In this document: positions 1-64,000 of the stretch, piece by piece | Layout: each line of letters begins with the position of its first letter | How positions within the stretch are numbered: the first letter of the stretch is position 1 | DNA from: Thraustochytrium sp. TN22 | Taxonomy: Eukaryota > Sar > Bigyra > Thraustochytrida > Thraustochytriidae | Direction: 5' to 3' | Assembly: GCA_013306675.1 (NCBI GenBank) | Contig: JABLUY010000067.1 | Span: 85,779-149,778 of the forward strand | Length of the DNA: 64,000 bases | Position numbers and translations under genes: made by a program | Notes under the pieces: model-generated | What the model was told of the DNA's origin: nothing | What the model saw: only the letters and a program-made list of their open reading frames with translations | Database searches by the model: none

Positions 1-821
1 AACGACGTCGAACGTACCTGTACGCACGGGGCGGGTGCAGCCAGCGCGGCATGATGTGCATGATGGCAGCGATGCGGATCGTGTACGGCTCGAGGTCGAC
101 CACGCCCTTGATCGGGTTCGCACACGCTGGGTCCGTGAGGCCCGCGGTCTCGCCAAATGTCAGTGCGTAGAAGAGCTCGAAAGCAGTCAGTCGGCCCCAC
201 TCCGGCAGCGCGTCCGTGTAGTGCTCGATGTTGTCCACCGCCCGGCGCGCCCCGCCCGCCACCGCGGCGGCATACTTGCCTACCGCATTCGAGTTGATGC
301 CTGGCGTCAGCAGGGCGCGAGTCTCGGTCCATGGCTTGCCGGTCTTGAGGATGCCCGACACGCGGGGCGTCGAGGCGAACTTTTGGTCAAAGTATTTGAT
401 CATGGCCTGCATGCTCACAATGCCTTCGACGTCCTCACCGTTCGACACCCTGTACACGTGCGCGATGTCCTCATGCTCGTTCAACACGAGCGACGTTCGC
501 CCCCGTGGGTCCTTGATGCGCACGATCGGCCCGTACTGCTCGTACAGCGCCGTGTACTCCCTACGCTCGTCGTTGAGCTGCGAGACGAGACTCGTCGTCG
601 TTAGTCGTCGCCGTCGACGCTCTGCGCGCCGCACGCACCATCTTGAGCAGCCACCAGTACCCCGGCCCGGGCACCTCGTCCATCTCACGCAACGGGCCCT
701 GGTCGTGGTCGCCAGCCTGCGCCGCCTGCGCGGCCTGCGCGGCCTGCGTCAAGTTGCGCATCTTGCGCCACCGAGCGGCGTGCTTGCGCACCGTCATCGT
801 CGCCGTCCTTCGAGCTAGCAT
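1..821 (-). CDS. Cytochrome P450, 3' part outside the window, contains an intron
   Basis: N-terminal half of a P450 heme monooxygenase, paralogous to the next gene. The first exon (821 to 639) starts with an Arg-rich leader, probably a mitochondrial presequence, and reaches a VPGPG hinge and WWLLKM. The frame then breaks, but a 61-nt intron (638 to 578) with GTGCGT donor, CTAAC branch word and CTCGCAG acceptor restores it. Exon 2 resumes with LNDERREYTALYEQYG, aligning with LVWDEPKAYRDLYEQTG of the neighbour. A further GTACGT donor near position 17 suggests another intron at the window edge. The I-helix, ExxR and heme-Cys motifs would lie beyond position 1 and cannot be checked. The subfamily is not assignable. 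The gene is downstream of, and on the same strand as, the second P450, so a tandem duplication is likely. Confidence 0.85.
578..638 (-). other. Spliceosomal intron in the first P450 gene
   Basis: Read on the minus strand it begins GTGCGTGCGG, holds GACTAAC about 25 nt before the end, and ends TCTCGCAG. Removing it (61 nt, phase 0) joins two frames that both match the paralogous P450. Read without splicing, the frame stops about 20 residues past the donor. Confidence 0.85.
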
Positions 822-894
822 CGTGCTCGAACCCGCGGGCCGCCTGTCTGCCTGCCCCCTCTTGCCCTGCGCGCGTCCGCCCGCCCCGTGTGCC

Positions 895-1256
895 GCGAGC
901 GAGGCCTCGAAAGGAGTTTGACAGCCGTGCAGGGTCCTCGCAACGCTTCTTGGCGAACCCCACCGCGACGTAGGCCTCTAGCTAGTACATGCTGGAACAT
1001 GAATGAACGTGTCGACGCGAGCGAGGCCTCGAAAGGAGTTTGGCAGACGTGCAGGGTCCTCACAACGCTTCTTGGCGAACCCCACCGCGACGTAGGCCTC
1101 TAGCTAGTACATGCTGGTACATGAATGAACGTGTCGACGCGAGCGAGGCCTCGAAAGGAGTTTGGCAGACGTGCAGGGTTCTCACAACGCTTCTTGGCGA
1201 ACCCCACCGCGATGTAGGCCTAGCTAGTACATGCTGGTACATCGTGTCGACACTGC
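895..1256. repeat. Three-copy 122-bp tandem repeat between the two P450 genes
   Basis: Copies start at 895, 1017 and 1139, each opening with GCGAGCGAGGCCTCGAAAGG. Copies 1 and 2 are almost identical. Copy 3 diverges after its CTAGCTAGTACATGCTGGTACAT segment. The array lies 74 bp upstream of the first P450 start codon and just past the stop of the second, so it sits in the promoter of one and the 3' flank of the other. It shows no reading frame of its own. Confidence 0.95.
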
Positions 1257-1346
1257 AGAAGGCCAAAACAAAAGAGCATTCCGTGATGTCCCGTCCTGGT
1301 GATTATTTATTCGTTTCAACGTGACGCGCCTTTGGGCTCTTCAAGG

Positions 1347-2855
1347 TCAAAGCTTGCGGAGCGAGAGGCTTGGAAAGGGGCTGGGCACGCCAAAGTTGTC
1401 CATCTTGTAGCCCGGGAGGGGCTGGTTGGGCGGGTCGAGCGCGAGCTCGTAGCGGCGCAAGAGCGTGGCGAGCAGGATGCGCAGCTCGGTCTCGGCGGCA
1501 CGACGACCCACGCAGACCCGAGATCCGCCGCCAAAGGGGTGCGTGGCGATGCCATGGTCAAGCCTCGCCGCCGGGCAGCCGCGGCGAGCCCGGACCTGGT
1601 CGCGAAAGTAGCGCTCTGGACGGAACTGGTCGGCGTCAGGAACGTCCTCGTCCTTGTGCACCATGGCCATGCCGGGCGCGAGGATTAGGGGCGTACCGGC
1701 CGGCACGCGCACGCGCGAGTGCGGCAGGACGATCTCGTGCGAGAGCTTGCGCATGCGCATCGAGTAGTGCACCGGATGCAGGCGATTGACCTCCTTGAAG
1801 AAGGCCTCCAGGTACGGGAGCTTGACGTCGCGGCGGTAAGAGCCGTCGTCGCCCAACGCCTCGCGCATCTCGTCGCGGATCTTCGTCTGCGCCTCCGGGT
1901 AGTAGGCAAGCGCCATGAGCAGCCACTGCAGCTGGTTCGAGGTGGTGCCGACGCCGACGGGCAGCAGGCCGGTGAGCACCGGGACGAGCTGGTCGCGTGA
2001 GAGCTGCTGCGCGAGGTCCTTGAACCAGCAGCGGCGCAGGTCATCCTTGCGAGCGAAGAGCTCTTCAACCTGCTCTTGCGCCACGTCCGCGAGCTTGTTG
2101 AAGCTGCGCGACATGATCTGGTACGCAAAGGGCGGCTGCGCGAAGCTGGGCATGAGATGCGACCAGGCGGCGATGGCGGCGCCGGACTTGTCGAGATCGA
2201 TGACCTCGCGCAGGCGCGTGGTGGTGGATGGGTCAGTCACGCGCTCGCAGTTGGCCAGCATGAGGGCCGTGAAAAGGTCGAAGGCCGCAAGCTTGGTCCA
2301 GCGCGGCAGCGACGTGCGGTAGTGCTCGATGTGGTCCACGGCCGCTCGCGCCGCGTCCTCAATGGCGGGCGCGTATTCGTTGACGGCCTCCGAGTTGATG
2401 CCCGGAGACAGCACCTCCCGGGCGCGCTTCCAGCGCTCCCCCGTTCCGGACAGCCCAAAAAGGATGTTGTCCTCGCCATTGCCGAAGCGCTCGGTGAACC
2501 ACCGCCGCAGCAGCTGAATCGTGATGGCGCCCTCCACGTCTGGGCCCTCGCTCTGGTACACGTGCGTGATGTCGCCGTGGTCGAAGACCACCAGGCCCAC
2601 CAGGCCCTTGGTGTCGCGTACGCGTGCCGCGCCTTCGCGCCGGCCCGTCTGCTCGTACAGGTCGCGGTACGCCTTGGGCTCGTCCCAGACCAGCTTCGGC
2701 AGCCACAGCCACCCGGGCCCGGGCACGTCCTCCACCTCTCGCAGTGCGGGCCCCGTCTCGGCGCTCGCTGTCAGCGGCCTCAACTGCCGCGCCAAGCGCT
2801 GGCCCACCGCCAAGCGCTGGCCCGCCGCCAAGCCCCGCGTGCGCATTGTGATCAT
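1347..2855 (-). CDS. Cytochrome P450, probably mitochondrial type
   Basis: Heme-thiolate monooxygenase of about 502 residues, intact and intronless. The leader MITMRTRGL followed by Arg/Gln-rich sequence resembles a mitochondrial presequence. A Pro-rich VPGPGW hinge follows. The I-helix oxygen-binding stretch is GVGTTSNQ, the K-helix ExxR is EVNR, the PERF-like motif is PERYF, and the heme loop FGGGSRVCVGRR carries the axial Cys. An upstream in-frame ATG at 3032 would add 59 residues without family character, so 2855 was chosen. Overall layout resembles the mitochondrial/CYP11-CYP24-like clan, but substrate cannot be read from sequence. If mitochondrial, it would take electrons from ferredoxin. 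It lies upstream of its paralogue on the same strand. Confidence 0.93.
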   Translation of the reverse strand: MITMRTRGLAAGQRLAVGQRLARQLRPLTASAETGPALREVEDVPGPGWLWLPKLVWDEPKAYRDLYEQTGRREGAARVRDTKGLVGLVVFDHGDITHVYQSEGPDVEGAITIQLLRRWFTERFGNGEDNILFGLSGTGERWKRAREVLSPGINSEAVNEYAPAIEDAARAAVDHIEHYRTSLPRWTKLAAFDLFTALMLANCERVTDPSTTTRLREVIDLDKSGAAIAAWSHLMPSFAQPPFAYQIMSRSFNKLADVAQEQVEELFARKDDLRRCWFKDLAQQLSRDQLVPVLTGLLPVGVGTTSNQLQWLLMALAYYPEAQTKIRDEMREALGDDGSYRRDVKLPYLEAFFKEVNRLHPVHYSMRMRKLSHEIVLPHSRVRVPAGTPLILAPGMAMVHKDEDVPDADQFRPERYFRDQVRARRGCPAARLDHGIATHPFGGGSRVCVGRRAAETELRILLATLLRRYELALDPPNQPLPGYKMDNFGVPSPFPSLSLRKL

Positions 2856-3830
2856 TTCGACGAGCACTTGCAGATCTGCGGCTGGCCTGGCGGCCGCCCC
2901 AGGAGGAGCATCCGACCGATCGCCCGCGGCCGGGCCGCGCGGACCGCTTGCTTGATCGTGCAGGCAAGTTCCGTCTTGCCGCACAAGCGCGAAACCGTGC
3001 TGCACCAACGCGTGTTCACGGCCAGGCTGCACTGCTGCACACTGCAGGCTGGCTGGCGAGTCCGGGTTCCGTGGGATCGCGCCGTGGGATCTTGGGATAA
3101 TGGGAGTCAGCGCGGTCTCACATCAGCGCGAGCGGCGGGCCGGGCGTGAGCAGCGGAGCTGCGGAAGTCGGGACGGGGCACTACCATGGTAACGCTACTG
3201 CTGTGCCAGCCAAAGCGAACCGGTGGCCGACGTGGCCAGCAACACTGGCAGTCGAGAGCGAGCGAGGACGGCGACCGTGAGGTCAGAGAGACGAAGAGCG
3301 GAGCTCACTTGCTCTTGGCCATGAAAGTCGGCCGAGGGGAGAGTCCGACGAAGGAATGAGAGCCAGCAGTTCGTGCTGCTTTTGCAATGCATGCACGATT
3401 CCAATTCTAATCGAGCCAACTGCCAGCTTACAGTCCACATCGGCGCCGTACGGGAGCGTGCGCGTTGACCTCGGCATCGTGCTCCTTCCCTCTTCCAGGC
3501 AGAGAAAGCCGCACTCCCGCGGGCACGCACGCAAGCACGTCTGAGCGAGGCTCAAGGCACGGGCCGAGCTTGCGTGCCTAGCCGTGCCGATGCATTAGCA
3601 CCGCAGCGCGGCCCTCTGCATCCGTGCATCCATGCATCGTGCTTGCATGCTTCCAATGCTTGGCCATAAAGGGGCCCATCGGGAAGAGGCCCAAAGAACC
3701 GGCGGTCCCGGGCGCGCAGTGCCCCAGAGGCAGGAGAAGGACTGGTTGGCGCGCGGCGGGCGCGGGCCGGGCTCGGGCGGGCGGGCGCGGGCGCGCGCAG
3801 AAAGGGCGGCGGGCGAGCGAGCAGGGGAGG
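2856..3830. other. Divergent spacer between P450 and L1-domain gene
   Basis: About 975 bp between two outward-reading genes, so it should hold both promoters. No convincing coding sequence was seen. Its right part has GCATCCATGCATCGTGCTTGC near 3625 and then GGGCG-rich DNA up to the start codon at 3831, matching a pattern seen upstream of other genes here. Confidence 0.5.
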
Positions 3831-5084
3831 ATGGCGCGCGCTGAGGGCACCGCGAAGGCGGCGAAGGCGGCCGGGCTGCCGGCGGCGCGCAAGGGCAAGG
3901 GCGCGGGCAAGCGCGCGGCGCCCAAGACCAAGGCGGAGCGGCTGGAGGAGAAGAAGGCGGAGGTGGAGCGCAAGACGGCGTCGGAGGAGCGCAAGGAGGC
4001 GCGGGCGACGCAGAGCCAGCACTCGGAGCTGCTCGCCGAGGCGGAGCAGCACGTGGACGAGAAGCAGGTGCTGGCCGCCGTGCAGGCGCTGGTCAAGCAC
4101 GTCAAGCTGCGCCGCGCCAAGGTGCGCGCGGAGAAGGAGAAGCGCGACCTGCTGGATGATGACGAGGACTCGGACGAGGAGGCCGTGGCGGACGGCGAGG
4201 AGGTGGCGCGGCGGGTGGTGGACAGCAACGACACGGTCTTCGTGGCGGTGGCCCTCAAGCGCGCCGGCACGACGGAGCGCGTGACGGGCCGCGCGCACCG
4301 CATCACGGTGCGGCACCCCTTGGCGGCGCCGGGCGGCGACCGCACCATCTGCCTGTTCGCCAAGGACAAGGCGGAGGCAGAGAAGTGGCTCGCGGAGAGC
4401 CCCATCCCGGGCCTCAAGCGCGTCATCTCGCTGCAGCAGGTGCGCACGCAGTTCAACCGCTTCCAAGCGCTGCGCGACCTGTCTGCCTCGTACGACAGCT
4501 TCCTGGCGGACGACCGCATCATGCTCATGCTGCCCAAGCTGCTGGGCAAGCGCTGCTTTTATGGCACGCGTAAGCGGCCCATGCCGATCCGCCTTGCCGT
4601 CAAGGGCCAGGTGGCCGGCTCGCTCGAGTCGCGCGCGCGCGTCGCCATGGCCAGCGCCTACATGGTGTACCAGGGCACGCAAAACAGCGTCCGCGCCGCG
4701 CCGCTCCAGATGGCCCCGGAGAACATCGCCGAGAACGTCATGGATGTCATTGCGGGCACCGTCGCGCACGTGCCCGGCGGCTGGGCCAACGTGCAGGGCA
4801 TTCACATCAAGACCGGCAACAGCCTGCCGCTCCCCGTGTACAGGTCCCTGCCCACGGAGCAGGAGCAGGAGGAGCAGGAGCAGGAGGCCGAGGTCGAGAC
4901 CAAGGAGGCCAAGACGCCCAAGGAGGCCGCCAAGCCCAAGGAGGCCGCCAAGCCCAAGAAGACGCCTGCCAAGCGCAAGCAGCCCGAGCCCGCCGCCGAG
5001 GACGCTGCCCCCGCTGCCAAGGCCACCAAGGCCAAGGCCTCCACGGCCAAGAAGGCGCGCAAGCCGGCGGCCAAGAAGGCATAA
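3831..5084 (+). CDS. Ribosomal L1-domain protein, Utp30/RSL1D1/Cic1-like
   Basis: A 417-residue nucleolar protein predicted to act in 60S/90S pre-ribosome assembly. A basic Lys/Ala N-terminus and a short acidic patch (DDDEDSDEE) precede an L1 domain from roughly residue 110 to 340. Typical L1-family stretches include FLADDRIMLMLPKLLGKRCF and the GGWANVQGIHIKTG end of the fold. The C-terminal 80 residues are Lys/Ala/Pro-rich, like histone H1, as in RSL1D1 proteins. The start at 3831 has a strong context (GGAGG before ATGGCG). An upstream in-frame ATG at 3624 would add a low-complexity Arg/Gly leader and is less likely. Known family members bind 35S/27S pre-rRNA. Binding here is inferred from homology. 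Confidence 0.88.
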   Translation: MARAEGTAKAAKAAGLPAARKGKGAGKRAAPKTKAERLEEKKAEVERKTASEERKEARATQSQHSELLAEAEQHVDEKQVLAAVQALVKHVKLRRAKVRAEKEKRDLLDDDEDSDEEAVADGEEVARRVVDSNDTVFVAVALKRAGTTERVTGRAHRITVRHPLAAPGGDRTICLFAKDKAEAEKWLAESPIPGLKRVISLQQVRTQFNRFQALRDLSASYDSFLADDRIMLMLPKLLGKRCFYGTRKRPMPIRLAVKGQVAGSLESRARVAMASAYMVYQGTQNSVRAAPLQMAPENIAENVMDVIAGTVAHVPGGWANVQGIHIKTGNSLPLPVYRSLPTEQEQEEQEQEAEVETKEAKTPKEAAKPKEAAKPKKTPAKRKQPEPAAEDAAPAAKATKAKASTAKKARKPAAKKA

Positions 5085-5440
5085 GTGCAGTGAGTCCACA
5101 ACGCCTTGGCCGCACTGCAAGCCGGCCTCGCTCAGGCCGCCCGACCACCCGGTCCGCTCGTCGGCCAAGAAGGCATAAGTAGTTCCGTGCATGCACTTGC
5201 ATGCACGCCACGCCCTGCCCTGCCAAACAATACTTTTTCGTAAACAAAAGCGATGTGCAGTGAGTCGACAACGCCTTGGCCGCACTACGAGGCAGGCTGC
5301 GAACGGTGACCACGATGACCGCTCTCGTCAACCAGGAGTCGTCAATGCCATGGCCGCACAGCAAGCCGGGCCGCGGGCTGACCGTTCTCGTAAACAAAAG
5401 CGATGTGCAGGGAGTCGACAATGCCTCGGCCGCACTGCAA
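5068..5440. repeat. Degenerate repeats derived partly from the end of the L1-domain gene
   Basis: The last 15 coding bases, stop codon included, plus flank (5068-5086, CGGCCAAGAAGGCATAAGT) recur exactly at 5162-5180. A second unit, GTGCAGTGAGTCGACAACGC with CTTGGCCGCACT, appears at 5085, 5255 and, diverged, 5405. The two latter copies share an upstream CGTAAACAAAAGCGATGTGC. Spacing is 150-170 bp, suggesting local duplication after the gene. Confidence 0.85.
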
Positions 5441-5745
5441 GCCGGGGCCTGCCTCGCTCCAGCTTGAAGGCAGGCTGCGAACAGTTACCATGACGACCGC
5501 CCCGGGCGGTCCGCTCGTCCCCGTGTCGCAGCCGTCAGGTCCGTCACTGCACCGCGCTTGCAAGAAAAGAAAGAAATCGAAGCGGCACAGGTTGACGGCA
5601 GCTCCGAAGCTCCAGCTCAGGCTGAGTCCAGCAGCTCGCTCGCAGCCGACGCGACGTTGGGCCAGGCGGTCGCCGCGAGGTCGGTCGTCCCCGTTCAACC
5701 GCTTCCGCTGTGGCCCGACGAGCGAAATGATCTCGCTGTGAGAAG

Positions 5746-5789
<44 letters not shown>

Positions 5790-6532
5790 CGCGGCACGGT
5801 GGCCGCGCGCGGCGCCTCGCAGGCTCCGCAGCCTCGCAGCCGCGGCCCGAACGAGGCGGCCGACCCGCTCGACCCGGCTGGCCGAAGCGAGAAGAGAAGA
5901 TGCATGTAATGCGAGCGCGCGGCGTGTGCATGTCTGCATGTCGTCGTCACCACGCTCACCGTCACCGATTTCCCATTTCAAACTGGCGGCCAGCTCGGCG
6001 CGGGCGCGCGGCGGCGCGGGGCGCGGCGCGCGCAAAGCCGGAAGGCGGGCCTGGCGCCGGGAGCGCGGCGCGGCGCGGCGCGGCGCGGCGGGGCGCGGCG
6101 GCGGGGTGTGCGGCGGCGGGCCTGCTGCCGGCCGCGCTGCGCGAGCCAGGGCAGAGCAGGCCCTCGAGGCGTCGCGCGAGCTGCTGCCATCCAAACATCC
6201 CTCCGTCCATCCCTCGCCGCCTCCCTCTCCGTCGTGGGCCTTGGCGGCGGGGCGCAGAGCGCTCGCTGCCCGCGGCCGCGCGAGGCGGCTCGGGCCCGAA
6301 GCCGCGGGACGCGCGCTGACTGCCCGGCGCCTGAGGCATCGATCCGCTCGTGCGCGGTGCTGGCAGGTGGTGCTGCGGCGCGCCGAGGCACGGCGCGCGA
6401 CGCTCTGGGCAGCACGGGAGTTGTTAGTCCACCATCGGCGGCGGCAGGCTGTCGCGCGAGGCCGCAGCCGTCGCGGTGCGCGGCGAGGCGGCGGCGCGGG
6501 CGGAGGCAGAGGCAGAGGCAGAGGCCGAAGGC
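5441..6532. other. Spacer and probable promoter/5' leader of the carrier gene
   Basis: No gene was recognised. It holds the GGCA microsatellite (5745-5790), a run of GGCGC pentamers near 6062-6092, and then CCATCCAAACATCCCTCCGT with further CCATCCC near 6187-6215. Open frames on both strands here are Arg/Ala/Pro low-complexity and look like by-products of GC content. Confidence 0.5.
5745..5790. repeat. (GCAG/GGCA)n microsatellite
   Basis: About eleven uninterrupted copies of the tetranucleotide GGCA. It lies in the spacer upstream of the carrier gene. Confidence 0.97.
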
Positions 6533-8563
6533 ATGGTGACGCTGCTGCCGGGCGGCGGCGGCAGCAGCGCGGGCGATGACCAGGCCGTGGAGGCGAAGCT
6601 GCGCGCGCTCTTCAAGGCGCTGGACCGCGACGGGCGAGGCCGCGTGGACCGCGAGGCGGCGCTGCGGCTCATCCGCGTCGTGCTGGACGCCGACGAGCTC
6701 GACGAAGAGGCGCTGCGCAAGCTGTGCCCGGAGCACATGTGCGCCGTGACGCTGCGTTACGGCGAGTTCCGGGAGCTCATGCAGGTGGCCGGCGCCTGGG
6801 TCGTGCTTGGCGACGTCGACCGCACGCACTTCGAGCGCCGCTGGACGTCGCTCTCGGATCCGGACAACAACTACACGCTCGACTTCCCGCTGCGTCGCCG
6901 TACCTCGGCGCCACCGCGCAAGCTCGACCCGCTGCTCGACCTCGACGACCTCAACGACGACCCGGACTACAGCAAGGCGCTCTTCGCCGACCGCGTGCAG
7001 CGCCTGCGCGTTGTCGAGCCCGAGATCCGCTCGCGCATCTCGCGCAGAATACTCGATCACGTTGACGGCGCGCTGCCGTTTGCTGATCAGCTCAAGTCGC
7101 ACGTCTTTGACGCGCACCACGCGCCCACACCTGACACGCCCGCGCCTGCCGACGCGCACCGCGTCTATGTGCGCCCTCGCCCCCGCGCGCGGGGCCCGCA
7201 TGCTGGTGCGGCGGATGCTAGCGCCGAACAGGACGAGAGGCAGCAGCAGGAGCAACAGCAGGAGCAACAGCATCAAACTGTTGGCCAAGGACAGACCGAG
7301 GAGGAGGAAAAAGTGGGAGTGGACGGGGAGCAGGAGAAGAACGGCCAGCAAGCGCGGGAGGAACGGAGTAGGCAGCAGAACGAGACAGCAGCGGCTTTTT
7401 TGGAAACCTCCCGCGTGAAGACCGATGCCCAGGGCGAGGCGTCCGCCTCCAGCGGGCAACCATCGACTCACTCCAAGACGGACGTTTCCGCTAGCTCGTC
7501 CTACTCCTCGTCCTCCTCGTCGTCTCCGTCGTCTTCAAGCTCCTCCGCGTCCTCGCCTTCGTCGCTGTCGGCCCCGGTCCAAGAACTACAGGCACAGCTG
7601 CAGGCTCGGAAGCAGGAGCGTCTGGCACAACTGCAGGAGGCGGGCCAGCTCAAGTCGGCGCAGGGCGCCACCGGGTCGGCCATGGACGTCGTCAAGTCGC
7701 TGGCGGCCGGCGCTATCGCGGGCGCCACGGCGAAGACGGTGATCGCGCCGCTGGACCGCACCAAGATCATTTTTCAGACGTCGGACCGCAAGTTCTCAGC
7801 GCGCGCTGCGGCAGGCGAGATGAGCCGCATCGTGCGCGAGGAGGGCGTGCGCGGGCTGTGGCGCGGCCACAGCGCCACGCTGGCGCGCGTCGCACCATAC
7901 GCCGCGCTGCAGTTTGTGGCCTTCGACACGTACAAGCACATGCTGCTTCGGGAGGAGGACACGCACCTGACGCCTCTGCGGCGCCTCATGGCCGGCAGCA
8001 TGGCCGGTGCCACCTCGGTTTGCGCCACCTACCCGCTGGACCTCCTGCGCGCGCGCATGGCTGTGCAGAGCGTGGCGCAAGGCGGCATGCGGCACAACTT
8101 CCGCCTCATCTGGCAGAACGAGGGCCTCACCGGCGTGTATCGCGGCATCGGTCCGACGCTCTTCGGCATCGTCCCGTATGCGGGTCTCGCCTTTGGCACC
8201 TTTGAGTCGCTCAAGATCATGGTCTCGCAGCACTACGGCTCCGAAACCGTCACGGCGGGCCAGCGTCTGGCCTGCGGTGCGCTCGCCGGCTTCGTCGCCC
8301 AGTCCCTCACGTACCCGCTCGATATTGTGCGCCGCCGGATGCAAACGGACGGCATGCACGCAGCCGGTAAGCCCGGCGCGCCGCGCAAGTACTACTCCAT
8401 TCCGCAGACTTTGCTCAGTGTGGCGCGAAACGAGGGTATCATCGGCGGGCTCTTCAAGGGTCTCAGCATGAACTGGATCAAAGGCCCCATCTCGCACGGC
8501 ATCAGCTTCACCACCTTTGACATCATGAAGCGTCACTTCGATGTCACCCCGGCTCGGCGATAG
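6533..8563 (+). CDS. Mitochondrial carrier (SLC25 family) with long N-terminal extension
   Basis: A 676-residue protein. The last 290 residues form a complete SLC25 carrier: three repeats with the signatures APLDRTK, YPLDLLRARM and YPLDIVRRRM, each followed by an EGxxGLxRG-like stretch. The carrier part is closest in character to CoA/adenine-nucleotide carriers (SLC25A42/Leu5 type). That assignment is from recollection of family sequences and is only moderate. The N-terminal 100 residues hold one EF-hand-like helix-loop-helix (KALDRDGRGRVDREAA), reminiscent of Ca2+-regulated carriers but with a weak calcium loop. Between them is a Gln/Glu-rich then Ser-rich low-complexity linker of about 180 residues. 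The start at 6533 has good context. The length is about twice that of a normal carrier. Confidence 0.9.
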   Translation: MVTLLPGGGGSSAGDDQAVEAKLRALFKALDRDGRGRVDREAALRLIRVVLDADELDEEALRKLCPEHMCAVTLRYGEFRELMQVAGAWVVLGDVDRTHFERRWTSLSDPDNNYTLDFPLRRRTSAPPRKLDPLLDLDDLNDDPDYSKALFADRVQRLRVVEPEIRSRISRRILDHVDGALPFADQLKSHVFDAHHAPTPDTPAPADAHRVYVRPRPRARGPHAGAADASAEQDERQQQEQQQEQQHQTVGQGQTEEEEKVGVDGEQEKNGQQAREERSRQQNETAAAFLETSRVKTDAQGEASASSGQPSTHSKTDVSASSSYSSSSSSSPSSSSSSASSPSSLSAPVQELQAQLQARKQERLAQLQEAGQLKSAQGATGSAMDVVKSLAAGAIAGATAKTVIAPLDRTKIIFQTSDRKFSARAAAGEMSRIVREEGVRGLWRGHSATLARVAPYAALQFVAFDTYKHMLLREEDTHLTPLRRLMAGSMAGATSVCATYPLDLLRARMAVQSVAQGGMRHNFRLIWQNEGLTGVYRGIGPTLFGIVPYAGLAFGTFESLKIMVSQHYGSETVTAGQRLACGALAGFVAQSLTYPLDIVRRRMQTDGMHAAGKPGAPRKYYSIPQTLLSVARNEGIIGGLFKGLSMNWIKGPISHGISFTTFDIMKRHFDVTPARR

Positions 8564-8762
8564 ATGGATGCTCGCGGGGGAAAGGAAGAACGAAGACTCC
8601 GGGCGCTCGCCCGCCCGACGACCGGAGTGTCCTCGTTGTATGTCGTTGTCATTTTCAGCATCGTCGTTGCCGCCGCTGCCGCCTTCGTTTGGCCCGAGGG
8701 TGGCGAGCGCATGAGTCAAGCAAGTAACCCACCCATTTTCACCCAAGCAATGCAAGGCATCC

Positions 8763-8763
8763 A

Positions 8764-8799
<36 letters not shown>

Positions 8800-8800
8800 C
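8763..8800. repeat. (ACGC)n microsatellite
   Basis: About nine copies of ACGC in the 286-bp convergent spacer between the carrier gene and the PH-like gene. Nothing else was recognised in that spacer. Confidence 0.97.
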
Positions 8801-8849
8801 TTCAGAGTTCTCTTCATTATTCATTCGTCCATCGCACGGTCAAGCCAGG

Positions 8850-10706
8850 TCAATCAAAGTCGTCCTCAGCACTCTCGCCCCGCGCGCGGCCCACGGCCCA
8901 GCGAAAGGCAGCCAACCAATCCTGCCGCTGGCCGCTCAGCAGGCGATCCCGGTCCGCCGTCGACATGTCCTTCGGATACCCCGGGATTTCCAGGTTGAGG
9001 CTGTAGTCGTCCCATACGAGCGAGAAGCAGGCACAGACGGACTCCTTATTGCCGGAGCGCTGAAAAGTCGACGTCTTGTGGCCGTGCTCAATAGCCGTGA
9101 CGCGGGCCAGGTCCAGCTGAGAATGGTCCACGCGCCGCGAGTCCAATTTCGCGTAAAATACATGTGTCAGCGTATGATCGCAGTACACCAACCGCAAATG
9201 CGGCTTGCCGCGCCGCCCGTGCTTGACGAAGACCGACCCGCGCACCAGTCGCTTGCGGAAAGTTTCCTCCTCCGCTTCCTGCAGCTTCTCGCGTAGCTGC
9301 TCCTCGCTCTCGCGCTGCTGCGCAACGAGCTGTGCGCGCGCGTTCTCCAGGTCTGCGGCTAGCTGCGCAACGCGCATCTTCGCCTCCTTGGTGTCACGCG
9401 CGCTCTTTTCCAGCGCGCGCTGCGACTCGAGCACGCTCTGCGTCAGCTTTTGCTCGCGTTGCTCGTGTGTGCGCTCGCGCTTTGCGAGCCGCTGCTCCAG
9501 CCTGTCCACCTCACTCTTGTCCACCATGGCGCCCGAGTCTTCCGTTGAAGTCGAGACAGACCGCGTGCGGGCTTCTCGCGTCGTGCTCGCCCTCTCCTTC
9601 TCCTCCTTCTCCTTCTCCTGCTGCTCCTGCTGTGCACGAAGCGACTTTACGCCCTTGGTGTGCAAAAAGTCGAATGGCGACCGCAGCATCGCGAGCGTCT
9701 CGGGGCCATCGTCTTCCTCCGCCTCCGCCTCCGCCTCTACCTCCGCCTCTGCCTCTCCCAATGCGCCTCGCTGCTGGAGGTTCTCGTGACTACTCGTGCT
9801 ATTTCTGCTGCTGCTGCTGCTGTTGATGTTCCTGTTGCTGCCGCTGTTGCTGTTGCTACTACCACTGCCGCCGACCCGGCCGACGCTCCGCGGCGACAAG
9901 GTACCGGGCACGCTCCCGGTGGCCGCCGAGGCGGAGGCGGAGGAGGGCGTGGACGGGGTCGCCGAGGCAGGTCGCCCTGTACGTGGTCGCATGCGATCCT
10001 CCAGCGACCCGAGGCCGAGGCCGAGGCCGTCACGGCTCCCGGCGCTCTCCGGGCGCGGGTGCCGAAACCACCGCATATACTTGGCGCGCTTGCCCTGCAG
10101 GCTCGTATCGCGAGTCGGCGACAGCGCCGACTTGCCCCGGATGTCAGCGTCTCTGATCCGCAGTCTCAGCGCCTCGTCATCGTTGTAGTCGTACTCGTAG
10201 TCGTCATAGACGTCCTCGTCCTCCACGAAGCCAGAGGAAGACTGCCCTCGTTCGTGGCCTGCAGAGTAAAACCTGGTCAGCTGCGGCTGGCCGCGGCCAG
10301 CAACGCTGACAGCCAGACGCTCCGCCTCCGCCCGCTCACCGGCGCGCGCGAGCGAGGCCTCCAGCTTGCGGTCCAGCTCCTGAATCCTAGACATGCTCGC
10401 GCCGACGCCCTCGTCATCGCTGGCGTCCAGCATGACCGAGACGGCCGGCACGAGCGGTCTCCTACGCGCCTGCGCGGCGCCCCTCTGCTGCTCGCGTTCC
10501 CGCGGCGGCGGCGGCGCCGCGCGCGCCGCGCGTCGCGGAGGGCGAGCCTTCGCCACGCGCGTCGCCACGGCGGCGCGCGCGCCCGGCGCCAGGAACTCCA
10601 GGTCCACCGACCCGTTGCGGTGCATCTTGGCGCGCGTCGGCCCCACCTGCAGCTCCACGCTCTCGTCGCCGCTGCTGCGCGCGTCCTCCTCGCGCGCGGC
10701 CGCCAT
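8850..10706 (-). CDS. Coiled-coil protein with C-terminal PH-like domain
   Basis: A 618-residue protein of unknown function. The N-terminal 370 residues are low-complexity: Arg/Ala-rich, then an acidic DEDVYDDYEYDYNDD patch, Ser/Asn runs, and Ala-Glu repeats. Residues of about 370-490 are a predicted coiled coil (heptad-like Glu/Arg/Gln). The last 125 residues look like a PH/GRAM-type beta fold: KRLVRGSVFVKHGRRGKPHL, then LRLVYCDHTLTHVFYAKL, and a final helix QDWLAAFRWAVGRAR. Such domains often bind phosphoinositides. That is family knowledge and not shown here. No membrane segment or signal peptide was seen. The gene is convergent with the carrier gene. Confidence 0.75.
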   Translation of the reverse strand: MAAAREEDARSSGDESVELQVGPTRAKMHRNGSVDLEFLAPGARAAVATRVAKARPPRRAARAAPPPPREREQQRGAAQARRRPLVPAVSVMLDASDDEGVGASMSRIQELDRKLEASLARAGERAEAERLAVSVAGRGQPQLTRFYSAGHERGQSSSGFVEDEDVYDDYEYDYNDDEALRLRIRDADIRGKSALSPTRDTSLQGKRAKYMRWFRHPRPESAGSRDGLGLGLGSLEDRMRPRTGRPASATPSTPSSASASAATGSVPGTLSPRSVGRVGGSGSSNSNSGSNRNINSSSSSRNSTSSHENLQQRGALGEAEAEVEAEAEAEEDDGPETLAMLRSPFDFLHTKGVKSLRAQQEQQEKEKEEKERASTTREARTRSVSTSTEDSGAMVDKSEVDRLEQRLAKRERTHEQREQKLTQSVLESQRALEKSARDTKEAKMRVAQLAADLENARAQLVAQQRESEEQLREKLQEAEEETFRKRLVRGSVFVKHGRRGKPHLRLVYCDHTLTHVFYAKLDSRRVDHSQLDLARVTAIEHGHKTSTFQRSGNKESVCACFSLVWDDYSLNLEIPGYPKDMSTADRDRLLSGQRQDWLAAFRWAVGRARGESAEDDFD

Positions 10707-11998
10707 CCTCGCGCGAGTCCGCCATCTGCTCTGCAGTGGACGACCAGGGCGCCGCCAGTGCCCGGCTCGGGCGCGTGCCGTCGCACACGTTGCCTCAACG
10801 GGTCTACTAGCCTACTAACAGCTAACAACAGTAAGTAGCGTCTGCTCAGGCCTGCTCATCAGAGCTCGAGGCCAAGTCAGACTCGGAGTCAGGCCCGGGC
10901 CCAGGCGGCCTTGGAGTTTTGAGGAGGCCTCCCAGGGCTCCTGGGGCTCCTGGGGCTCCTACGCCGCGACGCGCGGCAGCAGCGCGGAGACTAAGCTTAG
11001 CTAGAACGCAGCAGGAGTGCTTGCTGGGCGCGTTGGGGACCGCCGGGAGGAGAGCGAAGCTCGCGACGAGCGCTCGCGCTTGCGTTCTTGCTCTACAGCT
11101 GCAGCAAGGGAGAGCAAGTTACAGCACAGCAAGACATCTGGCTGACATCATCGCACAGCACCGCTTTTGATGCGTCCTTCCTCATCAGAGGGCGGCCCTG
11201 GCCCCTCTGCACTGCGACGACGACAGTCACGCGCCAACTTCAAGTTGAAGCTCCACTGCCGCACGTCCGCCGGCGAGTTCGAGCCTGACTCGGACTGTGA
11301 GTCCGGCCGGCACTGGCACTCGACGAGTCCGAGTCGTGGGCGCCGCGGCGGCGCGATCAAGCTCGCGGTCAAGCTCGACTCCCGAGCACATCGAGCTTCG
11401 AGTTCCGATCACTTGCCACCCCAGTCGGTCCTCGGTGCCGAGCATGACACAATCCAAGTGCGCGCCGCGAGTCCCGCGACGCTGAGCCTGATCCTGAGCG
11501 AGCACGAGGACTCGGAGCAGTGCCAGTGAGCAGCCGGCGACTCGAAGCTGGCCTGCTGCTGTGACTACTTGGGCTCGCGCGCCGCCTCCTCCTCCTCCTC
11601 CTCCTCCTCCTCCTCCTTCTCCTCCTCCTCCGCCGCCGCCGCCGCCGCCGCCACCGCCCCGCGCGGGCAGCAGACGGCCAAGGCAGCGGCGGCGCGGGCG
11701 CGGGCGCGGCGCGCGGCGCGCGGCGGCGGCGGCGGCGCGGCGGCGGGCGGGGGCGCAGAGCGGGCGACAGAGTCGTTGGGCGGCGGCGGCGTCAGTTGAT
11801 CGAAGAGGCCTCTGGCCGCTGGCAAGCAAGCCTCCAACCATCCGCGCCCCGGCTGGCGCGGCGACGCCTCGGACGCGCGCGCGCGGGCGGAGACGCGGGC
11901 GGCGGGCGGCGCGGGCGGCGGGCGGACGGCCGTGCGCAGCGCCAGCGCCGCGCTGGGGCTGCTGGCGAGCGAGCAGGGCGCCGGGCGGAGCGGCGAGC
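10707..11998. other. Divergent spacer with pyrimidine repeat
   Basis: Between outward-reading genes. It contains a CCT/CCG trinucleotide tract (about 11583-11660), CACTGGCACT and GACTCGGA words typical of spacers here, and CCTCCAACCATCCGCG near 11830. No coding sequence is supported. Polyproline or polyserine frames across the CCT tract are repeat translations. Confidence 0.5.
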
Positions 11999-12316
11999 AT
12001 GGCAGAGCAGACGGCAACGGCCGGCGGCGCCGTGCTGACGGCGGAGCAGCAGGAGATGCTGAATGAGAAGAAGGTGATGCTGCGGCTGGAGAACGAGCAG
12101 TACCTGCGGGAGCACCCGGAGCTGAAGCGTATCTTGAACCAGTTTTTCGTCAAGGTGCTCAACGACAAGCCCGAGGACGTGGAGTCGTACGCGGCCAAGT
12201 ACTTCACGGACTCGGCCACGTACGCGACCGAGGGCAAGGCGCAGGGCGGGGCGCCCGGTGACGCGCAGCAGGCGCCAGCTGACGGGTCCCAGGACGGCCC
12301 TGACGTCTCGTCATGA
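11999..12316 (+). CDS. Small RIIa-domain protein, RIIAD1-like
   Basis: A 105-residue protein built around one RIIa dimerisation/docking-type helix pair. The segment RLENEQYLREHPELKRILN followed by FFVKVLNDKPEDVESYAAKY and FFT-type ending matches the RIIa consensus (L-x-x-P-x-D/N-x-x-x-F/Y-A-x-x-Y/F-F). The size and single domain match RIIAD1-type proteins. Relatives of this fold (RSP7/11, ROPN1, RIIAD1) dock A-kinase-anchoring helices in flagella, so a ciliary role is inferred. The C-terminus is a short Gly/Ala/Gln tail. The start at 11999 (GAGCATGG) is the first ATG before the conserved region. A longer upstream frame is Pro-rich noise. Confidence 0.85.
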   Translation: MAEQTATAGGAVLTAEQQEMLNEKKVMLRLENEQYLREHPELKRILNQFFVKVLNDKPEDVESYAAKYFTDSATYATEGKAQGGAPGDAQQAPADGSQDGPDVSS

Positions 12317-12543
12317 AGCGGTCTGCAAAGGCTGCGCTGGGCTGGGCTGGGCCAGCCCTGGCGGAGCACTTGGACACTCCGGTGCTTCTGATCTGTCAAC
12401 TATCACTCGAAACCAAACGAAGCTCAAATCGACACAAAAGGGGAAATCTTGGCTTGACATTGAATTTTACATGTTGCGCTGAGCAACCGAACCCGACACT
12501 GTCCGTGTCTTGGCTCAGTGCCGCTGCTGCCGCTGCTCGTAGT

Positions 12544-13139
12544 TCATTTGACGGAGGCGAAATAGGTTCTCTGCGGAGGCGCGAGCGGGGATAGGTCGAT
12601 GATATCGCGGGGCTCAAAGTTGAACAGGTCGTCCGCAGAGCGATTTTGCTTCCGCAGCGAGTCCAGTGCGGCCTGCGAAACGTGTACGCGGCCGGCCTTG
12701 CTCTTGCTCTCCATCATCTGTGCGAGAGCAACACTGTCACCAAAGATGTGGTAGCGCGGGTCCTTGAAGCCTACGACACCAGCGATGGCACTGCCTGCGT
12801 GGATACCGATGCGGATCTGAATGTCGGGCTCCTCGATCTCCTCGGCCAAGTACATTTCACTCTGCTCGCGGAGCAAGGCAAATTCTTCCTCGCTCTTGGC
12901 CTGAAGCGTGGACCGTGGGGCATCGCTGGGCTTACCGCCGAGTGTAATACGCACGTTGAGTCCGCGTCGAGATCCGATGCGGGCCACAGACGGCGTAGTG
13001 GTCACCACATCTAAGGTGTCCTGGCTGTCGCCGGCCTCCGCGGAGATGCTGTGGGGCTGCCAAGACGGCGGGTCTGCCTTTTCATCCTTGGTCTCCTGCT
13101 CGCTGACTTCCTCGATGGCGAGCTGAGGCGTCGACGCCG

Positions 13140-13176
<37 letters not shown>

Positions 13177-16100
13177 CTGCTCTTGCTGCTCTTGCTGCTC
13201 TTGCTGCTGCTGCTCTTGCTGCTGACTGGCTCGCGAGGCGCGGTCCATCTCAAATGAGTTGTTCGTGATCGAAAGGAGACGGCGCTCACGCATTAAGGCC
13301 CGACGCTTCTCCTCGTTTTCGCGGAGCAAAATCTTGTGCGCAACCTGGCGTAGCTCCGTGATGGAGTTCATCATTTCGATGGCGGCACGCATGGTCCTCT
13401 CCGTGTGGTCGCTGGAGAGCTCCGGGCAACCGCCCACAACGAAGTAGGCGTCGCCGATGATCTCAACCTTGTACAAGCCATACTTCTCACTGATGGCGTC
13501 GAAACGCATGTACATGGCATTGAGGAAATCCATGAGCGAAAGCGGCGAGATGCTGCTGGAGAATTTGGTGAAGCCCACCATGTCGGTGAAGAGGATGGTC
13601 ACATTCTCGAAGTTGTCCACGATGCGCGCGTGGTCGCCCTCCATGAGCACTGGTACAATGCTGGGCGGCAGCAGCTGCTGCATGAGCGCTGTCTTTTGCT
13701 CCTTTTGGATTTGCAACTTCTCGCCCTGGTCGAGGATGAGGCGGCTCTGGCAAAAGTCCTTGAAGAGGAAGTGGTCCTGCACAGCCACGCACCAAGTCTG
13801 GAGCAGCGCGGTCATGAGAAGGTAGCCCTCGTGCACCAATATGTCCTCCAGCGTCAGTTTGTTCTCCATGACGTCGACCGTGCGCATCATGTATCTGTAG
13901 TAGGTCTTCTCATTGGCCAACATCTGGTAAAGGAGCAACGCCTGCGCCATGACGGACACGAGGAGCGACAGTAAGACGCGGTGCCGCATGGGGATGATTT
14001 GCTGGTTGATGAAGATTGTGATGACCACCATGAGGAAAGAAGCGTTGGGGTGTTTCATGAGCACATTGAGCGCGATCGTGCATGCCACGCCAGTCATGAA
14101 GCCCAGCTCGACAATCACGAAAACGTAGGCTCGCCAGCGTCGGTATCGTACCATTGCCTGCACGAGCGCACTCATCCCCATGAGGCCCAGGGTACCGCTA
14201 ATCAGCATCAGGTACTGTGAGTCAGTGAAGGCAGAACCTTGCGCGGCACCATCGCCAGCCCGCGCGCTGAGCGTCAGATAGAGCCCGAGCTCGATGATGA
14301 GCGCAACCGGCAGGCAGACCAGAAGGAAGCTGGAGAAGCGCCGGATGTTGACTCGCCCACGGCGCTGCTGCACCTCTTGAAACTCGGGCGATCCCAGAGA
14401 AAGGGCCAACCACAAGGCGCCAAGGATGGTGGCCCGGTCGAACCTGTTGCCCTCGAAAATGCTGCCATGCTTAGAGTCCAGCACGGGTAGTGTGCCGTCC
14501 GCCCGTGCGCGGATGTAGGTCCGCAGGCGCTCCTCCTCGCGCTCAAGCGTTGTGGAACGGTCCTTACTCGCCGAGGAGTAAAAGGTCTGGGCCGAGTTGT
14601 TGTCATCCTTTGGTGTGGCGAGGATTGATGACTCCGACGAGTTTTTGGGCTCCGGCACGGGTGCCACCTTGGAACGCCGCGTGGACCCAGGCAGGTTGGA
14701 GAAGCCGCTCACGGACCAGGTGTTGAATAAGGAGTTGTGATTGGACGCGATGTGCTCAAGCATTTGCGAGCGATCCTTGATGAGGGCGTTCTGGCCCTTG
14801 CGGTCGAGCGTGTCCTTGCGCCCCGTCAAGAAATAGGTCTCCATGTTGCCCTTGCCCTTGACAGAGATCGTGCCTCGGGGCTCGAGCACGAACTTCTTTG
14901 CCAGCATCGCGTATGTGGAGGGCGAGACCTGGATCCTTCCCTCCGGACAGGTCGACTCCATGCGCGAGGCGGTGTTGACCGGGTCGCCAAAGAGCTTGAA
15001 ACGCGGGCTCTTCTGGCCCACCACGCCTGCGACGATCGCCCCAGAGTTGAGGCCGATACGGATTTGCACGTCCTGCCCTAGCGTCGGCACGGTCTGGCGC
15101 AGCAGGCGGTTGATTTCCGGCATGATCGTGATGAACTCCAGCGCGAGCTCCGCCACGTCCTCGGCATGGCGCCTGCTGCGCTGCGGGCAGCCACCCACCA
15201 CCATGTACACCTCGGCGATGGTCTCCACCTTGTACACGTCGTAGTCCTCGAGAATCGAGTCGAAGACTGAGAAGATGGTGTTGAGGATGTCAACCAGCTC
15301 CTCGCGCGACTGATGCGCGGAGATGCTGCTGAACTTGCACACCTCGACGAACATGACTGTGACGGACGCGAACTTCTCGGCGATGCGAACGGGCGCTTCC
15401 GCATCGCTGCGGTCCTGCAGCGCCTCCGAGATTACGTCCGGGAGCATGCTGCGCAGCAGGTCCCGCGTCTTCTTTGTCTCCTTTTCCACCTCGCGCGTCT
15501 GTTCCAGCAGCAGGTGCTGGCTGATGATGGACCGCCGCAGATTGAGCTCGCGGTGGAAGGAGACGTACATGAGGAAGAAAAATGCACAAGCTGTCGTCCC
15601 GCTCATGATGAACACCGTCTGCTGGGTCAGGTTCGCGTCGTTCGCTTGGGTCGCCGCCCGATTTGACATGAATGCAAAGACTATGTAGAGGCTAATCGTG
15701 AGCCCGGCGATGAGCGAGGCGTTTCGCATCGTCAGCGGCGTGCTGGTGAAGAGAACGATGCAGAAGAGCACCGGATTCATGTTGCTGTAGTTGTCTGAGT
15801 CCAGCTTGTCCATCACGAGCGCCAACCCGACGCCAAGGAAAAGCACACCAGAGATCACCTGCGCGTAGTTGAGAAAGAACCTTGACGTGATCAACACGAA
15901 GGCCAGCGGCAGAGACACTGTGCCGATGCCGAAGATGAGGCGCTCCCACGCGTCTGGTGTGTAAAACGTGTAAAATAGTGCCACCAGGAAGGTGCTCATG
16001 CAGAGAAGCTTGAGCAGCGGCCGGTAGCGCAGCGCATTGAGTTGCCGAAACTCGGTCTCCAATATCTCACAGGCCAGCTTGTCGCCCTCGTACCTGAGCC

Positions 16101-16251
16101 ACGGCTGCGCGACCTTGACCTGTGTCACGTGCTTGCACAGATACCGCAAGCGCCGTCGACGCTCCGCCGCGGTCCGCTTGCGCACCGCGAGCACATGTTT
16201 GGCGAAGCGCGCGCGCAGCCTCAGCCCTGCGGGCGAGTCTGACGACGCCAT
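12544..16251 (-). CDS. Two-domain transmembrane class III nucleotide cyclase
   Basis: A 1,235-residue protein with the layout 6TM-cyclase-6TM-cyclase, intronless. Each hydrophobic module (about residues 75-240 and 640-820) precedes a class III catalytic domain. In the first domain both metal Asp positions are Glu (FVEV, residue 303; AEVY, residue 347), but the transition-state Asn and Arg are present (NTASR, 426 and 430). In the second the metal Asp residues are present (FTDM, 890; GDAY, 934), while Asn/Arg are Ala1175 and Met1179. One composite active site at the domain interface is therefore expected. Both domains carry the KVE glutamate typical of GTP-using cyclases. The partner purine residue is Lys or His. 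A polyQ insert lies in domain two. The product (cGMP or cAMP) is uncertain. Confidence 0.92.
13141..13224. repeat. CAG/CTG trinucleotide tract coding polyglutamine
   Basis: Ten uninterrupted CTG units on this strand, then interrupted CTCTTGCTG blocks. On the minus strand it encodes Gln runs with occasional Glu, inserted inside the second cyclase domain (residues about 1010-1037) between the metal-binding and transition-state halves. Confidence 0.95.
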
Positions 16252-17126
16252 ACCGCCCCACCGCCTCGCGCCAGAAGCGCACGAGCGCGAGCGCGCGCGA
16301 GGCCGCCGCTGCCTCGCTACTCCGCCCAATGATTCTGGAGCGCATACGGCAAGATGAGCGAGCAAGCACCGCACCACGCAAGCTGCCAGCTTGCTCCGCG
16401 CAAGGCCCGAACCTCAGGCCTCGCTTGCCACAGTAGGTCGTCGCCAACGCACCTCTGGAGAGAAAAAAACGAGGGAAAGAAACTTACGAAAGCCACCGGC
16501 TACGTCACAGCGGCACTCAGGCTGCACCCACTCGGCGGTGCCGGTTCCGTTCCGAAGTTTCAGGCTTGAAACGGCTCGGACTGGGCGACCTCATTCCATC
16601 AAACAACAACGCATTCGGATCACCGTGATCCAGCCACTGGATGCCATGGCACACAGTCGGCGTCACCGATTGCTTAGACCTCGGAAGCTCAAATAACGAA
16701 AGCCGGGCGCGACGCGAGACGCGACCCGACTCAAGTGGTGGGGCGGTAAAGCGAACCGCAAGGTGTGTGCGCGGACCCTTTTTTAAACTGTGGTGATGCA
16801 CGCGGCCGGGACGCCGGCGGACGCCGCGCCGCGGCGGCGGGGGCGCACAGCCGCGCACTGCACTGCGGTGCAGCTCAGGCCCTTACAGAGTCACAGTCAG
16901 CGTACGATTGTGTGGAGCGTTACCATTTGGAGGCTTGCTCGGTTCTGTTTCTTGTCGGATTTGAGCACTTCGGAAAGCCGGAAGAGCGTGCTCCTTTCCT
17001 GCCTTGGCTTCATTTCATGCTCCTTCCTGGCGTTGCATGCAGGCCTAATTAGCTAGCTGGCTAGCTAGCTAGTAGCTACTTGAGCTCGAGGCTCTCTCAC
17101 CGGCAATTTGGGAGTCAGCTTAATCG
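16252..17126. other. Spacer between cyclase start and PDCD2-like stop
   Basis: About 875 bp. The cyclase promoter should lie at its left end. Near 17048-17077 there is a GCTAGCTGGCTAGCTAGCTA tract of the kind seen in other spacers. No gene was recognised. Confidence 0.5.
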
Positions 17127-18464
17127 TCACTGCATTTTGGCAGGGACGCCACGCTTAGGAGGGCCGGCAAGCTCGGACAGCAGTACGGCGTGCTCATAAA
17201 CAGGCGCGCAGGCGTTCGCGACACAGCTAAAGGGGCACACATAAACGAGCAGCGTGAGGAAGTCGACGTCTACAGAAGCCACGCTGTGCCGCAGCTCCCA
17301 GAGCGCGGCGGGCAATATCTGTAGCTCAAAGACGCGCGCGTTCTTGCACGAAGGACAAGCCGGAATGGCCGCCTCCTCAGCGGCGGTGAGCTTCCGGGGC
17401 AGCAGAGGCTCGCAATCGTATGCGTATCGGAGGCACTGCGCCGGCGCTGCTGCCAGGTAGTCGTCGAACTCCTCGCGAAGCTCCGCAGCTGCCAGTGCCG
17501 CAGCATCCTTTGTAACGTCATCATCGTCATCGTCGTCGTCGTCAGGGGCCGAGGTGTGGCGCGCCTCGCCGCCTTCCCCCTCCGCAGCGAGTTCCGCCTC
17601 GTACCTTTCCAGCAACTCCTTGGCGTGCGCTTGATCTTTGACCCGTTGCACGGTTCCATCAAAACCGGCTTGCCACTCCGCCTCGTCCACCACGTCGAGC
17701 AGTACGCTGGTGTCCTCGACCATTCGTGCGTTTGGGTCTGCCCGCGCCGCCTCAGCTGGCTGAGCGTCAGCAGAAGACGGCGGCGGTGGCGGCGACGACT
17801 GCTCCTGCTTCTCCACAGCATCTGCGCTCGCGGCGATGGCTGCATCCCGCTCCGCGAGAAGGCCCTCAAGGTCCTCCAGTGTCGCGGTGGCGTCTGGGCC
17901 ATCATCGGCGCCCCACGCGAAGGCGGCGGCCTTTTGCTTCTTCTTTTTCTTCTTCTTCTTCTTCTCCTCCTCCTCCTCCTCCTCCTTCTTCTTCGTTGTT
18001 GTCGTCGTCGTCGTCGTGGCCGTTGCGCCGGAGGACGACGCGCCGTCCTTCTCGGCAGCCGTGGCGCCTTCCGGCTGCGCAGCGGCGCTCTTGGCGGCAT
18101 CCTGGCCGGCCGCGCGCCCCTCCTCGTCGTCCACGAGGCCCTCCTCCACGCGCAGGACCGCTGCGCCGGGCGCCGCGCAGGCGTCGGCATTGCACACGAA
18201 GACAAGCAGCGAGCGCGGCCGGCCGTCCTCCACGGGCGCGTAGACCTGCGCGAGCAGCACGAGCGGCGCGGCGCAGCCCGCGCACGGCGGCGGCGTCGGC
18301 GGCGGCAGCGAGGAGGACCACCGGTCCATGAGCCATGGCACGCCGCCGATCTTGCTCGCGGCGGGGTCCAGCGCGCGGCGCGCGGGCGCCAGGCGGCCCG
18401 CGGCGGGGGGCTCGCCCGCCCCGCCCCGCGCCACGGCGCGCGGCACGCCCAGGAAGGCCGCCAT
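17127..18464 (-). CDS. PDCD2-family protein
   Basis: A 445-residue protein of the programmed-cell-death-2/PDCD2L family, which in yeast and animals helps deliver the ribosomal protein uS5 (RPS2) into pre-40S particles. The N-terminus has KIGGVPWL and then a zinc-type pair CAGCAAPL and CNADAC. The C-terminal PDCD2_C region has QCLRYAYDCEPLLP, a CPSC pair and WELRHSVASVDVDFLTLLVY. The middle is an expanded linker with Lys/Glu runs and acidic stretches, so the protein is somewhat long. The start at 18464 was chosen because the upstream frame, though open to 18893, is low-complexity and would overlap the divergent rhomboid gene. Confidence 0.9.
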   Translation of the reverse strand: MAAFLGVPRAVARGGAGEPPAAGRLAPARRALDPAASKIGGVPWLMDRWSSSLPPPTPPPCAGCAAPLVLLAQVYAPVEDGRPRSLLVFVCNADACAAPGAAVLRVEEGLVDDEEGRAAGQDAAKSAAAQPEGATAAEKDGASSSGATATTTTTTTTKKKEEEEEEEKKKKKKKKKQKAAAFAWGADDGPDATATLEDLEGLLAERDAAIAASADAVEKQEQSSPPPPPSSADAQPAEAARADPNARMVEDTSVLLDVVDEAEWQAGFDGTVQRVKDQAHAKELLERYEAELAAEGEGGEARHTSAPDDDDDDDDDVTKDAAALAAAELREEFDDYLAAAPAQCLRYAYDCEPLLPRKLTAAEEAAIPACPSCKNARVFELQILPAALWELRHSVASVDVDFLTLLVYVCPFSCVANACAPVYEHAVLLSELAGPPKRGVPAKMQ

Positions 18465-18582
18465 GCCCGCGGCGGCGCCGCTGCGCTGGGGCTCTGCCGG
18501 CGGCCATGCGCAGAGTCGCAGACCTGGTTCGCCTCGCCTCGCCTCGCCTCGCTCCGAGCGCAGCGCAGCACTCTCCGGCGCC
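18465..18582. promoter_or_regulatory. 118-bp divergent promoter of PDCD2-like and rhomboid genes
   Basis: The two start codons face away from each other across only 118 bp, so both 5' ends must lie here or within coding sequence. It contains four CGCCT repeats (CTCGCCTCGCCTCGCCTCG, about 18533-18551) and no TATA-like box. Confidence 0.6.
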
Positions 18583-19503
18583 ATGCTCGCAGCGCTGCGC
18601 GCGGCGCTGCCGCGGGGCGCCGCGTGGAGCAGCGGCCTGGCAGCCGCGCCGGCGGCCGGCGCGCGCGCGGGCGGGGGCGCAGGCGCCATGGCGCGGGCGG
18701 CGGCGGCGCGCCCGGGCCTGGGCCTCGCGCCGCGCGCGCCGCTCGCGACGCGGGCGCTGCGCGCGAGCCCCACGCCCGCGGCCGCGCCGCTCGCGACGGC
18801 GCTGCGCGGCGCAGGCGGCCTGCGCGCGGGACGGCCCACACGCGCGCTGGTGCCGCCGCCCCGGGCTGGCCTGCCGGCCGGCGCGCGCGGCATGTATGGC
18901 GGCGCGTATCAGCGGGACGCGGGCAACCTCGTCATCGGGCTCATCGGCGCCAATGCGGCCGTCTTCGTCATGTGGAAGACGGTGAGCCCGTACTTTATGT
19001 TCCAGCACTTTACGTGCACGCCCGACGGCGTGCTGGGCTCCGGCAGGCTGCACACCTTGCTCACCTGCACCTTCTCGCACACCGACATCTGGCACCTGCT
19101 CGTCAACATGATTGGCCTCTACTACTTTGGAAGCGGCATGTTGGCCTACGTTGGGCCGCGCTTCTTCCTGACCGCCTACCTCGGCTCCGGCATCGTGTCG
19201 TCGCTCGCGCAGATCGCGCAGTCCTACTACGAGCGCCGCCGCACCGTGCTGCTTGGCGCCTCTGGCGCCGTCAACTGCTGCGTCATGTACAACGTGCTGG
19301 CCAATCCACGCGCCACCGTCCTCATCTACGGTGTCATCCCGGTTCCGCTCGCAATCTTCGGCATCTTTGTCATGTTCCAGGACGTCTTCGGCGCCGTGTC
19401 TTCGGCGCCGGCACCTGGGGCCACCCGCATTGGCTACACAAGCCATCTCACCGGCGCCGCAGTCGGTGCGCTTTGCTTTCTCGCCACACGCCGCCGGTTC
19501 TAA
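18583..19503 (+). CDS. Rhomboid intramembrane protease, PARL-like mitochondrial type
   Basis: A 306-residue serine protease cleaving substrates within the membrane. The first 105 residues are Ala/Arg-rich without acidic residues, a mitochondrial presequence ending near RGMYGG. The rhomboid core has the HTDIWHLLVNM segment, the catalytic serine in GASGAVNCC and the catalytic histidine in GYTSHLTGAAVG. About six to seven hydrophobic segments are visible. PARL/Pcp1 proteins cleave inner-membrane substrates such as PINK1/PGAM5 or Mgm1. The substrate here is unknown. The start at 18583 is the first ATG that leaves a clean targeting peptide. Confidence 0.93.
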   Translation: MLAALRAALPRGAAWSSGLAAAPAAGARAGGGAGAMARAAAARPGLGLAPRAPLATRALRASPTPAAAPLATALRGAGGLRAGRPTRALVPPPRAGLPAGARGMYGGAYQRDAGNLVIGLIGANAAVFVMWKTVSPYFMFQHFTCTPDGVLGSGRLHTLLTCTFSHTDIWHLLVNMIGLYYFGSGMLAYVGPRFFLTAYLGSGIVSSLAQIAQSYYERRRTVLLGASGAVNCCVMYNVLANPRATVLIYGVIPVPLAIFGIFVMFQDVFGAVSSAPAPGATRIGYTSHLTGAAVGALCFLATRRRF

Positions 19504-20205
19504 CTTAGCTGCGAAGAGCTCTGCAGCACGTAAGGGGACTCCAGAGTTGGTAGAAGAGCGAGTAGGATTTTTAAGTTAAAAAAGAGTTAGTGAACCGGGA
19601 TCGTGGACGACATTGATTTTGATGAATCGATCACGCGAACGACGCTGATCGTAAAGAGCCCACACAGGGGGCTGGTCGGCGATGAGCCTGCTCAGCAAGT
19701 TTGCCGGCCAAAGGTGCTCCTCCCTGCACGTCTCCTGTCGCTGGGAAGCTTGACTGAGAAGCTTGAGGGACGCCGTTCGTCAGCCGAAGCAGCTCATCTC
19801 CAACCGAGTCTCTCTCTCACGTCGCAAGTCTCCATCATTGGCCAGCACTTCCTTCTCCATGACTGCCAGCTGCAGCCACAGCGACGCAACAAGACCGGCC
19901 TTTGATCATCGCGGCGTCCCGGCGCATCGTGGCTTCACTGTGAGTCGAGGAGGTCATGGAGGTGGCCCCGCCGGCGCCAGGGCATTAGCCTGGTAAAAAC
20001 CAGTATCGTCGAGTCGAGACTCGACGTTGAACTCCTCGACGAGGCGGCCGAGCCGGTCGGGCAGAACTCCACCACCGAGGCCGGCCGCGCCCCTTCGGAG
20101 CGCGGCGCGCGCGCGCGGAGAGCACGGAGGGGCGGACTCGCGCGTCGCCGCGCAGCGCCGCGCCGCGCCGCTTCGTGGCCGCGTGGTTCGGTAGCCGCCG
20201 GAGGC
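19504..20205. other. Spacer between rhomboid and Exo70 genes
   Basis: About 700 bp, both neighbours on the plus strand. The left part is A/T-richer (TTTTTAAGTTAAAAAAGAG near 19567), as expected of a 3' end. The right part becomes GGCGCG-rich towards the Exo70 start. No gene was recognised. Confidence 0.5.
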
Positions 20206-20224
20206 ATGGGCGCGAGCGATGGCC

Positions 20225-20259
<35 letters not shown>

Positions 20260-23064
20260 AGCGGCGCGAGCGCGAGCGCGACGGCCAAGGACGAGGTGGA
20301 GGCGCGCCTGGTGGCGAGCATCGAGGTGATCACCAAGGGCCTGCAGATCAGCGCGAGCAACACGTCGGAGATGGTGGGCGCTCTGCGCGACTTCGAGGAG
20401 CGCGTCAACAAGCTGGAGCGCGCCGTGGAGCCCATCCATACGCTGACGGAGCGGCTGTCGCTGGCACAGCGCAACATCAACTCGACGCTGGCGCACTTCG
20501 AGAAGATCCACCTGCACTTCCGCGCGGCGGATGAGGTGCGCGGCGTGCTGCAGCGGTCCACACTGCTCAAGTCGGAGGACCGGCGCGAGCGCGAGCAGTA
20601 CTTTGCAGCACTGCAGCGGCTGTGCGAGTCGTATGCCTTCGTGGAGAAGCACCCAGAGTTCATGTCGAGCGCCGCGCAGGGCAGTGAGCTGGCTGACACG
20701 CGGCAGTTCGCCTCGGATAGCATTTGCATCGAGTTCGAGGTCTCGCTTGAGCGGTACGCAGCGTCGGCGCGCGACTACCTGGGTCCGCACGTGGACGCGG
20801 ACTTTGACGGCGCCGACCCGCTCGCCATGCACGAGGCCATGCCGCCGGACGTGGGCAACCGCCTCCGCGAGCTGGCGGACTGCCTCGTGCGTTGCGGCCT
20901 ACAGGGCGCTTTTGCACAGGCGTACGGCCGTAGCCGCGGGCGCGTGCTGTGCGAGTCTTTGGACGAGCTGGCATCCTCCTTCTGGAGCGATGCGGCGCTC
21001 CCCACGTTGCTGGGCGACCCGCAGGGGAGCAGTCGGATGCGGCTCACCGTGCACACCGCCCCGACCAGCAAGGCTTCGTCCTTTGCGCATGCATCGCCCG
21101 CCGCGCCTGCGCACGAGCCTCCTGCGGCCCCGCTGGCCATGCCCGAGCCGGTAGCGCGGCCGCCTCTGGCGCCCATGCGCGCCATTGCCTCGATGCGCGG
21201 GCCGCGCAGCGCGCGCCCGCTCCCGCTCACGCCCGACAGCGCGACCCAGAGCTTCCGCGACGACAAAAGCGAGACGCAGTCGCACAAGAGCATGTCGTAC
21301 AGGAGCAAGAAGATCGTCTCCAAGTCAAAGAAGTGGACCAAGAAACTGCTGGGCCGCGGCAAGAGCAAGTCCGGCAAGGACGGCGGCGCCTCCGTGGCTG
21401 GCAGCGCTCTGGACGAGGCGGACTTCGACGAACGCCTCGACGAGGTCGACGAGGTCGAATCCGCTTTCAAGGAAGGCCCACCTGGGCCACTGCCGCCGCG
21501 GCCGTCGGGCCACACCGCCGCATCCGAGACCGAGGACGCGCCGCTTCCGCCGCTGCTGACGCCGCAATCAACGGGGGCCATGCGCGCGCTCATGCGCGGC
21601 GCCGTGGGTGGCGGGAGCTCGTTTCGGGACGCGCCATCCGCCTCACAAAGCTATGCGAGCGGTACGCACCACCAGCCGTCCCCTGGCCTCATGAGCATGT
21701 CGTCCACCAAGTCGCGCGCCGCAGCCGCAGCGTCTGCCGCCGTCCCATACCGCAAGTACGTCGAGGGCGAGCACCGCATGATGGACCTGCTGGAGCTCGC
21801 CGCGCATGCGCTCGAGGCCGAGCTCGCGCTCTCGGTGCGCGCATTGCCGCGAGGCCGGCCCGGGCGCCGCTGCTTCCTGGATGCCATGGTGGACCCTTGC
21901 GAGCGTCTCGCGCGCATCGGTATGAAGGACGCGCTCGACTACACACGCAAGGCGTACGCGGCGCCAGAGGCCGTCTTCGCTGCCGCCGATGTGCTGCAGA
22001 AGCTGCACAACCTGCAGCCCAAGTTCTTTGAGATCCTCGCGCCCGGCTCGCTCTCGTATCTCTCCGAGGACGCCGAGGAGCCGGGATCGCCGCGCCGTCG
22101 CAGCGAGAGCGCCGAACGCGGGTCCGCACCCCCTACGCCGCAGACGCCCACCTTTAGCCAGCGCAGCGAGGAGGCGCTGCCGCAGGAGGCGTGGAACCAG
22201 TATCTCCTTCTGTGCAAGTCCTGGCGCAGCGACGCAGTGCAGAGCCTGCCACGCGCCTATATGGCGCTCCTGCAGCCCCTGGCGGGTATCCCGGCGTCTG
22301 CCTCTGTGCACCCGGCCAGCACGCGCGTGCTCTCGTTCGCGCGGCGGCTCTGCTCGCACCGAGAGGTCGTGCAATCGCTTCTAGTCCCGGAGGACACAGA
22401 CCCGCAGTCGACCAGCGCCGAGGCCGAATTCAGGCTCAACATCGAGCAGCTCGTCGACAAGTACGTTGGCATTCTGCAGCAGTCGGCAGCGACGGCGCGA
22501 GCGCCGCCACCCGCCGAGCGCCTCTTTGTGGTGAATAATGTCCACTTCCTCGTGGCTGGCGCCTCGCGCGAGGAGGGCTACCTGGGCGAGCTCATGGATT
22601 CCTCTGAGTTGCTCGCTGCGAAACGCCGCGACCTCGACCACGCCAAGCATGCCTACGTGGAGGCGGTCATCGCGCCCATCAAGCGCTTCCTCGGGCCCGG
22701 CCAGCCGGAGGGGCTGTCTGCACAGGACAAACACGGCACGGACAAGAAGCCGATTCGCGAGTACTGCGACGCGTGGCATTCGTGGGCTGACTCCGTGCAC
22801 CGCTCACAGACCAAGCTGGAGGTCCCTGACGTGGAGTTGCGGACCGAGCTGCGTTTCTTGCTTCGCCGCGCCCTCCTCGACTCGTACGCGCAGGCGTATG
22901 ACCGCCTGCAGGCGCACCCGTATGTGCAGCGCAAGACCATCTCGGCCCTCCTGCCGTACTCGCCCGACATTCTCTCCACAATGATCTCGCAATTTTTCGA
23001 GATTTCCGAGACGGCCTCCGACCCGCGTGCCGTCGCGTCCTTTGCGGAGGGCCGCACAGGATAG
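20206..23064 (+). CDS. EXO70: Exocyst subunit Exo70
   Basis: A 952-residue subunit of the exocyst, which tethers secretory vesicles to the plasma membrane. After a Gly run, the N-terminus has the Exo70 coiled-coil with ALRDFEERVNKLERAVEPI and HTLTERLSLAQRNINSTL. The next 180 residues form the start of the helical rod (ESYAFVEKHPEFMSS). Residues of about 290-510 are a Pro/Ser/Lys-rich linker specific to this protein. The rod resumes and ends with ELRTELRFLLRRALLDSYAQ, YVQRKTISALLPYSPD and a final hydrophobic helix, the region that binds PI(4,5)P2 in yeast and mammals. The family is usually 600-750 residues, so the linker explains the extra length. It is convergent with CCZ1. Confidence 0.9.
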
Positions 23065-23295
23065 CAGAACGACTGTACCAACCATCTTTTTTCGCAACCA
23101 CTTCCAAAAGAATTCGTCGGAGAATGAGGCGAGAAGGGCTCCAAGTCGAACTCGTGTGAGAGCGATCGGAGAGACTTGCACTGCCAGTGAGAGAAAGGAA
23201 AGGAGAGGGAAAAAGAAAGGAAAGGAAGGAAGGAAGGAAATGAATGAATAGGAAAGAGAAGGAACAAGAATGGCACAGACACACAGACACACAGT

Positions 23296-25524
23296 TCACA
23301 TCAAAATCGACTGCAGCGTGACGTCGCGCAGCAATCGCGCACGCTGATTGACGTGCTCGAAGGTGTACTTGGCATCCACCACCAAGAAGGCCTGCCTGGA
23401 GCCCGACTTGATGGCAGCCAGCCAGCAGCCGGACTGCTGCTGGCGCGCGTTGGGCCTGACAAACTGGATGACGAGCATGCGATGGGTGGGGTCGAGGGCG
23501 AACTCGTGGCGCGCGTCGTTCATAGCGGCGATGAGGTTCGACGTGAAGAGCGGCCCGAGGTCGTGAAGCGAGGGGAAGGCGGCGTTAGGCGCCCTTCGCA
23601 GCTCGTTGAGCCAGGCGTCCGCCACACTCACGACGCTGCTGGCCTCGTTCAGGTACAGAAAGCGCTCGCTCGGGTCTGTCACGGACGTTGTCAGGCTGCC
23701 CGGCACCGAGGATCGCAGCGACTTGCCCAGGTTCGCCCTCGTGTACCCGGCCGTCTGCAACGCTGTTGTGGCGCCGAACTGCCAGCTCGACCGCGGAAAC
23801 ATGCTGCTCGTGTCGGGCGACGCACTCCCCGGCATGGTGCCCGATACACCGCTCAGCGTGGTGACGATGAGAGGCGGGGGCTTGCCCACCGGCGAGGATG
23901 GCGAGACTCCGCCCCATGTGACGCTCGCCGGCGACAGCTCGTCCTCGTCCTCCTCGCCCCCGGAGAGCAGCGCGGACAGCGACGGCAGCTCCATCTGCCA
24001 GAACGCCTCGAGGCGGCCCGACGCCTCGAGCAGCGCTGAGGTGGGCCAGCTGCCGACTCCGGCGTCCGAGTCCGAGTCCAAGTCCGAGTCCGAGGTCTCG
24101 GCCTCGGAGTCGGAGACTTCGGTCGCAGAGGCGGCGGCCAAGCCCCGCGGCGCCGTCTCTGGCAAGAAGACGACGGCGACGACGCGGTCACACCCGTAGG
24201 CGGTGACGCGGCGGAAGGCGCCTTCCGTCGCGTCGAAGAGGTGCGGAAAGTATACATCAGCGGTGTCGTCGGCGCGCGCATGTTCGTCGCCAGGCCGCGT
24301 GGAGCCCATGCGCAGAAAGCCTGGCGGGAGCGGGTACTGATGACGGTCCGCCAGGCTATCCTCGTCTGTCTCGGAGCCGCGCGAGGCGGAAACCAGACGC
24401 GGACTCGGCGCGCGGGAGCGGAAGCTGGCGTCGGAAGCGGCAAGCGGCGCGTCCTGCGGCTCGCACAGCACCACGTCGAGCAGCATGTGCACGCTGCGCA
24501 GCGTGGGCAGCGAGACCGAGCTCCACACGACCTCGCCGGCGTTCAGCAGCACACAGGCCTGGACGAGCGGCGCAAAACTGGCTTCGAGGCGGTCCATGAG
24601 GAGCTGGATAGAGACGGCGGCTGCCTTGTTGACCGAGGCGAAGGGCAGCGCGCAGTCCTCGTACAGCAAATGCAGGCGCGAGAAGTCGACCTGAGCCAAG
24701 AGCGCAGGCAAGAAGGACGCCATGAGCTCGCGTGCGCGGTCCGCGGTGGACGCCGAGAGCATGGCCGCCAGGCTGTCCTCGTTGGCTCCGCGCTCGCGCA
24801 GCAGACGCGCCTGCTCAGGGTCCGGGTTCAGGTCGCCCTCGTCCACGAGCTCCTGGAGCTGGCGCGTCTTGCGCAGCACCTTGCGCAGGCCCTTGAGACG
24901 GGCCGGCACGTCTTCGCGGCCCGCCGGCCAGAGAATGCGCTTGATGGGCCCGTGGTAGAGGAGGAAGAGCTTGTACACACGATCCAGAAGCGCGCGAAGC
25001 ACGTGTGCGCTCGGGTCGGCCGCCTCCACGATGCGGGCGTCGTCCATAGCGCCCATGACGTCGCCGCCGCTGCTCGCGTGCGACTTGGACGAGCGCCGCG
25101 CCATGGACGCGTGCGAGCCGCTGCGTCGGAACGGCAGCTTGGCGATGGGCGAGCGCTTGTTCGTCTGCACCGCAGGCGACCGATACAGGTAGGTGGCGAA
25201 CTCCGAGCTGGTGAGCTCTACCAGCTCACGCTCATTCAGCTCGCCCAGGCGCGTCTTGCAGCACACCACGATCCAAGTGTCCGGCTCGCACTCGTACAGG
25301 GCGTAGGCGTGGTTATCCAAAAAGACCGACTCGCAGGGCGCGTCTGCGTCGAAGCTCCTGCACAGGTCGATGAAGGCCTCGACCATGCTGAGCCGCTCCA
25401 GCTGCTCCTCGAGTGCGTCGCCGCACATGGACGAGTAGAAGAGCAGCTTTTCCGTGCGCTCCGACACCGTGGCGGCCTCATCGTCCGAGCCCAGCGTGCG
25501 GTTGAACACAAAGAGGGCCTCCAT
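23296..25524 (-). CDS. CCZ1: CCZ1 subunit of the Mon1-Ccz1 Rab7 GEF
   Basis: A protein of about 742 residues. The N-terminal longin-like domain starts EALFVFNRTL and includes KLLFYSSM, LSMVEAFIDLCRSF and the hallmark PCESVFLDNHAYALYECEPD followed by TWIVVC. This matches the first longin domain of CCZ1. The remainder contains Ser/acidic spacers and a C-terminal region with IAAMNDARHEFALDPTHRML. With Mon1 it activates Rab7/Ypt7 on late endosomes in known systems. An upstream in-frame ATG at 25707 would add a 61-residue Arg/Ala leader. The start at 25524 fits CCZ1 better. Naming rests mainly on the first domain. Confidence 0.8.
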   Translation of the reverse strand: MEALFVFNRTLGSDDEAATVSERTEKLLFYSSMCGDALEEQLERLSMVEAFIDLCRSFDADAPCESVFLDNHAYALYECEPDTWIVVCCKTRLGELNERELVELTSSEFATYLYRSPAVQTNKRSPIAKLPFRRSGSHASMARRSSKSHASSGGDVMGAMDDARIVEAADPSAHVLRALLDRVYKLFLLYHGPIKRILWPAGREDVPARLKGLRKVLRKTRQLQELVDEGDLNPDPEQARLLRERGANEDSLAAMLSASTADRARELMASFLPALLAQVDFSRLHLLYEDCALPFASVNKAAAVSIQLLMDRLEASFAPLVQACVLLNAGEVVWSSVSLPTLRSVHMLLDVVLCEPQDAPLAASDASFRSRAPSPRLVSASRGSETDEDSLADRHQYPLPPGFLRMGSTRPGDEHARADDTADVYFPHLFDATEGAFRRVTAYGCDRVVAVVFLPETAPRGLAAASATEVSDSEAETSDSDLDSDSDAGVGSWPTSALLEASGRLEAFWQMELPSLSALLSGGEEDEDELSPASVTWGGVSPSSPVGKPPPLIVTTLSGVSGTMPGSASPDTSSMFPRSSWQFGATTALQTAGYTRANLGKSLRSSVPGSLTTSVTDPSERFLYLNEASSVVSVADAWLNELRRAPNAAFPSLHDLGPLFTSNLIAAMNDARHEFALDPTHRMLVIQFVRPNARQQQSGCWLAAIKSGSRQAFLVVDAKYTFEHVNQRARLLRDVTLQSILM

Positions 25525-26050
25525 GAGTGAAGCCTTTGCCTTTGCCGCCACCGCTGCGCCGCTACCGCTGCGCCGCGACGCGCCAAGGCCGGGCGGGAGC
25601 GTCCGCACGTGTGCGCCCGCGCCTGCGCCCGCGCCCGCGCCCGACCGCCGCGCGCGGCCGCTCACCGGCCGCGCGATTCTCCTTTGCCGGCGCCGCAACG
25701 TCGCCATCTTTGGGCAAGGAACTCGAAGGACAGGGCGCCATCGTCGCGCTCGCCGACTGCGGCGCGGCCATCATCGTCATCGCTCCAAGCAATCCAGCAG
25801 ATGAACTCTTGGCTTGACCAAGAATGCAAACAAGCTTTGGGATGAAGGCACTCTTGCGAAAGAAAAGAACATGATCATGCGTCTTGGGCCGCCGATGGAC
25901 AGTGCAACGACCCAACTTACTGTTAGTAAGCTGCCCTTCGTTGGCCTTGGCATCGGAGCATCGGCGTGGCCGATGTGCTACAGGGGCGTCCACCGCCTCG
26001 TGCAGCAGACGCCTGGCTCTGCCGGTCGAGCTCAGAGATGCTGATCTTGG
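25525..26050. other. Spacer between CCZ1 and ferric reductase-like gene
   Basis: About 525 bp. It holds a GCGCCCGCGCCTGCGCCC-type hexamer tract near 25612-25640 immediately upstream of CCZ1. No additional gene was recognised. Confidence 0.45.
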
Positions 26051-27598
26051 TCAGAGGCCAAAGCCCTCGCGGTGGAAATGGGCGGTGACGCCCTGGGAGC
26101 GGGCGGCCATGTCGACGGCCTGCATCAAGGCGTGGTCCATGCCTTGCGGGCCGCAGGTGAGGGCAGCGACGAGGGAGCCGCGCGCCAGGCCGGAGAGCGC
26201 GTCCGCGGCATGTGACATAAAGCAGGGGCGCCCGGGCGTCGTGGGAATATCGCGGATGCCGTGCACAGGGACCGCGTCTGGCGGGACGGCGTCGAGAGCC
26301 GCGGAGGCCATCGCGGTGTCGGCGTCGGGGGCCGGAAGCGGATCGACGCGGCCCGGGTCGGTAAGGTAAATGTGAACGTCGATGCAGTCGCTGCGAGAGG
26401 CGATGGCGGCGAGCACGGGACGAAACTCGTCGACGAGGCTCACGTCGCTGGTAGCGAAGACGAAGACGGCCGGGATGCCCGCGAGTGCACCACCCTCCGC
26501 GAGCTCGGCGAAGAGTGGCAGCAGGGGCGTGATGCCGATGCCGCCGGCCGCGAAGATGAGCGCGTCGTAGGCGAGCGGCGGGAGTGGGAGCTCAAGGCCG
26601 CCATAGGGCCCGTCGACATAGGCGGCGGCACCGACGAGCGTGTCGCTGAGGTCGACGGCGGCCCTGGTCCAGACGCCGGCGCCGCGCGGCGCGCGCATGT
26701 AGATCGTGGCTGCGGCGGGCGGGTCGTCATCGAGTGCGAGCGGCCCCTTGATCTTGTCGCTGCCATCATCGTCATGATGGTCTGCGCCGGCGCGGTCCGT
26801 GCGAACGTTGCAAACGCTGAAAGGGTGCGTCTGCCAGCGCGCGAGTGCTGGGATGTTGATGGAGACCCAGGCGGCGGGCGGGAAGCGCGGCAGCGCGAGC
26901 ACCGAGGTGCCCTCGGGGGAGCTGGGCTCAAGCTCGACGCGGAGCGTGTCGGCGCCGATACGTCGTGCAGCCGCCACGCGCCAGGGCAGGCGCGTTGCGC
27001 GCCGTGCGCGCCAGAGCTTGTCCACCACCAGCAGCGCAAAAGGACCCGCGGCGAGCGCGATGAACTGGTCATGCTCGTGGTGCAGCAGCAAGAGCCCCAT
27101 GTAGAGCGGCCCGCAGATGACGTGCGCGCGGTAGAAGAGGCGGAAGGCGGAGCGGCGCACGGACTCCCAGCTGAGCACCCAGAGCACGAGCAGCGGAACG
27201 AGCGCAAGCGAGCCGGCCAGATTGTGTGGCTTGACGAACTTGGCTGGCAAGGTGCCCTCCTGCAGCCAGTTCAGGTAGAAGCCGACGCCGTGGAGCAGGC
27301 TGCCGACCGCCACAAGGTGGCCCGACCAGCGGTGCCAGCGCACCGTACGGTCCACCGAGAGCCCGAGCACGCGATACAGCGGCATGCGGCACATGAGGAG
27401 CAAGTTGAGCGCCGTGAGCATGTGCAGTGGCAGCCCGAAGTGGCGGCCCACCTTCATGAGCCGGTACAGCACGCGGTCGCACCCGGGCTTCTTGGAGCGC
27501 GCCTCGCAGCCGGCGCGGCCCAGCCAGGGCAGCGCGTCCGCGGCCAAGATGCCCAGCAGCACCACACCGGCCAGCGTCAGCCCCGCCAGCTGCGCCAT
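26051..27598 (-). CDS. Ferric reductase / NADPH oxidase-like transmembrane oxidoreductase
   Basis: A 515-residue member of the FRE/NOX superfamily, carrying electrons from NADPH through FAD and two hemes across a membrane to ferric ions or oxygen. The six-TM core holds two histidine pairs, His89/His103 and His159/His173, each 14 apart, the bis-heme pattern. The FAD motif is THPFSV (about 257-262), the nucleotide loop AAGGIGITPLLPL, and the C-terminal CGPQG followed by HFHREGFGL, as in the family. An upstream in-frame extension to 27883 begins with a Val run and a basic leader and is judged less likely, although a targeting peptide is possible. No EF-hands are present. Choice between metal reductase and oxidase is not possible. 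Confidence 0.88.
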   Translation of the reverse strand: MAQLAGLTLAGVVLLGILAADALPWLGRAGCEARSKKPGCDRVLYRLMKVGRHFGLPLHMLTALNLLLMCRMPLYRVLGLSVDRTVRWHRWSGHLVAVGSLLHGVGFYLNWLQEGTLPAKFVKPHNLAGSLALVPLLVLWVLSWESVRRSAFRLFYRAHVICGPLYMGLLLLHHEHDQFIALAAGPFALLVVDKLWRARRATRLPWRVAAARRIGADTLRVELEPSSPEGTSVLALPRFPPAAWVSINIPALARWQTHPFSVCNVRTDRAGADHHDDDGSDKIKGPLALDDDPPAAATIYMRAPRGAGVWTRAAVDLSDTLVGAAAYVDGPYGGLELPLPPLAYDALIFAAGGIGITPLLPLFAELAEGGALAGIPAVFVFATSDVSLVDEFRPVLAAIASRSDCIDVHIYLTDPGRVDPLPAPDADTAMASAALDAVPPDAVPVHGIRDIPTTPGRPCFMSHAADALSGLARGSLVAALTCGPQGMDHALMQAVDMAARSQGVTAHFHREGFGL

Positions 27599-29184
27599 GG
27601 TCAGCGTGCGCAGCTCCCACGGCAGCGCCCGCGCGCGAAGGAGCGGCCGCCATCCCGCCGTCGCGCGCCATGCCGCCCCGTGCCGTGCCGCCGCGCGCGG
27701 CGACGCGAGGCCGGCCGGAGACGCGGCCGACGCCGTCCTCTTCACGCCCACCTCGCGCAGCTCCAGCATCCTGCGGCCCGCTGGGCGCCGCGGGCAGCGC
27801 CTCCGAGTCGTGGCTCTGCGCGTTGAGAGACTGTCAGGGACACCGACCCGCAGGACGACGACAACCACAACGACAACAACCACTACACGACGACGACGAG
27901 CGCATCCAACAGAGCTTCGTGTATGACGTGAACGCGCTCTTTTAGCAGAACGTCTCGTTGACTGCTTACGATGGCTCGGGCGTCCTGGACCTTGAGCTCG
28001 ACCAGCGCTATCGGGACAAGGGCGAGGGCGTTGACGTGCTTTGTCACAAGGGCCTCGGGATGGCCAACATGGACGTCGGAGGGCGGTCTTGCTTCCTCAA
28101 AGCCGTGCCGTTCTCTGAGAAGGACGCGAATCGTACCGTTTTCTGAAAGGACGCAGACCGTGACCTTCTCAACGACCTGCAGGGCGGAGTGCTGCCGACT
28201 GTCGTCATGCACGGTCATGACAACTTTTTCGGAGTACGTGCCGTGCTGACGAGGAAGGAGGGCATATCCCTCGCCAGCGGCAAGATCAAGGTCGCGCGTC
28301 GGGTTGAGCGCGCCGGTGGGATTGCCAACCGCCACCGTGAGAGCTCAGCTGGGGAAGTCTTCATGGGTGCTGCGTCCCCAATCGTCTCGAGGTCCGTAAA
28401 GTCCATGGTGAAGGCGAAGGGACGCTCGTTGTCGCCCGTGTTGAAGACCATGCGGGCTCCTGGGCGCTGAATCCCGACTCTGAAGGCGCAGTGCCACTGC
28501 CCTAGGTCCCGGGACTCGCGGCGCGGGTCCCAATCAGCGGTGACTGGGGGATCAGGACTGGCCGGGCACTGTCCACTGGCATTGCAGCTGCCCCTGGAGC
28601 AGCAGCGTGGACTTGCGAATCAGTCGACGACCCCAAGCCTGGCCTGGACATGAACGCCTCCGAGTCGTCACGGTCATGTTGTTTCGCGGATGTCACCTTG
28701 CGCGCCTAGCCCAGCGGCCCGAAGCTTCAGCTCGCGCGTGACGTGGGAAGTCGTCAGTCAAGTCCTGACGCGTTGAAGAGATGGCGCGTGCTGCGTCGCT
28801 CACGCTGCTCAACGCGCAGCCTCGTCAAGGAGCGAGTGCAGCATGTCGTTGGGCTGTGCAGCCTCGCGTTCAGGGAGCGAAACCACCGCAAGCGTGAAGT
28901 GCCGGCCGGGGCGAGGCCGGCGGGTCGAAGCCGAGCTAATCCACTGGAAGCCCGGCCAAGAGGCGACTTACGGGTCGGCCGCATGGCCTGCCAGACGCGC
29001 CGCATTCCGGCGGCCAGCTCAGGCTCTTTTTACGGTCGACAGAACGTGAGCAGCAGGCGAGGAGCGGGAGTCCACTTCGAGGCAGAACTGCAATCCACTC
29101 GCTTCACACCCTGCAAGACATTTTAAAAGCACGCGCGCGCGCGAGACAGAGTCAGAGACAGCAGGCACAGATCGCGGCGACAGG
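27599..29184. other. 1.6-kb spacer with coding-like but broken sequence
   Basis: No intact gene was found. Between about 27,915 and 28,620 both strands show coding-like third-position GC. A plus frame passes through two stops (TAG near 27943, TGA near 28144). A minus frame has an open segment with NTGDNERPFAFTMDFTD (about 28,330-28,450) and then stops at 28215. This could be a decayed gene, unrecognised exons, or chance in GC-rich DNA. The rest is spacer. Confidence 0.3.
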
Positions 29185-29925
29185 ATGATCTTCGCGCAAG
29201 AGCCCGGCCTGGCGGTCCTCGGCAAGACGGAGCAGGAGGCGAGCAAGAGAACGACGCTGCAAGCCGTCCGGCAGGACGGGCTGGCGCTGGAGCTAGCGGA
29301 GGAGGCGTTGCGGGACGACGCTGAGGTGGTGACCGAGGCGGTGCAGCAAAACGGGCTAGCGCTGTTCTGCGCGTCGGAAGCATTGCGCGCGAATCGCGAC
29401 GTGGTGGTCGCGGCGGTCTCACAGCGCGGCGCGGCGCTGGAGTTCGCGGCCGAGGAGCTGCGCGCGGACCGCGAGGTGGTCAAGATGGCGGTGCGGCAGA
29501 GCTGGTCGGCGCTGCGGTTCGCGGCGGTGGGCGTGCGTAGCGACGCGGACGTGGTGCTGGCGGCGGCCTCGCAGTCCGACAGCGCGCTCTTCGAGGTAGA
29601 GGACTGCTTCTGGGAGGATGTGCCAGTGGCCAAGCGGACGCTCTTGGCCATCGTCAAGCGGCACGGGCTGGCGCTGCAGCACGCACCGGCGCACCTGCGT
29701 GCGGACCGCGAGGTGGTCATGCGCGCCGTGCAGCAGGACGGTCTCGCGCTGCACTTTGCTTCGGCGGCGCTCCGCGCGGACCGCGAGGTCGTGCTTGAGG
29801 CGGTGCAGGAGGATGCAGCCGCGCTCCAGTACGCGTCGGCCGCGCTCCGTGCCGACGCCGAAGTGCAACGCGTGGCGGCTGCGAGCGCCGCCACGGTGGC
29901 GGCTGAAGACCTGCTCCTAGTCTGA
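29185..29925 (+). CDS. DUF4116 tandem-repeat protein
   Basis: A 246-residue protein made almost wholly of about six imperfect repeats of roughly 24 residues. Each contains a core like AVQQNGLALFCASEALRAN followed by RDVV or REVV. This is the DUF4116 repeat, found widely in protists, algae and some large DNA viruses. Its function is not known. Repeats are predicted alpha-helical hairpins. No signal or membrane segment. Base composition and codon use match the neighbours, so nothing suggests a recent foreign origin. The start at 29185 is the first ATG. Confidence 0.88.
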   Translation: MIFAQEPGLAVLGKTEQEASKRTTLQAVRQDGLALELAEEALRDDAEVVTEAVQQNGLALFCASEALRANRDVVVAAVSQRGAALEFAAEELRADREVVKMAVRQSWSALRFAAVGVRSDADVVLAAASQSDSALFEVEDCFWEDVPVAKRTLLAIVKRHGLALQHAPAHLRADREVVMRAVQQDGLALHFASAALRADREVVLEAVQEDAAALQYASAALRADAEVQRVAAASAATVAAEDLLLV

Positions 29926-29998
29926 TCTGATCTGTGTGGTGTGTATGTGTGTGTGTGTTTGGGAGTAGCATTCAGGCTGTGCAGCAGCGTAAGCTAAC

Positions 29999-31332
29999 CT
30001 ATGATTTTTCGCGCTTGATCGCCACAGTCTGTACGATGCGGTAGACCGAGCGCAGCATGCTGCGCTCGTTGGTGTTGTAGCCGATGTCCTGCCACGCCTC
30101 CTCTCGAAAGTCAAAGCCGTAGGCTGTGGCGACCGCCTTGACCTCCTCCCAAGAGAGCTCCACGGAGGTCTCGTAGCGCGGGTCCTGGTCGTTTTGGGCG
30201 CCAGAGCGCGCGGCGCGCGGCGCGCTGGACTGCCAGTGCCAGAGCAACGGCCCGCCGTTGATCCATACGCCGCCCGGCTTGAGGCAGCGGTGGATGACCT
30301 TGATGTACTCGAGGATGTTGGGCGCCGTGTCGATGAAGAAGCAGGTTACGACCGCGTCCCACTTGGCCACATCCTTGCCGTACACGAGCAGGAACTCGCC
30401 GGCGCACATGCTCATCTCCGCGCGGTTGCCGGGTCTTAGCTGCAGCAGCTCGGTGGCCGACACGTCCGGAATGCGCACGGCGCGGCAGGCGTCCTCCGCC
30501 TTGACCACATTGGACGGGTTGTGAATCCCTGCGCGCCGGTTCATCACGATGGCAGCGAGTAAAAAAATCACAATCAAGAGTGAAAAAGTCAGCCGGCCGT
30601 TGTGCAGGGGCGAGGTGGCCGCGTCGCGCGACGGCCCGGGCGTCACGCGACGAGGAAAGACGTTCGGAACCTACATGGGTGCACCTCGAGCTGGTGCTCG
30701 GGCGCGGAGCTCTGCATCACGTTGAGGATGAAGTCGCTGGTGACGAGCATCTGGTAGGAAAACTCGTTGCCCTCACAGCTGTAGCCGCGCGCCACGACCT
30801 CGGCCAGCAGGCGGCCCAAGCCAGCGCCCGGCACGAGCACGCGGCGCGCGCCATCGTCGCCGGCGTCCACGTACTGCTCGAGCCAGCGCAGCAGGGGTGT
30901 GAAGCACTTGTCCCGCTCCTCGCGGCCTTCGGCAGCCCATTCGCGCGCGCACTGGTGCAGCGTGCTCCGCACCTTGCTCAGGTTGCGCACCTGCGTGCTG
31001 AGGTCCGGCACACGCGGCAGCTTGCCGCGGCCGCGGCAGTTCTGCAGCACCTCGTCGAAGAAGTTCTGGTTCTTGAGTACTGCCTGCCGCAGCGCCTCCA
31101 TGCGCCGCTCCACGCCCGCCTCGCCTTCGGGCAGCAGGCGCACGAGCTCCGGCAGCCGCTGCAGGTTGCGCCGCCGCCGCGCCACAGCGTCGTCCATGTC
31201 CGCGCCATACGTCTCGAACGCGTGCAGCACCTCGTCGAAGTGCCGCTGCTCCTCTGCGCCGGCCTCGGCGGCTGCCTCCGCGGCCGCCGCCTCGCCGCCG
31301 CCGCCGCCGCCCAGCGCCGCGCCCGTGCTCAT
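29999..31332 (-). CDS. CARNMT1: Carnosine N-methyltransferase (CARNMT1-like), two exons
   Basis: A 395-residue SAM-dependent methyltransferase of the N2227 family, which methylates carnosine and, in animals, peptide or protein histidine. Exon 1 (31332 to 30675) carries the helical N-terminus and the SAM loop VLVPGAGLGRLL followed by GNEFSYQML. Exon 2 (30528 to 29999) carries SMCAGEFLLVYG, the catalytic-face stretch CFFIDTAPNILEYI and LKPGGVWINGGPLLWHW. Splicing out 146 nt with GTAGGT donor and GCGCGCAG acceptor recreates the conserved HPWIHNPSN junction across a split Trp codon. Without splicing exon 1 stops after 14 more residues. Substrate in this organism is inferred only. Confidence 0.9.
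30529..30674 (-). other. Spliceosomal intron in the CARNMT1-like gene
   Basis: 146 nt, phase 1. The donor reads GTAGGTTCCG and the acceptor GGCGCGCAG. It has a T-rich stretch (ACTTTTTCACTC and GATTTTTTTAC) before the acceptor. Splicing yields TGG (Trp) at the exon junction, the residue expected in the family. Confidence 0.88.
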
Positions 31333-32562
31333 CCTGGGTGGCCTCGATCAAGCTGCGCCTTGGGCTTCTGCGTCGTCACCTTGGTCGCCATCCTCGTCCT
31401 CCTCCAGCGGTCTGCGCCACGACTCGTGCTCGCTCGCTCGCTCGGGCTCGCCGCCAGAGCGCTGGCGGCCGGGCTTGCCACTGCAGAGCGCGGGCTCCGA
31501 GTCGAGCTCGAGCATGAAGTCGGAGTTGATGTGTTTCTTGCTGCAATGCACAGACTTGGACGAATGGCGTCGTCCGAGTCGTGTGCGTTGGATCAGGCTG
31601 CAGTGCCGAGCTGCAACGAACGAAGCACGTTAGTCGTGCTGGCGACGGCCGACGCCAGCCCGTCGGCGCGAAGCAACCGATCGTACTCGCGGTGAGTCCT
31701 CGCTGGCTGGTGGGTCCTCACAGGGCCTCACCGGGCCTGGCACCGGCCTCACTGCAAGGTCGGCGACGAGCTCCATCAAAACACGAGCGACGAGCAATTT
31801 CTGATCTTCCCATGATTGCTCGCTGCGAATTCTCGCGAGTCCTCGCGAGTTCTCGCTTTGCCCCTTCGCTGGTCCTCGCGGCGCATCGGCTTGATGCGCA
31901 ATCATGGAAGCGGCACTGGCACTGCAGGCTAAATCGGCTAAATCATCTGAGACGCAGCCTGGCTAGCTGCCAGCTAGCTGGCACGCGGCGGTCGCGACGC
32001 CTCGTGACGGTGCCTGCCAGTCCGAGCCCGCAAGTCGCGCCCAGACCGCCAGATCACCGCCGCCACGAGCGATCAGGCCGCGCCGCGAGCGATCAGGAGC
32101 CGCACGCGAGAGCTACTTGCGAGCCTGCGAGCCGCGCCCCGACCTGGAGAGCTGGCAGCGCTCGCCCGCCTCGCGGCCGGCCCTGAGAATTCGGAGGGCG
32201 GCCTCGCGGGCCATCACGATGACTTGGTACGCGGCCGCGAAGTTTACCTCTAATTAACTTCATCAAAAAGGAAGATATGTACCATCTCAGCTGATACAGT
32301 ATGGTTTTGGCGGAGGACGCCGGGTACGCGCTGGGGTACGCGCGCTGGTCCGGCGAACCTGCACGACAGGCCAGCCATGATCACATGATCAACCAACTTG
32401 AAGATCACCGCGCAGGGCGAGCTCGGAACGCGAGAGCGGAGCGCGAGGCGAGGGCGAGCCCGAGCCCGAAGCAAACCTGCATCGCTCTCGAGGGCCAGGC
32501 GCGGCGGGGGCGAGCAGCGGCGAGCGGGCGCCAGGCTCTGGTCCCTGTCGTCGTCGGGGAGA
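31333..32562. other. Divergent spacer between CARNMT1-like and LRR genes
   Basis: About 1.2 kb. It contains GAATTCTCGCGAGTCCTCGC-type direct repeats near 31830-31855, CACTGGCACTGCAGG near 31914 and CTAGCTGCCAGCTAGCTGGC near 31962. No gene was recognised. A short minus frame at 31348-31551 is acidic at its end and not supported. Confidence 0.45.
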
Positions 32563-34713
32563 ATGAGGATGGGCCTGCCGTGCGGCCAGCACGGGGACGC
32601 GGCGAACGGGACGGGCAGCAGACTGCCCGAGAGAGACTCGCTCGCGTTTGCGGCGGTGCTGACGATCGGCGTGCTGGTCACGGTGCTGGTCATTGTGGTG
32701 CAGGATGTAGGGGTGGGCGCGAGCATTCGGACGACGCGCTGTGAATGCAGCGAGACAGGGCCGGCGGGGGCACCCACTGCGCTCGTGTGCAGCCCGTGCG
32801 GAACCTTCCCGCTGTTCGAGGAGAGATTCGCCGCGCTTGAGTCGCTGTACGTGTGCAGGACGCTGTGATGAATGACGACGAGAGAAAGCTGCACGCTCAC
32901 ATGAGGCGCTGCACAGCTTCGTCCGCGGCGCCGGGTCCACGAGCATCTTCGTGGCGCCGGCCTCGCTCCCTCTCTTCACCTCGCTCAGCAGCTTCACGAT
33001 GCTCTCACACTCGCAGCTGCGCTCGCTTCCCGAAGGGCTCGGCGCCCTCACCGGGCTGACCTCCTTGTATGTTCCTGCTTCCTTGGGACAGCATGCGGAA
33101 GACACTCAGCTGACGCGCGTACATGCAGAGTCCTGGAGGGCCTCGGGCTCACGGAGCTTCCTGAGAGCATCGGGGCGCTCTCCAACCTGACCTTGCTGTA
33201 CGTCCTTGGCAAGCGTCTGTGCGTACGTGCGCCAAGCCTAACAGTGCGCTCGCTCCAATCAATGCGAAACCAGCTCCCTCACCCGCAATAAGCTCAGCTT
33301 GTTGCCCACCTCCATCACCAGTCTAACCAGGGTCTCTGAGCTGTACGTGCAATCCGCAACCTGACGCCCTACGGATTGCAGCGCCTTGTCGAGCTGACCG
33401 GATCCACAACGAAACCCCTAACGCAGCTGGGCCCCAGAAAACCAGCTTGCGCTAATTCCGGCCGCCATCGGGGGGATGTCGAGTCTGACCATGCTGTACG
33501 TGCGGCGCGTGTTGGTCCTACAGGTGGGACCTGACGGCACGATCTTCATTTGCAAAGCGAGGCGTATTGACCCATCCTCACCTCCAATCGCGCAGCCAGC
33601 TCTATGGGAACTCACTCAGCGAGCTGCCAGAGAGCATAAGCGAGCTGGGGCGCCTGAAATTACTGTACGAGCTCGCGATGCGCCGATCCGGCGCGAGCCC
33701 CAGCACTGACGCATGAGGCACGCAGAAACGTCTTTGAAAACCATCTGACAGCGCTGCCCGAGGGCATTCAAGGCCTGACCAGCCTTGAGCAGCTGTGAGT
33801 CACGCCGAGCGCGTGGGAACCCTGACAATTTTGTGGAGACTGACGCGCCCGGCAACCTGCGTGTGAAGCGGTGTGTATGATAATCGCCTTTCATCGCTTC
33901 CCACTGGCATCTCCGGGCTCGTGAATCTCCCCAATCTGTATGTAACGGTCTCCTTCAGTGCGCGCGAGCCGGCATACTGACGCACCTGTCCAACTCCGCC
34001 CGCCGGCGAAGCGCGCTCGGATCCAATCGATTGACTTCGCTACCCAGGAGCATCGGTGACCTGAGCCAGCTGAAGACCTTGTATGTCCCAGGGCCTGCGA
34101 AGATCGAAGAGTCACCACTGACAAGCGCTTGCTGACCAGGTTGTGCACGGAGAACCTTCTTACCGGGCTCCCAGAAGAGATCGGCCAGCTGGCCCAGCTC
34201 AAAGAACTGTACGTACTAAGTTAGGGATGCAAAGAGGATCCTGCAGTCGACTCACGCATGCGCAGCTACCTCGGAACGAACCTGCTCTCTTCGCTCCCTG
34301 ATTCAATCGGTCAACTGGGCCGCCTCGACACCCTCTCAATCGACGACAACCCAAGCTTGGCGTCGCTGCCACTCACTATGACAAACCTGACCTCGCTCAG
34401 GTCGCTCTACACGAGGGATCTCACCCTTTGCGGCGACCAGCCGAACATGGACCTCCTCGACCTTCCTTACGAGCACCCTGATAGAAATTGGTCGGCAATC
34501 GGGGACACGGCGTGTCCAGCCTCGACACGCAACATTACCATGGACTCACTGTCGAGCGCAGCAGCGGCACATGGCGCGCCCTCGATCGCCCTCGTGGCTG
34601 CAGCCGCCGTCATCTCATCGTGCCTCGTCGTGCTCCGGAGGCCGGCCCCACCAGCGGACGAGCCAGACTCGTCGCAGGTTACGGATTTGGATGCCAGTGG
34701 CCCAGAGCCGTAA
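32563..34713 (+). CDS. Eleven-exon transmembrane leucine-rich-repeat protein
   Basis: Exons: 32563-32846, 32917-33066, 33129-33197, 33274-33342, 33427-33495, 33596-33664, 33726-33794, 33869-33937, 34012-34080, 34140-34208, 34266-34713. The spliced protein has 477 residues. Exon 1 gives a hydrophobic N-terminal segment (FAAVLTIGVLVTVLVIVV) and a Cys-rich CECS...CSPCG cap. Each later exon is one or two LRRs of 23 residues with the pattern N-x-L-x-x-L-P-x-x-I-x-x-L. Exon 11 adds the last repeats, a Cys-containing C-cap and a C-terminal membrane helix (IALVAAAAVISSCLVVL). All introns are phase 2, cutting the Leu codon CT|N, with GTACGT, GTATGT or GTGAGT donors in most. Likely a surface or endomembrane recognition protein; the ligand is unknown. 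No kinase or TIR domain. Confidence 0.88.
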
Positions 34714-34868
34714 CAAGAAACCAGAAAAGGATGTGTTTGTAAGAAGCAAAAATTTCGTCGTTGTAGTGTACATGACCAAGGAGTCAGGACTGGGAGGACA
34801 CGGAGGATACATGGGTCAAGATTCAGCAGGCACATGCCAGTGGCGGGACGCGGTTGACTCGCCCTGGG

Positions 34869-35300
34869 TTAGCGGGCCACCTGGACAAGAGCGACGCGCG
34901 GGCAGTCGGTGATGCCCAAACGCTTCATGCGCGCCACCACGACCGTCCGGACACTTTCGCGGCATTCAAAGAGGTCGTGCATGGAGGTTCCTCGGAGGTC
35001 AAAGCAGGCCTCGTATACTGCGGTCTCCTCGCTAGTCATGCAGCGCGGAGAGAAAACCGAGTTGGCGTCACGAGCGAGGTCAAAGAGCTCCTCCTCGTCC
35101 TCAAAGAGTTCGTACGGCGGCTCGGGCGGGCCACCCGAGCCTCCATAAAATTCGGCATCGTCGTCGCTAACCCAGCGCGGCGCCTCATCGTGCGTGGCGC
35201 CCCGGAGCTGGCCAGCCTTGGGCGGCGGCAGCTCCTGCGCCGCGGCGAGCGAGCAGACTAGGGCCGTGACAGCCGCGGCGACCGTGGCGCTCGCCCGCAT
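34869..35300 (-). CDS. Small secreted protein, unknown
   Basis: A 143-residue protein with a clear signal peptide (MRASATVAAAVTALVCSLAA, then a probable cut before QELPPP). The middle is acidic and Gly/Pro-rich (GGSGGPPEPPYELF). The C-terminal 60 residues contain four Cys (RCMTS, EACFD, FECRES, TDCPRV), possibly two disulfides. No family was recognised. It is convergent with the LRR gene, 155 bp from its stop. The antisense frame over the same bases lacks a signal peptide and any family likeness. Confidence 0.65.
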   Translation of the reverse strand: MRASATVAAAVTALVCSLAAAQELPPPKAGQLRGATHDEAPRWVSDDDAEFYGGSGGPPEPPYELFEDEEELFDLARDANSVFSPRCMTSEETAVYEACFDLRGTSMHDLFECRESVRTVVVARMKRLGITDCPRVALVQVAR

Positions 35301-35375
35301 GCTGGCTATCCTGCCGTTGTCCTCCTACTTGGAGTGGGCAGGTATGAGAGTCTCGGGTGATCGAGATTTGCTTAG

Positions 35376-35416
35376 CGAGCGAGCGAGCGAGCGAGCGAGC
35401 GAGCGAGCGAGCGAGC
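35376..35416. repeat. (GAGC)n microsatellite
   Basis: Ten copies of GAGC, upstream of the small secreted protein gene. Nearly the same tetranucleotide recurs near 43318, 38750 and 63720. Confidence 0.97.
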
Positions 35417-36503
35417 AAACTTGTCAGCGAATAGTTCCAGCCATCTGCTGCGGCGCGACCGTGCAAGGCGCCGTTTCACGCCCTCCGTTGCGCACACAGG
35501 GCAGCTCGCAATGTCCCGCAGTGTCCACGCGCGCCCACGCGCCTTTGTGGAGAGAGAACCTGCCAACGGCTTCGGCGCCGGCTGCACGCGCGGGTTGACT
35601 GTTACCCACTTTTTCATCAAGAACAACGTCAAGTGCCAGTGGTGAAGGAGTGGTCACGCCAAGGTCAAAGTCTTGCGTCAGCTGCCGCGCATGTACAGGG
35701 CTCGCTCGCCTCCTCCTCTCTCCTCTGCAACACCGCCCACTCATTCGTGTCGTCACGTCCTCCACTTTTATCTGTTTATTGCGATGCATTGCGGTGTGCC
35801 TCGAGCGGGTTCGAGGCCAAGTGGCCCAACGGACTGGAGTGGGTCCGGGCCAAGGCTGCGCTCCCAAAGCTATCCGCATGCCGTTTGTGCATGGCTGCAA
35901 GCAGCAACTTGCGACCACTGTGAGGGGTGCATGCACTGCCGTCTCAGATAGAAGTAAAAGGAGGCTCGCGACGCGTGGCGCGGCGTAATGTCCACACGTG
36001 CTGTTCAAAGAAAGCGGTCCAAGTGGGCAGCATCATGATGATGATCATTATAATGCTTTCAGTGAGGGACGGGATGCGAGATGGCTCGCGTATTAGGGAA
36101 GGACACCTCGAATGAGGACCAGACGCCAGACCAGCCGGTCGTCCGGTGTGACGCCGGAGAAGACCTCCCTCCCTCAACGACCTTCAAAGATCTCATCGAA
36201 AAGCTGCCGTGGCGGTGCAATCTGCCTGCCCATCACATCTCCGGGGCCGGAGACACATAGTGTCGAGGTCTGAGACTCGCGAGCACTGACGCACTGGAGG
36301 AGCGCCATTCATAGCATGATTCACCTGTGCCTCCACATGCCACGGCCTCAGCAGACTCTCAGCGTCATCACGAGCCTTTTACCCTGCACCTCGCCTGGCC
36401 GCCTCGGCCTGCTCGGAGGCGTGACTTTGCTGCGTTGTATTTCACTCGGAACCATGAGCTGATCAACTTTCACGTTTGACAACCTGTTGCGTGCGCGATG
36501 TCG

Positions 36504-36565
36504 TTTCGAGAGACGACAGGAAATTGGTCTCAAATTTCGAGAGACGACAGCAAATTGGTCTCAAA
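36504..36565. repeat. Two-copy 31-bp tandem repeat
   Basis: TTTCGAGAGACGACAG, one variable base, then AAATTGGTCTCAAA, repeated twice head to tail 31 bp apart. It ends about 30 bp before the stop codon side of the VWA-Hint gene. Confidence 0.92.
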
Positions 36566-36595
36566 TCGGTTATGTTCGGCGTGCATGACTGCGAA

Positions 36596-38719
36596 TCAAG
36601 GCACGGACGTACTTGTTGTGGGGTCCGCGATCTCCAGTGCGTCCAGGCGGGCGAGCCCACAAATGAGGCCGGTTGCCGGGTCGCGGACAAAGCAGTCGCC
36701 CCGGAGCGTGAGCTCGCCGCGATCCGCACTGTCGAGTGCGAGAAGGTCGCTGACAACGCGCTGAGAGCCTAGATACGGATGCGCGACGCACGCATCGCGA
36801 AAGTCATGGCCGAGGGACACGCACAGGGTCCCGTTGACCCGGAGCGCGTGGCCAGCATCCAAGACGACGTTGAAGACGGCGTCGACCTGGTCGCCGCGCT
36901 CCAGGACGGCACTCGGCAGTTCGCATGGAAAGGCCCAGGCGCCGTCCACGTGCACGGGGTGGTACGGCGTGAGCAGGAGGTCACCGGGGAGGCGCACGAG
37001 CGGGTCGCAGGCGGTGAGCTTGTCGAGCTGGAAGCGCACGAGCAGGCGCACGGTGGCAGGACGGCCGCCCCAGGACTGCACGCGGTCGCCGCGACGCAGC
37101 CGGTCGATGCGCTTGGAGGTACCGTCCGCCATGGTGACGAGGCAGTGGGGCGCGAAGCAGCCGCGCGAGCGGTTGTTGTACATGTGGCGCATCTTGGCGG
37201 CGGAGATGGGCGCCGCGGAGGGCCGGCGCGAGGGCTTGGGGGGCGGGACGGCGTCAAAGGCGGCCTCGGCCGCGTCGCGGAGGCCAAGGAAGCAAGGCCC
37301 GCGCGCGTATGCTTGCACGCCCGGGTCTTTGAAGTTGTTGCATCGCTGGAGTGCGTGCGCGGCGAGCAGCGAGCGCATGTAGTGGCGGCCCCAGCGCTGG
37401 AAGGCGTTCGCCGAGCCGACGCCCTCGGCTACCTGGCCCTCGAGGTCGGCGAGCAGCGCCTCGGCCTGCTTGAGGGCCGGGCCCGACTCGAGGCGCGAAA
37501 GGGCGTCGCGCATGGCTGCCGCGGTCGCCTGGACGCGGGCGGTGAGCACGTTCTCCTGGAAGATCCCAGCGGCCAGCTCTTCGAGGACGACGGCCAGCGA
37601 GTAGCGCAGCGCCGCGACTGTAGCCATCGCGTCGCGGTCCGGGGTGGCCGTCACGGCCCGCGCGTCGGCGTGTAGGCGCTCCGGACCGCTGGATGGCCGC
37701 CAGAAGAGACCGATGGCTTCGACCGAGGCGCCTCCAGACAGGCGAACCAGCACGGAGCGCGGCTGCGAGAACTGCAACGGGCCGACCTTGACGAGAACGC
37801 CCCAATCTGCGGTCTCCACACCGTACTGCGCTTGAAGTGCTTCCTCACAAGACGCCTCGAGGCAGGCTCCCTCGGGCAGCTCCAAGGCGAGCTGCGCGTC
37901 CATGGCGCAGGTGGCGAAGGCGTTGGCGCACGCGTGGATGAACACCGTGCCAACCAGTCCGGCATCCGGGATGAAGGCGTAGGCACCAGCACATGTGCGC
38001 GCGATGTTTTGCAACAGCTTACTGTCCATCTGGTAGCCAAATCCGAAGGTGTACACGGAGCAGGGGAGCTGACCCGCAGATTCCAGGTAACGTAAGAGCG
38101 TGGGCATGTGGCCACGTGGCGGCTCGACGTTGGGCATGCCGTCCGTGAACAAGAAGATGCCGCCCATGACGCCGGCGGCACCGTCCGGGCTGCGGCAGAT
38201 GAGGTCCAGACCCTCCTTGAGGCCGCCCCAAAGGTTGGTGGTGGACCCCGGGCGGAGGCGGTCCACGCGGTCTTTGAGCGCCGCCTTGCCAGCCGCGTTG
38301 CAGCGCACGCGCTCGCAGACCACTTCAGCTCGGCTGTCAAAGGTGACGAGCGACATGAAGTCGTTCTCGCCCGCCGCGCCCAGCACCGTGAGAATCGAGT
38401 GCTTGACCACGTCCAGCACGGAGAGCCCGCTGGATTCGGACGAGCCGTCGGCGTCCTTGACACTGGCATCCGTGCCCATGGACCCGCTCACGTCGATCAC
38501 ACAGCAGGTGTGCTGCGGTAGCGGCCTCGCCGGCATGTCTGGCGGAACAAGCGTGACCAGGGTGCCGTCCTCCACCTCGCAGCGCTCCACGTGCACCTCT
38601 CCCACCTTGGCCGGCGCCGCGGGCGGCCCAAGCTCAGCCCGCGCCGTCACGGGCTGCGCCACGGGTACGCTCTCTTGTTTGGACTCGCGGGTCCCGCCTC
38701 TCATCCAGCTCGAGAGCAT
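36596..38719 (-). CDS. VWA-Hint (Vwaint/Vint) protein
   Basis: A 707-residue protein. A von Willebrand A domain begins near residue 70 with the metal site DVSGSMG (Asp76, Ser78, Ser80), followed by FLFTDGMPN and GFGYQMDSKLLQNIA. A helical Vwaint-type region follows (about 300-500). The C-terminal 185 residues form a Hint domain: it starts with Cys521 in GCFAPHCLVTMADG, carries RLRRGDRVQSW, the TPYHPVHVDG block and a LGHDF stretch. Hint domains of inteins and hedgehog use the first Cys for acyl shift and self-cleavage. Whether this one is active is inference. No signal peptide, so it is probably cytosolic. The frame is open upstream to 39052, but that part is Ser/Arg repeat translation. Confidence 0.88.
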   Translation of the reverse strand: MLSSWMRGGTRESKQESVPVAQPVTARAELGPPAAPAKVGEVHVERCEVEDGTLVTLVPPDMPARPLPQHTCCVIDVSGSMGTDASVKDADGSSESSGLSVLDVVKHSILTVLGAAGENDFMSLVTFDSRAEVVCERVRCNAAGKAALKDRVDRLRPGSTTNLWGGLKEGLDLICRSPDGAAGVMGGIFLFTDGMPNVEPPRGHMPTLLRYLESAGQLPCSVYTFGFGYQMDSKLLQNIARTCAGAYAFIPDAGLVGTVFIHACANAFATCAMDAQLALELPEGACLEASCEEALQAQYGVETADWGVLVKVGPLQFSQPRSVLVRLSGGASVEAIGLFWRPSSGPERLHADARAVTATPDRDAMATVAALRYSLAVVLEELAAGIFQENVLTARVQATAAAMRDALSRLESGPALKQAEALLADLEGQVAEGVGSANAFQRWGRHYMRSLLAAHALQRCNNFKDPGVQAYARGPCFLGLRDAAEAAFDAVPPPKPSRRPSAAPISAAKMRHMYNNRSRGCFAPHCLVTMADGTSKRIDRLRRGDRVQSWGGRPATVRLLVRFQLDKLTACDPLVRLPGDLLLTPYHPVHVDGAWAFPCELPSAVLERGDQVDAVFNVVLDAGHALRVNGTLCVSLGHDFRDACVAHPYLGSQRVVSDLLALDSADRGELTLRGDCFVRDPATGLICGLARLDALEIADPTTSTSVP

Positions 38720-39953
38720 TTTTCTCGCGAGCGAGCCGCGCGAGCGAGTCGTGCGAGCGCGACTCGTGCGGGCAACTTGTGCGAGCGACTCGTGCGAGCG
38801 ACTCGTGCGTGCGAGCGAGCTGGTGCAAGCTATTCGGAGCGCACGTTGCGGGTTTGCTGCTCCCCCGCGACCCGATCGGTCTCCGAGTCGACCTTCCCAG
38901 CGTGTGCAGATTGCGCAGGCTCTCGCGTTTCGAGATCTGCCTGGCCGTACTGCACTGCACTCTCCTGTCCTGGCACGCTCTTCGCTGCACTCGCGGCAGC
39001 CTGCGAAGTGCCTCCTCAGCTCAGGCTGGGCCGAGTCCGCCTTGACGCGCACGCCGGGCCGCCCCGGCCGCCCTCACTGTGGCACTGCAGGCCTCAGCTG
39101 CGTCTCGCCAGACTCGGACGCCGGCCGCGCGCAGGACCCAGGACCCGGACTCGCTCGCTGGCGCGGGGCTGGCGACGCCGCTGCCGCCGCCGGGCCGCCC
39201 CTCCAGTGGCGCGCCGTCGGAGAGCGGCGCGGAGAGCGGCTGCGCGAGAGCGGCTGCCCGAGAGCGGGCGAGAGCGGGAGAGAGCGGCAGCGCGGGTGCA
39301 TGCGCACGTCCCGTGACCATGACCGGGGCCTTTGCGTGCGCTCTGTACCGTGCGCAGGACGTGCTCGGCTCGGCGCAGGACGGGCCGACGACGCGGAGGC
39401 GGAGATGGCGCAGATGACGGAGCGCAGTTGCGGAACGTGCAGCGGCGCGGCGAGGGGGACAATGCAGCGCAGATGAGAGGAACAGGGCGCAAAAGACTCG
39501 GACGCGGCGCGCCGCACGATGGGAACGACCTCAGGCTGAGCACTGGCACGCGGTCAAGAACGACAATGCGCGCTCCGGCGCGCTCCGGCGCGCTCCGGCG
39601 CGCTCCGGCGCGCTCCGGCGCTTCGAAGTTCCTTCGGAGGCCTTCGGAGTCTCGAACTCGAAAGCGGCCGGCCACCGCCGAACCCGCGGTTGATAGTGGC
39701 GTCTACGAGCTGGCGGATCATAGCTTTCCGGGCCCGGCCGCCACTGCACGGTGATGCCACCTGGCTGGCCACTCATCTCTGCTTGCGCGAGAGTGTCGGA
39801 GGTTCGACGGCAGCCAGCCCGGATCGACAACGCTGAAGCTGACGCACAGACCGCTGCCACGAAGAACTCGACGCGGCCACATGGCCAGGCAAGCGACCCG
39901 AGCGACGGACGACGGCAGAACCGCAAAGTCCTCTGAGTCAATAGGAAAGCAAG
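38720..39953. other. Divergent spacer rich in tandem repeats
   Basis: About 1.2 kb between the VWA-Hint and lipase genes. It holds a run of GCGAGCGACTCGTGC units (about 38731-38815), GAGAGCGGC repeats near 39220-39290, and the 10-bp array at 39571-39620. Open frames here are Arg/Ser repeat translations. Confidence 0.5.
39571..39620. repeat. Five copies of a 10-bp unit
   Basis: CGCTCCGGCG repeated five times without a mismatch, immediately preceded by CAATG and followed by CTTCGAAG. It lies about 330 bp upstream of the lipase start. Confidence 0.97.
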
Positions 39954-40850
39954 ATGACGACGCAGCAGGTGATGTTGATGGTGCTGTCGGCGGTGCTGGC
40001 CGTGGGCGCCGCGGCCGGCAGCAAGCCTCAGTCGATGCTGCGCGGCAGGCGAAGGCTAGAGCTGACGGAGGACCAGATGGAGCTGGCCATGAGCGCGTGG
40101 GAGGCGGTGTTGAACGCGACGTACGAGGGCGAGCTGGCCGTGACGTTCGAGAACGACCAGGTGCAGGTGGCGCGGCAGGCGAACGACACCTTGTTTGGGT
40201 CGGGCGAAGGCATCTGCTGGGTGGTCTCGGAGCAGACGAACGATGACGCGGACTGGGTGGATAACCTGGACGTCGGCTATGCGAAAATTCTGTCCATGGA
40301 GCAGTACGAGACGCAGAGCAGCGACTGCGGGTGCGCGTGGGGCCTGTGGGGCTGGTGTTTCTCGTATGATACGTGCGAGACGCACAAGTCGCTCGGCGTC
40401 GGATACAAGGGGTTCGTGGACGCGTGGAACGGACTGCGGCTGGACGTGATGGATCGCGTCCAGTCGGCGTGCTCGCCGAGCGACACTCTGGTGAGCGTCG
40501 GATATTCACGCGGCGCGGCGCTGGCCAGCTTGTTCGCGTACACGATGTACGCGGAGGAGCTCTGGGACGTGGACGCTCTCGCGCTGGTCACCTTCGGGTC
40601 GCCGCGCGTTCTCGTGGAAGACGACGCGGATGCTGTGCACGAGCAGTTCGAGCAGCTGCGCCTAGTGTGGCAGGAGGACCCGGTGGCGGCGCTGCCACCG
40701 TCGGCCGTGGGCTTCAAGCACTTCGGCGACATGCACTGCGGCGGCAACTGTTCGTACGAGGAGGGCCGCGACGCGCCTTCCGTGAACGACGTGGACTTTG
40801 TGGACCCGGACACTATGGACAACCACTACGGGTACTACACGTGGTTCTAA
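39954..40850 (+). CDS. Secreted class 3 lipase-like hydrolase
   Basis: A 298-residue alpha/beta hydrolase of the fungal lipase (class 3) family. A signal peptide covers residues 1-22. The nucleophile elbow is GYSRG (Ser185), VTFGSPRV follows as in class 3 lipases, and the acid and base are probably Asp242 (WQEDP) and His291 (DNHYGYY). Paired Cys residues (CGCAWGLWGWC, CSPSD, CGGNC) suggest extracellular disulfides. It would hydrolyse acylglycerols or other lipid esters outside the cell; the actual substrate is unknown. The gene ends 74 bp from the convergent acid phosphatase, another secretory-pathway hydrolase. Confidence 0.88.
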   Translation: MTTQQVMLMVLSAVLAVGAAAGSKPQSMLRGRRRLELTEDQMELAMSAWEAVLNATYEGELAVTFENDQVQVARQANDTLFGSGEGICWVVSEQTNDDADWVDNLDVGYAKILSMEQYETQSSDCGCAWGLWGWCFSYDTCETHKSLGVGYKGFVDAWNGLRLDVMDRVQSACSPSDTLVSVGYSRGAALASLFAYTMYAEELWDVDALALVTFGSPRVLVEDDADAVHEQFEQLRLVWQEDPVAALPPSAVGFKHFGDMHCGGNCSYEEGRDAPSVNDVDFVDPDTMDNHYGYYTWF

Positions 40851-40923
40851 AAAGTTCAACTTTGTAAGATTATTTCTCTTTTTGTGCAAATAAGAATGAA
40901 GGTGACAGCCGAGTGGCCCGGTT

Positions 40924-42285
40924 TCAGACGCGGTCGTAGGCGGTCTGGTCGAGCGGCGTGGGCGCGCAGAGCATTCGGTAGATGAGAAAGATGATGCCGA
41001 GGAAGAAAATGGCAGAGACGAAGGTGATGCCGAAGTTGTCGCTGTCAATCATGGTTGCGCGCAAAGAGGCGACGTCGGCCTTGGGTCGGCACTCCTGGTC
41101 GAAGTGGCGTGGGATCATGGGGTCGACGGCCTCGACGAAGTCGTCAAGCGAGCAGACCGGGGCGCCGCAAAAGACGGTGAGCGGCGCGGAGAAGAGCGCG
41201 TCGCCTGCCCAGGCCTTGTTGTAGTAGGCACGCACGGAATCGGGCGAGCCGCTTGGGCCATCGCGCAGCAGCTCGAAGACGACGGTGGACGCATACGGCG
41301 GGTTCTCGTCGTCAAAGGCACCCATGGCGCCGAGCAGCGCGACGAGCGTGGAGTCGTGCGCCGAAAAGTGCGAGATCAGCACACCATCCTCGCCGGAGCC
41401 GTCGTCGAGCCAGGGAACCTGCGGGGAGATGGCCTCGGGCACGGTGACGGGCGTGCCGGCGAGGCGCTGGAAGCGCGCCACGACCTGCGCGAGCATGCTG
41501 CCCCCGTTGAGGCGGCTCATCTCGGGCGTGTCGGCATAGAGCGGGCGCAGCGCGCTGCGCGCGAGCGTCTGCGCCTGCTCAAAGAGATCTGGGTTGGACC
41601 GGAAGGGCTCGATCCAGGTCATGTTGTTGGCGCGCTCGCAAAAGAGCGTGTCCCAGACCACGCTCACATTGCGCAGCGTGACGCTCGGGAAGCCCGACGC
41701 CTCGGCCAGGCGGTCCAGCAGCGCGCGGTGGTCCTCCTCGCGCTGGCGCCAGGCCGGCGAGTGCATGGCGGCCACCTGCAGCTCGCGTTCGCGCGCGCAC
41801 ATGTTGCCGCCGTAGCCGATGAGCAGCGCGTCCAGCTGCTGCGGCATGGTGCGCACCGGCACGGGCTGCCCACCGTTGGAAAGCCCGTGCGCCGGCCCGG
41901 ACCCTGGCGGGAAGAAGCCCTGCAGGAAGCTTTCCGCCGACTGCAGCGTGCGGTCGAAGTCCGTGGCGCGCACGCGATACGCCGAGCGGTGGTAGCGCCC
42001 CCCCGGCACCAGGTGCTCATAGCGTTCCCGAAACGCCCTGCCTAGCCTCTCCAGCTGCCGCATGCCCTGCGCCGTCAGCATGCCCGGCCCGTCCGGCCAC
42101 TTGTCCGCGTCCTCGTCCGCCGGCATGGGCTTGTACGCCGACCGGTCGCCGTGCCGGTGGAAGAACACCACGCCGGCCACCTCCGGCGCTGCAGGCGCGC
42201 CGGCGGCGGCGGCAGGCACCGCCGCCGCCGCCACCGCCGCCGCCACCGCCGCCGCCAGCAGCAGCCCGCGCCGCGGCTGCCGCAT
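40924..42285 (-). CDS. Membrane-anchored histidine acid phosphatase
   Basis: A 453-residue phosphatase of the branch-2 histidine family (lysosomal/prostatic acid phosphatase and phytase relatives). The Ala-rich signal peptide covers about residues 1-29. The catalytic motif is FFHRHGDRSAYKP with His45 as nucleophile. The proton-donor His-Asp pair is in SHFSAHDSTL. A C-terminal hydrophobic helix (GITFVSAIFFLGIIFLIY) and a short cytosolic tail give a type I topology, like lysosomal acid phosphatase. In the usual RHGxRxP motif the sixth-position Pro is displaced (RHGDRSAYKP). The start at 42285 gives the cleanest signal peptide; an in-frame ATG at 42348 adds 21 residues. Confidence 0.92.
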   Translation of the reverse strand: MRQPRRGLLLAAAVAAAVAAAAVPAAAAGAPAAPEVAGVVFFHRHGDRSAYKPMPADEDADKWPDGPGMLTAQGMRQLERLGRAFRERYEHLVPGGRYHRSAYRVRATDFDRTLQSAESFLQGFFPPGSGPAHGLSNGGQPVPVRTMPQQLDALLIGYGGNMCARERELQVAAMHSPAWRQREEDHRALLDRLAEASGFPSVTLRNVSVVWDTLFCERANNMTWIEPFRSNPDLFEQAQTLARSALRPLYADTPEMSRLNGGSMLAQVVARFQRLAGTPVTVPEAISPQVPWLDDGSGEDGVLISHFSAHDSTLVALLGAMGAFDDENPPYASTVVFELLRDGPSGSPDSVRAYYNKAWAGDALFSAPLTVFCGAPVCSLDDFVEAVDPMIPRHFDQECRPKADVASLRATMIDSDNFGITFVSAIFFLGIIFLIYRMLCAPTPLDQTAYDRV

Positions 42286-44234
42286 GATTCCGAGCGTGAT
42301 CCGAGTTTGCCTCAGCTCGACCAGCTCGACGACGGAATCTGGTCTCATGGCCAGCTGGTCCCCACGGGGACCCCATGTGCATGGTACACATCTTCGACGG
42401 GGCGCGACAAGACAAGCCCGACGAGGCGCCGCATCGTGGCTGCGATTTTACTTCATGGGATCTCATCTCTCGTCGCGGCGGGCTGTTGCGTCCTGCAGCA
42501 GGAAACTCCACGGCGAGCCCTTTGCTCGACAGCGGACAGCCTCGATGCTTTGCTCGCTCACGAAGCCTTACATACGACCGTCCGCCTGGGCCTGCTCGCT
42601 GTGCTGGTGCCACATGGGACGGGCCTCCCGGCATCGAGCTGGCCGCGCAGTGGACAGACAGCCCAGCCCAGCCTGAGCTGGCGCGGCGCAGGCGCACCTC
42701 CGACTCCAACCCGCCCGGCGCGGTGGTGCACGCGCCGCGAAAGAGCTTGTCATTGCTCGCATCGACCAAGCTGGCTGGCCGGCGGAAACCTGAGCAAGCC
42801 GAGAAGACATCATCTTAGTTATGTCTCGTCCGGGAAACTCAGGCGGTACCACGGTATCATGCTGCCACTGCACCGCCGTGGCGGCGTCGCGTCGGGCCGC
42901 GTGACCCATCGTGATCACGGAGTCCTCTTTCATTCTTGACTTGACTGCAGTGCCTCTCAGCTCTCTCGAAAGCCATGACAGACCGCCGCCGTTGGGTGCA
43001 GGTCCCCGAGCTCGAGCGCGCCCTGACCGTTGGTGAGACTCTTGCATTCCAGCAAGAGCTTAGCCTAAGAGGGCTGACCTCCCGCGTCTGGCCATCGGAG
43101 CTGCCGAAAGATTGAGCGTTATGCGCTCCACTCGCCACGATGCAAGGCGACGCGGCCCGGCTGGGCCTCCTCGGCCGCTCGCCGCATGGACACCTCCCTG
43201 ATCGCCGCCTGCCTCGGTGGTCGGCGCCTTGGCCTCTCCGCCCGTCAGCCTGATGGTACAGGCAGACAGACAGACCCCAAACGACTCGGACCCAGGCGAT
43301 CGAATCAAATCAAATCGCGAGCGAGCGAGCGAGCGGGCGAGGCGAGCGAGTCCTCGACCAAGGGCAGGAGCGGCGCCGCGCGCGCGCGAGCGGTCGAGCG
43401 AGCAGCTGTAGCGCTGCCGCGACCAGCTGCGCGCCGACCGAGGCCGACCCAGCGTACGAGCGCGGCGGCGGCGGCGTTAACGAGGACGAGCACAGCGAGG
43501 ACGAGGACGACGACGAGGACGAGGACGAGGACGAGCGCGTATTCAAGCCCAAGGAGGGGGCGTTCGACCAGAGCGAGCGCAGGCGGCGCGGCGAGCGAAG
43601 AGCGCGGCGAGAGCGAGCGCAACTTGAGGGGCGAGAGCGGCAACAGGCTGGCGCGGCGCGTCGCGGCGCCGTGACCGTCACGAAGCCCGGCGGCAAAGAA
43701 ATTTCGCGCGGCGGCGCGGCGGCGGAGCGGCGGCGGCAGCGGCGGCGCGGCGCGGCGGCAGAGCGCGGCGGCGCGCGGCGGCGGCAGGCGCGGCGCGCGC
43801 GCGCGGCGGCGGCAGCGGCGCGAGCGCGAGCGCGCGCGGCGGGCGGCGGCGAGCGCGCAGGCGCAGTGCAAGGCAGCGCCTCGCGCGGTTCAAACAGGCA
43901 TCCGGCCATCCATCCTTCTTCAAACCAAGGCGCGCCGGTCGCCCGCGCGCCCGCGCGCGCGACTGTGCGGCGGCGCTTGGTCGCTCGCTCACCCAGCGCG
44001 CCCGCGCGCTCGACCGCAGGCAGGCTCGCGCGCCCGGGCGCGGACCCCGGCGGCGGCGGCGGCGGCGGCATCCGCGAAGGCCGACGGGCACCGGAGGCGG
44101 CGAACCGCCTGCCTCCGCGCAGGCGCGGCACAGCAGCGGGCGCGGCTCTGTCGAGCCAGCCGCAGCGAGCGGGCCGCGACTGCACGGGGCGCCGCAGAGG
44201 CGGAGCGTAGCGTAGCGCTGCTGCGCAGCGCAAG
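42286..44234. other. 1.9-kb spacer, GC-rich at the right
   Basis: Divergent spacer between the phosphatase and the coiled-coil gene. The right half includes a GAC/GAG run (about 43480-43535), GCGGCGCGG runs, and GGCATCCGGCCATCCATCC near 43900. A plus frame through the run reads acidic then KPKEGAFDQSERRRR. I cannot decide whether this is a lost 5' exon or repeat noise. Long antisense frames across it are not supported. Confidence 0.4.
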
Positions 44235-45041
44235 ATGGCCAACATGGCGGCGCGGTCCGTGAGCCGCGGCGCGAGCGGGCTGTCGGAGTGGGACGTGGTG
44301 TCCGAGGGCGCCCTCTCGCAGGAACGGTACAGCACCGGGTCGCTGACGAGCGACGAGTCGGACGCCGTGGTGATCTTTGGCGGGCGGCGCGCCGCGCCCG
44401 GCGCGAGCCTGGGCAGCCTGGGCGGCGCGCACGTGCTGCGCGAGTCTGCGTCAACGCTCGCGGAGGGCGGGCCGCACTCGGGTGTGCTGACGCAGTACCT
44501 GGAGGAGGACGGCGCCAAAGGCACGCTGCAGCGGCAGCGCAGCGCCGAGGAGAGCCGGCCTTGGCAGCAGAAGCACCAGCGTTTGCTCTCGGCCGTCTCT
44601 GACCTGGCCTCGGATCCGGGGCTGAACGGGGTCAATGCCGGCCTCTTTGGCGGCATCGAGCAGTCCATGCCCATCGAGCAGCGCCTGCTGGACCAGATCG
44701 CCAAGCTTGCCGAGGACCTCGACGACTCGCACGAGCAAAACAAGCTGCTTCTGCTGCAGAACGACCGCCTCATGTCGGAGAACGACGGCCTGCGCCAGCA
44801 GCTGCGGGCTACGCTGCAGCGCGCCGGCTCGTCGCGCCAGGACGACGGCCATGACGGCCCGGACCGCATGCGCGTCACCATCGCTGTGGCTGCCGGCTTT
44901 CTCATTATCGGGCTCGCCAAGAAGCGTCTACTCTTCAATAGTTTCGGCCTGCTCAGTGCTGCCATCTCCTGCGTCGGTTTCCTGCACCTCGTGCAGGACT
45001 CCTCTGCTAGCGACCCCGACAAGCGCCAGCGCCACCTGTAA
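44235..45041 (+). CDS. Tail-anchored coiled-coil protein with possible Atg8-binding motif
   Basis: A 268-residue protein of no recognised family. Residues 17-22 read SEWDVV, fitting the W-x-x-V/I/L LC3/Atg8-interacting motif with acidic neighbours. A second candidate hydrophobic patch is DAVVIF. Residues of about 160-205 form a coiled coil (DQIAKLAEDLDDSHEQNKLL and onward). Two hydrophobic segments close the protein (IAVAAGFLIIGLA and FGLLSAAISCVGFLHLV), giving a C-terminal membrane hairpin or tail anchor. The layout resembles plant ATI1/ATI2-type Atg8-interacting proteins, with an N-terminal WxxV and C-terminal membrane helix, but no homology is claimed. A candidate AATAAA lies 28 nt after the stop. 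Confidence 0.72.
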   Translation: MANMAARSVSRGASGLSEWDVVSEGALSQERYSTGSLTSDESDAVVIFGGRRAAPGASLGSLGGAHVLRESASTLAEGGPHSGVLTQYLEEDGAKGTLQRQRSAEESRPWQQKHQRLLSAVSDLASDPGLNGVNAGLFGGIEQSMPIEQRLLDQIAKLAEDLDDSHEQNKLLLLQNDRLMSENDGLRQQLRATLQRAGSSRQDDGHDGPDRMRVTIAVAAGFLIIGLAKKRLLFNSFGLLSAAISCVGFLHLVQDSSASDPDKRQRHL

Positions 45042-45068
45042 TCAAAGAAACACACAAATCAAAGTCAA

Positions 45069-45074
45069 AATAAA
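45069..45074 (+). promoter_or_regulatory. Candidate polyadenylation signal AATAAA
   Basis: The canonical hexamer lies 28 nt after the stop of the coiled-coil gene in an A-rich flank. Such hexamers are rare in this GC-rich sequence. Whether this organism uses it is not known. Confidence 0.4.
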
Positions 45075-45598
45075 CTTATGTGATTGATGTGCCTTGGCCG
45101 TGAGCGAAAACACACAAACGAATGTCAAAAGAGAGATCTGCCGAGCGGCCGTGAGCGTTGAAAGATAAAACAAACACACAATCCAAATCAAATGTGATGT
45201 GCCGTGCCGTACCGTGCCGTGAGGCCGCCTCGCGAGGAGAAATCCAGCGCCTGGTCAGCAAGCCTCGAGCAGGAATGCAGGCAGCGCCTCGTCGGCTCGT
45301 CGGCAAGCTTCGGGCAGGGAGTGAGCGCCGCACAATGAGCAAGCCTCAAATACTTCCGTCCTCCGCTCTGGCTAAGCCGAGCCCGACGAGCGCCAGTGGT
45401 ACTTCTGATGAGCCCGCCAACGATCACACAACCCATGCCAAAATAAAGTAACGTGATGTGACTTTGGAACAAAAGGCTCTTGCCAGAGGAAAACGGATAG
45501 GAAAGGGTACGGCTAAGTCGGCCAGGGAGATGCACTGTGCCACGCCGGCGCCCAGCCAGCAAGCCTCGAGCATTCCCGTCACGCCCTAGCCTCCCGAG

Positions 45599-45664
45599 CT
45601 GGTGCCTCGTGCAAGCCAGTCTTCATCAATTCTGGTGCCTCGTGCAAGCCAGTCTCCATCGATT
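45599..45664. repeat. Two-copy 33-bp tandem repeat
   Basis: CTGGTGCCTCGTGCAAGCCA followed by GTCT(T/C)CATCRATTC occurs twice, 33 bp apart, with two mismatches. It ends 21 bp from the stop codon of the Rab gene. Confidence 0.93.
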
Positions 45665-45684
45665 CGGTGGACCCAGGGCAGCCG

Positions 45685-46989
45685 TCAGCAGTAGCAGCCG
45701 CCGTCCGGGTCTGGGCCCATGCGGTTGCTGTCATTCACCGTGAGGCCATACGGGCTACTCGACGAAGGCCCGCCCTGATGCTTGGCAGAGGGCAGCGGCG
45801 TAAAATCGCCGCGCCGCACACCCTGCGCAGGGTCCGCCAAGTCGATGAGCCCCGAGTCGATCTTGCGCATTACCGCGTCCGCCGTGCGCGCAAAGGCATC
45901 GTGCACGTTCTCGCCCGAGAGCGCCGAGGTCTCCAGAAACAGCAGGCCGTTCTCGCGCGCAAACGTCTCGCCCTCCTCCGTCGACACGCGCCTCTCGCCG
46001 CTCGCCATGTCGCACTTGTTGCCCACCAGCGTAATGACCAGCGACCGATTCGTCGCGGAGCTGCGCACATTTTCAAGCCACACGCGCACATCCTCAAAGC
46101 TCTCGCGGTTGTTCACGTCGTACACGATGATGGCCGCGGCCGCCTCCCGAAAGTACGCGCGCGTGATGGCCTTGAAGTACTCCTGCCCGGCCGTGTCCCA
46201 TACTTGCACCTTGACGCGCTTGTTGCGTACGCGGATCGTCTCCGTGCCAAAGTCCACGCCGATGGTCGTCTCGTGCGATGGCCGGAAGTGCCTGTCCGTG
46301 AACTGCAGCAGCAGGCAGCTCTTGCCCACCGCCACACTGCCCACTAGAATGAACTTCACCAAGTAGTTGTACTCGAACGAATTACCGCGGATGAGCTCTC
46401 GCGGCGACGCCGTCGCGCCCGCGCCCGCGCCCGCGCCGCTGCGCCGCCGCCGCGCGCGCGACCTCGAGCTCCCCACCGAGCTCGTTGACCCAAATGAGGT
46501 ACGGGTGCTGCTCTTCACCGACGCCGCGCGGTGGCCCTGCACCGCGCTCGCGCTCGCGCTCGCGCCCACGCCCGCGCCCATGCCTGCGCCAGGCCCCGTC
46601 GATGTCGCGCCGCCGGCTGCGCTTGCGCTCACGCCACCCGCGCCGCCCAGGCTGCCGCGGTTCGCGCCCACCACGGCCGCGCCGCCGCGGTTCGCCGCCT
46701 GGAACGGCCTGCCGCGCGGCTCAAAGAAGAGCACCTCGCCCTCGATCACCTCCTCCACGCTGTCCACCTCGATGCCCTGCTTCGTGTACACCTTGGGGTC
46801 CGGGCACTGGTGCTCCAGCTTGAGCTTGTGTGCGATGCGCGCCGCATTCTCCGCCAGGCTCTCCGCGCGGTCCAGCACCACGCGCCGTCCCGCCGCCGCC
46901 GGTCCGGCCCCGTTCAGGTACACGCTCACGCGGATCGGGTTGCCCGTCTGCGACGAGGCGTACGACCCGAAGCTCGTCGGCGTCGCCAT
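45685..46989 (-). CDS. Rab2-like GTPase fused to an N-terminal doublecortin-like domain
   Basis: A 434-residue protein. Residues 18-96 resemble a doublecortin/ubiquitin-like fold: IRVSVYLNG, a helix, then KVYTKQGIEVDSVEEVIEGE and LFFEPRGRPF. A Gly/Ala/Ser and Arg-rich linker runs to about 200. Residues 205-375 are a complete Rab closest to Rab2/Rab14 in character: P-loop GSVAVGKS, switch I TTIGVDFGTE, DTAGQE, NKCD and ETSAL. The C-terminus ends GGCYC, a CxC double-geranylgeranylation site. Rab2 acts at Golgi, ER and endo-lysosomes in known systems. Fusion to a DCX-like domain is unusual and suggests microtubule association, which is inference. The P-loop has Ser-Val-Ala instead of Asp-Ser-Gly. 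Confidence 0.88.
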   Translation of the reverse strand: MATPTSFGSYASSQTGNPIRVSVYLNGAGPAAAGRRVVLDRAESLAENAARIAHKLKLEHQCPDPKVYTKQGIEVDSVEEVIEGEVLFFEPRGRPFQAANRGGAAVVGANRGSLGGAGGVSASAAGGATSTGPGAGMGAGVGASASASAVQGHRAASVKSSTRTSFGSTSSVGSSRSRARRRRSGAGAGAGATASPRELIRGNSFEYNYLVKFILVGSVAVGKSCLLLQFTDRHFRPSHETTIGVDFGTETIRVRNKRVKVQVWDTAGQEYFKAITRAYFREAAAAIIVYDVNNRESFEDVRVWLENVRSSATNRSLVITLVGNKCDMASGERRVSTEEGETFARENGLLFLETSALSGENVHDAFARTADAVMRKIDSGLIDLADPAQGVRRGDFTPLPSAKHQGGPSSSSPYGLTVNDSNRMGPDPDGGCYC

Positions 46990-47060
46990 CCTCGCCGCCG
47001 CCGCCCGATTTGCGCGCGCCGCGCCCGCTGCCGCCGCGCACGCTGCTGCCGCGCCCGCTG

Positions 47061-47110
<50 letters not shown>

Positions 47111-47844
47111 GCCGCCGCGCTCGGCGCTTGGCGCTTCGCGTTTGAAGTTTGTTCTTCCTCGCTCGTCGGTCGTGGTCACAGCCTGACCGAGGAGAGGAGA
47201 CACGCCGGCGACGCCGAGCTCGACCGCGGCGCAGGAAGGAAGGAGCCTGACGCCGCGGCGCGCCGCGACGAGCTGGCTGGCGGGGAGGAGGAGAAGGAGG
47301 AGGAGACGAGGGCGTCCGTGCGCTGCTCGCTTGACGCAGGCCAGAAAGCCGAAGCCGAGAAGGACCGGCACTTGCTGATGGACGAAGGGTCACGGTTGGC
47401 AAATCGATCCTCAGGAGCAGCACCTTGGGCGCTGGCAGCTGCTCGAGCAGGCGGCCACATCAAGGAGTCGCGGGTCTGCGATGCTACGGGTTAACGAAGG
47501 AGAGAGACCTTGCGAGGTGATTTGCATGGAGCACAAGGACGAAGCCCGAGGTGGCAGTCGGTCATGGCACGCACGCGACGATCGGCCTGGCCACCCTCGC
47601 AGGAAAGGCTGAGGCCCACGCTAAGCAAGATGTCATCAGCTCGGCCCAGCCTCGAAACCATACATGCGATGGGCACGAAGGACCATGCTCGGACTAGCTA
47701 GCTAGATCGGTCTGGCCTGGCAACGTGGAATGAACCCAGGTACAGCCTCGAAACTCACTGTCAAAAGAAGAACTTGAATACCTGGTAGTAAAAAACACGA
47801 AGCTGGCTATGCGATCAGGACTCAGCTGACGGGGGAGAACCTTC
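46990..47844. other. Spacer upstream of the Rab fusion gene
   Basis: About 855 bp. Next to the Rab start is a GCCGCCGCGCCC-repeat tract (about 47017-47120), likely promoter or 5' leader. The rest lacks a supported gene. A TAGCTAGCTAGA word lies near 47696. Confidence 0.5.
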
Positions 47845-48330
47845 TCAATGTCCACCGCGGCTATGTTTGTTCGGCTTCTGAGCCTTCCACGCGTCGCCGC
47901 GCAGGGCACCTTGCTTCTTCCTTTGCGCTGCCTTTTTGTTGGCCCTCTGCTCATCTGCATACGCCTGCAGAAACCTGTCCGGGTCTGGCCCAGCGGCACG
48001 GTTGCGCGCAGCCGCGGCACGGTCGCGCGTACCGGCACGGTTGGTAGTAGTCCGCCGTGTAGTAGGCTGCTGGCGCTCGGTGCCCGGCTCAAGCACGGCG
48101 CGAAGGTTATCTCGGTCCAAGCGGGCGACGTTGATAAATTCGGGCGGACCCCGCCCAATGTGCTGCTGCGGCTGCTGCTGGTGACCCGTCGTGTCGTGGT
48201 TTTGGTGGTTCGGGCGCGTGGGGCGGCTCGGGCGCGTGCGGCGGTTGTGCCGCGGATTGTTCGTCGTAGCGGACCCGTTCGGAATGTGCCCCATCCCACT
48301 GGGAGGGCCCTTACTGCGGCTGTTGCCCAT
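47845..48330 (-). CDS. Hypothetical basic protein with N-myristoylation-like start
   Basis: A possible 161-residue protein starting MGNSRSKG, which fits the N-myristoyltransferase consensus (Gly2, Ser at position 4, basic residue following). It is rich in Arg, Asn, Gln and Pro, with a more structured stretch EFINVARLDRDNLRAVLEPG and a C-terminal Lys/Arg-rich helix (FLQAYADEQRANKKAAQRKK). No family was recognised. The frame stays open upstream to 48585 in low-complexity sequence. A competing overlapping frame is longer but looks less protein-like. Treat as a candidate gene only. Confidence 0.45.
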   Translation of the reverse strand: MGNSRSKGPPSGMGHIPNGSATTNNPRHNRRTRPSRPTRPNHQNHDTTGHQQQPQQHIGRGPPEFINVARLDRDNLRAVLEPGTERQQPTTRRTTTNRAGTRDRAAAARNRAAGPDPDRFLQAYADEQRANKKAAQRKKQGALRGDAWKAQKPNKHSRGGH

Positions 48331-50460
48331 CTTGAAAGGCGACTCTGCAGTCCTTTGCCTGTGCTCTGCTTGCTTTGCTGCCCTTGCTGCTGCTGCTGAT
48401 GCTGCTGCTGTTCTGACGTTTGGAGTTTGCTGCCGCAAGCCTCGATCTCGCCTGCGGCAACCGTGACCTTTCCGACCGATTCTCCCAGCTTCTCCCACTC
48501 TGGCACCCGTCCGCCGCGCGCCGCGCCGCACGAGGCTCGCCTGAGGCACGCACTGCCAAGTGACTGCAGTGCAGTGCAGTGCCACTGTTGCACTGCCTCA
48601 CATGCCATCATGATTGTCAGTGAGTCAGGCTGAGCCTGACTCGCCCAGCGTCAACCATGACTTGGACCTCGGCCGGCCGGCGGCCACTGCCACTGCCAGT
48701 GCAGTGCACGGCCCGGGCCGGCCGGCGCCGGCCGCGCTTTCATCACGATGATGAGAAGCTCGGGGAACTGCCAGCCAGCGACGCCAGACTCGTGCGAGAG
48801 CCCGCGCGACGCCGGCGTGGATGCCAGCGGAGATCCAACTGAAGTCAGATCCTGTGGTGTCGGGAGAATGCGTCCGCTAGCCGCAGCTAGCTGGCTGGCG
48901 CTTCACTGACTGCGCATCATCTTGAAGAGCTGATGCAACTCGCTTCGGATCGAGAGTTTGGGCTGACAGCGAGGCGCACTGGTCGGTTTCCTGCCCTGGC
49001 TAGCTAGCTAGCTAGGTGGCAGTTCACAGCCCCGAAGATCAGAGGCCAAGCAAGGCACGCTGCGGCACCAGATGGGCCGTCCGAACAAGAGCTCGAAGAA
49101 GCCAGGCAAGTAGGCAAGCACTGGGATGAAGGCAGACACTAACATGACCAAGATCAAGACAAGATCAAGAGTGGAAGTGTTGCCGTCCTGCTCAAATCAT
49201 GCAAATAGCCCATACCTTGATGCGCGAGCTATGCGTGCTAGGCGACTGCGGCAGCTTTCAGAGGAGCGAAAGCACCCAAGAGAGCCCCTCAGGGCAGAGT
49301 TGATGCGCGTACAACCCTCGAGCAACCCAGGAGCTTCTTGCCTCCTGCGAGCAGGTTACGTGCATCCAGCCCCGCGCGATTGCCCTCAGACAGGATATAT
49401 TGGACGGATGGCACAAGCCGGCCGACATCAACAGGAACCGCGAATCCGATGTCGGATGAAACCAGCCGGCAGCCCGCTCTGAGAACACTCTGAGATCACT
49501 CTGACTTCCGGCTGGCATCATCGTGGCGTCATCGCGACACTGACATCAGAGCCCTGTCCGTTGTTTGTGTTGTGCGTGATCTCGGCGCGAGCAGGCTCAC
49601 AACAGACTGCCAGCCGGTCTCATCTTGATCTCAGGCTCGACGCCCTTGTCGTTCACCACCCGCCATCCGTCCATCAATGTGCGTCTGTACAACCTGTTTA
49701 TGTTCTGCGTGAAAAGCTCGCTGGTCGAACACATCCAGAGCGGCGAACGACTGAATTGATTCGCAGAGTGACATCCAAGCAGCTCCGTACTGGGATGCCT
49801 GTTGCCCGGGCGTCGACGGGAAGTGCTTCGGTCTTCGCTGCACCTCCTCCCTTGGCATCAAGAACAACCTGGTGCAGGCCGCGCGACCTGTGCAAGGGAC
49901 TGTGTTCCTTTCGTGTCGATGAGGCTCGACTTCACTTCTTACCTGTTCGGCTGGCATCGTCCTCGGCGACCTTGGCAGGTTGCAGTAGAATGCCTCGACG
50001 AGGCGGGCTTTCTTGGGGCGTCCGGATTCTCAGCGACAGCGACGTCTTTCCGAAACACGCTGCTGCAGAGCTCCTTCTTCCTGCTCGGCCTCGCATTCAC
50101 CTGTGCCAGTATCCTTTATATCCGCCTGCCCCCATCCGCGTCCTCCAGCGTCTTCAAGTTCCTCTCGTCACGGTGGTTCTACTGCAAGTACAGGTGGTAC
50201 CCCTGGTACCACCACCACCACCACCACCACGACTAGCAGGACTGGTACCATACTGGCATCAGGCAGGCAGACCCTAACGACCGGAGCTCGTCGAGGCGCG
50301 CGCGAGCGCAAGCGGCGGCGACGGGGCGCGGCAGCGGCAGCAGCAGCAGCGGCGGCAGCGGCGGCAGCGGCGGCGCGGCGTGGAGACCAGCAGAGCGAGC
50401 GAGCGAGCCAGCCCCGGCTTCACGGCTCGGGTCGGCTAGGAGCGGCGCGAGGGAGTCGTC
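48331..50460. other. 2.1-kb spacer, no recognised gene
   Basis: Contains CAGTGCAGTGCAGTGCCACT near 48567, CACTGCCACTGCCAGTGCAG near 48688, GCTAGCTAGCTAGCTAG near 49000, (CCA)n at 50208-50231 and AGCAGCAGCGGCGGC repeats before the next start. These words recur in other spacers. I see no coding potential that I can defend. Confidence 0.45.
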
Positions 50461-50904
50461 ATGAGCGCGCACGGTTCGCCGCCCGAGGGGCTCATGTGCA
50501 AGGCGACGTGGGAGGACATCACGGAGGAGGACGGCAACTACTGCGAGTACCTGTGCGTGCCGTCGGGCGAGTGGCGGCCATCCCACTTTAGCGCGGACAC
50601 GGTGCGGCACCTGCTCCAGACGCAGTACGGCAAGTACCTGGAGGACGTGGAGAAGGCCGCCAAGGACTGCGCCGCGGCAGTGCGGCGGCTGGTGAACAAG
50701 GGCCCGCCCGTGTACCTGTCGGACGCCGAGGCGCTGCCGCTGCCGGATGGGGACTCGCATATTGAGCGGATCTGGTTCGCGGCGGACGATGAGGAGGTGA
50801 GCGCGAAGCTGGAGGGCGCGCTGGAGGACGAGGAGCGCGAAGAGCTCTGGGAGTCGCAGCGGGAGACCTTGCGCATGATGGAGGCCGCCGAGGCGGGTCC
50901 GTGA
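50461..50904 (+). CDS. Acidic conserved-looking protein of unknown function
   Basis: A 147-residue acidic protein with no signal peptide or membrane segment. It begins MSAHGSPPEGLMCKATWEDI and has a compact globular-looking core (EYLCVPSGEWRPSHFSADTV, then LLQTQYGKYLEDVEKAAKDC and IERIWFAADDEE) and a Glu-rich C-terminal helix. Codon use matches confirmed genes. No family was recognised. A GTCCGTGAAG sequence at the stop could act as a splice donor, so further exons cannot be excluded. Confidence 0.65.
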   Translation: MSAHGSPPEGLMCKATWEDITEEDGNYCEYLCVPSGEWRPSHFSADTVRHLLQTQYGKYLEDVEKAAKDCAAAVRRLVNKGPPVYLSDAEALPLPDGDSHIERIWFAADDEEVSAKLEGALEDEEREELWESQRETLRMMEAAEAGP

Positions 50905-51641
50905 AGCTGCGGCGCGAGTTAGGCTGCCGGTCGCGAGAAGAACGTCGTGGAGCGTGTGGAGCGCTCGCCTGCATGGCAGCGGCAGCAGCAGCCGCAATGG
51001 AAGCAATGATAGAAGAAGCAGGACCTGAAGCCTTGAAGCTTAAGCAGAGCAGCAGCTTGGTCCTTTCGTTCATGTTCTTCGTCTCGCTAAAAGCAGAGCA
51101 GCAGCTTGGTCCTTTCGTTCATGTTCTTCGTCTCGCTAAAAGCAGAGCAGCAGCTTGGTCCTTTCGTTCGTGGTCTTCATCTCGCAGAACGCTGAGCAGC
51201 AACTTGGTTCTTTCGTTCATGTTCTTCAACTTCTTCTTTTTTTGGTTTCCATTTCCCAACGTAAAGACAATGTTCTTCGTCATCATCATTGGCGAGCAAG
51301 CAGGTGCGAAATCGACTTGGTATGCGTGACCTCCGGCGAAGGCAGAGCGTCACTGACTGGGCCGATCCGGCCCATGCGCGCCCATGGCGAAGTAAAGGTT
51401 TTTGCTGTTGTCGCAGTTGTCCTTGTTGCTGCCGCTGTTTTCACTTGCTGCTGCTGCTGCTAATGATGATGATGATTTAGCGGTAGCAGAGGAGGCGGCA
51501 AGGCGAGGCCCCTCTAATGGCCGCGCCTCGCGCCGCCTTGCGCCGACTTGCGCTGGCTGGCCAGGCCTGGCCAGGCCTGGCTTGGGTTGGCATTGCGCAC
51601 TTCGCTTGGGTCTACTCGTGGCTCGTGCCAGAGCGACTCGC
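50905..51641. other. Convergent spacer containing a 49-bp tandem array
   Basis: About 740 bp between two converging genes. Besides the array it has a CTGCTGCTGCTGCTAATGATGATGATGATT tract near 51447 and GGCCAGGCCTGGCCAGGCCTGG near 51560. No gene was recognised. Confidence 0.5.
51043..51237. repeat. Four-copy 49-bp tandem repeat
   Basis: Units start at 51043, 51092, 51141 and about 51190. Each has AGCAGAGCAGCAGCTTGGTC, then CTTTCGTTCATGTTCTTCGT and CTCGCTAAA. The first two are identical, the third has small changes and the fourth is diverged. It lies 140 bp after the stop of the acidic-protein gene, so it may be transcribed in its 3' UTR. Confidence 0.93.
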
Positions 51642-52559
51642 TCATTTGCCTCCGCGCGGGATGCCGAAAAGGACGAGGAGGGACTTTGGGTCCTTCAGAA
51701 ACGCCTCAATGTACTTGTTGTGCAGCAAGACGCGGTTCAAAAAGGGGCTGTTGATGGCGTTGAGGGTCTGAGAGAGCCAGGGCGTGACCAGGATGGTGAA
51801 GCCGAGGCGCAGCGGACCCGAGGCTAGCGTGAGCACGTAGGCGATGGCGAACTTGCCGTACGGCGTGTGCGCGGCGCCGAGGAGCTGCTCCTTGCGCTCG
51901 GCGTCCACGACGGAGTTGGGCGCATACTCGAGCAAGAAGTCGATGTCGGCCAGGTCGAGCAGAAAGGTGATGGAGAGGCCAGCCAGTACGAGCGCCCACA
52001 CGGTGGTGTGGAAGACGACCACGAGCGGGCCGTACTTTTGCACGAGCACCTGGTACCGGCCGGGCTTCTTCTTCTTCTGGTCGTGCTTCTCCGTTGTGGT
52101 GGAGATGGTGGTGTCTTTGCTGGGCCCGCTGGTGGCCAGGCCGCGCGAGCTGCCGCGCAGGCCGCCGATGCGCGGCGCCACCAGGTCGGCGGCGCGCGGG
52201 GAGAGCACGAGCGCGGCCGGCGCCCTCCTCGAGCCCGTGCGCGCGCCAGAGTTGGCGCCGGCGAGCGCCAGCGCCCCGAGCCCGAGCGGTGTCCTGCTGT
52301 GCAGGCCGGCGCTGGCGGCCGGCAGCCGCGTCGAGGTCGAGCTCGAGCTCGAGCTCAAGCTCGAGCACAGCCTGCAGCCCAGCCGCTGCTGGCCCAGCAC
52401 GGCCGCCTGCAGTGGGTTCGCGAAGACCACGGCGGCGCGTCTGCCGCCGGCCCCGCCGTGCACGGCGGTCTGCGCGCCGCGGGCGCCGCCCAGGCCGAAA
52501 GAAGCCACGCGGGCGGCGGCGGGCACTGCCCGCGCCGCGCCGAGCGCCGAGCGCAGCAT
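51642..52559 (-). CDS. FAM210/DUF1279 mitochondrial membrane protein
   Basis: A 305-residue protein. About 145 residues of Ala/Arg/Ser-rich sequence form a mitochondrial presequence and linker. The DUF1279 domain follows: KYGPLVVVFHTTVWALVLAG with the diagnostic KYG...VFH stretch, a second hydrophobic segment (IAYVLTLASGPLRLGFTILV) and PWLSQ. Human FAM210A/B sit in the mitochondrial inner membrane and affect mitochondrial translation and respiration. The role here is inferred. The first ATG is at 52559; the frame opens one codon pair earlier with GTG, which is not used as a start in nuclear genes. It has no introns. Confidence 0.87.
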   Translation of the reverse strand: MLRSALGAARAVPAAARVASFGLGGARGAQTAVHGGAGGRRAAVVFANPLQAAVLGQQRLGCRLCSSLSSSSSSTSTRLPAASAGLHSRTPLGLGALALAGANSGARTGSRRAPAALVLSPRAADLVAPRIGGLRGSSRGLATSGPSKDTTISTTTEKHDQKKKKPGRYQVLVQKYGPLVVVFHTTVWALVLAGLSITFLLDLADIDFLLEYAPNSVVDAERKEQLLGAAHTPYGKFAIAYVLTLASGPLRLGFTILVTPWLSQTLNAINSPFLNRVLLHNKYIEAFLKDPKSLLVLFGIPRGGK

Positions 52560-54329
52560 GCTCACCAGCGCGCGCGGAGCGTGCCGCCCTCGCGCTGCGG
52601 CCCGGCCCCCTGCTGCAGCTCCCGCTGCGTCAGCGCGAGCTGCGTCACAAGACCCGTCGTGCCTCGCTCGCTAGCCAGCCAGCTAGCTTGCCGCCCAGCC
52701 CGCCGCTGCCGCCGCCGCTGCCGCCGGCCCGCGGCCGCGCGCCCGCCGCTCCGCGCGCGCCGCCCGAGGCGCCCGGGATCCGCGCAGCGGCAAGCTTCGC
52801 ACGGAGTTTGGATGCACGAAGGATGAACGAATGGATGGAGGGATGGATGCCTGCCTGCCTTCCTGCTTGCTGCACGACGACGACGGAGGCCGCGAGGCCG
52901 CTCGGGGCGCGGCCGCGCGCGCCGGCGGCCCGGCCCCGCTGCCCGCCGCGCCGCGCGGGACGCGGCTCTGCGCCAGCCAGGCCTGCCCGGCGCGGGCGAG
53001 GAGGCGGAGGAGGCGGAGGAGTCGAGACGGGACGAGACGAGACGATCTCCTCGGGCGGCGAGGCTCACGGCCTCCGCGCGCGGCAGCTGGCGGCGCGCGA
53101 GCGCGGCGGCGGGCGCTGCAGGCGCGGGGCAGGCACGCCGGCGAGGCCCGTCGCGCGGCTGAGAGGCCGAGGCGACCGAGGTGCGGCGGTGCGGCCTGGA
53201 CTGCTGGAGGCGAGCGCTAGCTAGCTAGCGAGCGAGAGCTTGCTGTGAGTGCTGACCAAGAAGCCCTGGAGAAGGTTGCGGCAGCTGCAGTGACGCCGGC
53301 GGAGGAGGACGAGCACGCCTGCAGCTAGTACCCTGGCACCACGGAGATCCTGTCGTTGGCGAGAGAACGGCGGTGGTTGCCGATGCTAGAGGTCGATGCG
53401 CGAGGCGAAGCACGGGCACGTGCAGCGCACGGCCATCCTGTGATGATGAAGGATGGCTGAAAGAGAGCCACCAAGGTAGATGCGGACAGGAATCTAGCTG
53501 GCTGCGACCTGGCTGCTAGGAGACGGAGCCTGAGTAGGGCGGCAGTAGGCTCAGACAGGACGCCTGGCTGTGGACGGCTGGCTGCAGTGCGGACGCCTGA
53601 GACGAACCGAGTGTTGACATGAGTGAAAAGGACGCGCCGCATGCATTGACATGAGTCGCCGCAATGCTTGCGCACAAAGCCCTGGTTCTTTCGCCCTGCA
53701 AGCTAGCCTAGACGTAGCCGCTCTCCGACGTGCCCTCCTCATCGCGCTCCCCGGCGCGCAAGCTCAGCGCCTCGACGCCGCTCGCGCCGCCGCCCGCGGC
53801 TCGCCGCCCCTTGATCTCACCCTCCAGCGGCTCTCGCAGCGGCGTCCTCCCCATCCTCCCTCCCTTCGCCTCCGCCGGCAGCCACGAGAAGCCGCCGGGC
53901 AGCGGCTCTGGTGCCTCTGGCCGGCCTGCTGCGGCGCGCTCTCCCCGTCCACGCCCCACTCGTACGCGGCGGCGGCGCGCGCGGCGGTAAGGTGGGCGCG
54001 CGCTCGAAGTCCGCGATTCCCTGCGGCGCAAGCAGGCGCGGCGCGACAGGGCGCGTGCGTCCCGGGCGCGGAGGCGGGCGGCGCGTAAGGCGGGGGCGCG
54101 CGCGAATCGACGATCGATCGATCGATCGATCGAAGGAAGGCGATCGCAAGCGAGCGCAACCAAGCGCTTGCGCGCGGGCGGGCGGGCGGCGGCAGAGACA
54201 GCAGAAAGGCAAGGCCGCGCAGGCGCAGGCGGCAGGCGGCAGGCAGCGGCAGAGAGGCAGCAGCGGCAGGCGCCTCGCGGCGGCGCGCGCGGCGGCGCGG
54301 CCCAGGCCGTCGCGGCGAGGGAGGACAGG
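52560..54329. other. Divergent spacer with shared promoter-like motif
   Basis: About 1.8 kb. On the minus strand near 52820-52865 it reads GGCAGGCAGGCATCCATCCC followed by TCCATCCATTCG, upstream of the FAM210 gene. The right end has six overlapping GATC repeats (GATCGATCGATCGATCGAT, 54107-54132) upstream of PEX19. The middle (53,220-53,700) looks like ordinary spacer with a GCTAGCTAGCTAGC word at 53215. No gene was recognised. Confidence 0.5.
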
Positions 54330-55232
54330 ATGGCGGGCAAGGACGATGAGCTGGACGACCTGCTGGCGAGCGCGCTGGACGAGGTGGGGCTGGACGATGA
54401 GGACGGAGGGCAGACGCGCGGCGAGGGCAGCGGCGGCGACGGCGCGCTGTCGGCCGCAGCGCGAGCCGCGGCGGCGGAGTCCGCGGAGGCGGCCAAGAAG
54501 TCCGGCGAGCAGGCGAGGGCGGCCGCCGCCGCGGCCGCCAGCGCGGGCGGCGGAGGCGGCGGCATGGAGAACTTCGAGGCGAGCGCCGCGGAGCTGCTCA
54601 AGGAGCTGAACGACCCCGACTTTAGCAAGACGCTGGAGGAGACGCTCAAGGCGCTGCAGGGCGCAGGCGGCGGCGGCGGCGGCGGCGATGACGCGGCGGA
54701 CGAGGACATCGCCAAGATGCTGCAGAGCATGGCCAAGTCTGCGGGCGACCTGGAGGGCGTGGACGCGGCCTCGGCAGAGCAGATGGGCGACGAGATCATG
54801 AAGGAGATGATGGCGCAGTTCGAGAAGATGGGCAACAAGGAGGACTTCGACTCGGTCCTGTCCAACATGATGAACCAGCTGCTCGGCAAGGAGGTCATGT
54901 ACCCTCCCATGAAGATGGTCTGCGACAAGTTCCCCGAGTGGCTCGCCGATCACCAGGCGTCCCTAGAGCCGGCCGAGTACGAGCGCTACGGCAAGATGTA
55001 CGAAAACTATCAGCGCATCGTCGCCGTCTACGAAACCGAGCCCGACAATATGGCCAAGCTCAGCGAGCTCTTCGAGCAGGTGCAGGAGTACGGCCAGCCG
55101 CCCGTCGAGATCGTCAAGGAGCTCTCCCCCGGGCTCGAGATTGACGAGAACGGCGTGCCCAAGCTTCCGGCCATGGGTCCGGGTGGGCCCATGCCACCGG
55201 GCATGGATCCCAACGCCTGCGCGCAGCAGTGA
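54330..55232 (+). CDS. PEX19: Peroxin PEX19, peroxisomal membrane-protein receptor
   Basis: A 300-residue chaperone/receptor that binds peroxisomal membrane proteins in the cytosol and docks on PEX3. The N-terminus DELDDLLASALDEVGLDD matches the PEX3-binding region. An Ala/Gly-rich acidic linker follows, then the family core: DPDFSKTLEETLKALQ, MLQSMAKSAGDLEG and QLLGKEVMYPPMKMVCDKFP with the EWL continuation, and YEPD-type helices to about 260. The last four residues, CAQQ, form a CaaX box suited to farnesylation, as in other PEX19 proteins. The start at 54330 is followed directly by the conserved acidic motif. The gene shows that the organism has peroxisomes. Confidence 0.95.
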   Translation: MAGKDDELDDLLASALDEVGLDDEDGGQTRGEGSGGDGALSAAARAAAAESAEAAKKSGEQARAAAAAAASAGGGGGGMENFEASAAELLKELNDPDFSKTLEETLKALQGAGGGGGGGDDAADEDIAKMLQSMAKSAGDLEGVDAASAEQMGDEIMKEMMAQFEKMGNKEDFDSVLSNMMNQLLGKEVMYPPMKMVCDKFPEWLADHQASLEPAEYERYGKMYENYQRIVAVYETEPDNMAKLSELFEQVQEYGQPPVEIVKELSPGLEIDENGVPKLPAMGPGGPMPPGMDPNACAQQ

Positions 55233-55289
55233 TGAGTAGCTGCGGCCACTGCGCGGATGCAGTTGCCCGATGGCGACGCAAGCAAGTGA

Positions 55290-55326
<37 letters not shown>

Positions 55327-55345
55327 TTGGCTGGCTCGCTCGCTC
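55290..55345. repeat. (GGCT)n microsatellite
   Basis: About ten GGCT units, then a GCTC variant, 58 bp after the PEX19 stop. Confidence 0.95.
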
Positions 55346-55399
55346 GCTGGGTCTGAGCTCTACAGCAGCTGTTGAGCGAGCTAGCTCGCTTGCTTGCTG

Positions 55400-55429
55400 G
55401 CAGACAGACAGACAGACAGACACACAGAG

Positions 55430-55464
<35 letters not shown>

Positions 55465-55465
55465 G
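55400..55465. repeat. (CAGA)n microsatellite
   Basis: Around fifteen CAGA units interrupted by CACAGAGA and CAAA. The rest of the 570-bp spacer to the HD-domain gene (55233-55802) has no recognised feature. Confidence 0.95.
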
Positions 55466-55802
55466 ATGTATGTCGGTCGCCGCGGCCAGCAGCCACGGCA
55501 GCCACGCTTTCAGCCTTTCTGATGATTGTGAGTGTTCCGCCGCAGGACTGATTCCACGAGGCCTTGATGCCCTCCCTCTTCGAGACCCTCTAATTTTTAA
55601 CCTTCAAATTGATGACTGCCGGTGCCTCATGCTTGGTGGACAGCGCTTCTCGGATGGGTGCTTGCTTCACTTCGCTTCGCCAGTGACTTTGCTTGCGTGC
55701 TTGCTTGCTTGCGCCCAACAGGTCCATTCTGCAGTGCTACCACCCACCCAGCTGCTAAAGCAGAATCAGACGCGCGAGGCGCCACACGCGCGCGGCGGCA
55801 CC

Positions 55803-56858
55803 ATGGAGGCGTTCGCGAAGCGCGCGGGCCACGCGGCGACCGCCGCGGACGTCTGGCTCGTGGGCCCAAGCAGCGGCGCCGCGCTGTGCGCAAGCAACCC
55901 GGCCGCCATGAGCTTCGTGGTGCAGGAGCTCGCGCTGGGCGGCACCGAGTGCAACGCAGCGCTGGCGACAGCCAAGGGCGATGCGGGCAAACTGCTCGTA
56001 GCCTACATGCGCGACGCCCTGCCGCGGCTTGGCGACCGCCTAGCTTGCACGGAGACTACGGAGCAGGGTCTGCGTCTCGAGGTGCAGACGCCGGCGCTCG
56101 ACCTCGTGCTGCAGAGCGCCACCGCGACGGTGGAAAAAGAGCAGAGTGGCAAGAGGAGACGGACGGCGCCCGCGAGCCAACCATCGACGGAGGAGGCTGC
56201 TGCGGCGCCATACCCGGCGGAGGCCGCGAAGCGGGACGTGGCCTTCCTGGAGGCGGCGACTCACCTCAAGCGCGTCCCGCGGACCGGCTGGGTGCTGCGC
56301 AAGGTCAAGGACCCAGAGAGCGTGGCAGATCACAGCTTTGGCGTGGCCCTGTCGGCGCTGCTCGTGCGCGACGCGAGCATCGACCGCGCCAAGGCCGTGC
56401 TCATGGGCTTGCTGCATGACCTGGCCGAGACCATCGTGGGCGACATCGCACCGGGCCAGGGCGTGAGCGACGATGAGAAGCACGCGAGAGAGGCCGCAGC
56501 CATGGAGGAGCTCCTAGACAACAAGCTGGGCGCAGGCCCGGTGGCGGACCACCTCCGCGCGCTCTGGACCGAGTACGAGGCTCGCGAGACCGCCGAGGCC
56601 CGCCTCGTCAAGGACCTCGACCGCTGGGACATGATCCTCACAGCGGAGGACTACGAGCGTGACGTTGACCGCCCTGACGAGGACGGCAACTTGGACTCGT
56701 ACCGAGCGCGTAACTTTCTCGACGAGTTCTTTGCAGGAGTACGAAGCAAGATCAGGCATCCGCAGGTGCGTGCTTGGCAGGATGCTTTGGAAGCGTCTCG
56801 CCGGGAGCGCTTGGCCACGACTCGCAGCCGAGAAAGCTTCTCCGGCGGTGCTCTTTAA
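55803..56858 (+). CDS. HD-domain phosphohydrolase, HDDC2-like, with N-terminal extension
   Basis: A 351-residue protein. The C-terminal 205 residues match HDDC2/YfbR-type 5'-deoxynucleotidases, metal-dependent enzymes that remove phosphate from dNMPs. Visible signatures are LKRVPRTGWVLRKVKDPESV with ADHSFG, the catalytic HD in GLLHDLAETIVGDI, and LVKDLDRWDMILTAEDYE. The first 140 residues are not part of HDDC2. They read as a small alpha/beta region (SFVVQELALGGTECNAALAT) and a Lys/Arg/Ser linker with GKRRRT, possibly a nuclear signal. Upstream frame is open to 55470, but the Kozak-like CACCATGG at 55803 makes that start most likely. Confidence 0.9.
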   Translation: MEAFAKRAGHAATAADVWLVGPSSGAALCASNPAAMSFVVQELALGGTECNAALATAKGDAGKLLVAYMRDALPRLGDRLACTETTEQGLRLEVQTPALDLVLQSATATVEKEQSGKRRRTAPASQPSTEEAAAAPYPAEAAKRDVAFLEAATHLKRVPRTGWVLRKVKDPESVADHSFGVALSALLVRDASIDRAKAVLMGLLHDLAETIVGDIAPGQGVSDDEKHAREAAAMEELLDNKLGAGPVADHLRALWTEYEARETAEARLVKDLDRWDMILTAEDYERDVDRPDEDGNLDSYRARNFLDEFFAGVRSKIRHPQVRAWQDALEASRRERLATTRSRESFSGGAL

Positions 56859-57597
56859 TCTGAAAAAAAAGGAATGTAAGAGCATCACTGATGTGAAGGT
56901 TGAACTTGGTGCTGCTTTCCATGGTCACCTGCCAATACACACGCCACAATTTTTAACGGCAGTCTCACGCACGTCTCTGCTCGCGCACTGCGCACTCACA
57001 GGCCGGGGCTATGAGGCCGCGGCCGCGCAGCAGGCCACCCGCAGGTTCGGAAACATTGAGAAACGCTTCGCGTCTCGTGACTCGTCGGTCGCACTTTTTT
57101 TCTTTCTTTTGTTTTGGGTTGGCGCGCGCTGACACGCCGGTAACATTGACCCACCCTTGTTCTACTTTTCGTCCAAGAGCATATGGCCGCGCTCGCCACA
57201 TCGTTGTCGGTCCGAGCGCCACGTTGGCCCTCCCCTCCTGCCTCCTTCTGGCGCTCGTTGTCCCTGCGAGCTGTGCGTAGGTACTACTTGTAACAAGGTA
57301 CGTCTGAGGTGGCGTCATTGGTGAGTCTCAGTTGCACGAGGTGACATCTCGCCATCACGTCGGGGGCAGGAGCCCGCGAGCCTGTGGAGGTCCCCACGCG
57401 GCACACGGCAACGCGCAGTCCCAGCGCTTGGGTCGCGCACCGCGTCAGGAGTGGCCGCTCCAATGCGTTGTCGGCCCGGGACAAGCAGCGGGACAGCAAG
57501 GGCTGTCAACGGGGCCGTCGGGATGTCTGCCTGCCTTGTCTAGCCGGCGTTGCGCGGCCGGCGTCCCGTCCATCCGCTCCCACCGGCGTCGGCTTGG

Positions 57598-57662
57598 GCA
57601 TCACCCGCCGGCATCACCCGTCGGCATCACCCGTCGGCATCGCCCGTCGGCATCGCCTGTGC
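57598..57662. repeat. Five copies of a 13-bp unit
   Basis: Units GCATCACCCG(C/T)CG, with the last two changed to GCATCGCC, lie end to end. Confidence 0.93.
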
Positions 57663-58142
57663 AAGTCCCTCGCGTCGCATCGTCACGCCAAGCATCATGG
57701 AGCGCCCATCCATCGCCCACTCGCCTTGCCTTGCCTTGCGTTGCCTCGCCTCGCCTCGCCTCACCTCGGCCTCGTCAAACTCATTCGGTGTTCCTGTTTC
57801 TACCCTTTTTCGCAGGCTGGCTGGCAGTCTGGCCGGGTGGCGCCCGAGGGCGGGCATCCGAGGGCGTGCGACGTTTCGCGGCTGCACGTGGAGCGAGCCA
57901 CAGCGAGCCCGGTCACTGGCATGGAGCGACATAGCCAGCGCGCGCGGCACGGGCTGGGCTGCCGCTGGGACCATGCGTTTCGCCCGGCGCACGTCCCTCG
58001 CATCGCGCCCACTCGGAGCGGACAGTCCGGTTCCCTGAGCCGGTAGCGCGCCGCTACGGGAAACCGTAGGACCGCGCGAGGGAACGCGCCGCGATGCACG
58101 CCCAGGGCGCCGCAGTCCTGCCGGAGCGACGCCGCACGGCGG

Positions 58143-58200
58143 GCAACGCAAGGCAACGCAAGGCAAGGCAAGGCAAGGCAAGGCAAGGCAAGGCAAGGCG
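58143..58200. repeat. (AAGGC)n pentamer tract
   Basis: CAACGCAAGGCAACGCAAGG then about eight AAGGC units. Its first part is the reverse complement of CCTTGCCTTGCCTTGCGTTG at 57722-57746, so the two tracts can pair as an inverted repeat. Confidence 0.93.
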
Positions 58201-58727
58201 GCACTGGCAGCGCCCAGCGAGCGAGCGGGGCAGGCTTGCGCCGCGAGAGCCCGGGCAGAGCCGGAAGCGCTGCGCTGGTGCTCCTGCTGGCTCGGGCGGG
58301 GTGGCGCTGGGACGAATTTGCTTGCGTGGGACCGAGGCGCCCTTCGGGACCTTGGAGCCTCGCGAGTCCTTACCAAAGGCAGGCAGCGGGCGGGTAGGCA
58401 GCGGCGCGAGGGAGGCGCACGGCGCGGCCTCTGCGGCGAGGCGAGAGCGGCGGCGAGAGCGGCAGTGGTGGCCTCGGTGGCGCAGCAGACTCGGAGCACG
58501 GGAAGCCGACGCTGCGAGGTGTCAGGCCGACGGCGGCAGGCGCCGGGCGCACCGTCGGGCAGCAGAGCGCGTAAGGGAGGCGCGGTGGCACTCGCTAGAT
58601 CGCTAGATCGCTAGCTTGCTAGCTTGCTTGCTTGCCTGCCGTCGCGAAGTTGCCCTTGGAGCTCCTCGAGCGCGACCGCCAACTCGCGCTCTCACAAGCT
58701 CGCGCTCAAGCTCGTGCGCGACCGCAG

Positions 58728-59147
58728 ATGGGCTGCACGCAGTCGGCGAGGCCCGCGGCGCGCGCTGTCGCCGTGGAGGAGACGGGCGACTTCCCGCTGG
58801 AGAGCATCGGGCAGCAGGAGCAGCAGCAGGCCGGGTCGCAGGAGGGCGAGGCGGTCGGCGTGAACCACAGCAACGCCAGCACGAGCAGCGGCAAGAGCGG
58901 CGGCAGTAGGCGGCGCAACAGTAAGCGGCTGAGCGCCTCGGAGGCCGGCGGCAGGGGGGGCGCGGGCAGTGGGGCGCGACTGGGGACCAAATCAAGCAGC
59001 TCCGGGGAAACCCCAGCAAAGCATCTGGGGCGACGGTCCGCCTCGAACAGCTCCAGCAGCGGTGCGCACAAGCAGACCAGCAGCGGGAGCAGCGGCGCCG
59101 ACGCCCAGGAGGCGGGCGGCGCCGGCGACCACCAGCAGCAGGCGCTG

Positions 59148-59189
<42 letters not shown>

Positions 59190-60359
59190 GAGGACAGCAA
59201 CGAGCCCAGCGGCGCGGGCGGCAGCGGCGCGGCGCCGGACGGCAAGATGCTGGGCCGCAAGGCCACGGCCGGTGGCGGCAAGGGTAGGGCTGGCAACCTG
59301 TCGCGGCGAGGCACGGCCGAGGGCAACGCCGGCAACCTGCGCACGCACCAGTCGTCGTCGTCGTCGTCGACCAGCGCCACGGCGGAGAACGACGAGTTCC
59401 ACGGCCTGGACATCAACTACAATGACATTGAGCTCCGTGAGAGCATCGGCAGCGGCACGTACGGCCAGGTCTTCAAGTGCCGGTACAAGGGCAAGCAGCT
59501 GGCGCTCAAGAAGATCTTCGTGCCGGAGGGCGCCATGGAGCGCGCCGAGATGCTCGAGGACTTTGCCAAGGAGCTCGGCATCCTGTCCGTGCTGCGGCAC
59601 GAGCGCATTGTGCAGTTCAAGGGCGCCGTGCGCAAGCACCCGACCTATGCGCTGCTCTTCGAGCTCTGCGAGGGCTGCGTCGGCACGCTGCTGCGCATGG
59701 TGCGCCGCCGCAAGGTGAGCGTGACTTGGAGCATTTGCATCACCATCGCCAAGGATTGCGCCGAGGCGGTCTCGTACCTGCACTCGCTGCACCCCCAGAT
59801 TCTTCACCGCGACCTCAAGTCCGAGAACCTGCTGCTCACCTCGCGCTTCCGCTGCAAGCTCACCGACTTTGGCCTCTCCCGCGTCTACGAGGGCCGCCGC
59901 CGCACCATGACGGTCTGCGGCACGCCGTGCTGGGTGGCGCCCGAGATCTTCCGCGGCGAGCCGTACAACGAGAAGATTGACGTCTACTCCTTCGGCGTCG
60001 TGCTCTGGGAGCTCTTCACCGGCCGCAAGCCCTACACCGAGTATGAATCCGTCGAGCTGCCCTATCGCGTTGGCAAGAAGGGCCTGCGCCCGCCGCTCCT
60101 CAAGCACGTGCCGCCCTCCATCAACCGCCTCATGCGCGACTGCTGGCACGAGTCGCCCGGTATGCGCCCCACCTTCCCGGAGATCGAGAAGCGTCTCGCT
60201 ATGATTGAGGGCGAGCTCAACGATGCCAGTTGCCTCAACACCCCTGCGCACCAGACCAAGATCTCGTGGAACCAGCAGGTCGCGCACGCCCGTCAGCCCG
60301 GCGAGGCTGCCGTCCCGCCTTCTGCGTCCGGCGCGCGCCGCTCTTCCACCGTCGCATGA
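58728..60359 (+). CDS. TKL-family protein kinase with acylated N-terminus
   Basis: A 543-residue kinase. It starts MGCTQS, a classic dual-lipidation signal (myristoyl on Gly2, palmitoyl on Cys3), so plasma-membrane location is likely. Residues of about 30-225 are Ser/Gly/Gln low-complexity including a polyQ run. The kinase domain (about 233-500) has GSGTYGQV, the ATP lysine in LALKKIF, HRDLKSENLL, DFGLSRV and a VAPEIF motif, then DVYSFGVVLWELFTGRKPY. All catalytic residues are present. The features are those of Raf/MLK/plant-like TKL kinases. The substrate is unknown. In-frame sequence upstream to 58632 lacks the lipidation start and was not used. Confidence 0.92.
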
Positions 60360-61847
60360 GTGCTTCACTCCTCTGCGCTGCGCGACCTGCTTGCTCATAT
60401 ATACCTTACACATAACATAAGACCTTTTGCCTGCACGCGATCCCCGACTGGTCAAGCGAGTCGATCGACAACTTTTAAGTTGAGCCCCAGGCAGCAAAGC
60501 GCGGGAGGCGGGCGAGGCCTCGTTCTTGCTAAGACTTGCTTGTTGCCCGGGACTGTGAGCCTCCCCACAACTGGTCGGCCTTGCAGCCATGGACGTGCCG
60601 CGCTTGTACCTTGGCCTTGGCAGGCAAACGAGGTCTCAAGGCGCACCTCTGCACGCGTCGCACTCTTTTTGGCTTCGTGCCTGCTCGATCGGATGCCGTT
60701 GCAAGCACCTCTGGCATCGTCGCGACATGGACCATCTCCGGCTGTCAAGCCTGCGTTGGCCGTCCTGCCAAAGCCGGCCAGCCAGCCACGGCGCTCTGGC
60801 AGGCCCACGCCCGCCAGCCGCCCGGGCCCAGCCGCGCCCTACCACTAGGCCTGGGCCTACTACTAGGCTAAGTCAATTGATGTCATTTAACTTACTACCG
60901 CGGCGTACCGCGCCCCGGCGGCCAGGCCTTCCGGGCCCTACCGGTCAAGTGTACGGATGTCGATCAGAAAGCGAACCAGCGTCGCACACCGTGTCCGCGC
61001 CGCGCGAGCGCCCGGCATGCACGGGCCGGCGCCGCTGCGCGCCCCGGCCGGCTCGACTCAAAGCCCGGCGGCACGAGCCTCGCCCCCGCGCGTCCGCCGC
61101 CGCCCTCCCCGCCCGCCGCGCCTTCGCCCGCGGCGCGCAGCCGCCGCCGCCGCCCCGGCCCGTCCAGAACCCTGGCCGCGCGTCCGCAACCATTCCGGAC
61201 GCGCGGCGCCGCGACGCGTCCCATCCCGAGGATATCCTCTCCTCCGCCGCATTGACCGTTGGCGGCGGCTCCCCAGTGGGGCCTGGGGGGGGCGCGGCTT
61301 TTTCCCCGGCGCTGGCCCGCGCGGGCCCCCTGCGGCGGCGCCCAGTGGCGCGCGGGGGCGGCGCCGGAAGCGTGGCGGGGCGCTGGGGGGGCGCCCACTG
61401 GCGGACCCGCCCCCGCGGCGCGCGCAGAGCGCGGCGGGGGCCGGCGCGCGAACGTTAGGCGCGCGGCGCCCGCAGCGAGCGCGCGGGCGGAGACGAGAGA
61501 GAGAGAGAGCAGATAGAGAGGAGAGGAGGCCCAACGACCGCCGCGCGTCCCACGCACTCACTCACTCCCGCTTCGACTCCGCGCGCAGCCAACGCCAGGG
61601 CGCGGCGGCGCTCGGCCGCCAGCAGTCGGCATCGCGCGCGCGCGCGGTCGTGCGGGCCGGCGCGGCGCGGCGCGGCGCGGCGCGGTTGGGGGCTCGAGCG
61701 AGGATCCGAGCGAAGAGGCAGGCAGGCATCCATTCATCGATCCGGCGATCCCTCCCTCTCGTCGCGCCGGCAGCGGCGGCGGGGCGCTCGCGGCGGCGGC
61801 GCGGCGAGGCGAGGCAGAGCGGGGCGGAGCGGAGCGGAGCGCGGAGC
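60360..61847. other. Spacer and probable promoter of the Ig-domain gene
   Basis: About 1.5 kb. The left end is A/T-richer. The right end contains (GAGA)n near 61493-61515, GGCGCGGCGCGGCGCGGCGC near 61661-61684, then GGCAGGCAGGCATCCATTCA near 61719-61740, about 110 bp before the start codon. An open plus frame through the whole right half lacks acidic residues and family likeness and is not supported. Confidence 0.5.
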
Positions 61848-63671
61848 ATGCCCACGCGCGTGCTGGTGGCACAGCAGACGCACTGCAGGGAGGAAGGGGA
61901 GGAGCGGCAGCAGACGTTGACGCGGCAGCAGCAGCAGCAGCAGCAGCAGCTGCTGCAGAACTCGACGGAGGCGGCGCAGGAGCAGTCAGGGCTGCTGCAG
62001 CAGCGGCAGCGGCTGGAACAGCAGCAGGAGGAGAAGGAGGCGCAGCAGGGCGGCCTGCGCGCAGCACCGCGCAAGACCATGCCGCTCGGCGAGCTGGGCC
62101 TGAACGGCAACCACGTGAACAACGGTAGCGGCAGCAATGGCGGCGCCGTGCTGCGCGCCGCCGGCAGCAGCGGCAACGACGAGAACGTTCGCGACGAGAA
62201 CTCGAACCTGAACGTGGAAAACAAGGCCCGCCAGGCGAACGGCCGGGCGAGCGGGGCCTTGAGCAGCGCGGAGTTCAAGGCGCGCAAGGCAGCCGCGCTC
62301 GCGGCGCGGCGCGAGGCTGAGGGCAAGGCGAAGCAGCAGCAGCAGCGGCTGCTGCAGAAGCAGAAGGAGCAGCAGGAGGAGGAGAAGCAGCACGGCGTCG
62401 CATTAGATGAGGCGCGTGCCGACCTGGCGCCGCCGCCACCTGGGCCCGCGCAAACCCTCCCGAGGCACACAAAGAAGAAGTCGTCCAAGCTGCACAGCAA
62501 CGGCGCGGAGCGCGACATGGGTGTCGCGGGCCGTCAAGGCGTCCACGCCGCTGCCAAGGCCGAGGCCGAGGCTGAGGATGCTTCGACGACCACAACTAGC
62601 ACCAGCAGTCCCAGCAGCACCAGTAAAAGCGAGCCGAGTGGTACCGGGGTGCGCACGCTCGCGCTGCTCGTGGCAGCTGTCTGCGGCGCGCTCGCCGCAG
62701 CCGCCGCCACGGGCGTCTACCTCGCGAACGCCGGACCTGCGCCCGTAGCGCCCATTGTCTCCAGCAAGCCCTTCTTCCACGCTGTGAGTGCCGGCGAGTC
62801 CTTTGCCTTCGAGCTCGACGCCCAGGGTGGGCCGGCGCCACGCTTCCAATGGCGGCTCAACGGCGTCGACGTGGCTGGTGCCACCGACAAGGTGCTCCGT
62901 GTGGAGAGCGCCTCGGCGCGAGACAGCGGCACGTACTCTTGTGTCGTCGAGAACGAGGCCGGCAGGCTCGTCTGGGAGGAGGGCTACCTCAACGTTCTGG
63001 AGGGCGAGGAAACTCGGGCCTCGGACGCCGCCGCGGGGCCGGCGCGCCTTCCTTCGAAGGACACCGCTTCCGCTTCCGCTTCCGCCGTTGCCCGGTCCTC
63101 GCCCTCGCTCTCGGGCTCGCTCGCCAACGCCGAGCCCCCGCTCGCGCTCGCGCCGTCGCTGCTAGAGCTCGAGGAACAGGCCAAGCGTGGCGACTCCAAG
63201 CGGGTGCGCTCGGCGCGCACCTGCCTTCTCCGCCACGCCCCGGACCCCGTCATGCGCGCCGCCACCGTTGACGGCGGCGCTGCCGTTGTCGCGGCCGGCG
63301 ATCTCACTGGCTTCCTCGACTGCTTCCCGGCGCTCAAGGAGATGCTGCGTCAGGCTTCTGCCGGCGACGCTGCCCTGGCACGCCGCCAGACGCAGGCGCT
63401 CGATGTGCTGCGCTCCTTGCACGGCACCTCCAAGAAGCGCTCGCTCCTTGTCAATGTCCTGGCCGCGCTCGATGACCTCGCGCAGGCCCGCATCGATGCT
63501 CAACGCGATGCGGGCCTGCTTCGCTACCTCGACGACCTCGTGGCACGCGTCGCATTCCAGGCCGGCCTCTATTGTGCCTCCACGCCGCGTTGCGCCGCGC
63601 CCTCGGACCGTGCCGTCTCGGACGCTCGCCAAACCTTTGCACGCATGGTTCTCGGTGCCTTTGGCGCCTAA
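61848..63671 (+). CDS. Single-pass membrane protein with Ig-like domain
   Basis: A 607-residue protein of unknown function. The N-terminal 265 residues are Gln/Glu/Ala/Lys low-complexity with a polyQ run and coiled-coil character (EFKARKAAALAARREAEGKA). A hydrophobic helix follows (TLALLVAAVCGALAAAAATG, about 269-290). Residues of about 308-385 form an immunoglobulin-like domain: FQWRLNGVDV and DSGTYSCVVENEAG, with the tryptophan and F-strand Cys present but no Cys at the usual B-strand position. A Ser/Ala linker leads to a helical C-terminal region (about 430-607) with CLLRHAP and LLRYLDDLVARVAF. Orientation is not determinable. Frame is open upstream to 60957 but in GC-rich spacer. Confidence 0.82.
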   Translation: MPTRVLVAQQTHCREEGEERQQTLTRQQQQQQQQLLQNSTEAAQEQSGLLQQRQRLEQQQEEKEAQQGGLRAAPRKTMPLGELGLNGNHVNNGSGSNGGAVLRAAGSSGNDENVRDENSNLNVENKARQANGRASGALSSAEFKARKAAALAARREAEGKAKQQQQRLLQKQKEQQEEEKQHGVALDEARADLAPPPPGPAQTLPRHTKKKSSKLHSNGAERDMGVAGRQGVHAAAKAEAEAEDASTTTTSTSSPSSTSKSEPSGTGVRTLALLVAAVCGALAAAAATGVYLANAGPAPVAPIVSSKPFFHAVSAGESFAFELDAQGGPAPRFQWRLNGVDVAGATDKVLRVESASARDSGTYSCVVENEAGRLVWEEGYLNVLEGEETRASDAAAGPARLPSKDTASASASAVARSSPSLSGSLANAEPPLALAPSLLELEEQAKRGDSKRVRSARTCLLRHAPDPVMRAATVDGGAAVVAAGDLTGFLDCFPALKEMLRQASAGDAALARRQTQALDVLRSLHGTSKKRSLLVNVLAALDDLAQARIDAQRDAGLLRYLDDLVARVAFQAGLYCASTPRCAAPSDRAVSDARQTFARMVLGAFGA

Positions 63672-63703
63672 GCACCCAAGAAAGACATGACATAAAGACC
63701 AAG

Positions 63704-63800
63704 GTAAGCAAGCAAGTGAGCGAGCGAGCGAGCGAGAATGCAAGCGAGCGAGAAAGCAAGCGAGCAAGCGAGAGAGCAAGCGAGAGAGCGAGCGGAAAGG
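63704..63800. repeat. GAGC/AAGC-rich tract
   Basis: Degenerate array of GAGCGAGC and GCAAGC units starting just after the stop codon of the Ig-domain gene. The rest of the flank to 63950 has no recognised feature. Confidence 0.9.
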
Positions 63801-63946
63801 CAAGCGCGCATTGCTCTCGTCTCTCCTCGCTCGCTCGCAAAGCAAAGCAAGAGCGCATTGCTCTCATCTCTCTCCCATCCACGGGACTCCGCCAGAGCTG
63901 CGTCTGCTGCCGATTCTGTTCACATACAACACGACGTCAGGCTACG

Positions 63947-63950
<4 letters not shown>

Positions 63951-64000
<50 letters not shown>
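63951..64000. repeat. Homopolymer of 50 G at the window end
   Basis: Uninterrupted G run to the last base. It could be a real homopolymer, but at a sequence end a sequencing or assembly artefact is more likely. Confidence 0.95.

What the first reader, a model, noticed from the sequence alone, without database searches (positions are those of the whole stretch)
32563..34713. LRR gene built from eight consecutive 69-nt symmetric exons
Exons 3 to 10 are each exactly 69 nt and each encodes one 23-residue LRR. All ten introns (57-100 nt) are phase 2 and cut the same Leu codon. Most of the rest of the window is intronless, so the gene stands out. Such one-repeat-one-exon modules can be gained or lost without breaking the frame, which suits a rapidly diversifying recognition receptor. 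Plant and animal LRR genes with 72-nt phase-2 exons are a known parallel. Here the unit is 23 residues, not 24.
Basis: partly seen in the sequence, partly recalled or inferred. Interest (0 to 1): 0.78.

Follow-up and report, generated by a model that had tools for sequence, protein, structure and literature searches.

The report
Protist LRR gene, one repeat per exon
A protist gene for a likely cell-surface binding protein stores most of its repeats in separate, equal-sized exons, and it belongs to a group of such genes whose repeat blocks look interchangeable, an arrangement already known from plants, animals, brown algae and ciliates.

Summary
The gene at 32563-34713 has 11 exons; exons 3-10 are each exactly 69 nt and each encodes one 23-residue LRR. 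All ten introns (57-100 nt) are GT-AG, phase 2 and split a Leu codon. All ten carry a CTNAC branch-site-like motif, against a mean of 1.5 after shuffling. The product is 477 aa: N-terminal hydrophobic segment, Cys N-cap, LRRs, C-cap, C-terminal hydrophobic segment. It is not a lone oddity. The same genome, most likely a thraustochytrid (inferred), holds at least 15 genes with such exons: 79 tabulated, 74 of them exactly 69 nt. Fifteen loci share the C-cap. In two close paralogs the flanks are 97.5% and 87% identical, but the LRR block between them has been replaced. One of those blocks varies mainly at concave-face codons. The best reading is a modular cell-surface recognition or adhesion family built from exchangeable LRR cassettes. 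One-LRR-per-exon phase-2 organisation is already published for rice, brown algae and Tetrahymena, and modular LRR exons for human genes; here it is a new family in another lineage. No transcript or function was tested.

The parts
32563..34713 (+). LRR transmembrane-protein gene, 11 exons, 477 aa
   Evidence: Spliced reading frame without stops; Pfam LRR_14 3.7e-31, LRR_8 1.6e-19
32563..32846 (+). Exon 1: N-terminal hydrophobic segment and Cys N-cap
32641..32700 (+). Hydrophobic stretch (signal peptide or signal anchor)
   Evidence: Read by eye from the translation; C409a, C409b and C177 have a hydrophobic start at the same place
32740..32808 (+). Cys-rich N-cap, CxC...CxxCxTFP
   Evidence: Similar in C177, C409a, C409b and, by eye, C241 and C403
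32847..32916 (+). Intron 1, 70 nt, phase 2
   Evidence: GTACGT...ACAG, CTNAC 21 nt from the 3' end
32917..33066 (+). Exon 2, 150 nt, about two repeats
   Evidence: Most upstream acceptor that gives an open frame; shorter alternatives at 32944, 32989 and 32992 are also open
33067..33128 (+). Intron 2, 62 nt
33129..33197 (+). Exon 3, 69 nt, one LRR
33198..33273 (+). Intron 3, 76 nt
33274..33342 (+). Exon 4, 69 nt, one LRR
33343..33426 (+). Intron 4, 84 nt
33427..33495 (+). Exon 5, 69 nt, one LRR
33496..33595 (+). Intron 5, 100 nt
33596..33664 (+). Exon 6, 69 nt, one LRR
33665..33725 (+). Intron 6, 61 nt
33726..33794 (+). Exon 7, 69 nt, one LRR
33795..33868 (+). Intron 7, 74 nt
33869..33937 (+). 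Exon 8, 69 nt, one LRR
33938..34011 (+). Intron 8, 74 nt
34012..34080 (+). Exon 9, 69 nt, one LRR
34081..34139 (+). Intron 9, 59 nt
34140..34208 (+). Exon 10, 69 nt, one LRR
34209..34265 (+). Intron 10, 57 nt
34266..34713 (+). Exon 11: two contiguous repeats, C-cap, hydrophobic (transmembrane) segment, short tail, stop
   Evidence: C-cap similar to paralogs
34426..34492 (+). C-cap motif (G-QPNMD-L...PDRNW)
   Evidence: Related stretch found at 15 loci of this genome including this one
34573..34635 (+). C-terminal hydrophobic segment, taken as transmembrane
   Evidence: Read by eye from the translation; six paralog tails also read as one such segment plus a tail

Best explanation
The gene is a real, spliced protist gene for a cell-surface LRR protein. 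It belongs to a multigene family marked by a common C-cap in the last exon and, where the 5' part could be compared, by a common Cys N-cap exon. Between these lies a variable number of single-LRR exons. Shown by sequence: exon structure, phase, shared C-cap, differing array-exon numbers, and block replacement between two close paralogs. Inferred: one ancestral LRR exon with its intron was multiplied by duplication; because the array introns have the same phase and cut the same codon position (first Leu of xxLxLxx; in paralogs occasionally Ile, Met, Val, Phe or Cys), whole repeats can be added, dropped or exchanged in frame; introns were later lost at some junctions. The cut lies inside the concave beta-strand (recalled LRR geometry), so each junction joins exposed residues from two exons. 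Also inferred: the solenoid is outside the cell and binds ligands (microbes, food, partner cells or surfaces), and exon turnover varies the binding face.
For: Gene model and branch-site control. A scan free of phase and repeat register in 18 stretches, one strand each, gave 103 hits, 100 of them phase 2, 67 of those 69 nt; collapsed to 76 distinct donors, 67 have a 69-nt phase-2 reading and 74 read only in phase 2; the antisense strands give 0, except the C409 stretch, which has genes on both strands. 79 tabulated array exons in 15 genes: 74 of 69 nt, 3 of 72, 2 of 66, all with AG/GT and no stops. Repeat-repeat junctions: 83 of 137 in 18 stretches hold an intron at the repeat boundary, 2 of 95 in 26 other LRR stretches (that script counts only phase-2 boundary introns, and several of the 18 were chosen because earlier searches pointed to such introns). 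CTNAC in 53 of 56 array introns, shuffled mean 8.4. Genome-wide pattern for LRR-exon ends: 61 matches against 10 for the reversed pattern. C-cap at 15 loci. C403 and C241: 97.5% identity over 1786 nt and 87% over 654 nt flanking unrelated LRR blocks. C403's eleven 69-nt repeats: 194 of 250 pairwise amino-acid differences fall on five concave-face codons, the best of 33,649 five-codon sets; pN/pS 1.41 there, 0.23 elsewhere. Entropy in 74 exons: mean 3.60 bits at those positions, 2.01 elsewhere.
Against: No transcript evidence. CTNAC is also common in these exons (52 of 79), so the motif is not specific to introns. The nearest neighbour of an exon lies in its own gene no more often than chance (6 of 42, expected 5.6), although mean similarity within genes is slightly higher (p 0.004 and 0.0065). 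Array order is not conserved between genes (2 of 55 pairs at p<=0.01, mean z 0.17). Array introns are not recognisably similar to each other, so they give no positive trace of unit duplication. The window gene has no close paralog and its own exons show no recent change. C403, where hypervariability is clearest, has no introns in that block, so that block grew by in-frame 69-nt tandem repeats, not exon duplication. Positions 6 and 19 of the repeat are nearly as variable as the concave ones (3.33 bits each), and variable concave positions are usual for LRRs. Only 5 of the other 14 C-cap loci were seen to have a matching N-cap, and 5 of the 15 array genes are not among the 15 C-cap loci.
Confidence: 0.62

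Rival explanations
1. Parallel intron insertion: repeats first multiplied without introns (as in C403) and introns were later inserted independently at the same target of each repeat, as introner-like elements might do.
For: Intronless repeats of the same 69-nt length exist in C403; exons do not cluster strongly by gene; array introns show no common ancestry.
Against: The 38 array introns compared share only short matches, unlike recent introners (recalled). The same phase and codon position throughout is explained more simply by copying. In C241 against C403, block replacement explains the intron difference.
Confidence: 0.22
2. The proteins are structural or adhesive surface proteins, not recognition receptors; exon modularity only sets the length of the solenoid.
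For: By eye, 9 of 14 paralog tails have a long PT-rich stalk, and six end in one hydrophobic segment plus a tail; the window protein matched only LRR families in Pfam.
Against: Replacement-rich variation on the concave face of C403 suggests selection on binding; C119a and C119b have tails that read as several membrane spans.
Confidence: 0.3
3. The arrays mainly serve regulated alternative splicing: skipping symmetric LRR exons makes isoforms with different binding faces from one gene, as reported for brown algal ROCO genes.
For: The window's eight 69-nt exons, and the tabulated array exons, are phase 2-2 and skippable in frame; the precedent was read in passages of PMC11378527.
Against: No RNA evidence here; the ten introns are short with good splice signals, which suits constitutive splicing (inference).
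Confidence: 0.2
4. Artefact or decayed gene.
For: None found beyond the absence of RNA data.
Against: 477-aa open frame, ten intact splice-site pairs with branch-like motifs, conserved C-cap.
Confidence: 0.03

Closest known systems
Rice and other plant LRR-kinase genes
   Same: Phase-2 introns split the first Leu (or residue at that place) of xxLxLxx, exons of one or more repeats (PMC3050792, passages)
   Different: There often 72-nt exons with a kinase domain; here 69 nt and no kinase found
Brown algal ROCO genes
   Same: One LRR per exon, phase 2, proposed exon shuffling and immune role; also a stramenopile if the host is a thraustochytrid (PMC11378527, passages)
   Different: 72-bp exons, LRR-ROC-COR proteins; here 69 nt, hydrophobic ends, C-cap, no ROC domain found
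[quoted passage not shown]
   Same: Tandem arrays of equal-length phase-2 LRR exons in a protist, variable exon number (PMC6564038, passages)
   Different: 90-bp exons, thousands of young genes often next to a retroelement; here 69 nt and diverged copies
Human LRR genes with modular exons
   Same: Frame-preserving LRR exons, one length peak at 69-75 bp (PMC6642158, passages)
   Different: Different protein families, caps and lineage
Lamprey variable lymphocyte receptors (recalled, no call)
   Same: Capped ectodomain with a variable number of LRR modules and concave-face variability
   Different: VLRs are assembled somatically; here variation is between genes of one assembly and nothing somatic was tested

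Membership tests
One-LRR-per-exon phase-2 array genes | At least three consecutive exons of equal length, one LRR each | tested here: met
   Eight exons of 69 nt
One-LRR-per-exon phase-2 array genes | Array introns phase 2 in the first Leu of xxLxLxx | tested here: met
   Ten of ten in the window gene
One-LRR-per-exon phase-2 array genes | Splicing supported by transcripts | not testable with these tools
   No RNA data held
Brown algal LRR-ROC-COR (ROCO) | ROC domain after the LRRs | tested here: not met
   Only LRR families matched the 477-aa protein at E<=0.001
Brown algal LRR-ROC-COR (ROCO) | 72-bp LRR exons | tested here: not met
   69 nt
Plant LRR receptor kinases | Kinase domain | tested here: not met
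Plant LRR receptor kinases | Intron splits first Leu of xxLxLxx, phase 2 | tested here: met
   compared with passages of PMC3050792
[quoted passage not shown]
   69 nt
Lamprey VLR | Somatic assembly from a germline gene and donor cassettes | not testable with these tools
   One assembly only
Thraustochytrid (host assignment) | Large PUFA-synthase subunit A gene | tested here: met
   PfaA family over cut-off in one 3044-aa frame; on the other strand close by, a 2083-aa frame with weaker matches to the same profile. That this marks thraustochytrids is recalled
Thraustochytrid (host assignment) | 18S rRNA sequence | not tested
   Five requests did not complete

The most novel reading that the evidence does not exclude
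A single-celled protist carries a germline repertoire of capped surface LRR receptors, functionally like lamprey VLRs, in which in-frame single-repeat cassettes and tandem 69-nt units are exchanged between genes under diversifying selection on the binding face. It would serve recognition of microbes or of self.
Probability: 0.22. Interest if true: 0.8.

Novelty: new member of a known kind. Interest (0 to 1): 0.5.

Why it matters
The same intron placement (phase 2, first Leu of xxLxLxx) is stated for rice LRR-kinases (PMC3050792), and phase-2 LRR exons for brown algae and gonadotropin receptors (PMC11378527) and Tetrahymena (PMC6564038). Finding it in a surface LRR family of another protist makes a question testable: is this one ancient exon module or a repeated convergence driven by the LRR fold? 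The family is also compact enough to follow repeat-cassette turnover between strains.

Tried and rejected
Unit duplication visible in introns: no evidence, since the 38 array introns compared share only short matches. Conserved exon order between genes: not found (2 of 55 pairs at p<=0.01, C450-C186 and the neighbours C409c-C409d). ROCO or kinase identity: no such domain found. Domain search of the tails of C119a and C409d: nothing over a curated cut-off. Alternative acceptors for exons 2 and 11 were listed. C128: pattern matches, but no LRR unit found in the fetched stretch in the strand examined; counted as a miss, so 4 of the 5 stretches gave arrays. Rows left out of the table of 79: 60-nt exons in C177 and C185a and short exons in C241 and C55, seen by eye in translations, and multi-repeat exons. 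Gaps over 130 nt between listed exons were left out of the 56 introns. The repeat profile was built from 42 seed exons of 69 nt, which favours that length; the later scan without register or profile did not use it, but its stretches were the ones already chosen. The 26 comparison stretches were picked from loci in hand; 8 of them held fewer than two repeat units and gave no junction, and the C409:183-200 kb loci were not among them. The literature searches cover only the held library: 'thraustochytrid' and 'LRR' as whole words (singular only), 0 papers; 'labyrinthulomycete' and 'leucine-rich repeat', 1 paper, whose passage concerns Pfam counts; 'thraustochytrid', 'genome', 'intron', 'leucine-rich repeat', 0 papers; three broader searches seen as listings only. 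Zambounis et al. 2012 is not held and is known only through PMC11378527. No structure was predicted.

Full report
Observation. The complete model joins exons 32563-32846, 32917-33066, eight 69-mers and 34266-34713 into a 477-aa frame. All ten introns are GT-AG, 57-100 nt, phase 2, and the split codon is Leu in all ten. Nine of ten donors read GTRNGT (intron 6 is GTACGA), and all ten introns carry CTNAC 8-47 nt from the 3' end, against a mean of 1.5 in 2000 shuffles with a maximum of 6. Retention of any of them breaks the frame. The pattern is far above chance: 7 strict AG-69-GTRNGT open stretches in the gene region against a mean of 0.12 in 500 shuffles. Splicing itself was not observed.

Protein. 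At E<=0.001 Pfam finds only LRR families (LRR_14 3.7e-31, LRR_8 1.6e-19). The best solved-sequence matches are LRRD1, SHOC-2, LIC11098 and plant LRR receptor kinases, which reflects the repeat class. Read by eye, there is an N-terminal hydrophobic stretch (possibly a signal anchor, because 26 residues precede it), a Cys-rich N-cap, the repeats, a C-cap and a C-terminal hydrophobic stretch with a short tail. Topology was not computed.

Genome. The window lies in a 37.9-Mb, 453-contig genome. A PfaA-type polyunsaturated fatty acid synthase lies in one 3044-aa frame. With a genome size inside the 30-60 Mb given for thraustochytrids (PMC12258536, passages), this suggests a thraustochytrid; the hallmark status of that gene is recalled. 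Five requests for the 18S gene did not complete.

Related genes. A tblastn search with the spliced protein gave 121 matches at E<=10. A search with the C-cap of C403 gave 21 matches, of which the first 15 (E 3.4e-7 or better) are distinct C-cap loci including the window gene. Linking LRR units without assuming exon length showed boundary introns in most of the stretches examined. In one search, of 137 junctions in 18 stretches, 83 are phase-2 boundary introns, 26 contiguous, 11 short in-frame insertions and 17 gaps. In 26 other LRR stretches, of 95 junctions, 2 are such introns (both in C299), 54 contiguous, 2 insertions and 37 gaps. That script recognises an intron only at the boundary in phase 2, so it cannot by itself show that no others exist. 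Seven gap regions or long introns printed and four were looked at by eye: several hold an extra 60-, 66-, 69- or 72-nt exon, and I saw no clear intron at another place; the rest were not resolved.

Control for phase and register. A scan that accepts any phase, any length of 54-90 nt divisible by three and any rotation of the repeat gave 103 hits in the 18 stretches: 100 in phase 2 and 3 in phase 0; 67 of the 100 are 69 nt. By distinct donor there are 76, of which 67 have a 69-nt phase-2 reading and 74 read only in phase 2. The antisense strands give 16 hits, all in the C409 stretch that carries genes on both strands (15 and 1), and 0 elsewhere.

Tabulated exons. 79 array exons in 15 genes: 74 of 69 nt, 3 of 72, 2 of 66. 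Ten of these 15 genes are among the 15 C-cap loci; C10, C450, C11, C186 and C409e are not (C10 and C186 gave weak matches, 0.0098 and 0.033). C450 and C11 each carry eight tabulated 69-nt exons. CTNAC occurs in 53 of 56 array introns (shuffled mean 8.4), but also in 52 of 79 exons, where Leu-Thr codons can produce it, so it supports the introns without being specific. A genome-wide 35-place pattern for LRR-exon ends gave 61 matches, some of them clearly not LRR, against 10 for its reversed control. It found five of the window gene's junctions, so it undercounts.

Gene anatomy. Matching N-caps were seen in five of the other 14 C-cap loci (C177, C409a, C409b; C241 and C403 by eye); for the rest the 5' part was not compared or gave no match. 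C409a, C409d, C177, C185a and C185b have two linked units ahead of the array. Of 14 paralog tails printed, six run off the fetched stretch. By eye, six of the other eight (C51, C55, C409a, C409c, C409d, C185a) end in one hydrophobic segment plus a tail, and two (C119a, C119b) read as several membrane spans; nine of the 14 have a long PT-rich stalk. The window gene has no such stalk.

Turnover. C403 and C241 are recent paralogs: 97.5% identical over 1786 nt including the last repeats and C-cap, and 87% over 654 nt around the N-cap. Between these stretches their LRR blocks do not align beyond repeat-level similarity. C241 has two phase-2 introns there (read by eye); C403 has eleven intronless 69-nt repeats with a mean identity of 83%. 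In C403, 194 of 250 pairwise amino-acid differences fall at unit positions 1, 3, 4, 21 and 22, the concave-strand positions around the split Leu; no other five-codon set does as well. pN/pS is 1.41 there and 0.23 elsewhere. This is direct evidence of block replacement in the family and suggests selection on the binding face. It concerns a paralog, not the window gene, and the C403 block lacks introns. In the 74 exons of 69 nt the same five positions average 3.60 bits against 2.01 elsewhere, but positions 6 and 19 reach 3.33.

History. The eight exons of the window gene are on average 47% identical to each other. Across 42 exons of seven genes, nearest neighbours are in the same gene 6 times (expected 5.6), although mean similarity is slightly higher within genes (p 0.004 and 0.0065). 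Array order is not conserved. Introns are not similar. The arrays are therefore old or well mixed. Shared phase and codon position favour copying of an exon-intron unit over independent insertion, but this is inference.

Comparison. Passages of four papers show the kind is known: rice LRR-kinases with phase-2 introns in the first Leu of xxLxLxx (PMC3050792), brown algal ROCO genes with 72-bp phase-2 exons, which also cites gonadotropin receptors (PMC11378527), Tetrahymena 90-bp arrays (PMC6564038), and human LRR genes with modular exons including a 69-75 bp peak (PMC6642158). The gene works like these at the level of gene architecture. By the features tested it is not a ROCO gene, a plant receptor kinase or a Tetrahymena-type gene. 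Searches of the held library found no paper on LRR exon arrays in thraustochytrids (listings).

Verdict. I rate it a new member of a known kind, of moderate interest, with a bolder reading (a germline VLR-like surface repertoire) not excluded.

Noticed in passing
L037/L034 (G000 C403) against L038 (G000 C241): Recent paralogs with near-identical flanks but unrelated LRR blocks; C403 has eleven 69-nt intronless tandem repeats varying at concave-face codons.
   Followed up: yes
G000 C119, about 55.1-56.5 kb and 58.2-59.8 kb (L042, L056): Two related genes whose tails read as several membrane spans after the C-cap; a motif recalls XK-related proteins (recalled); no Pfam match for the one searched (C119a).
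   Followed up: partly
L069 (C177) and L082 (C185): 60-nt phase-2 exons encoding shorter LPxLPxxLxxL repeats (by eye), so other repeat lengths also seem to keep the one-repeat-one-exon rule.
   Followed up: partly
window 60957-63671 +: Long open frame with an Ig/I-set domain match (3.9e-9), unusual for a protist (recalled).
   Followed up: no
window 36596-39052 -: VWA plus Vint/Hint-type domain protein downstream of the LRR gene.
   Followed up: no
window 12544-16377 -: 1277-aa frame with three stretches matching the adenylate/guanylate cyclase catalytic domain.
   Followed up: no
window 35374-35416: AGCG tetranucleotide repeat, 10.8 copies, 3' of the gene.
   Followed up: no
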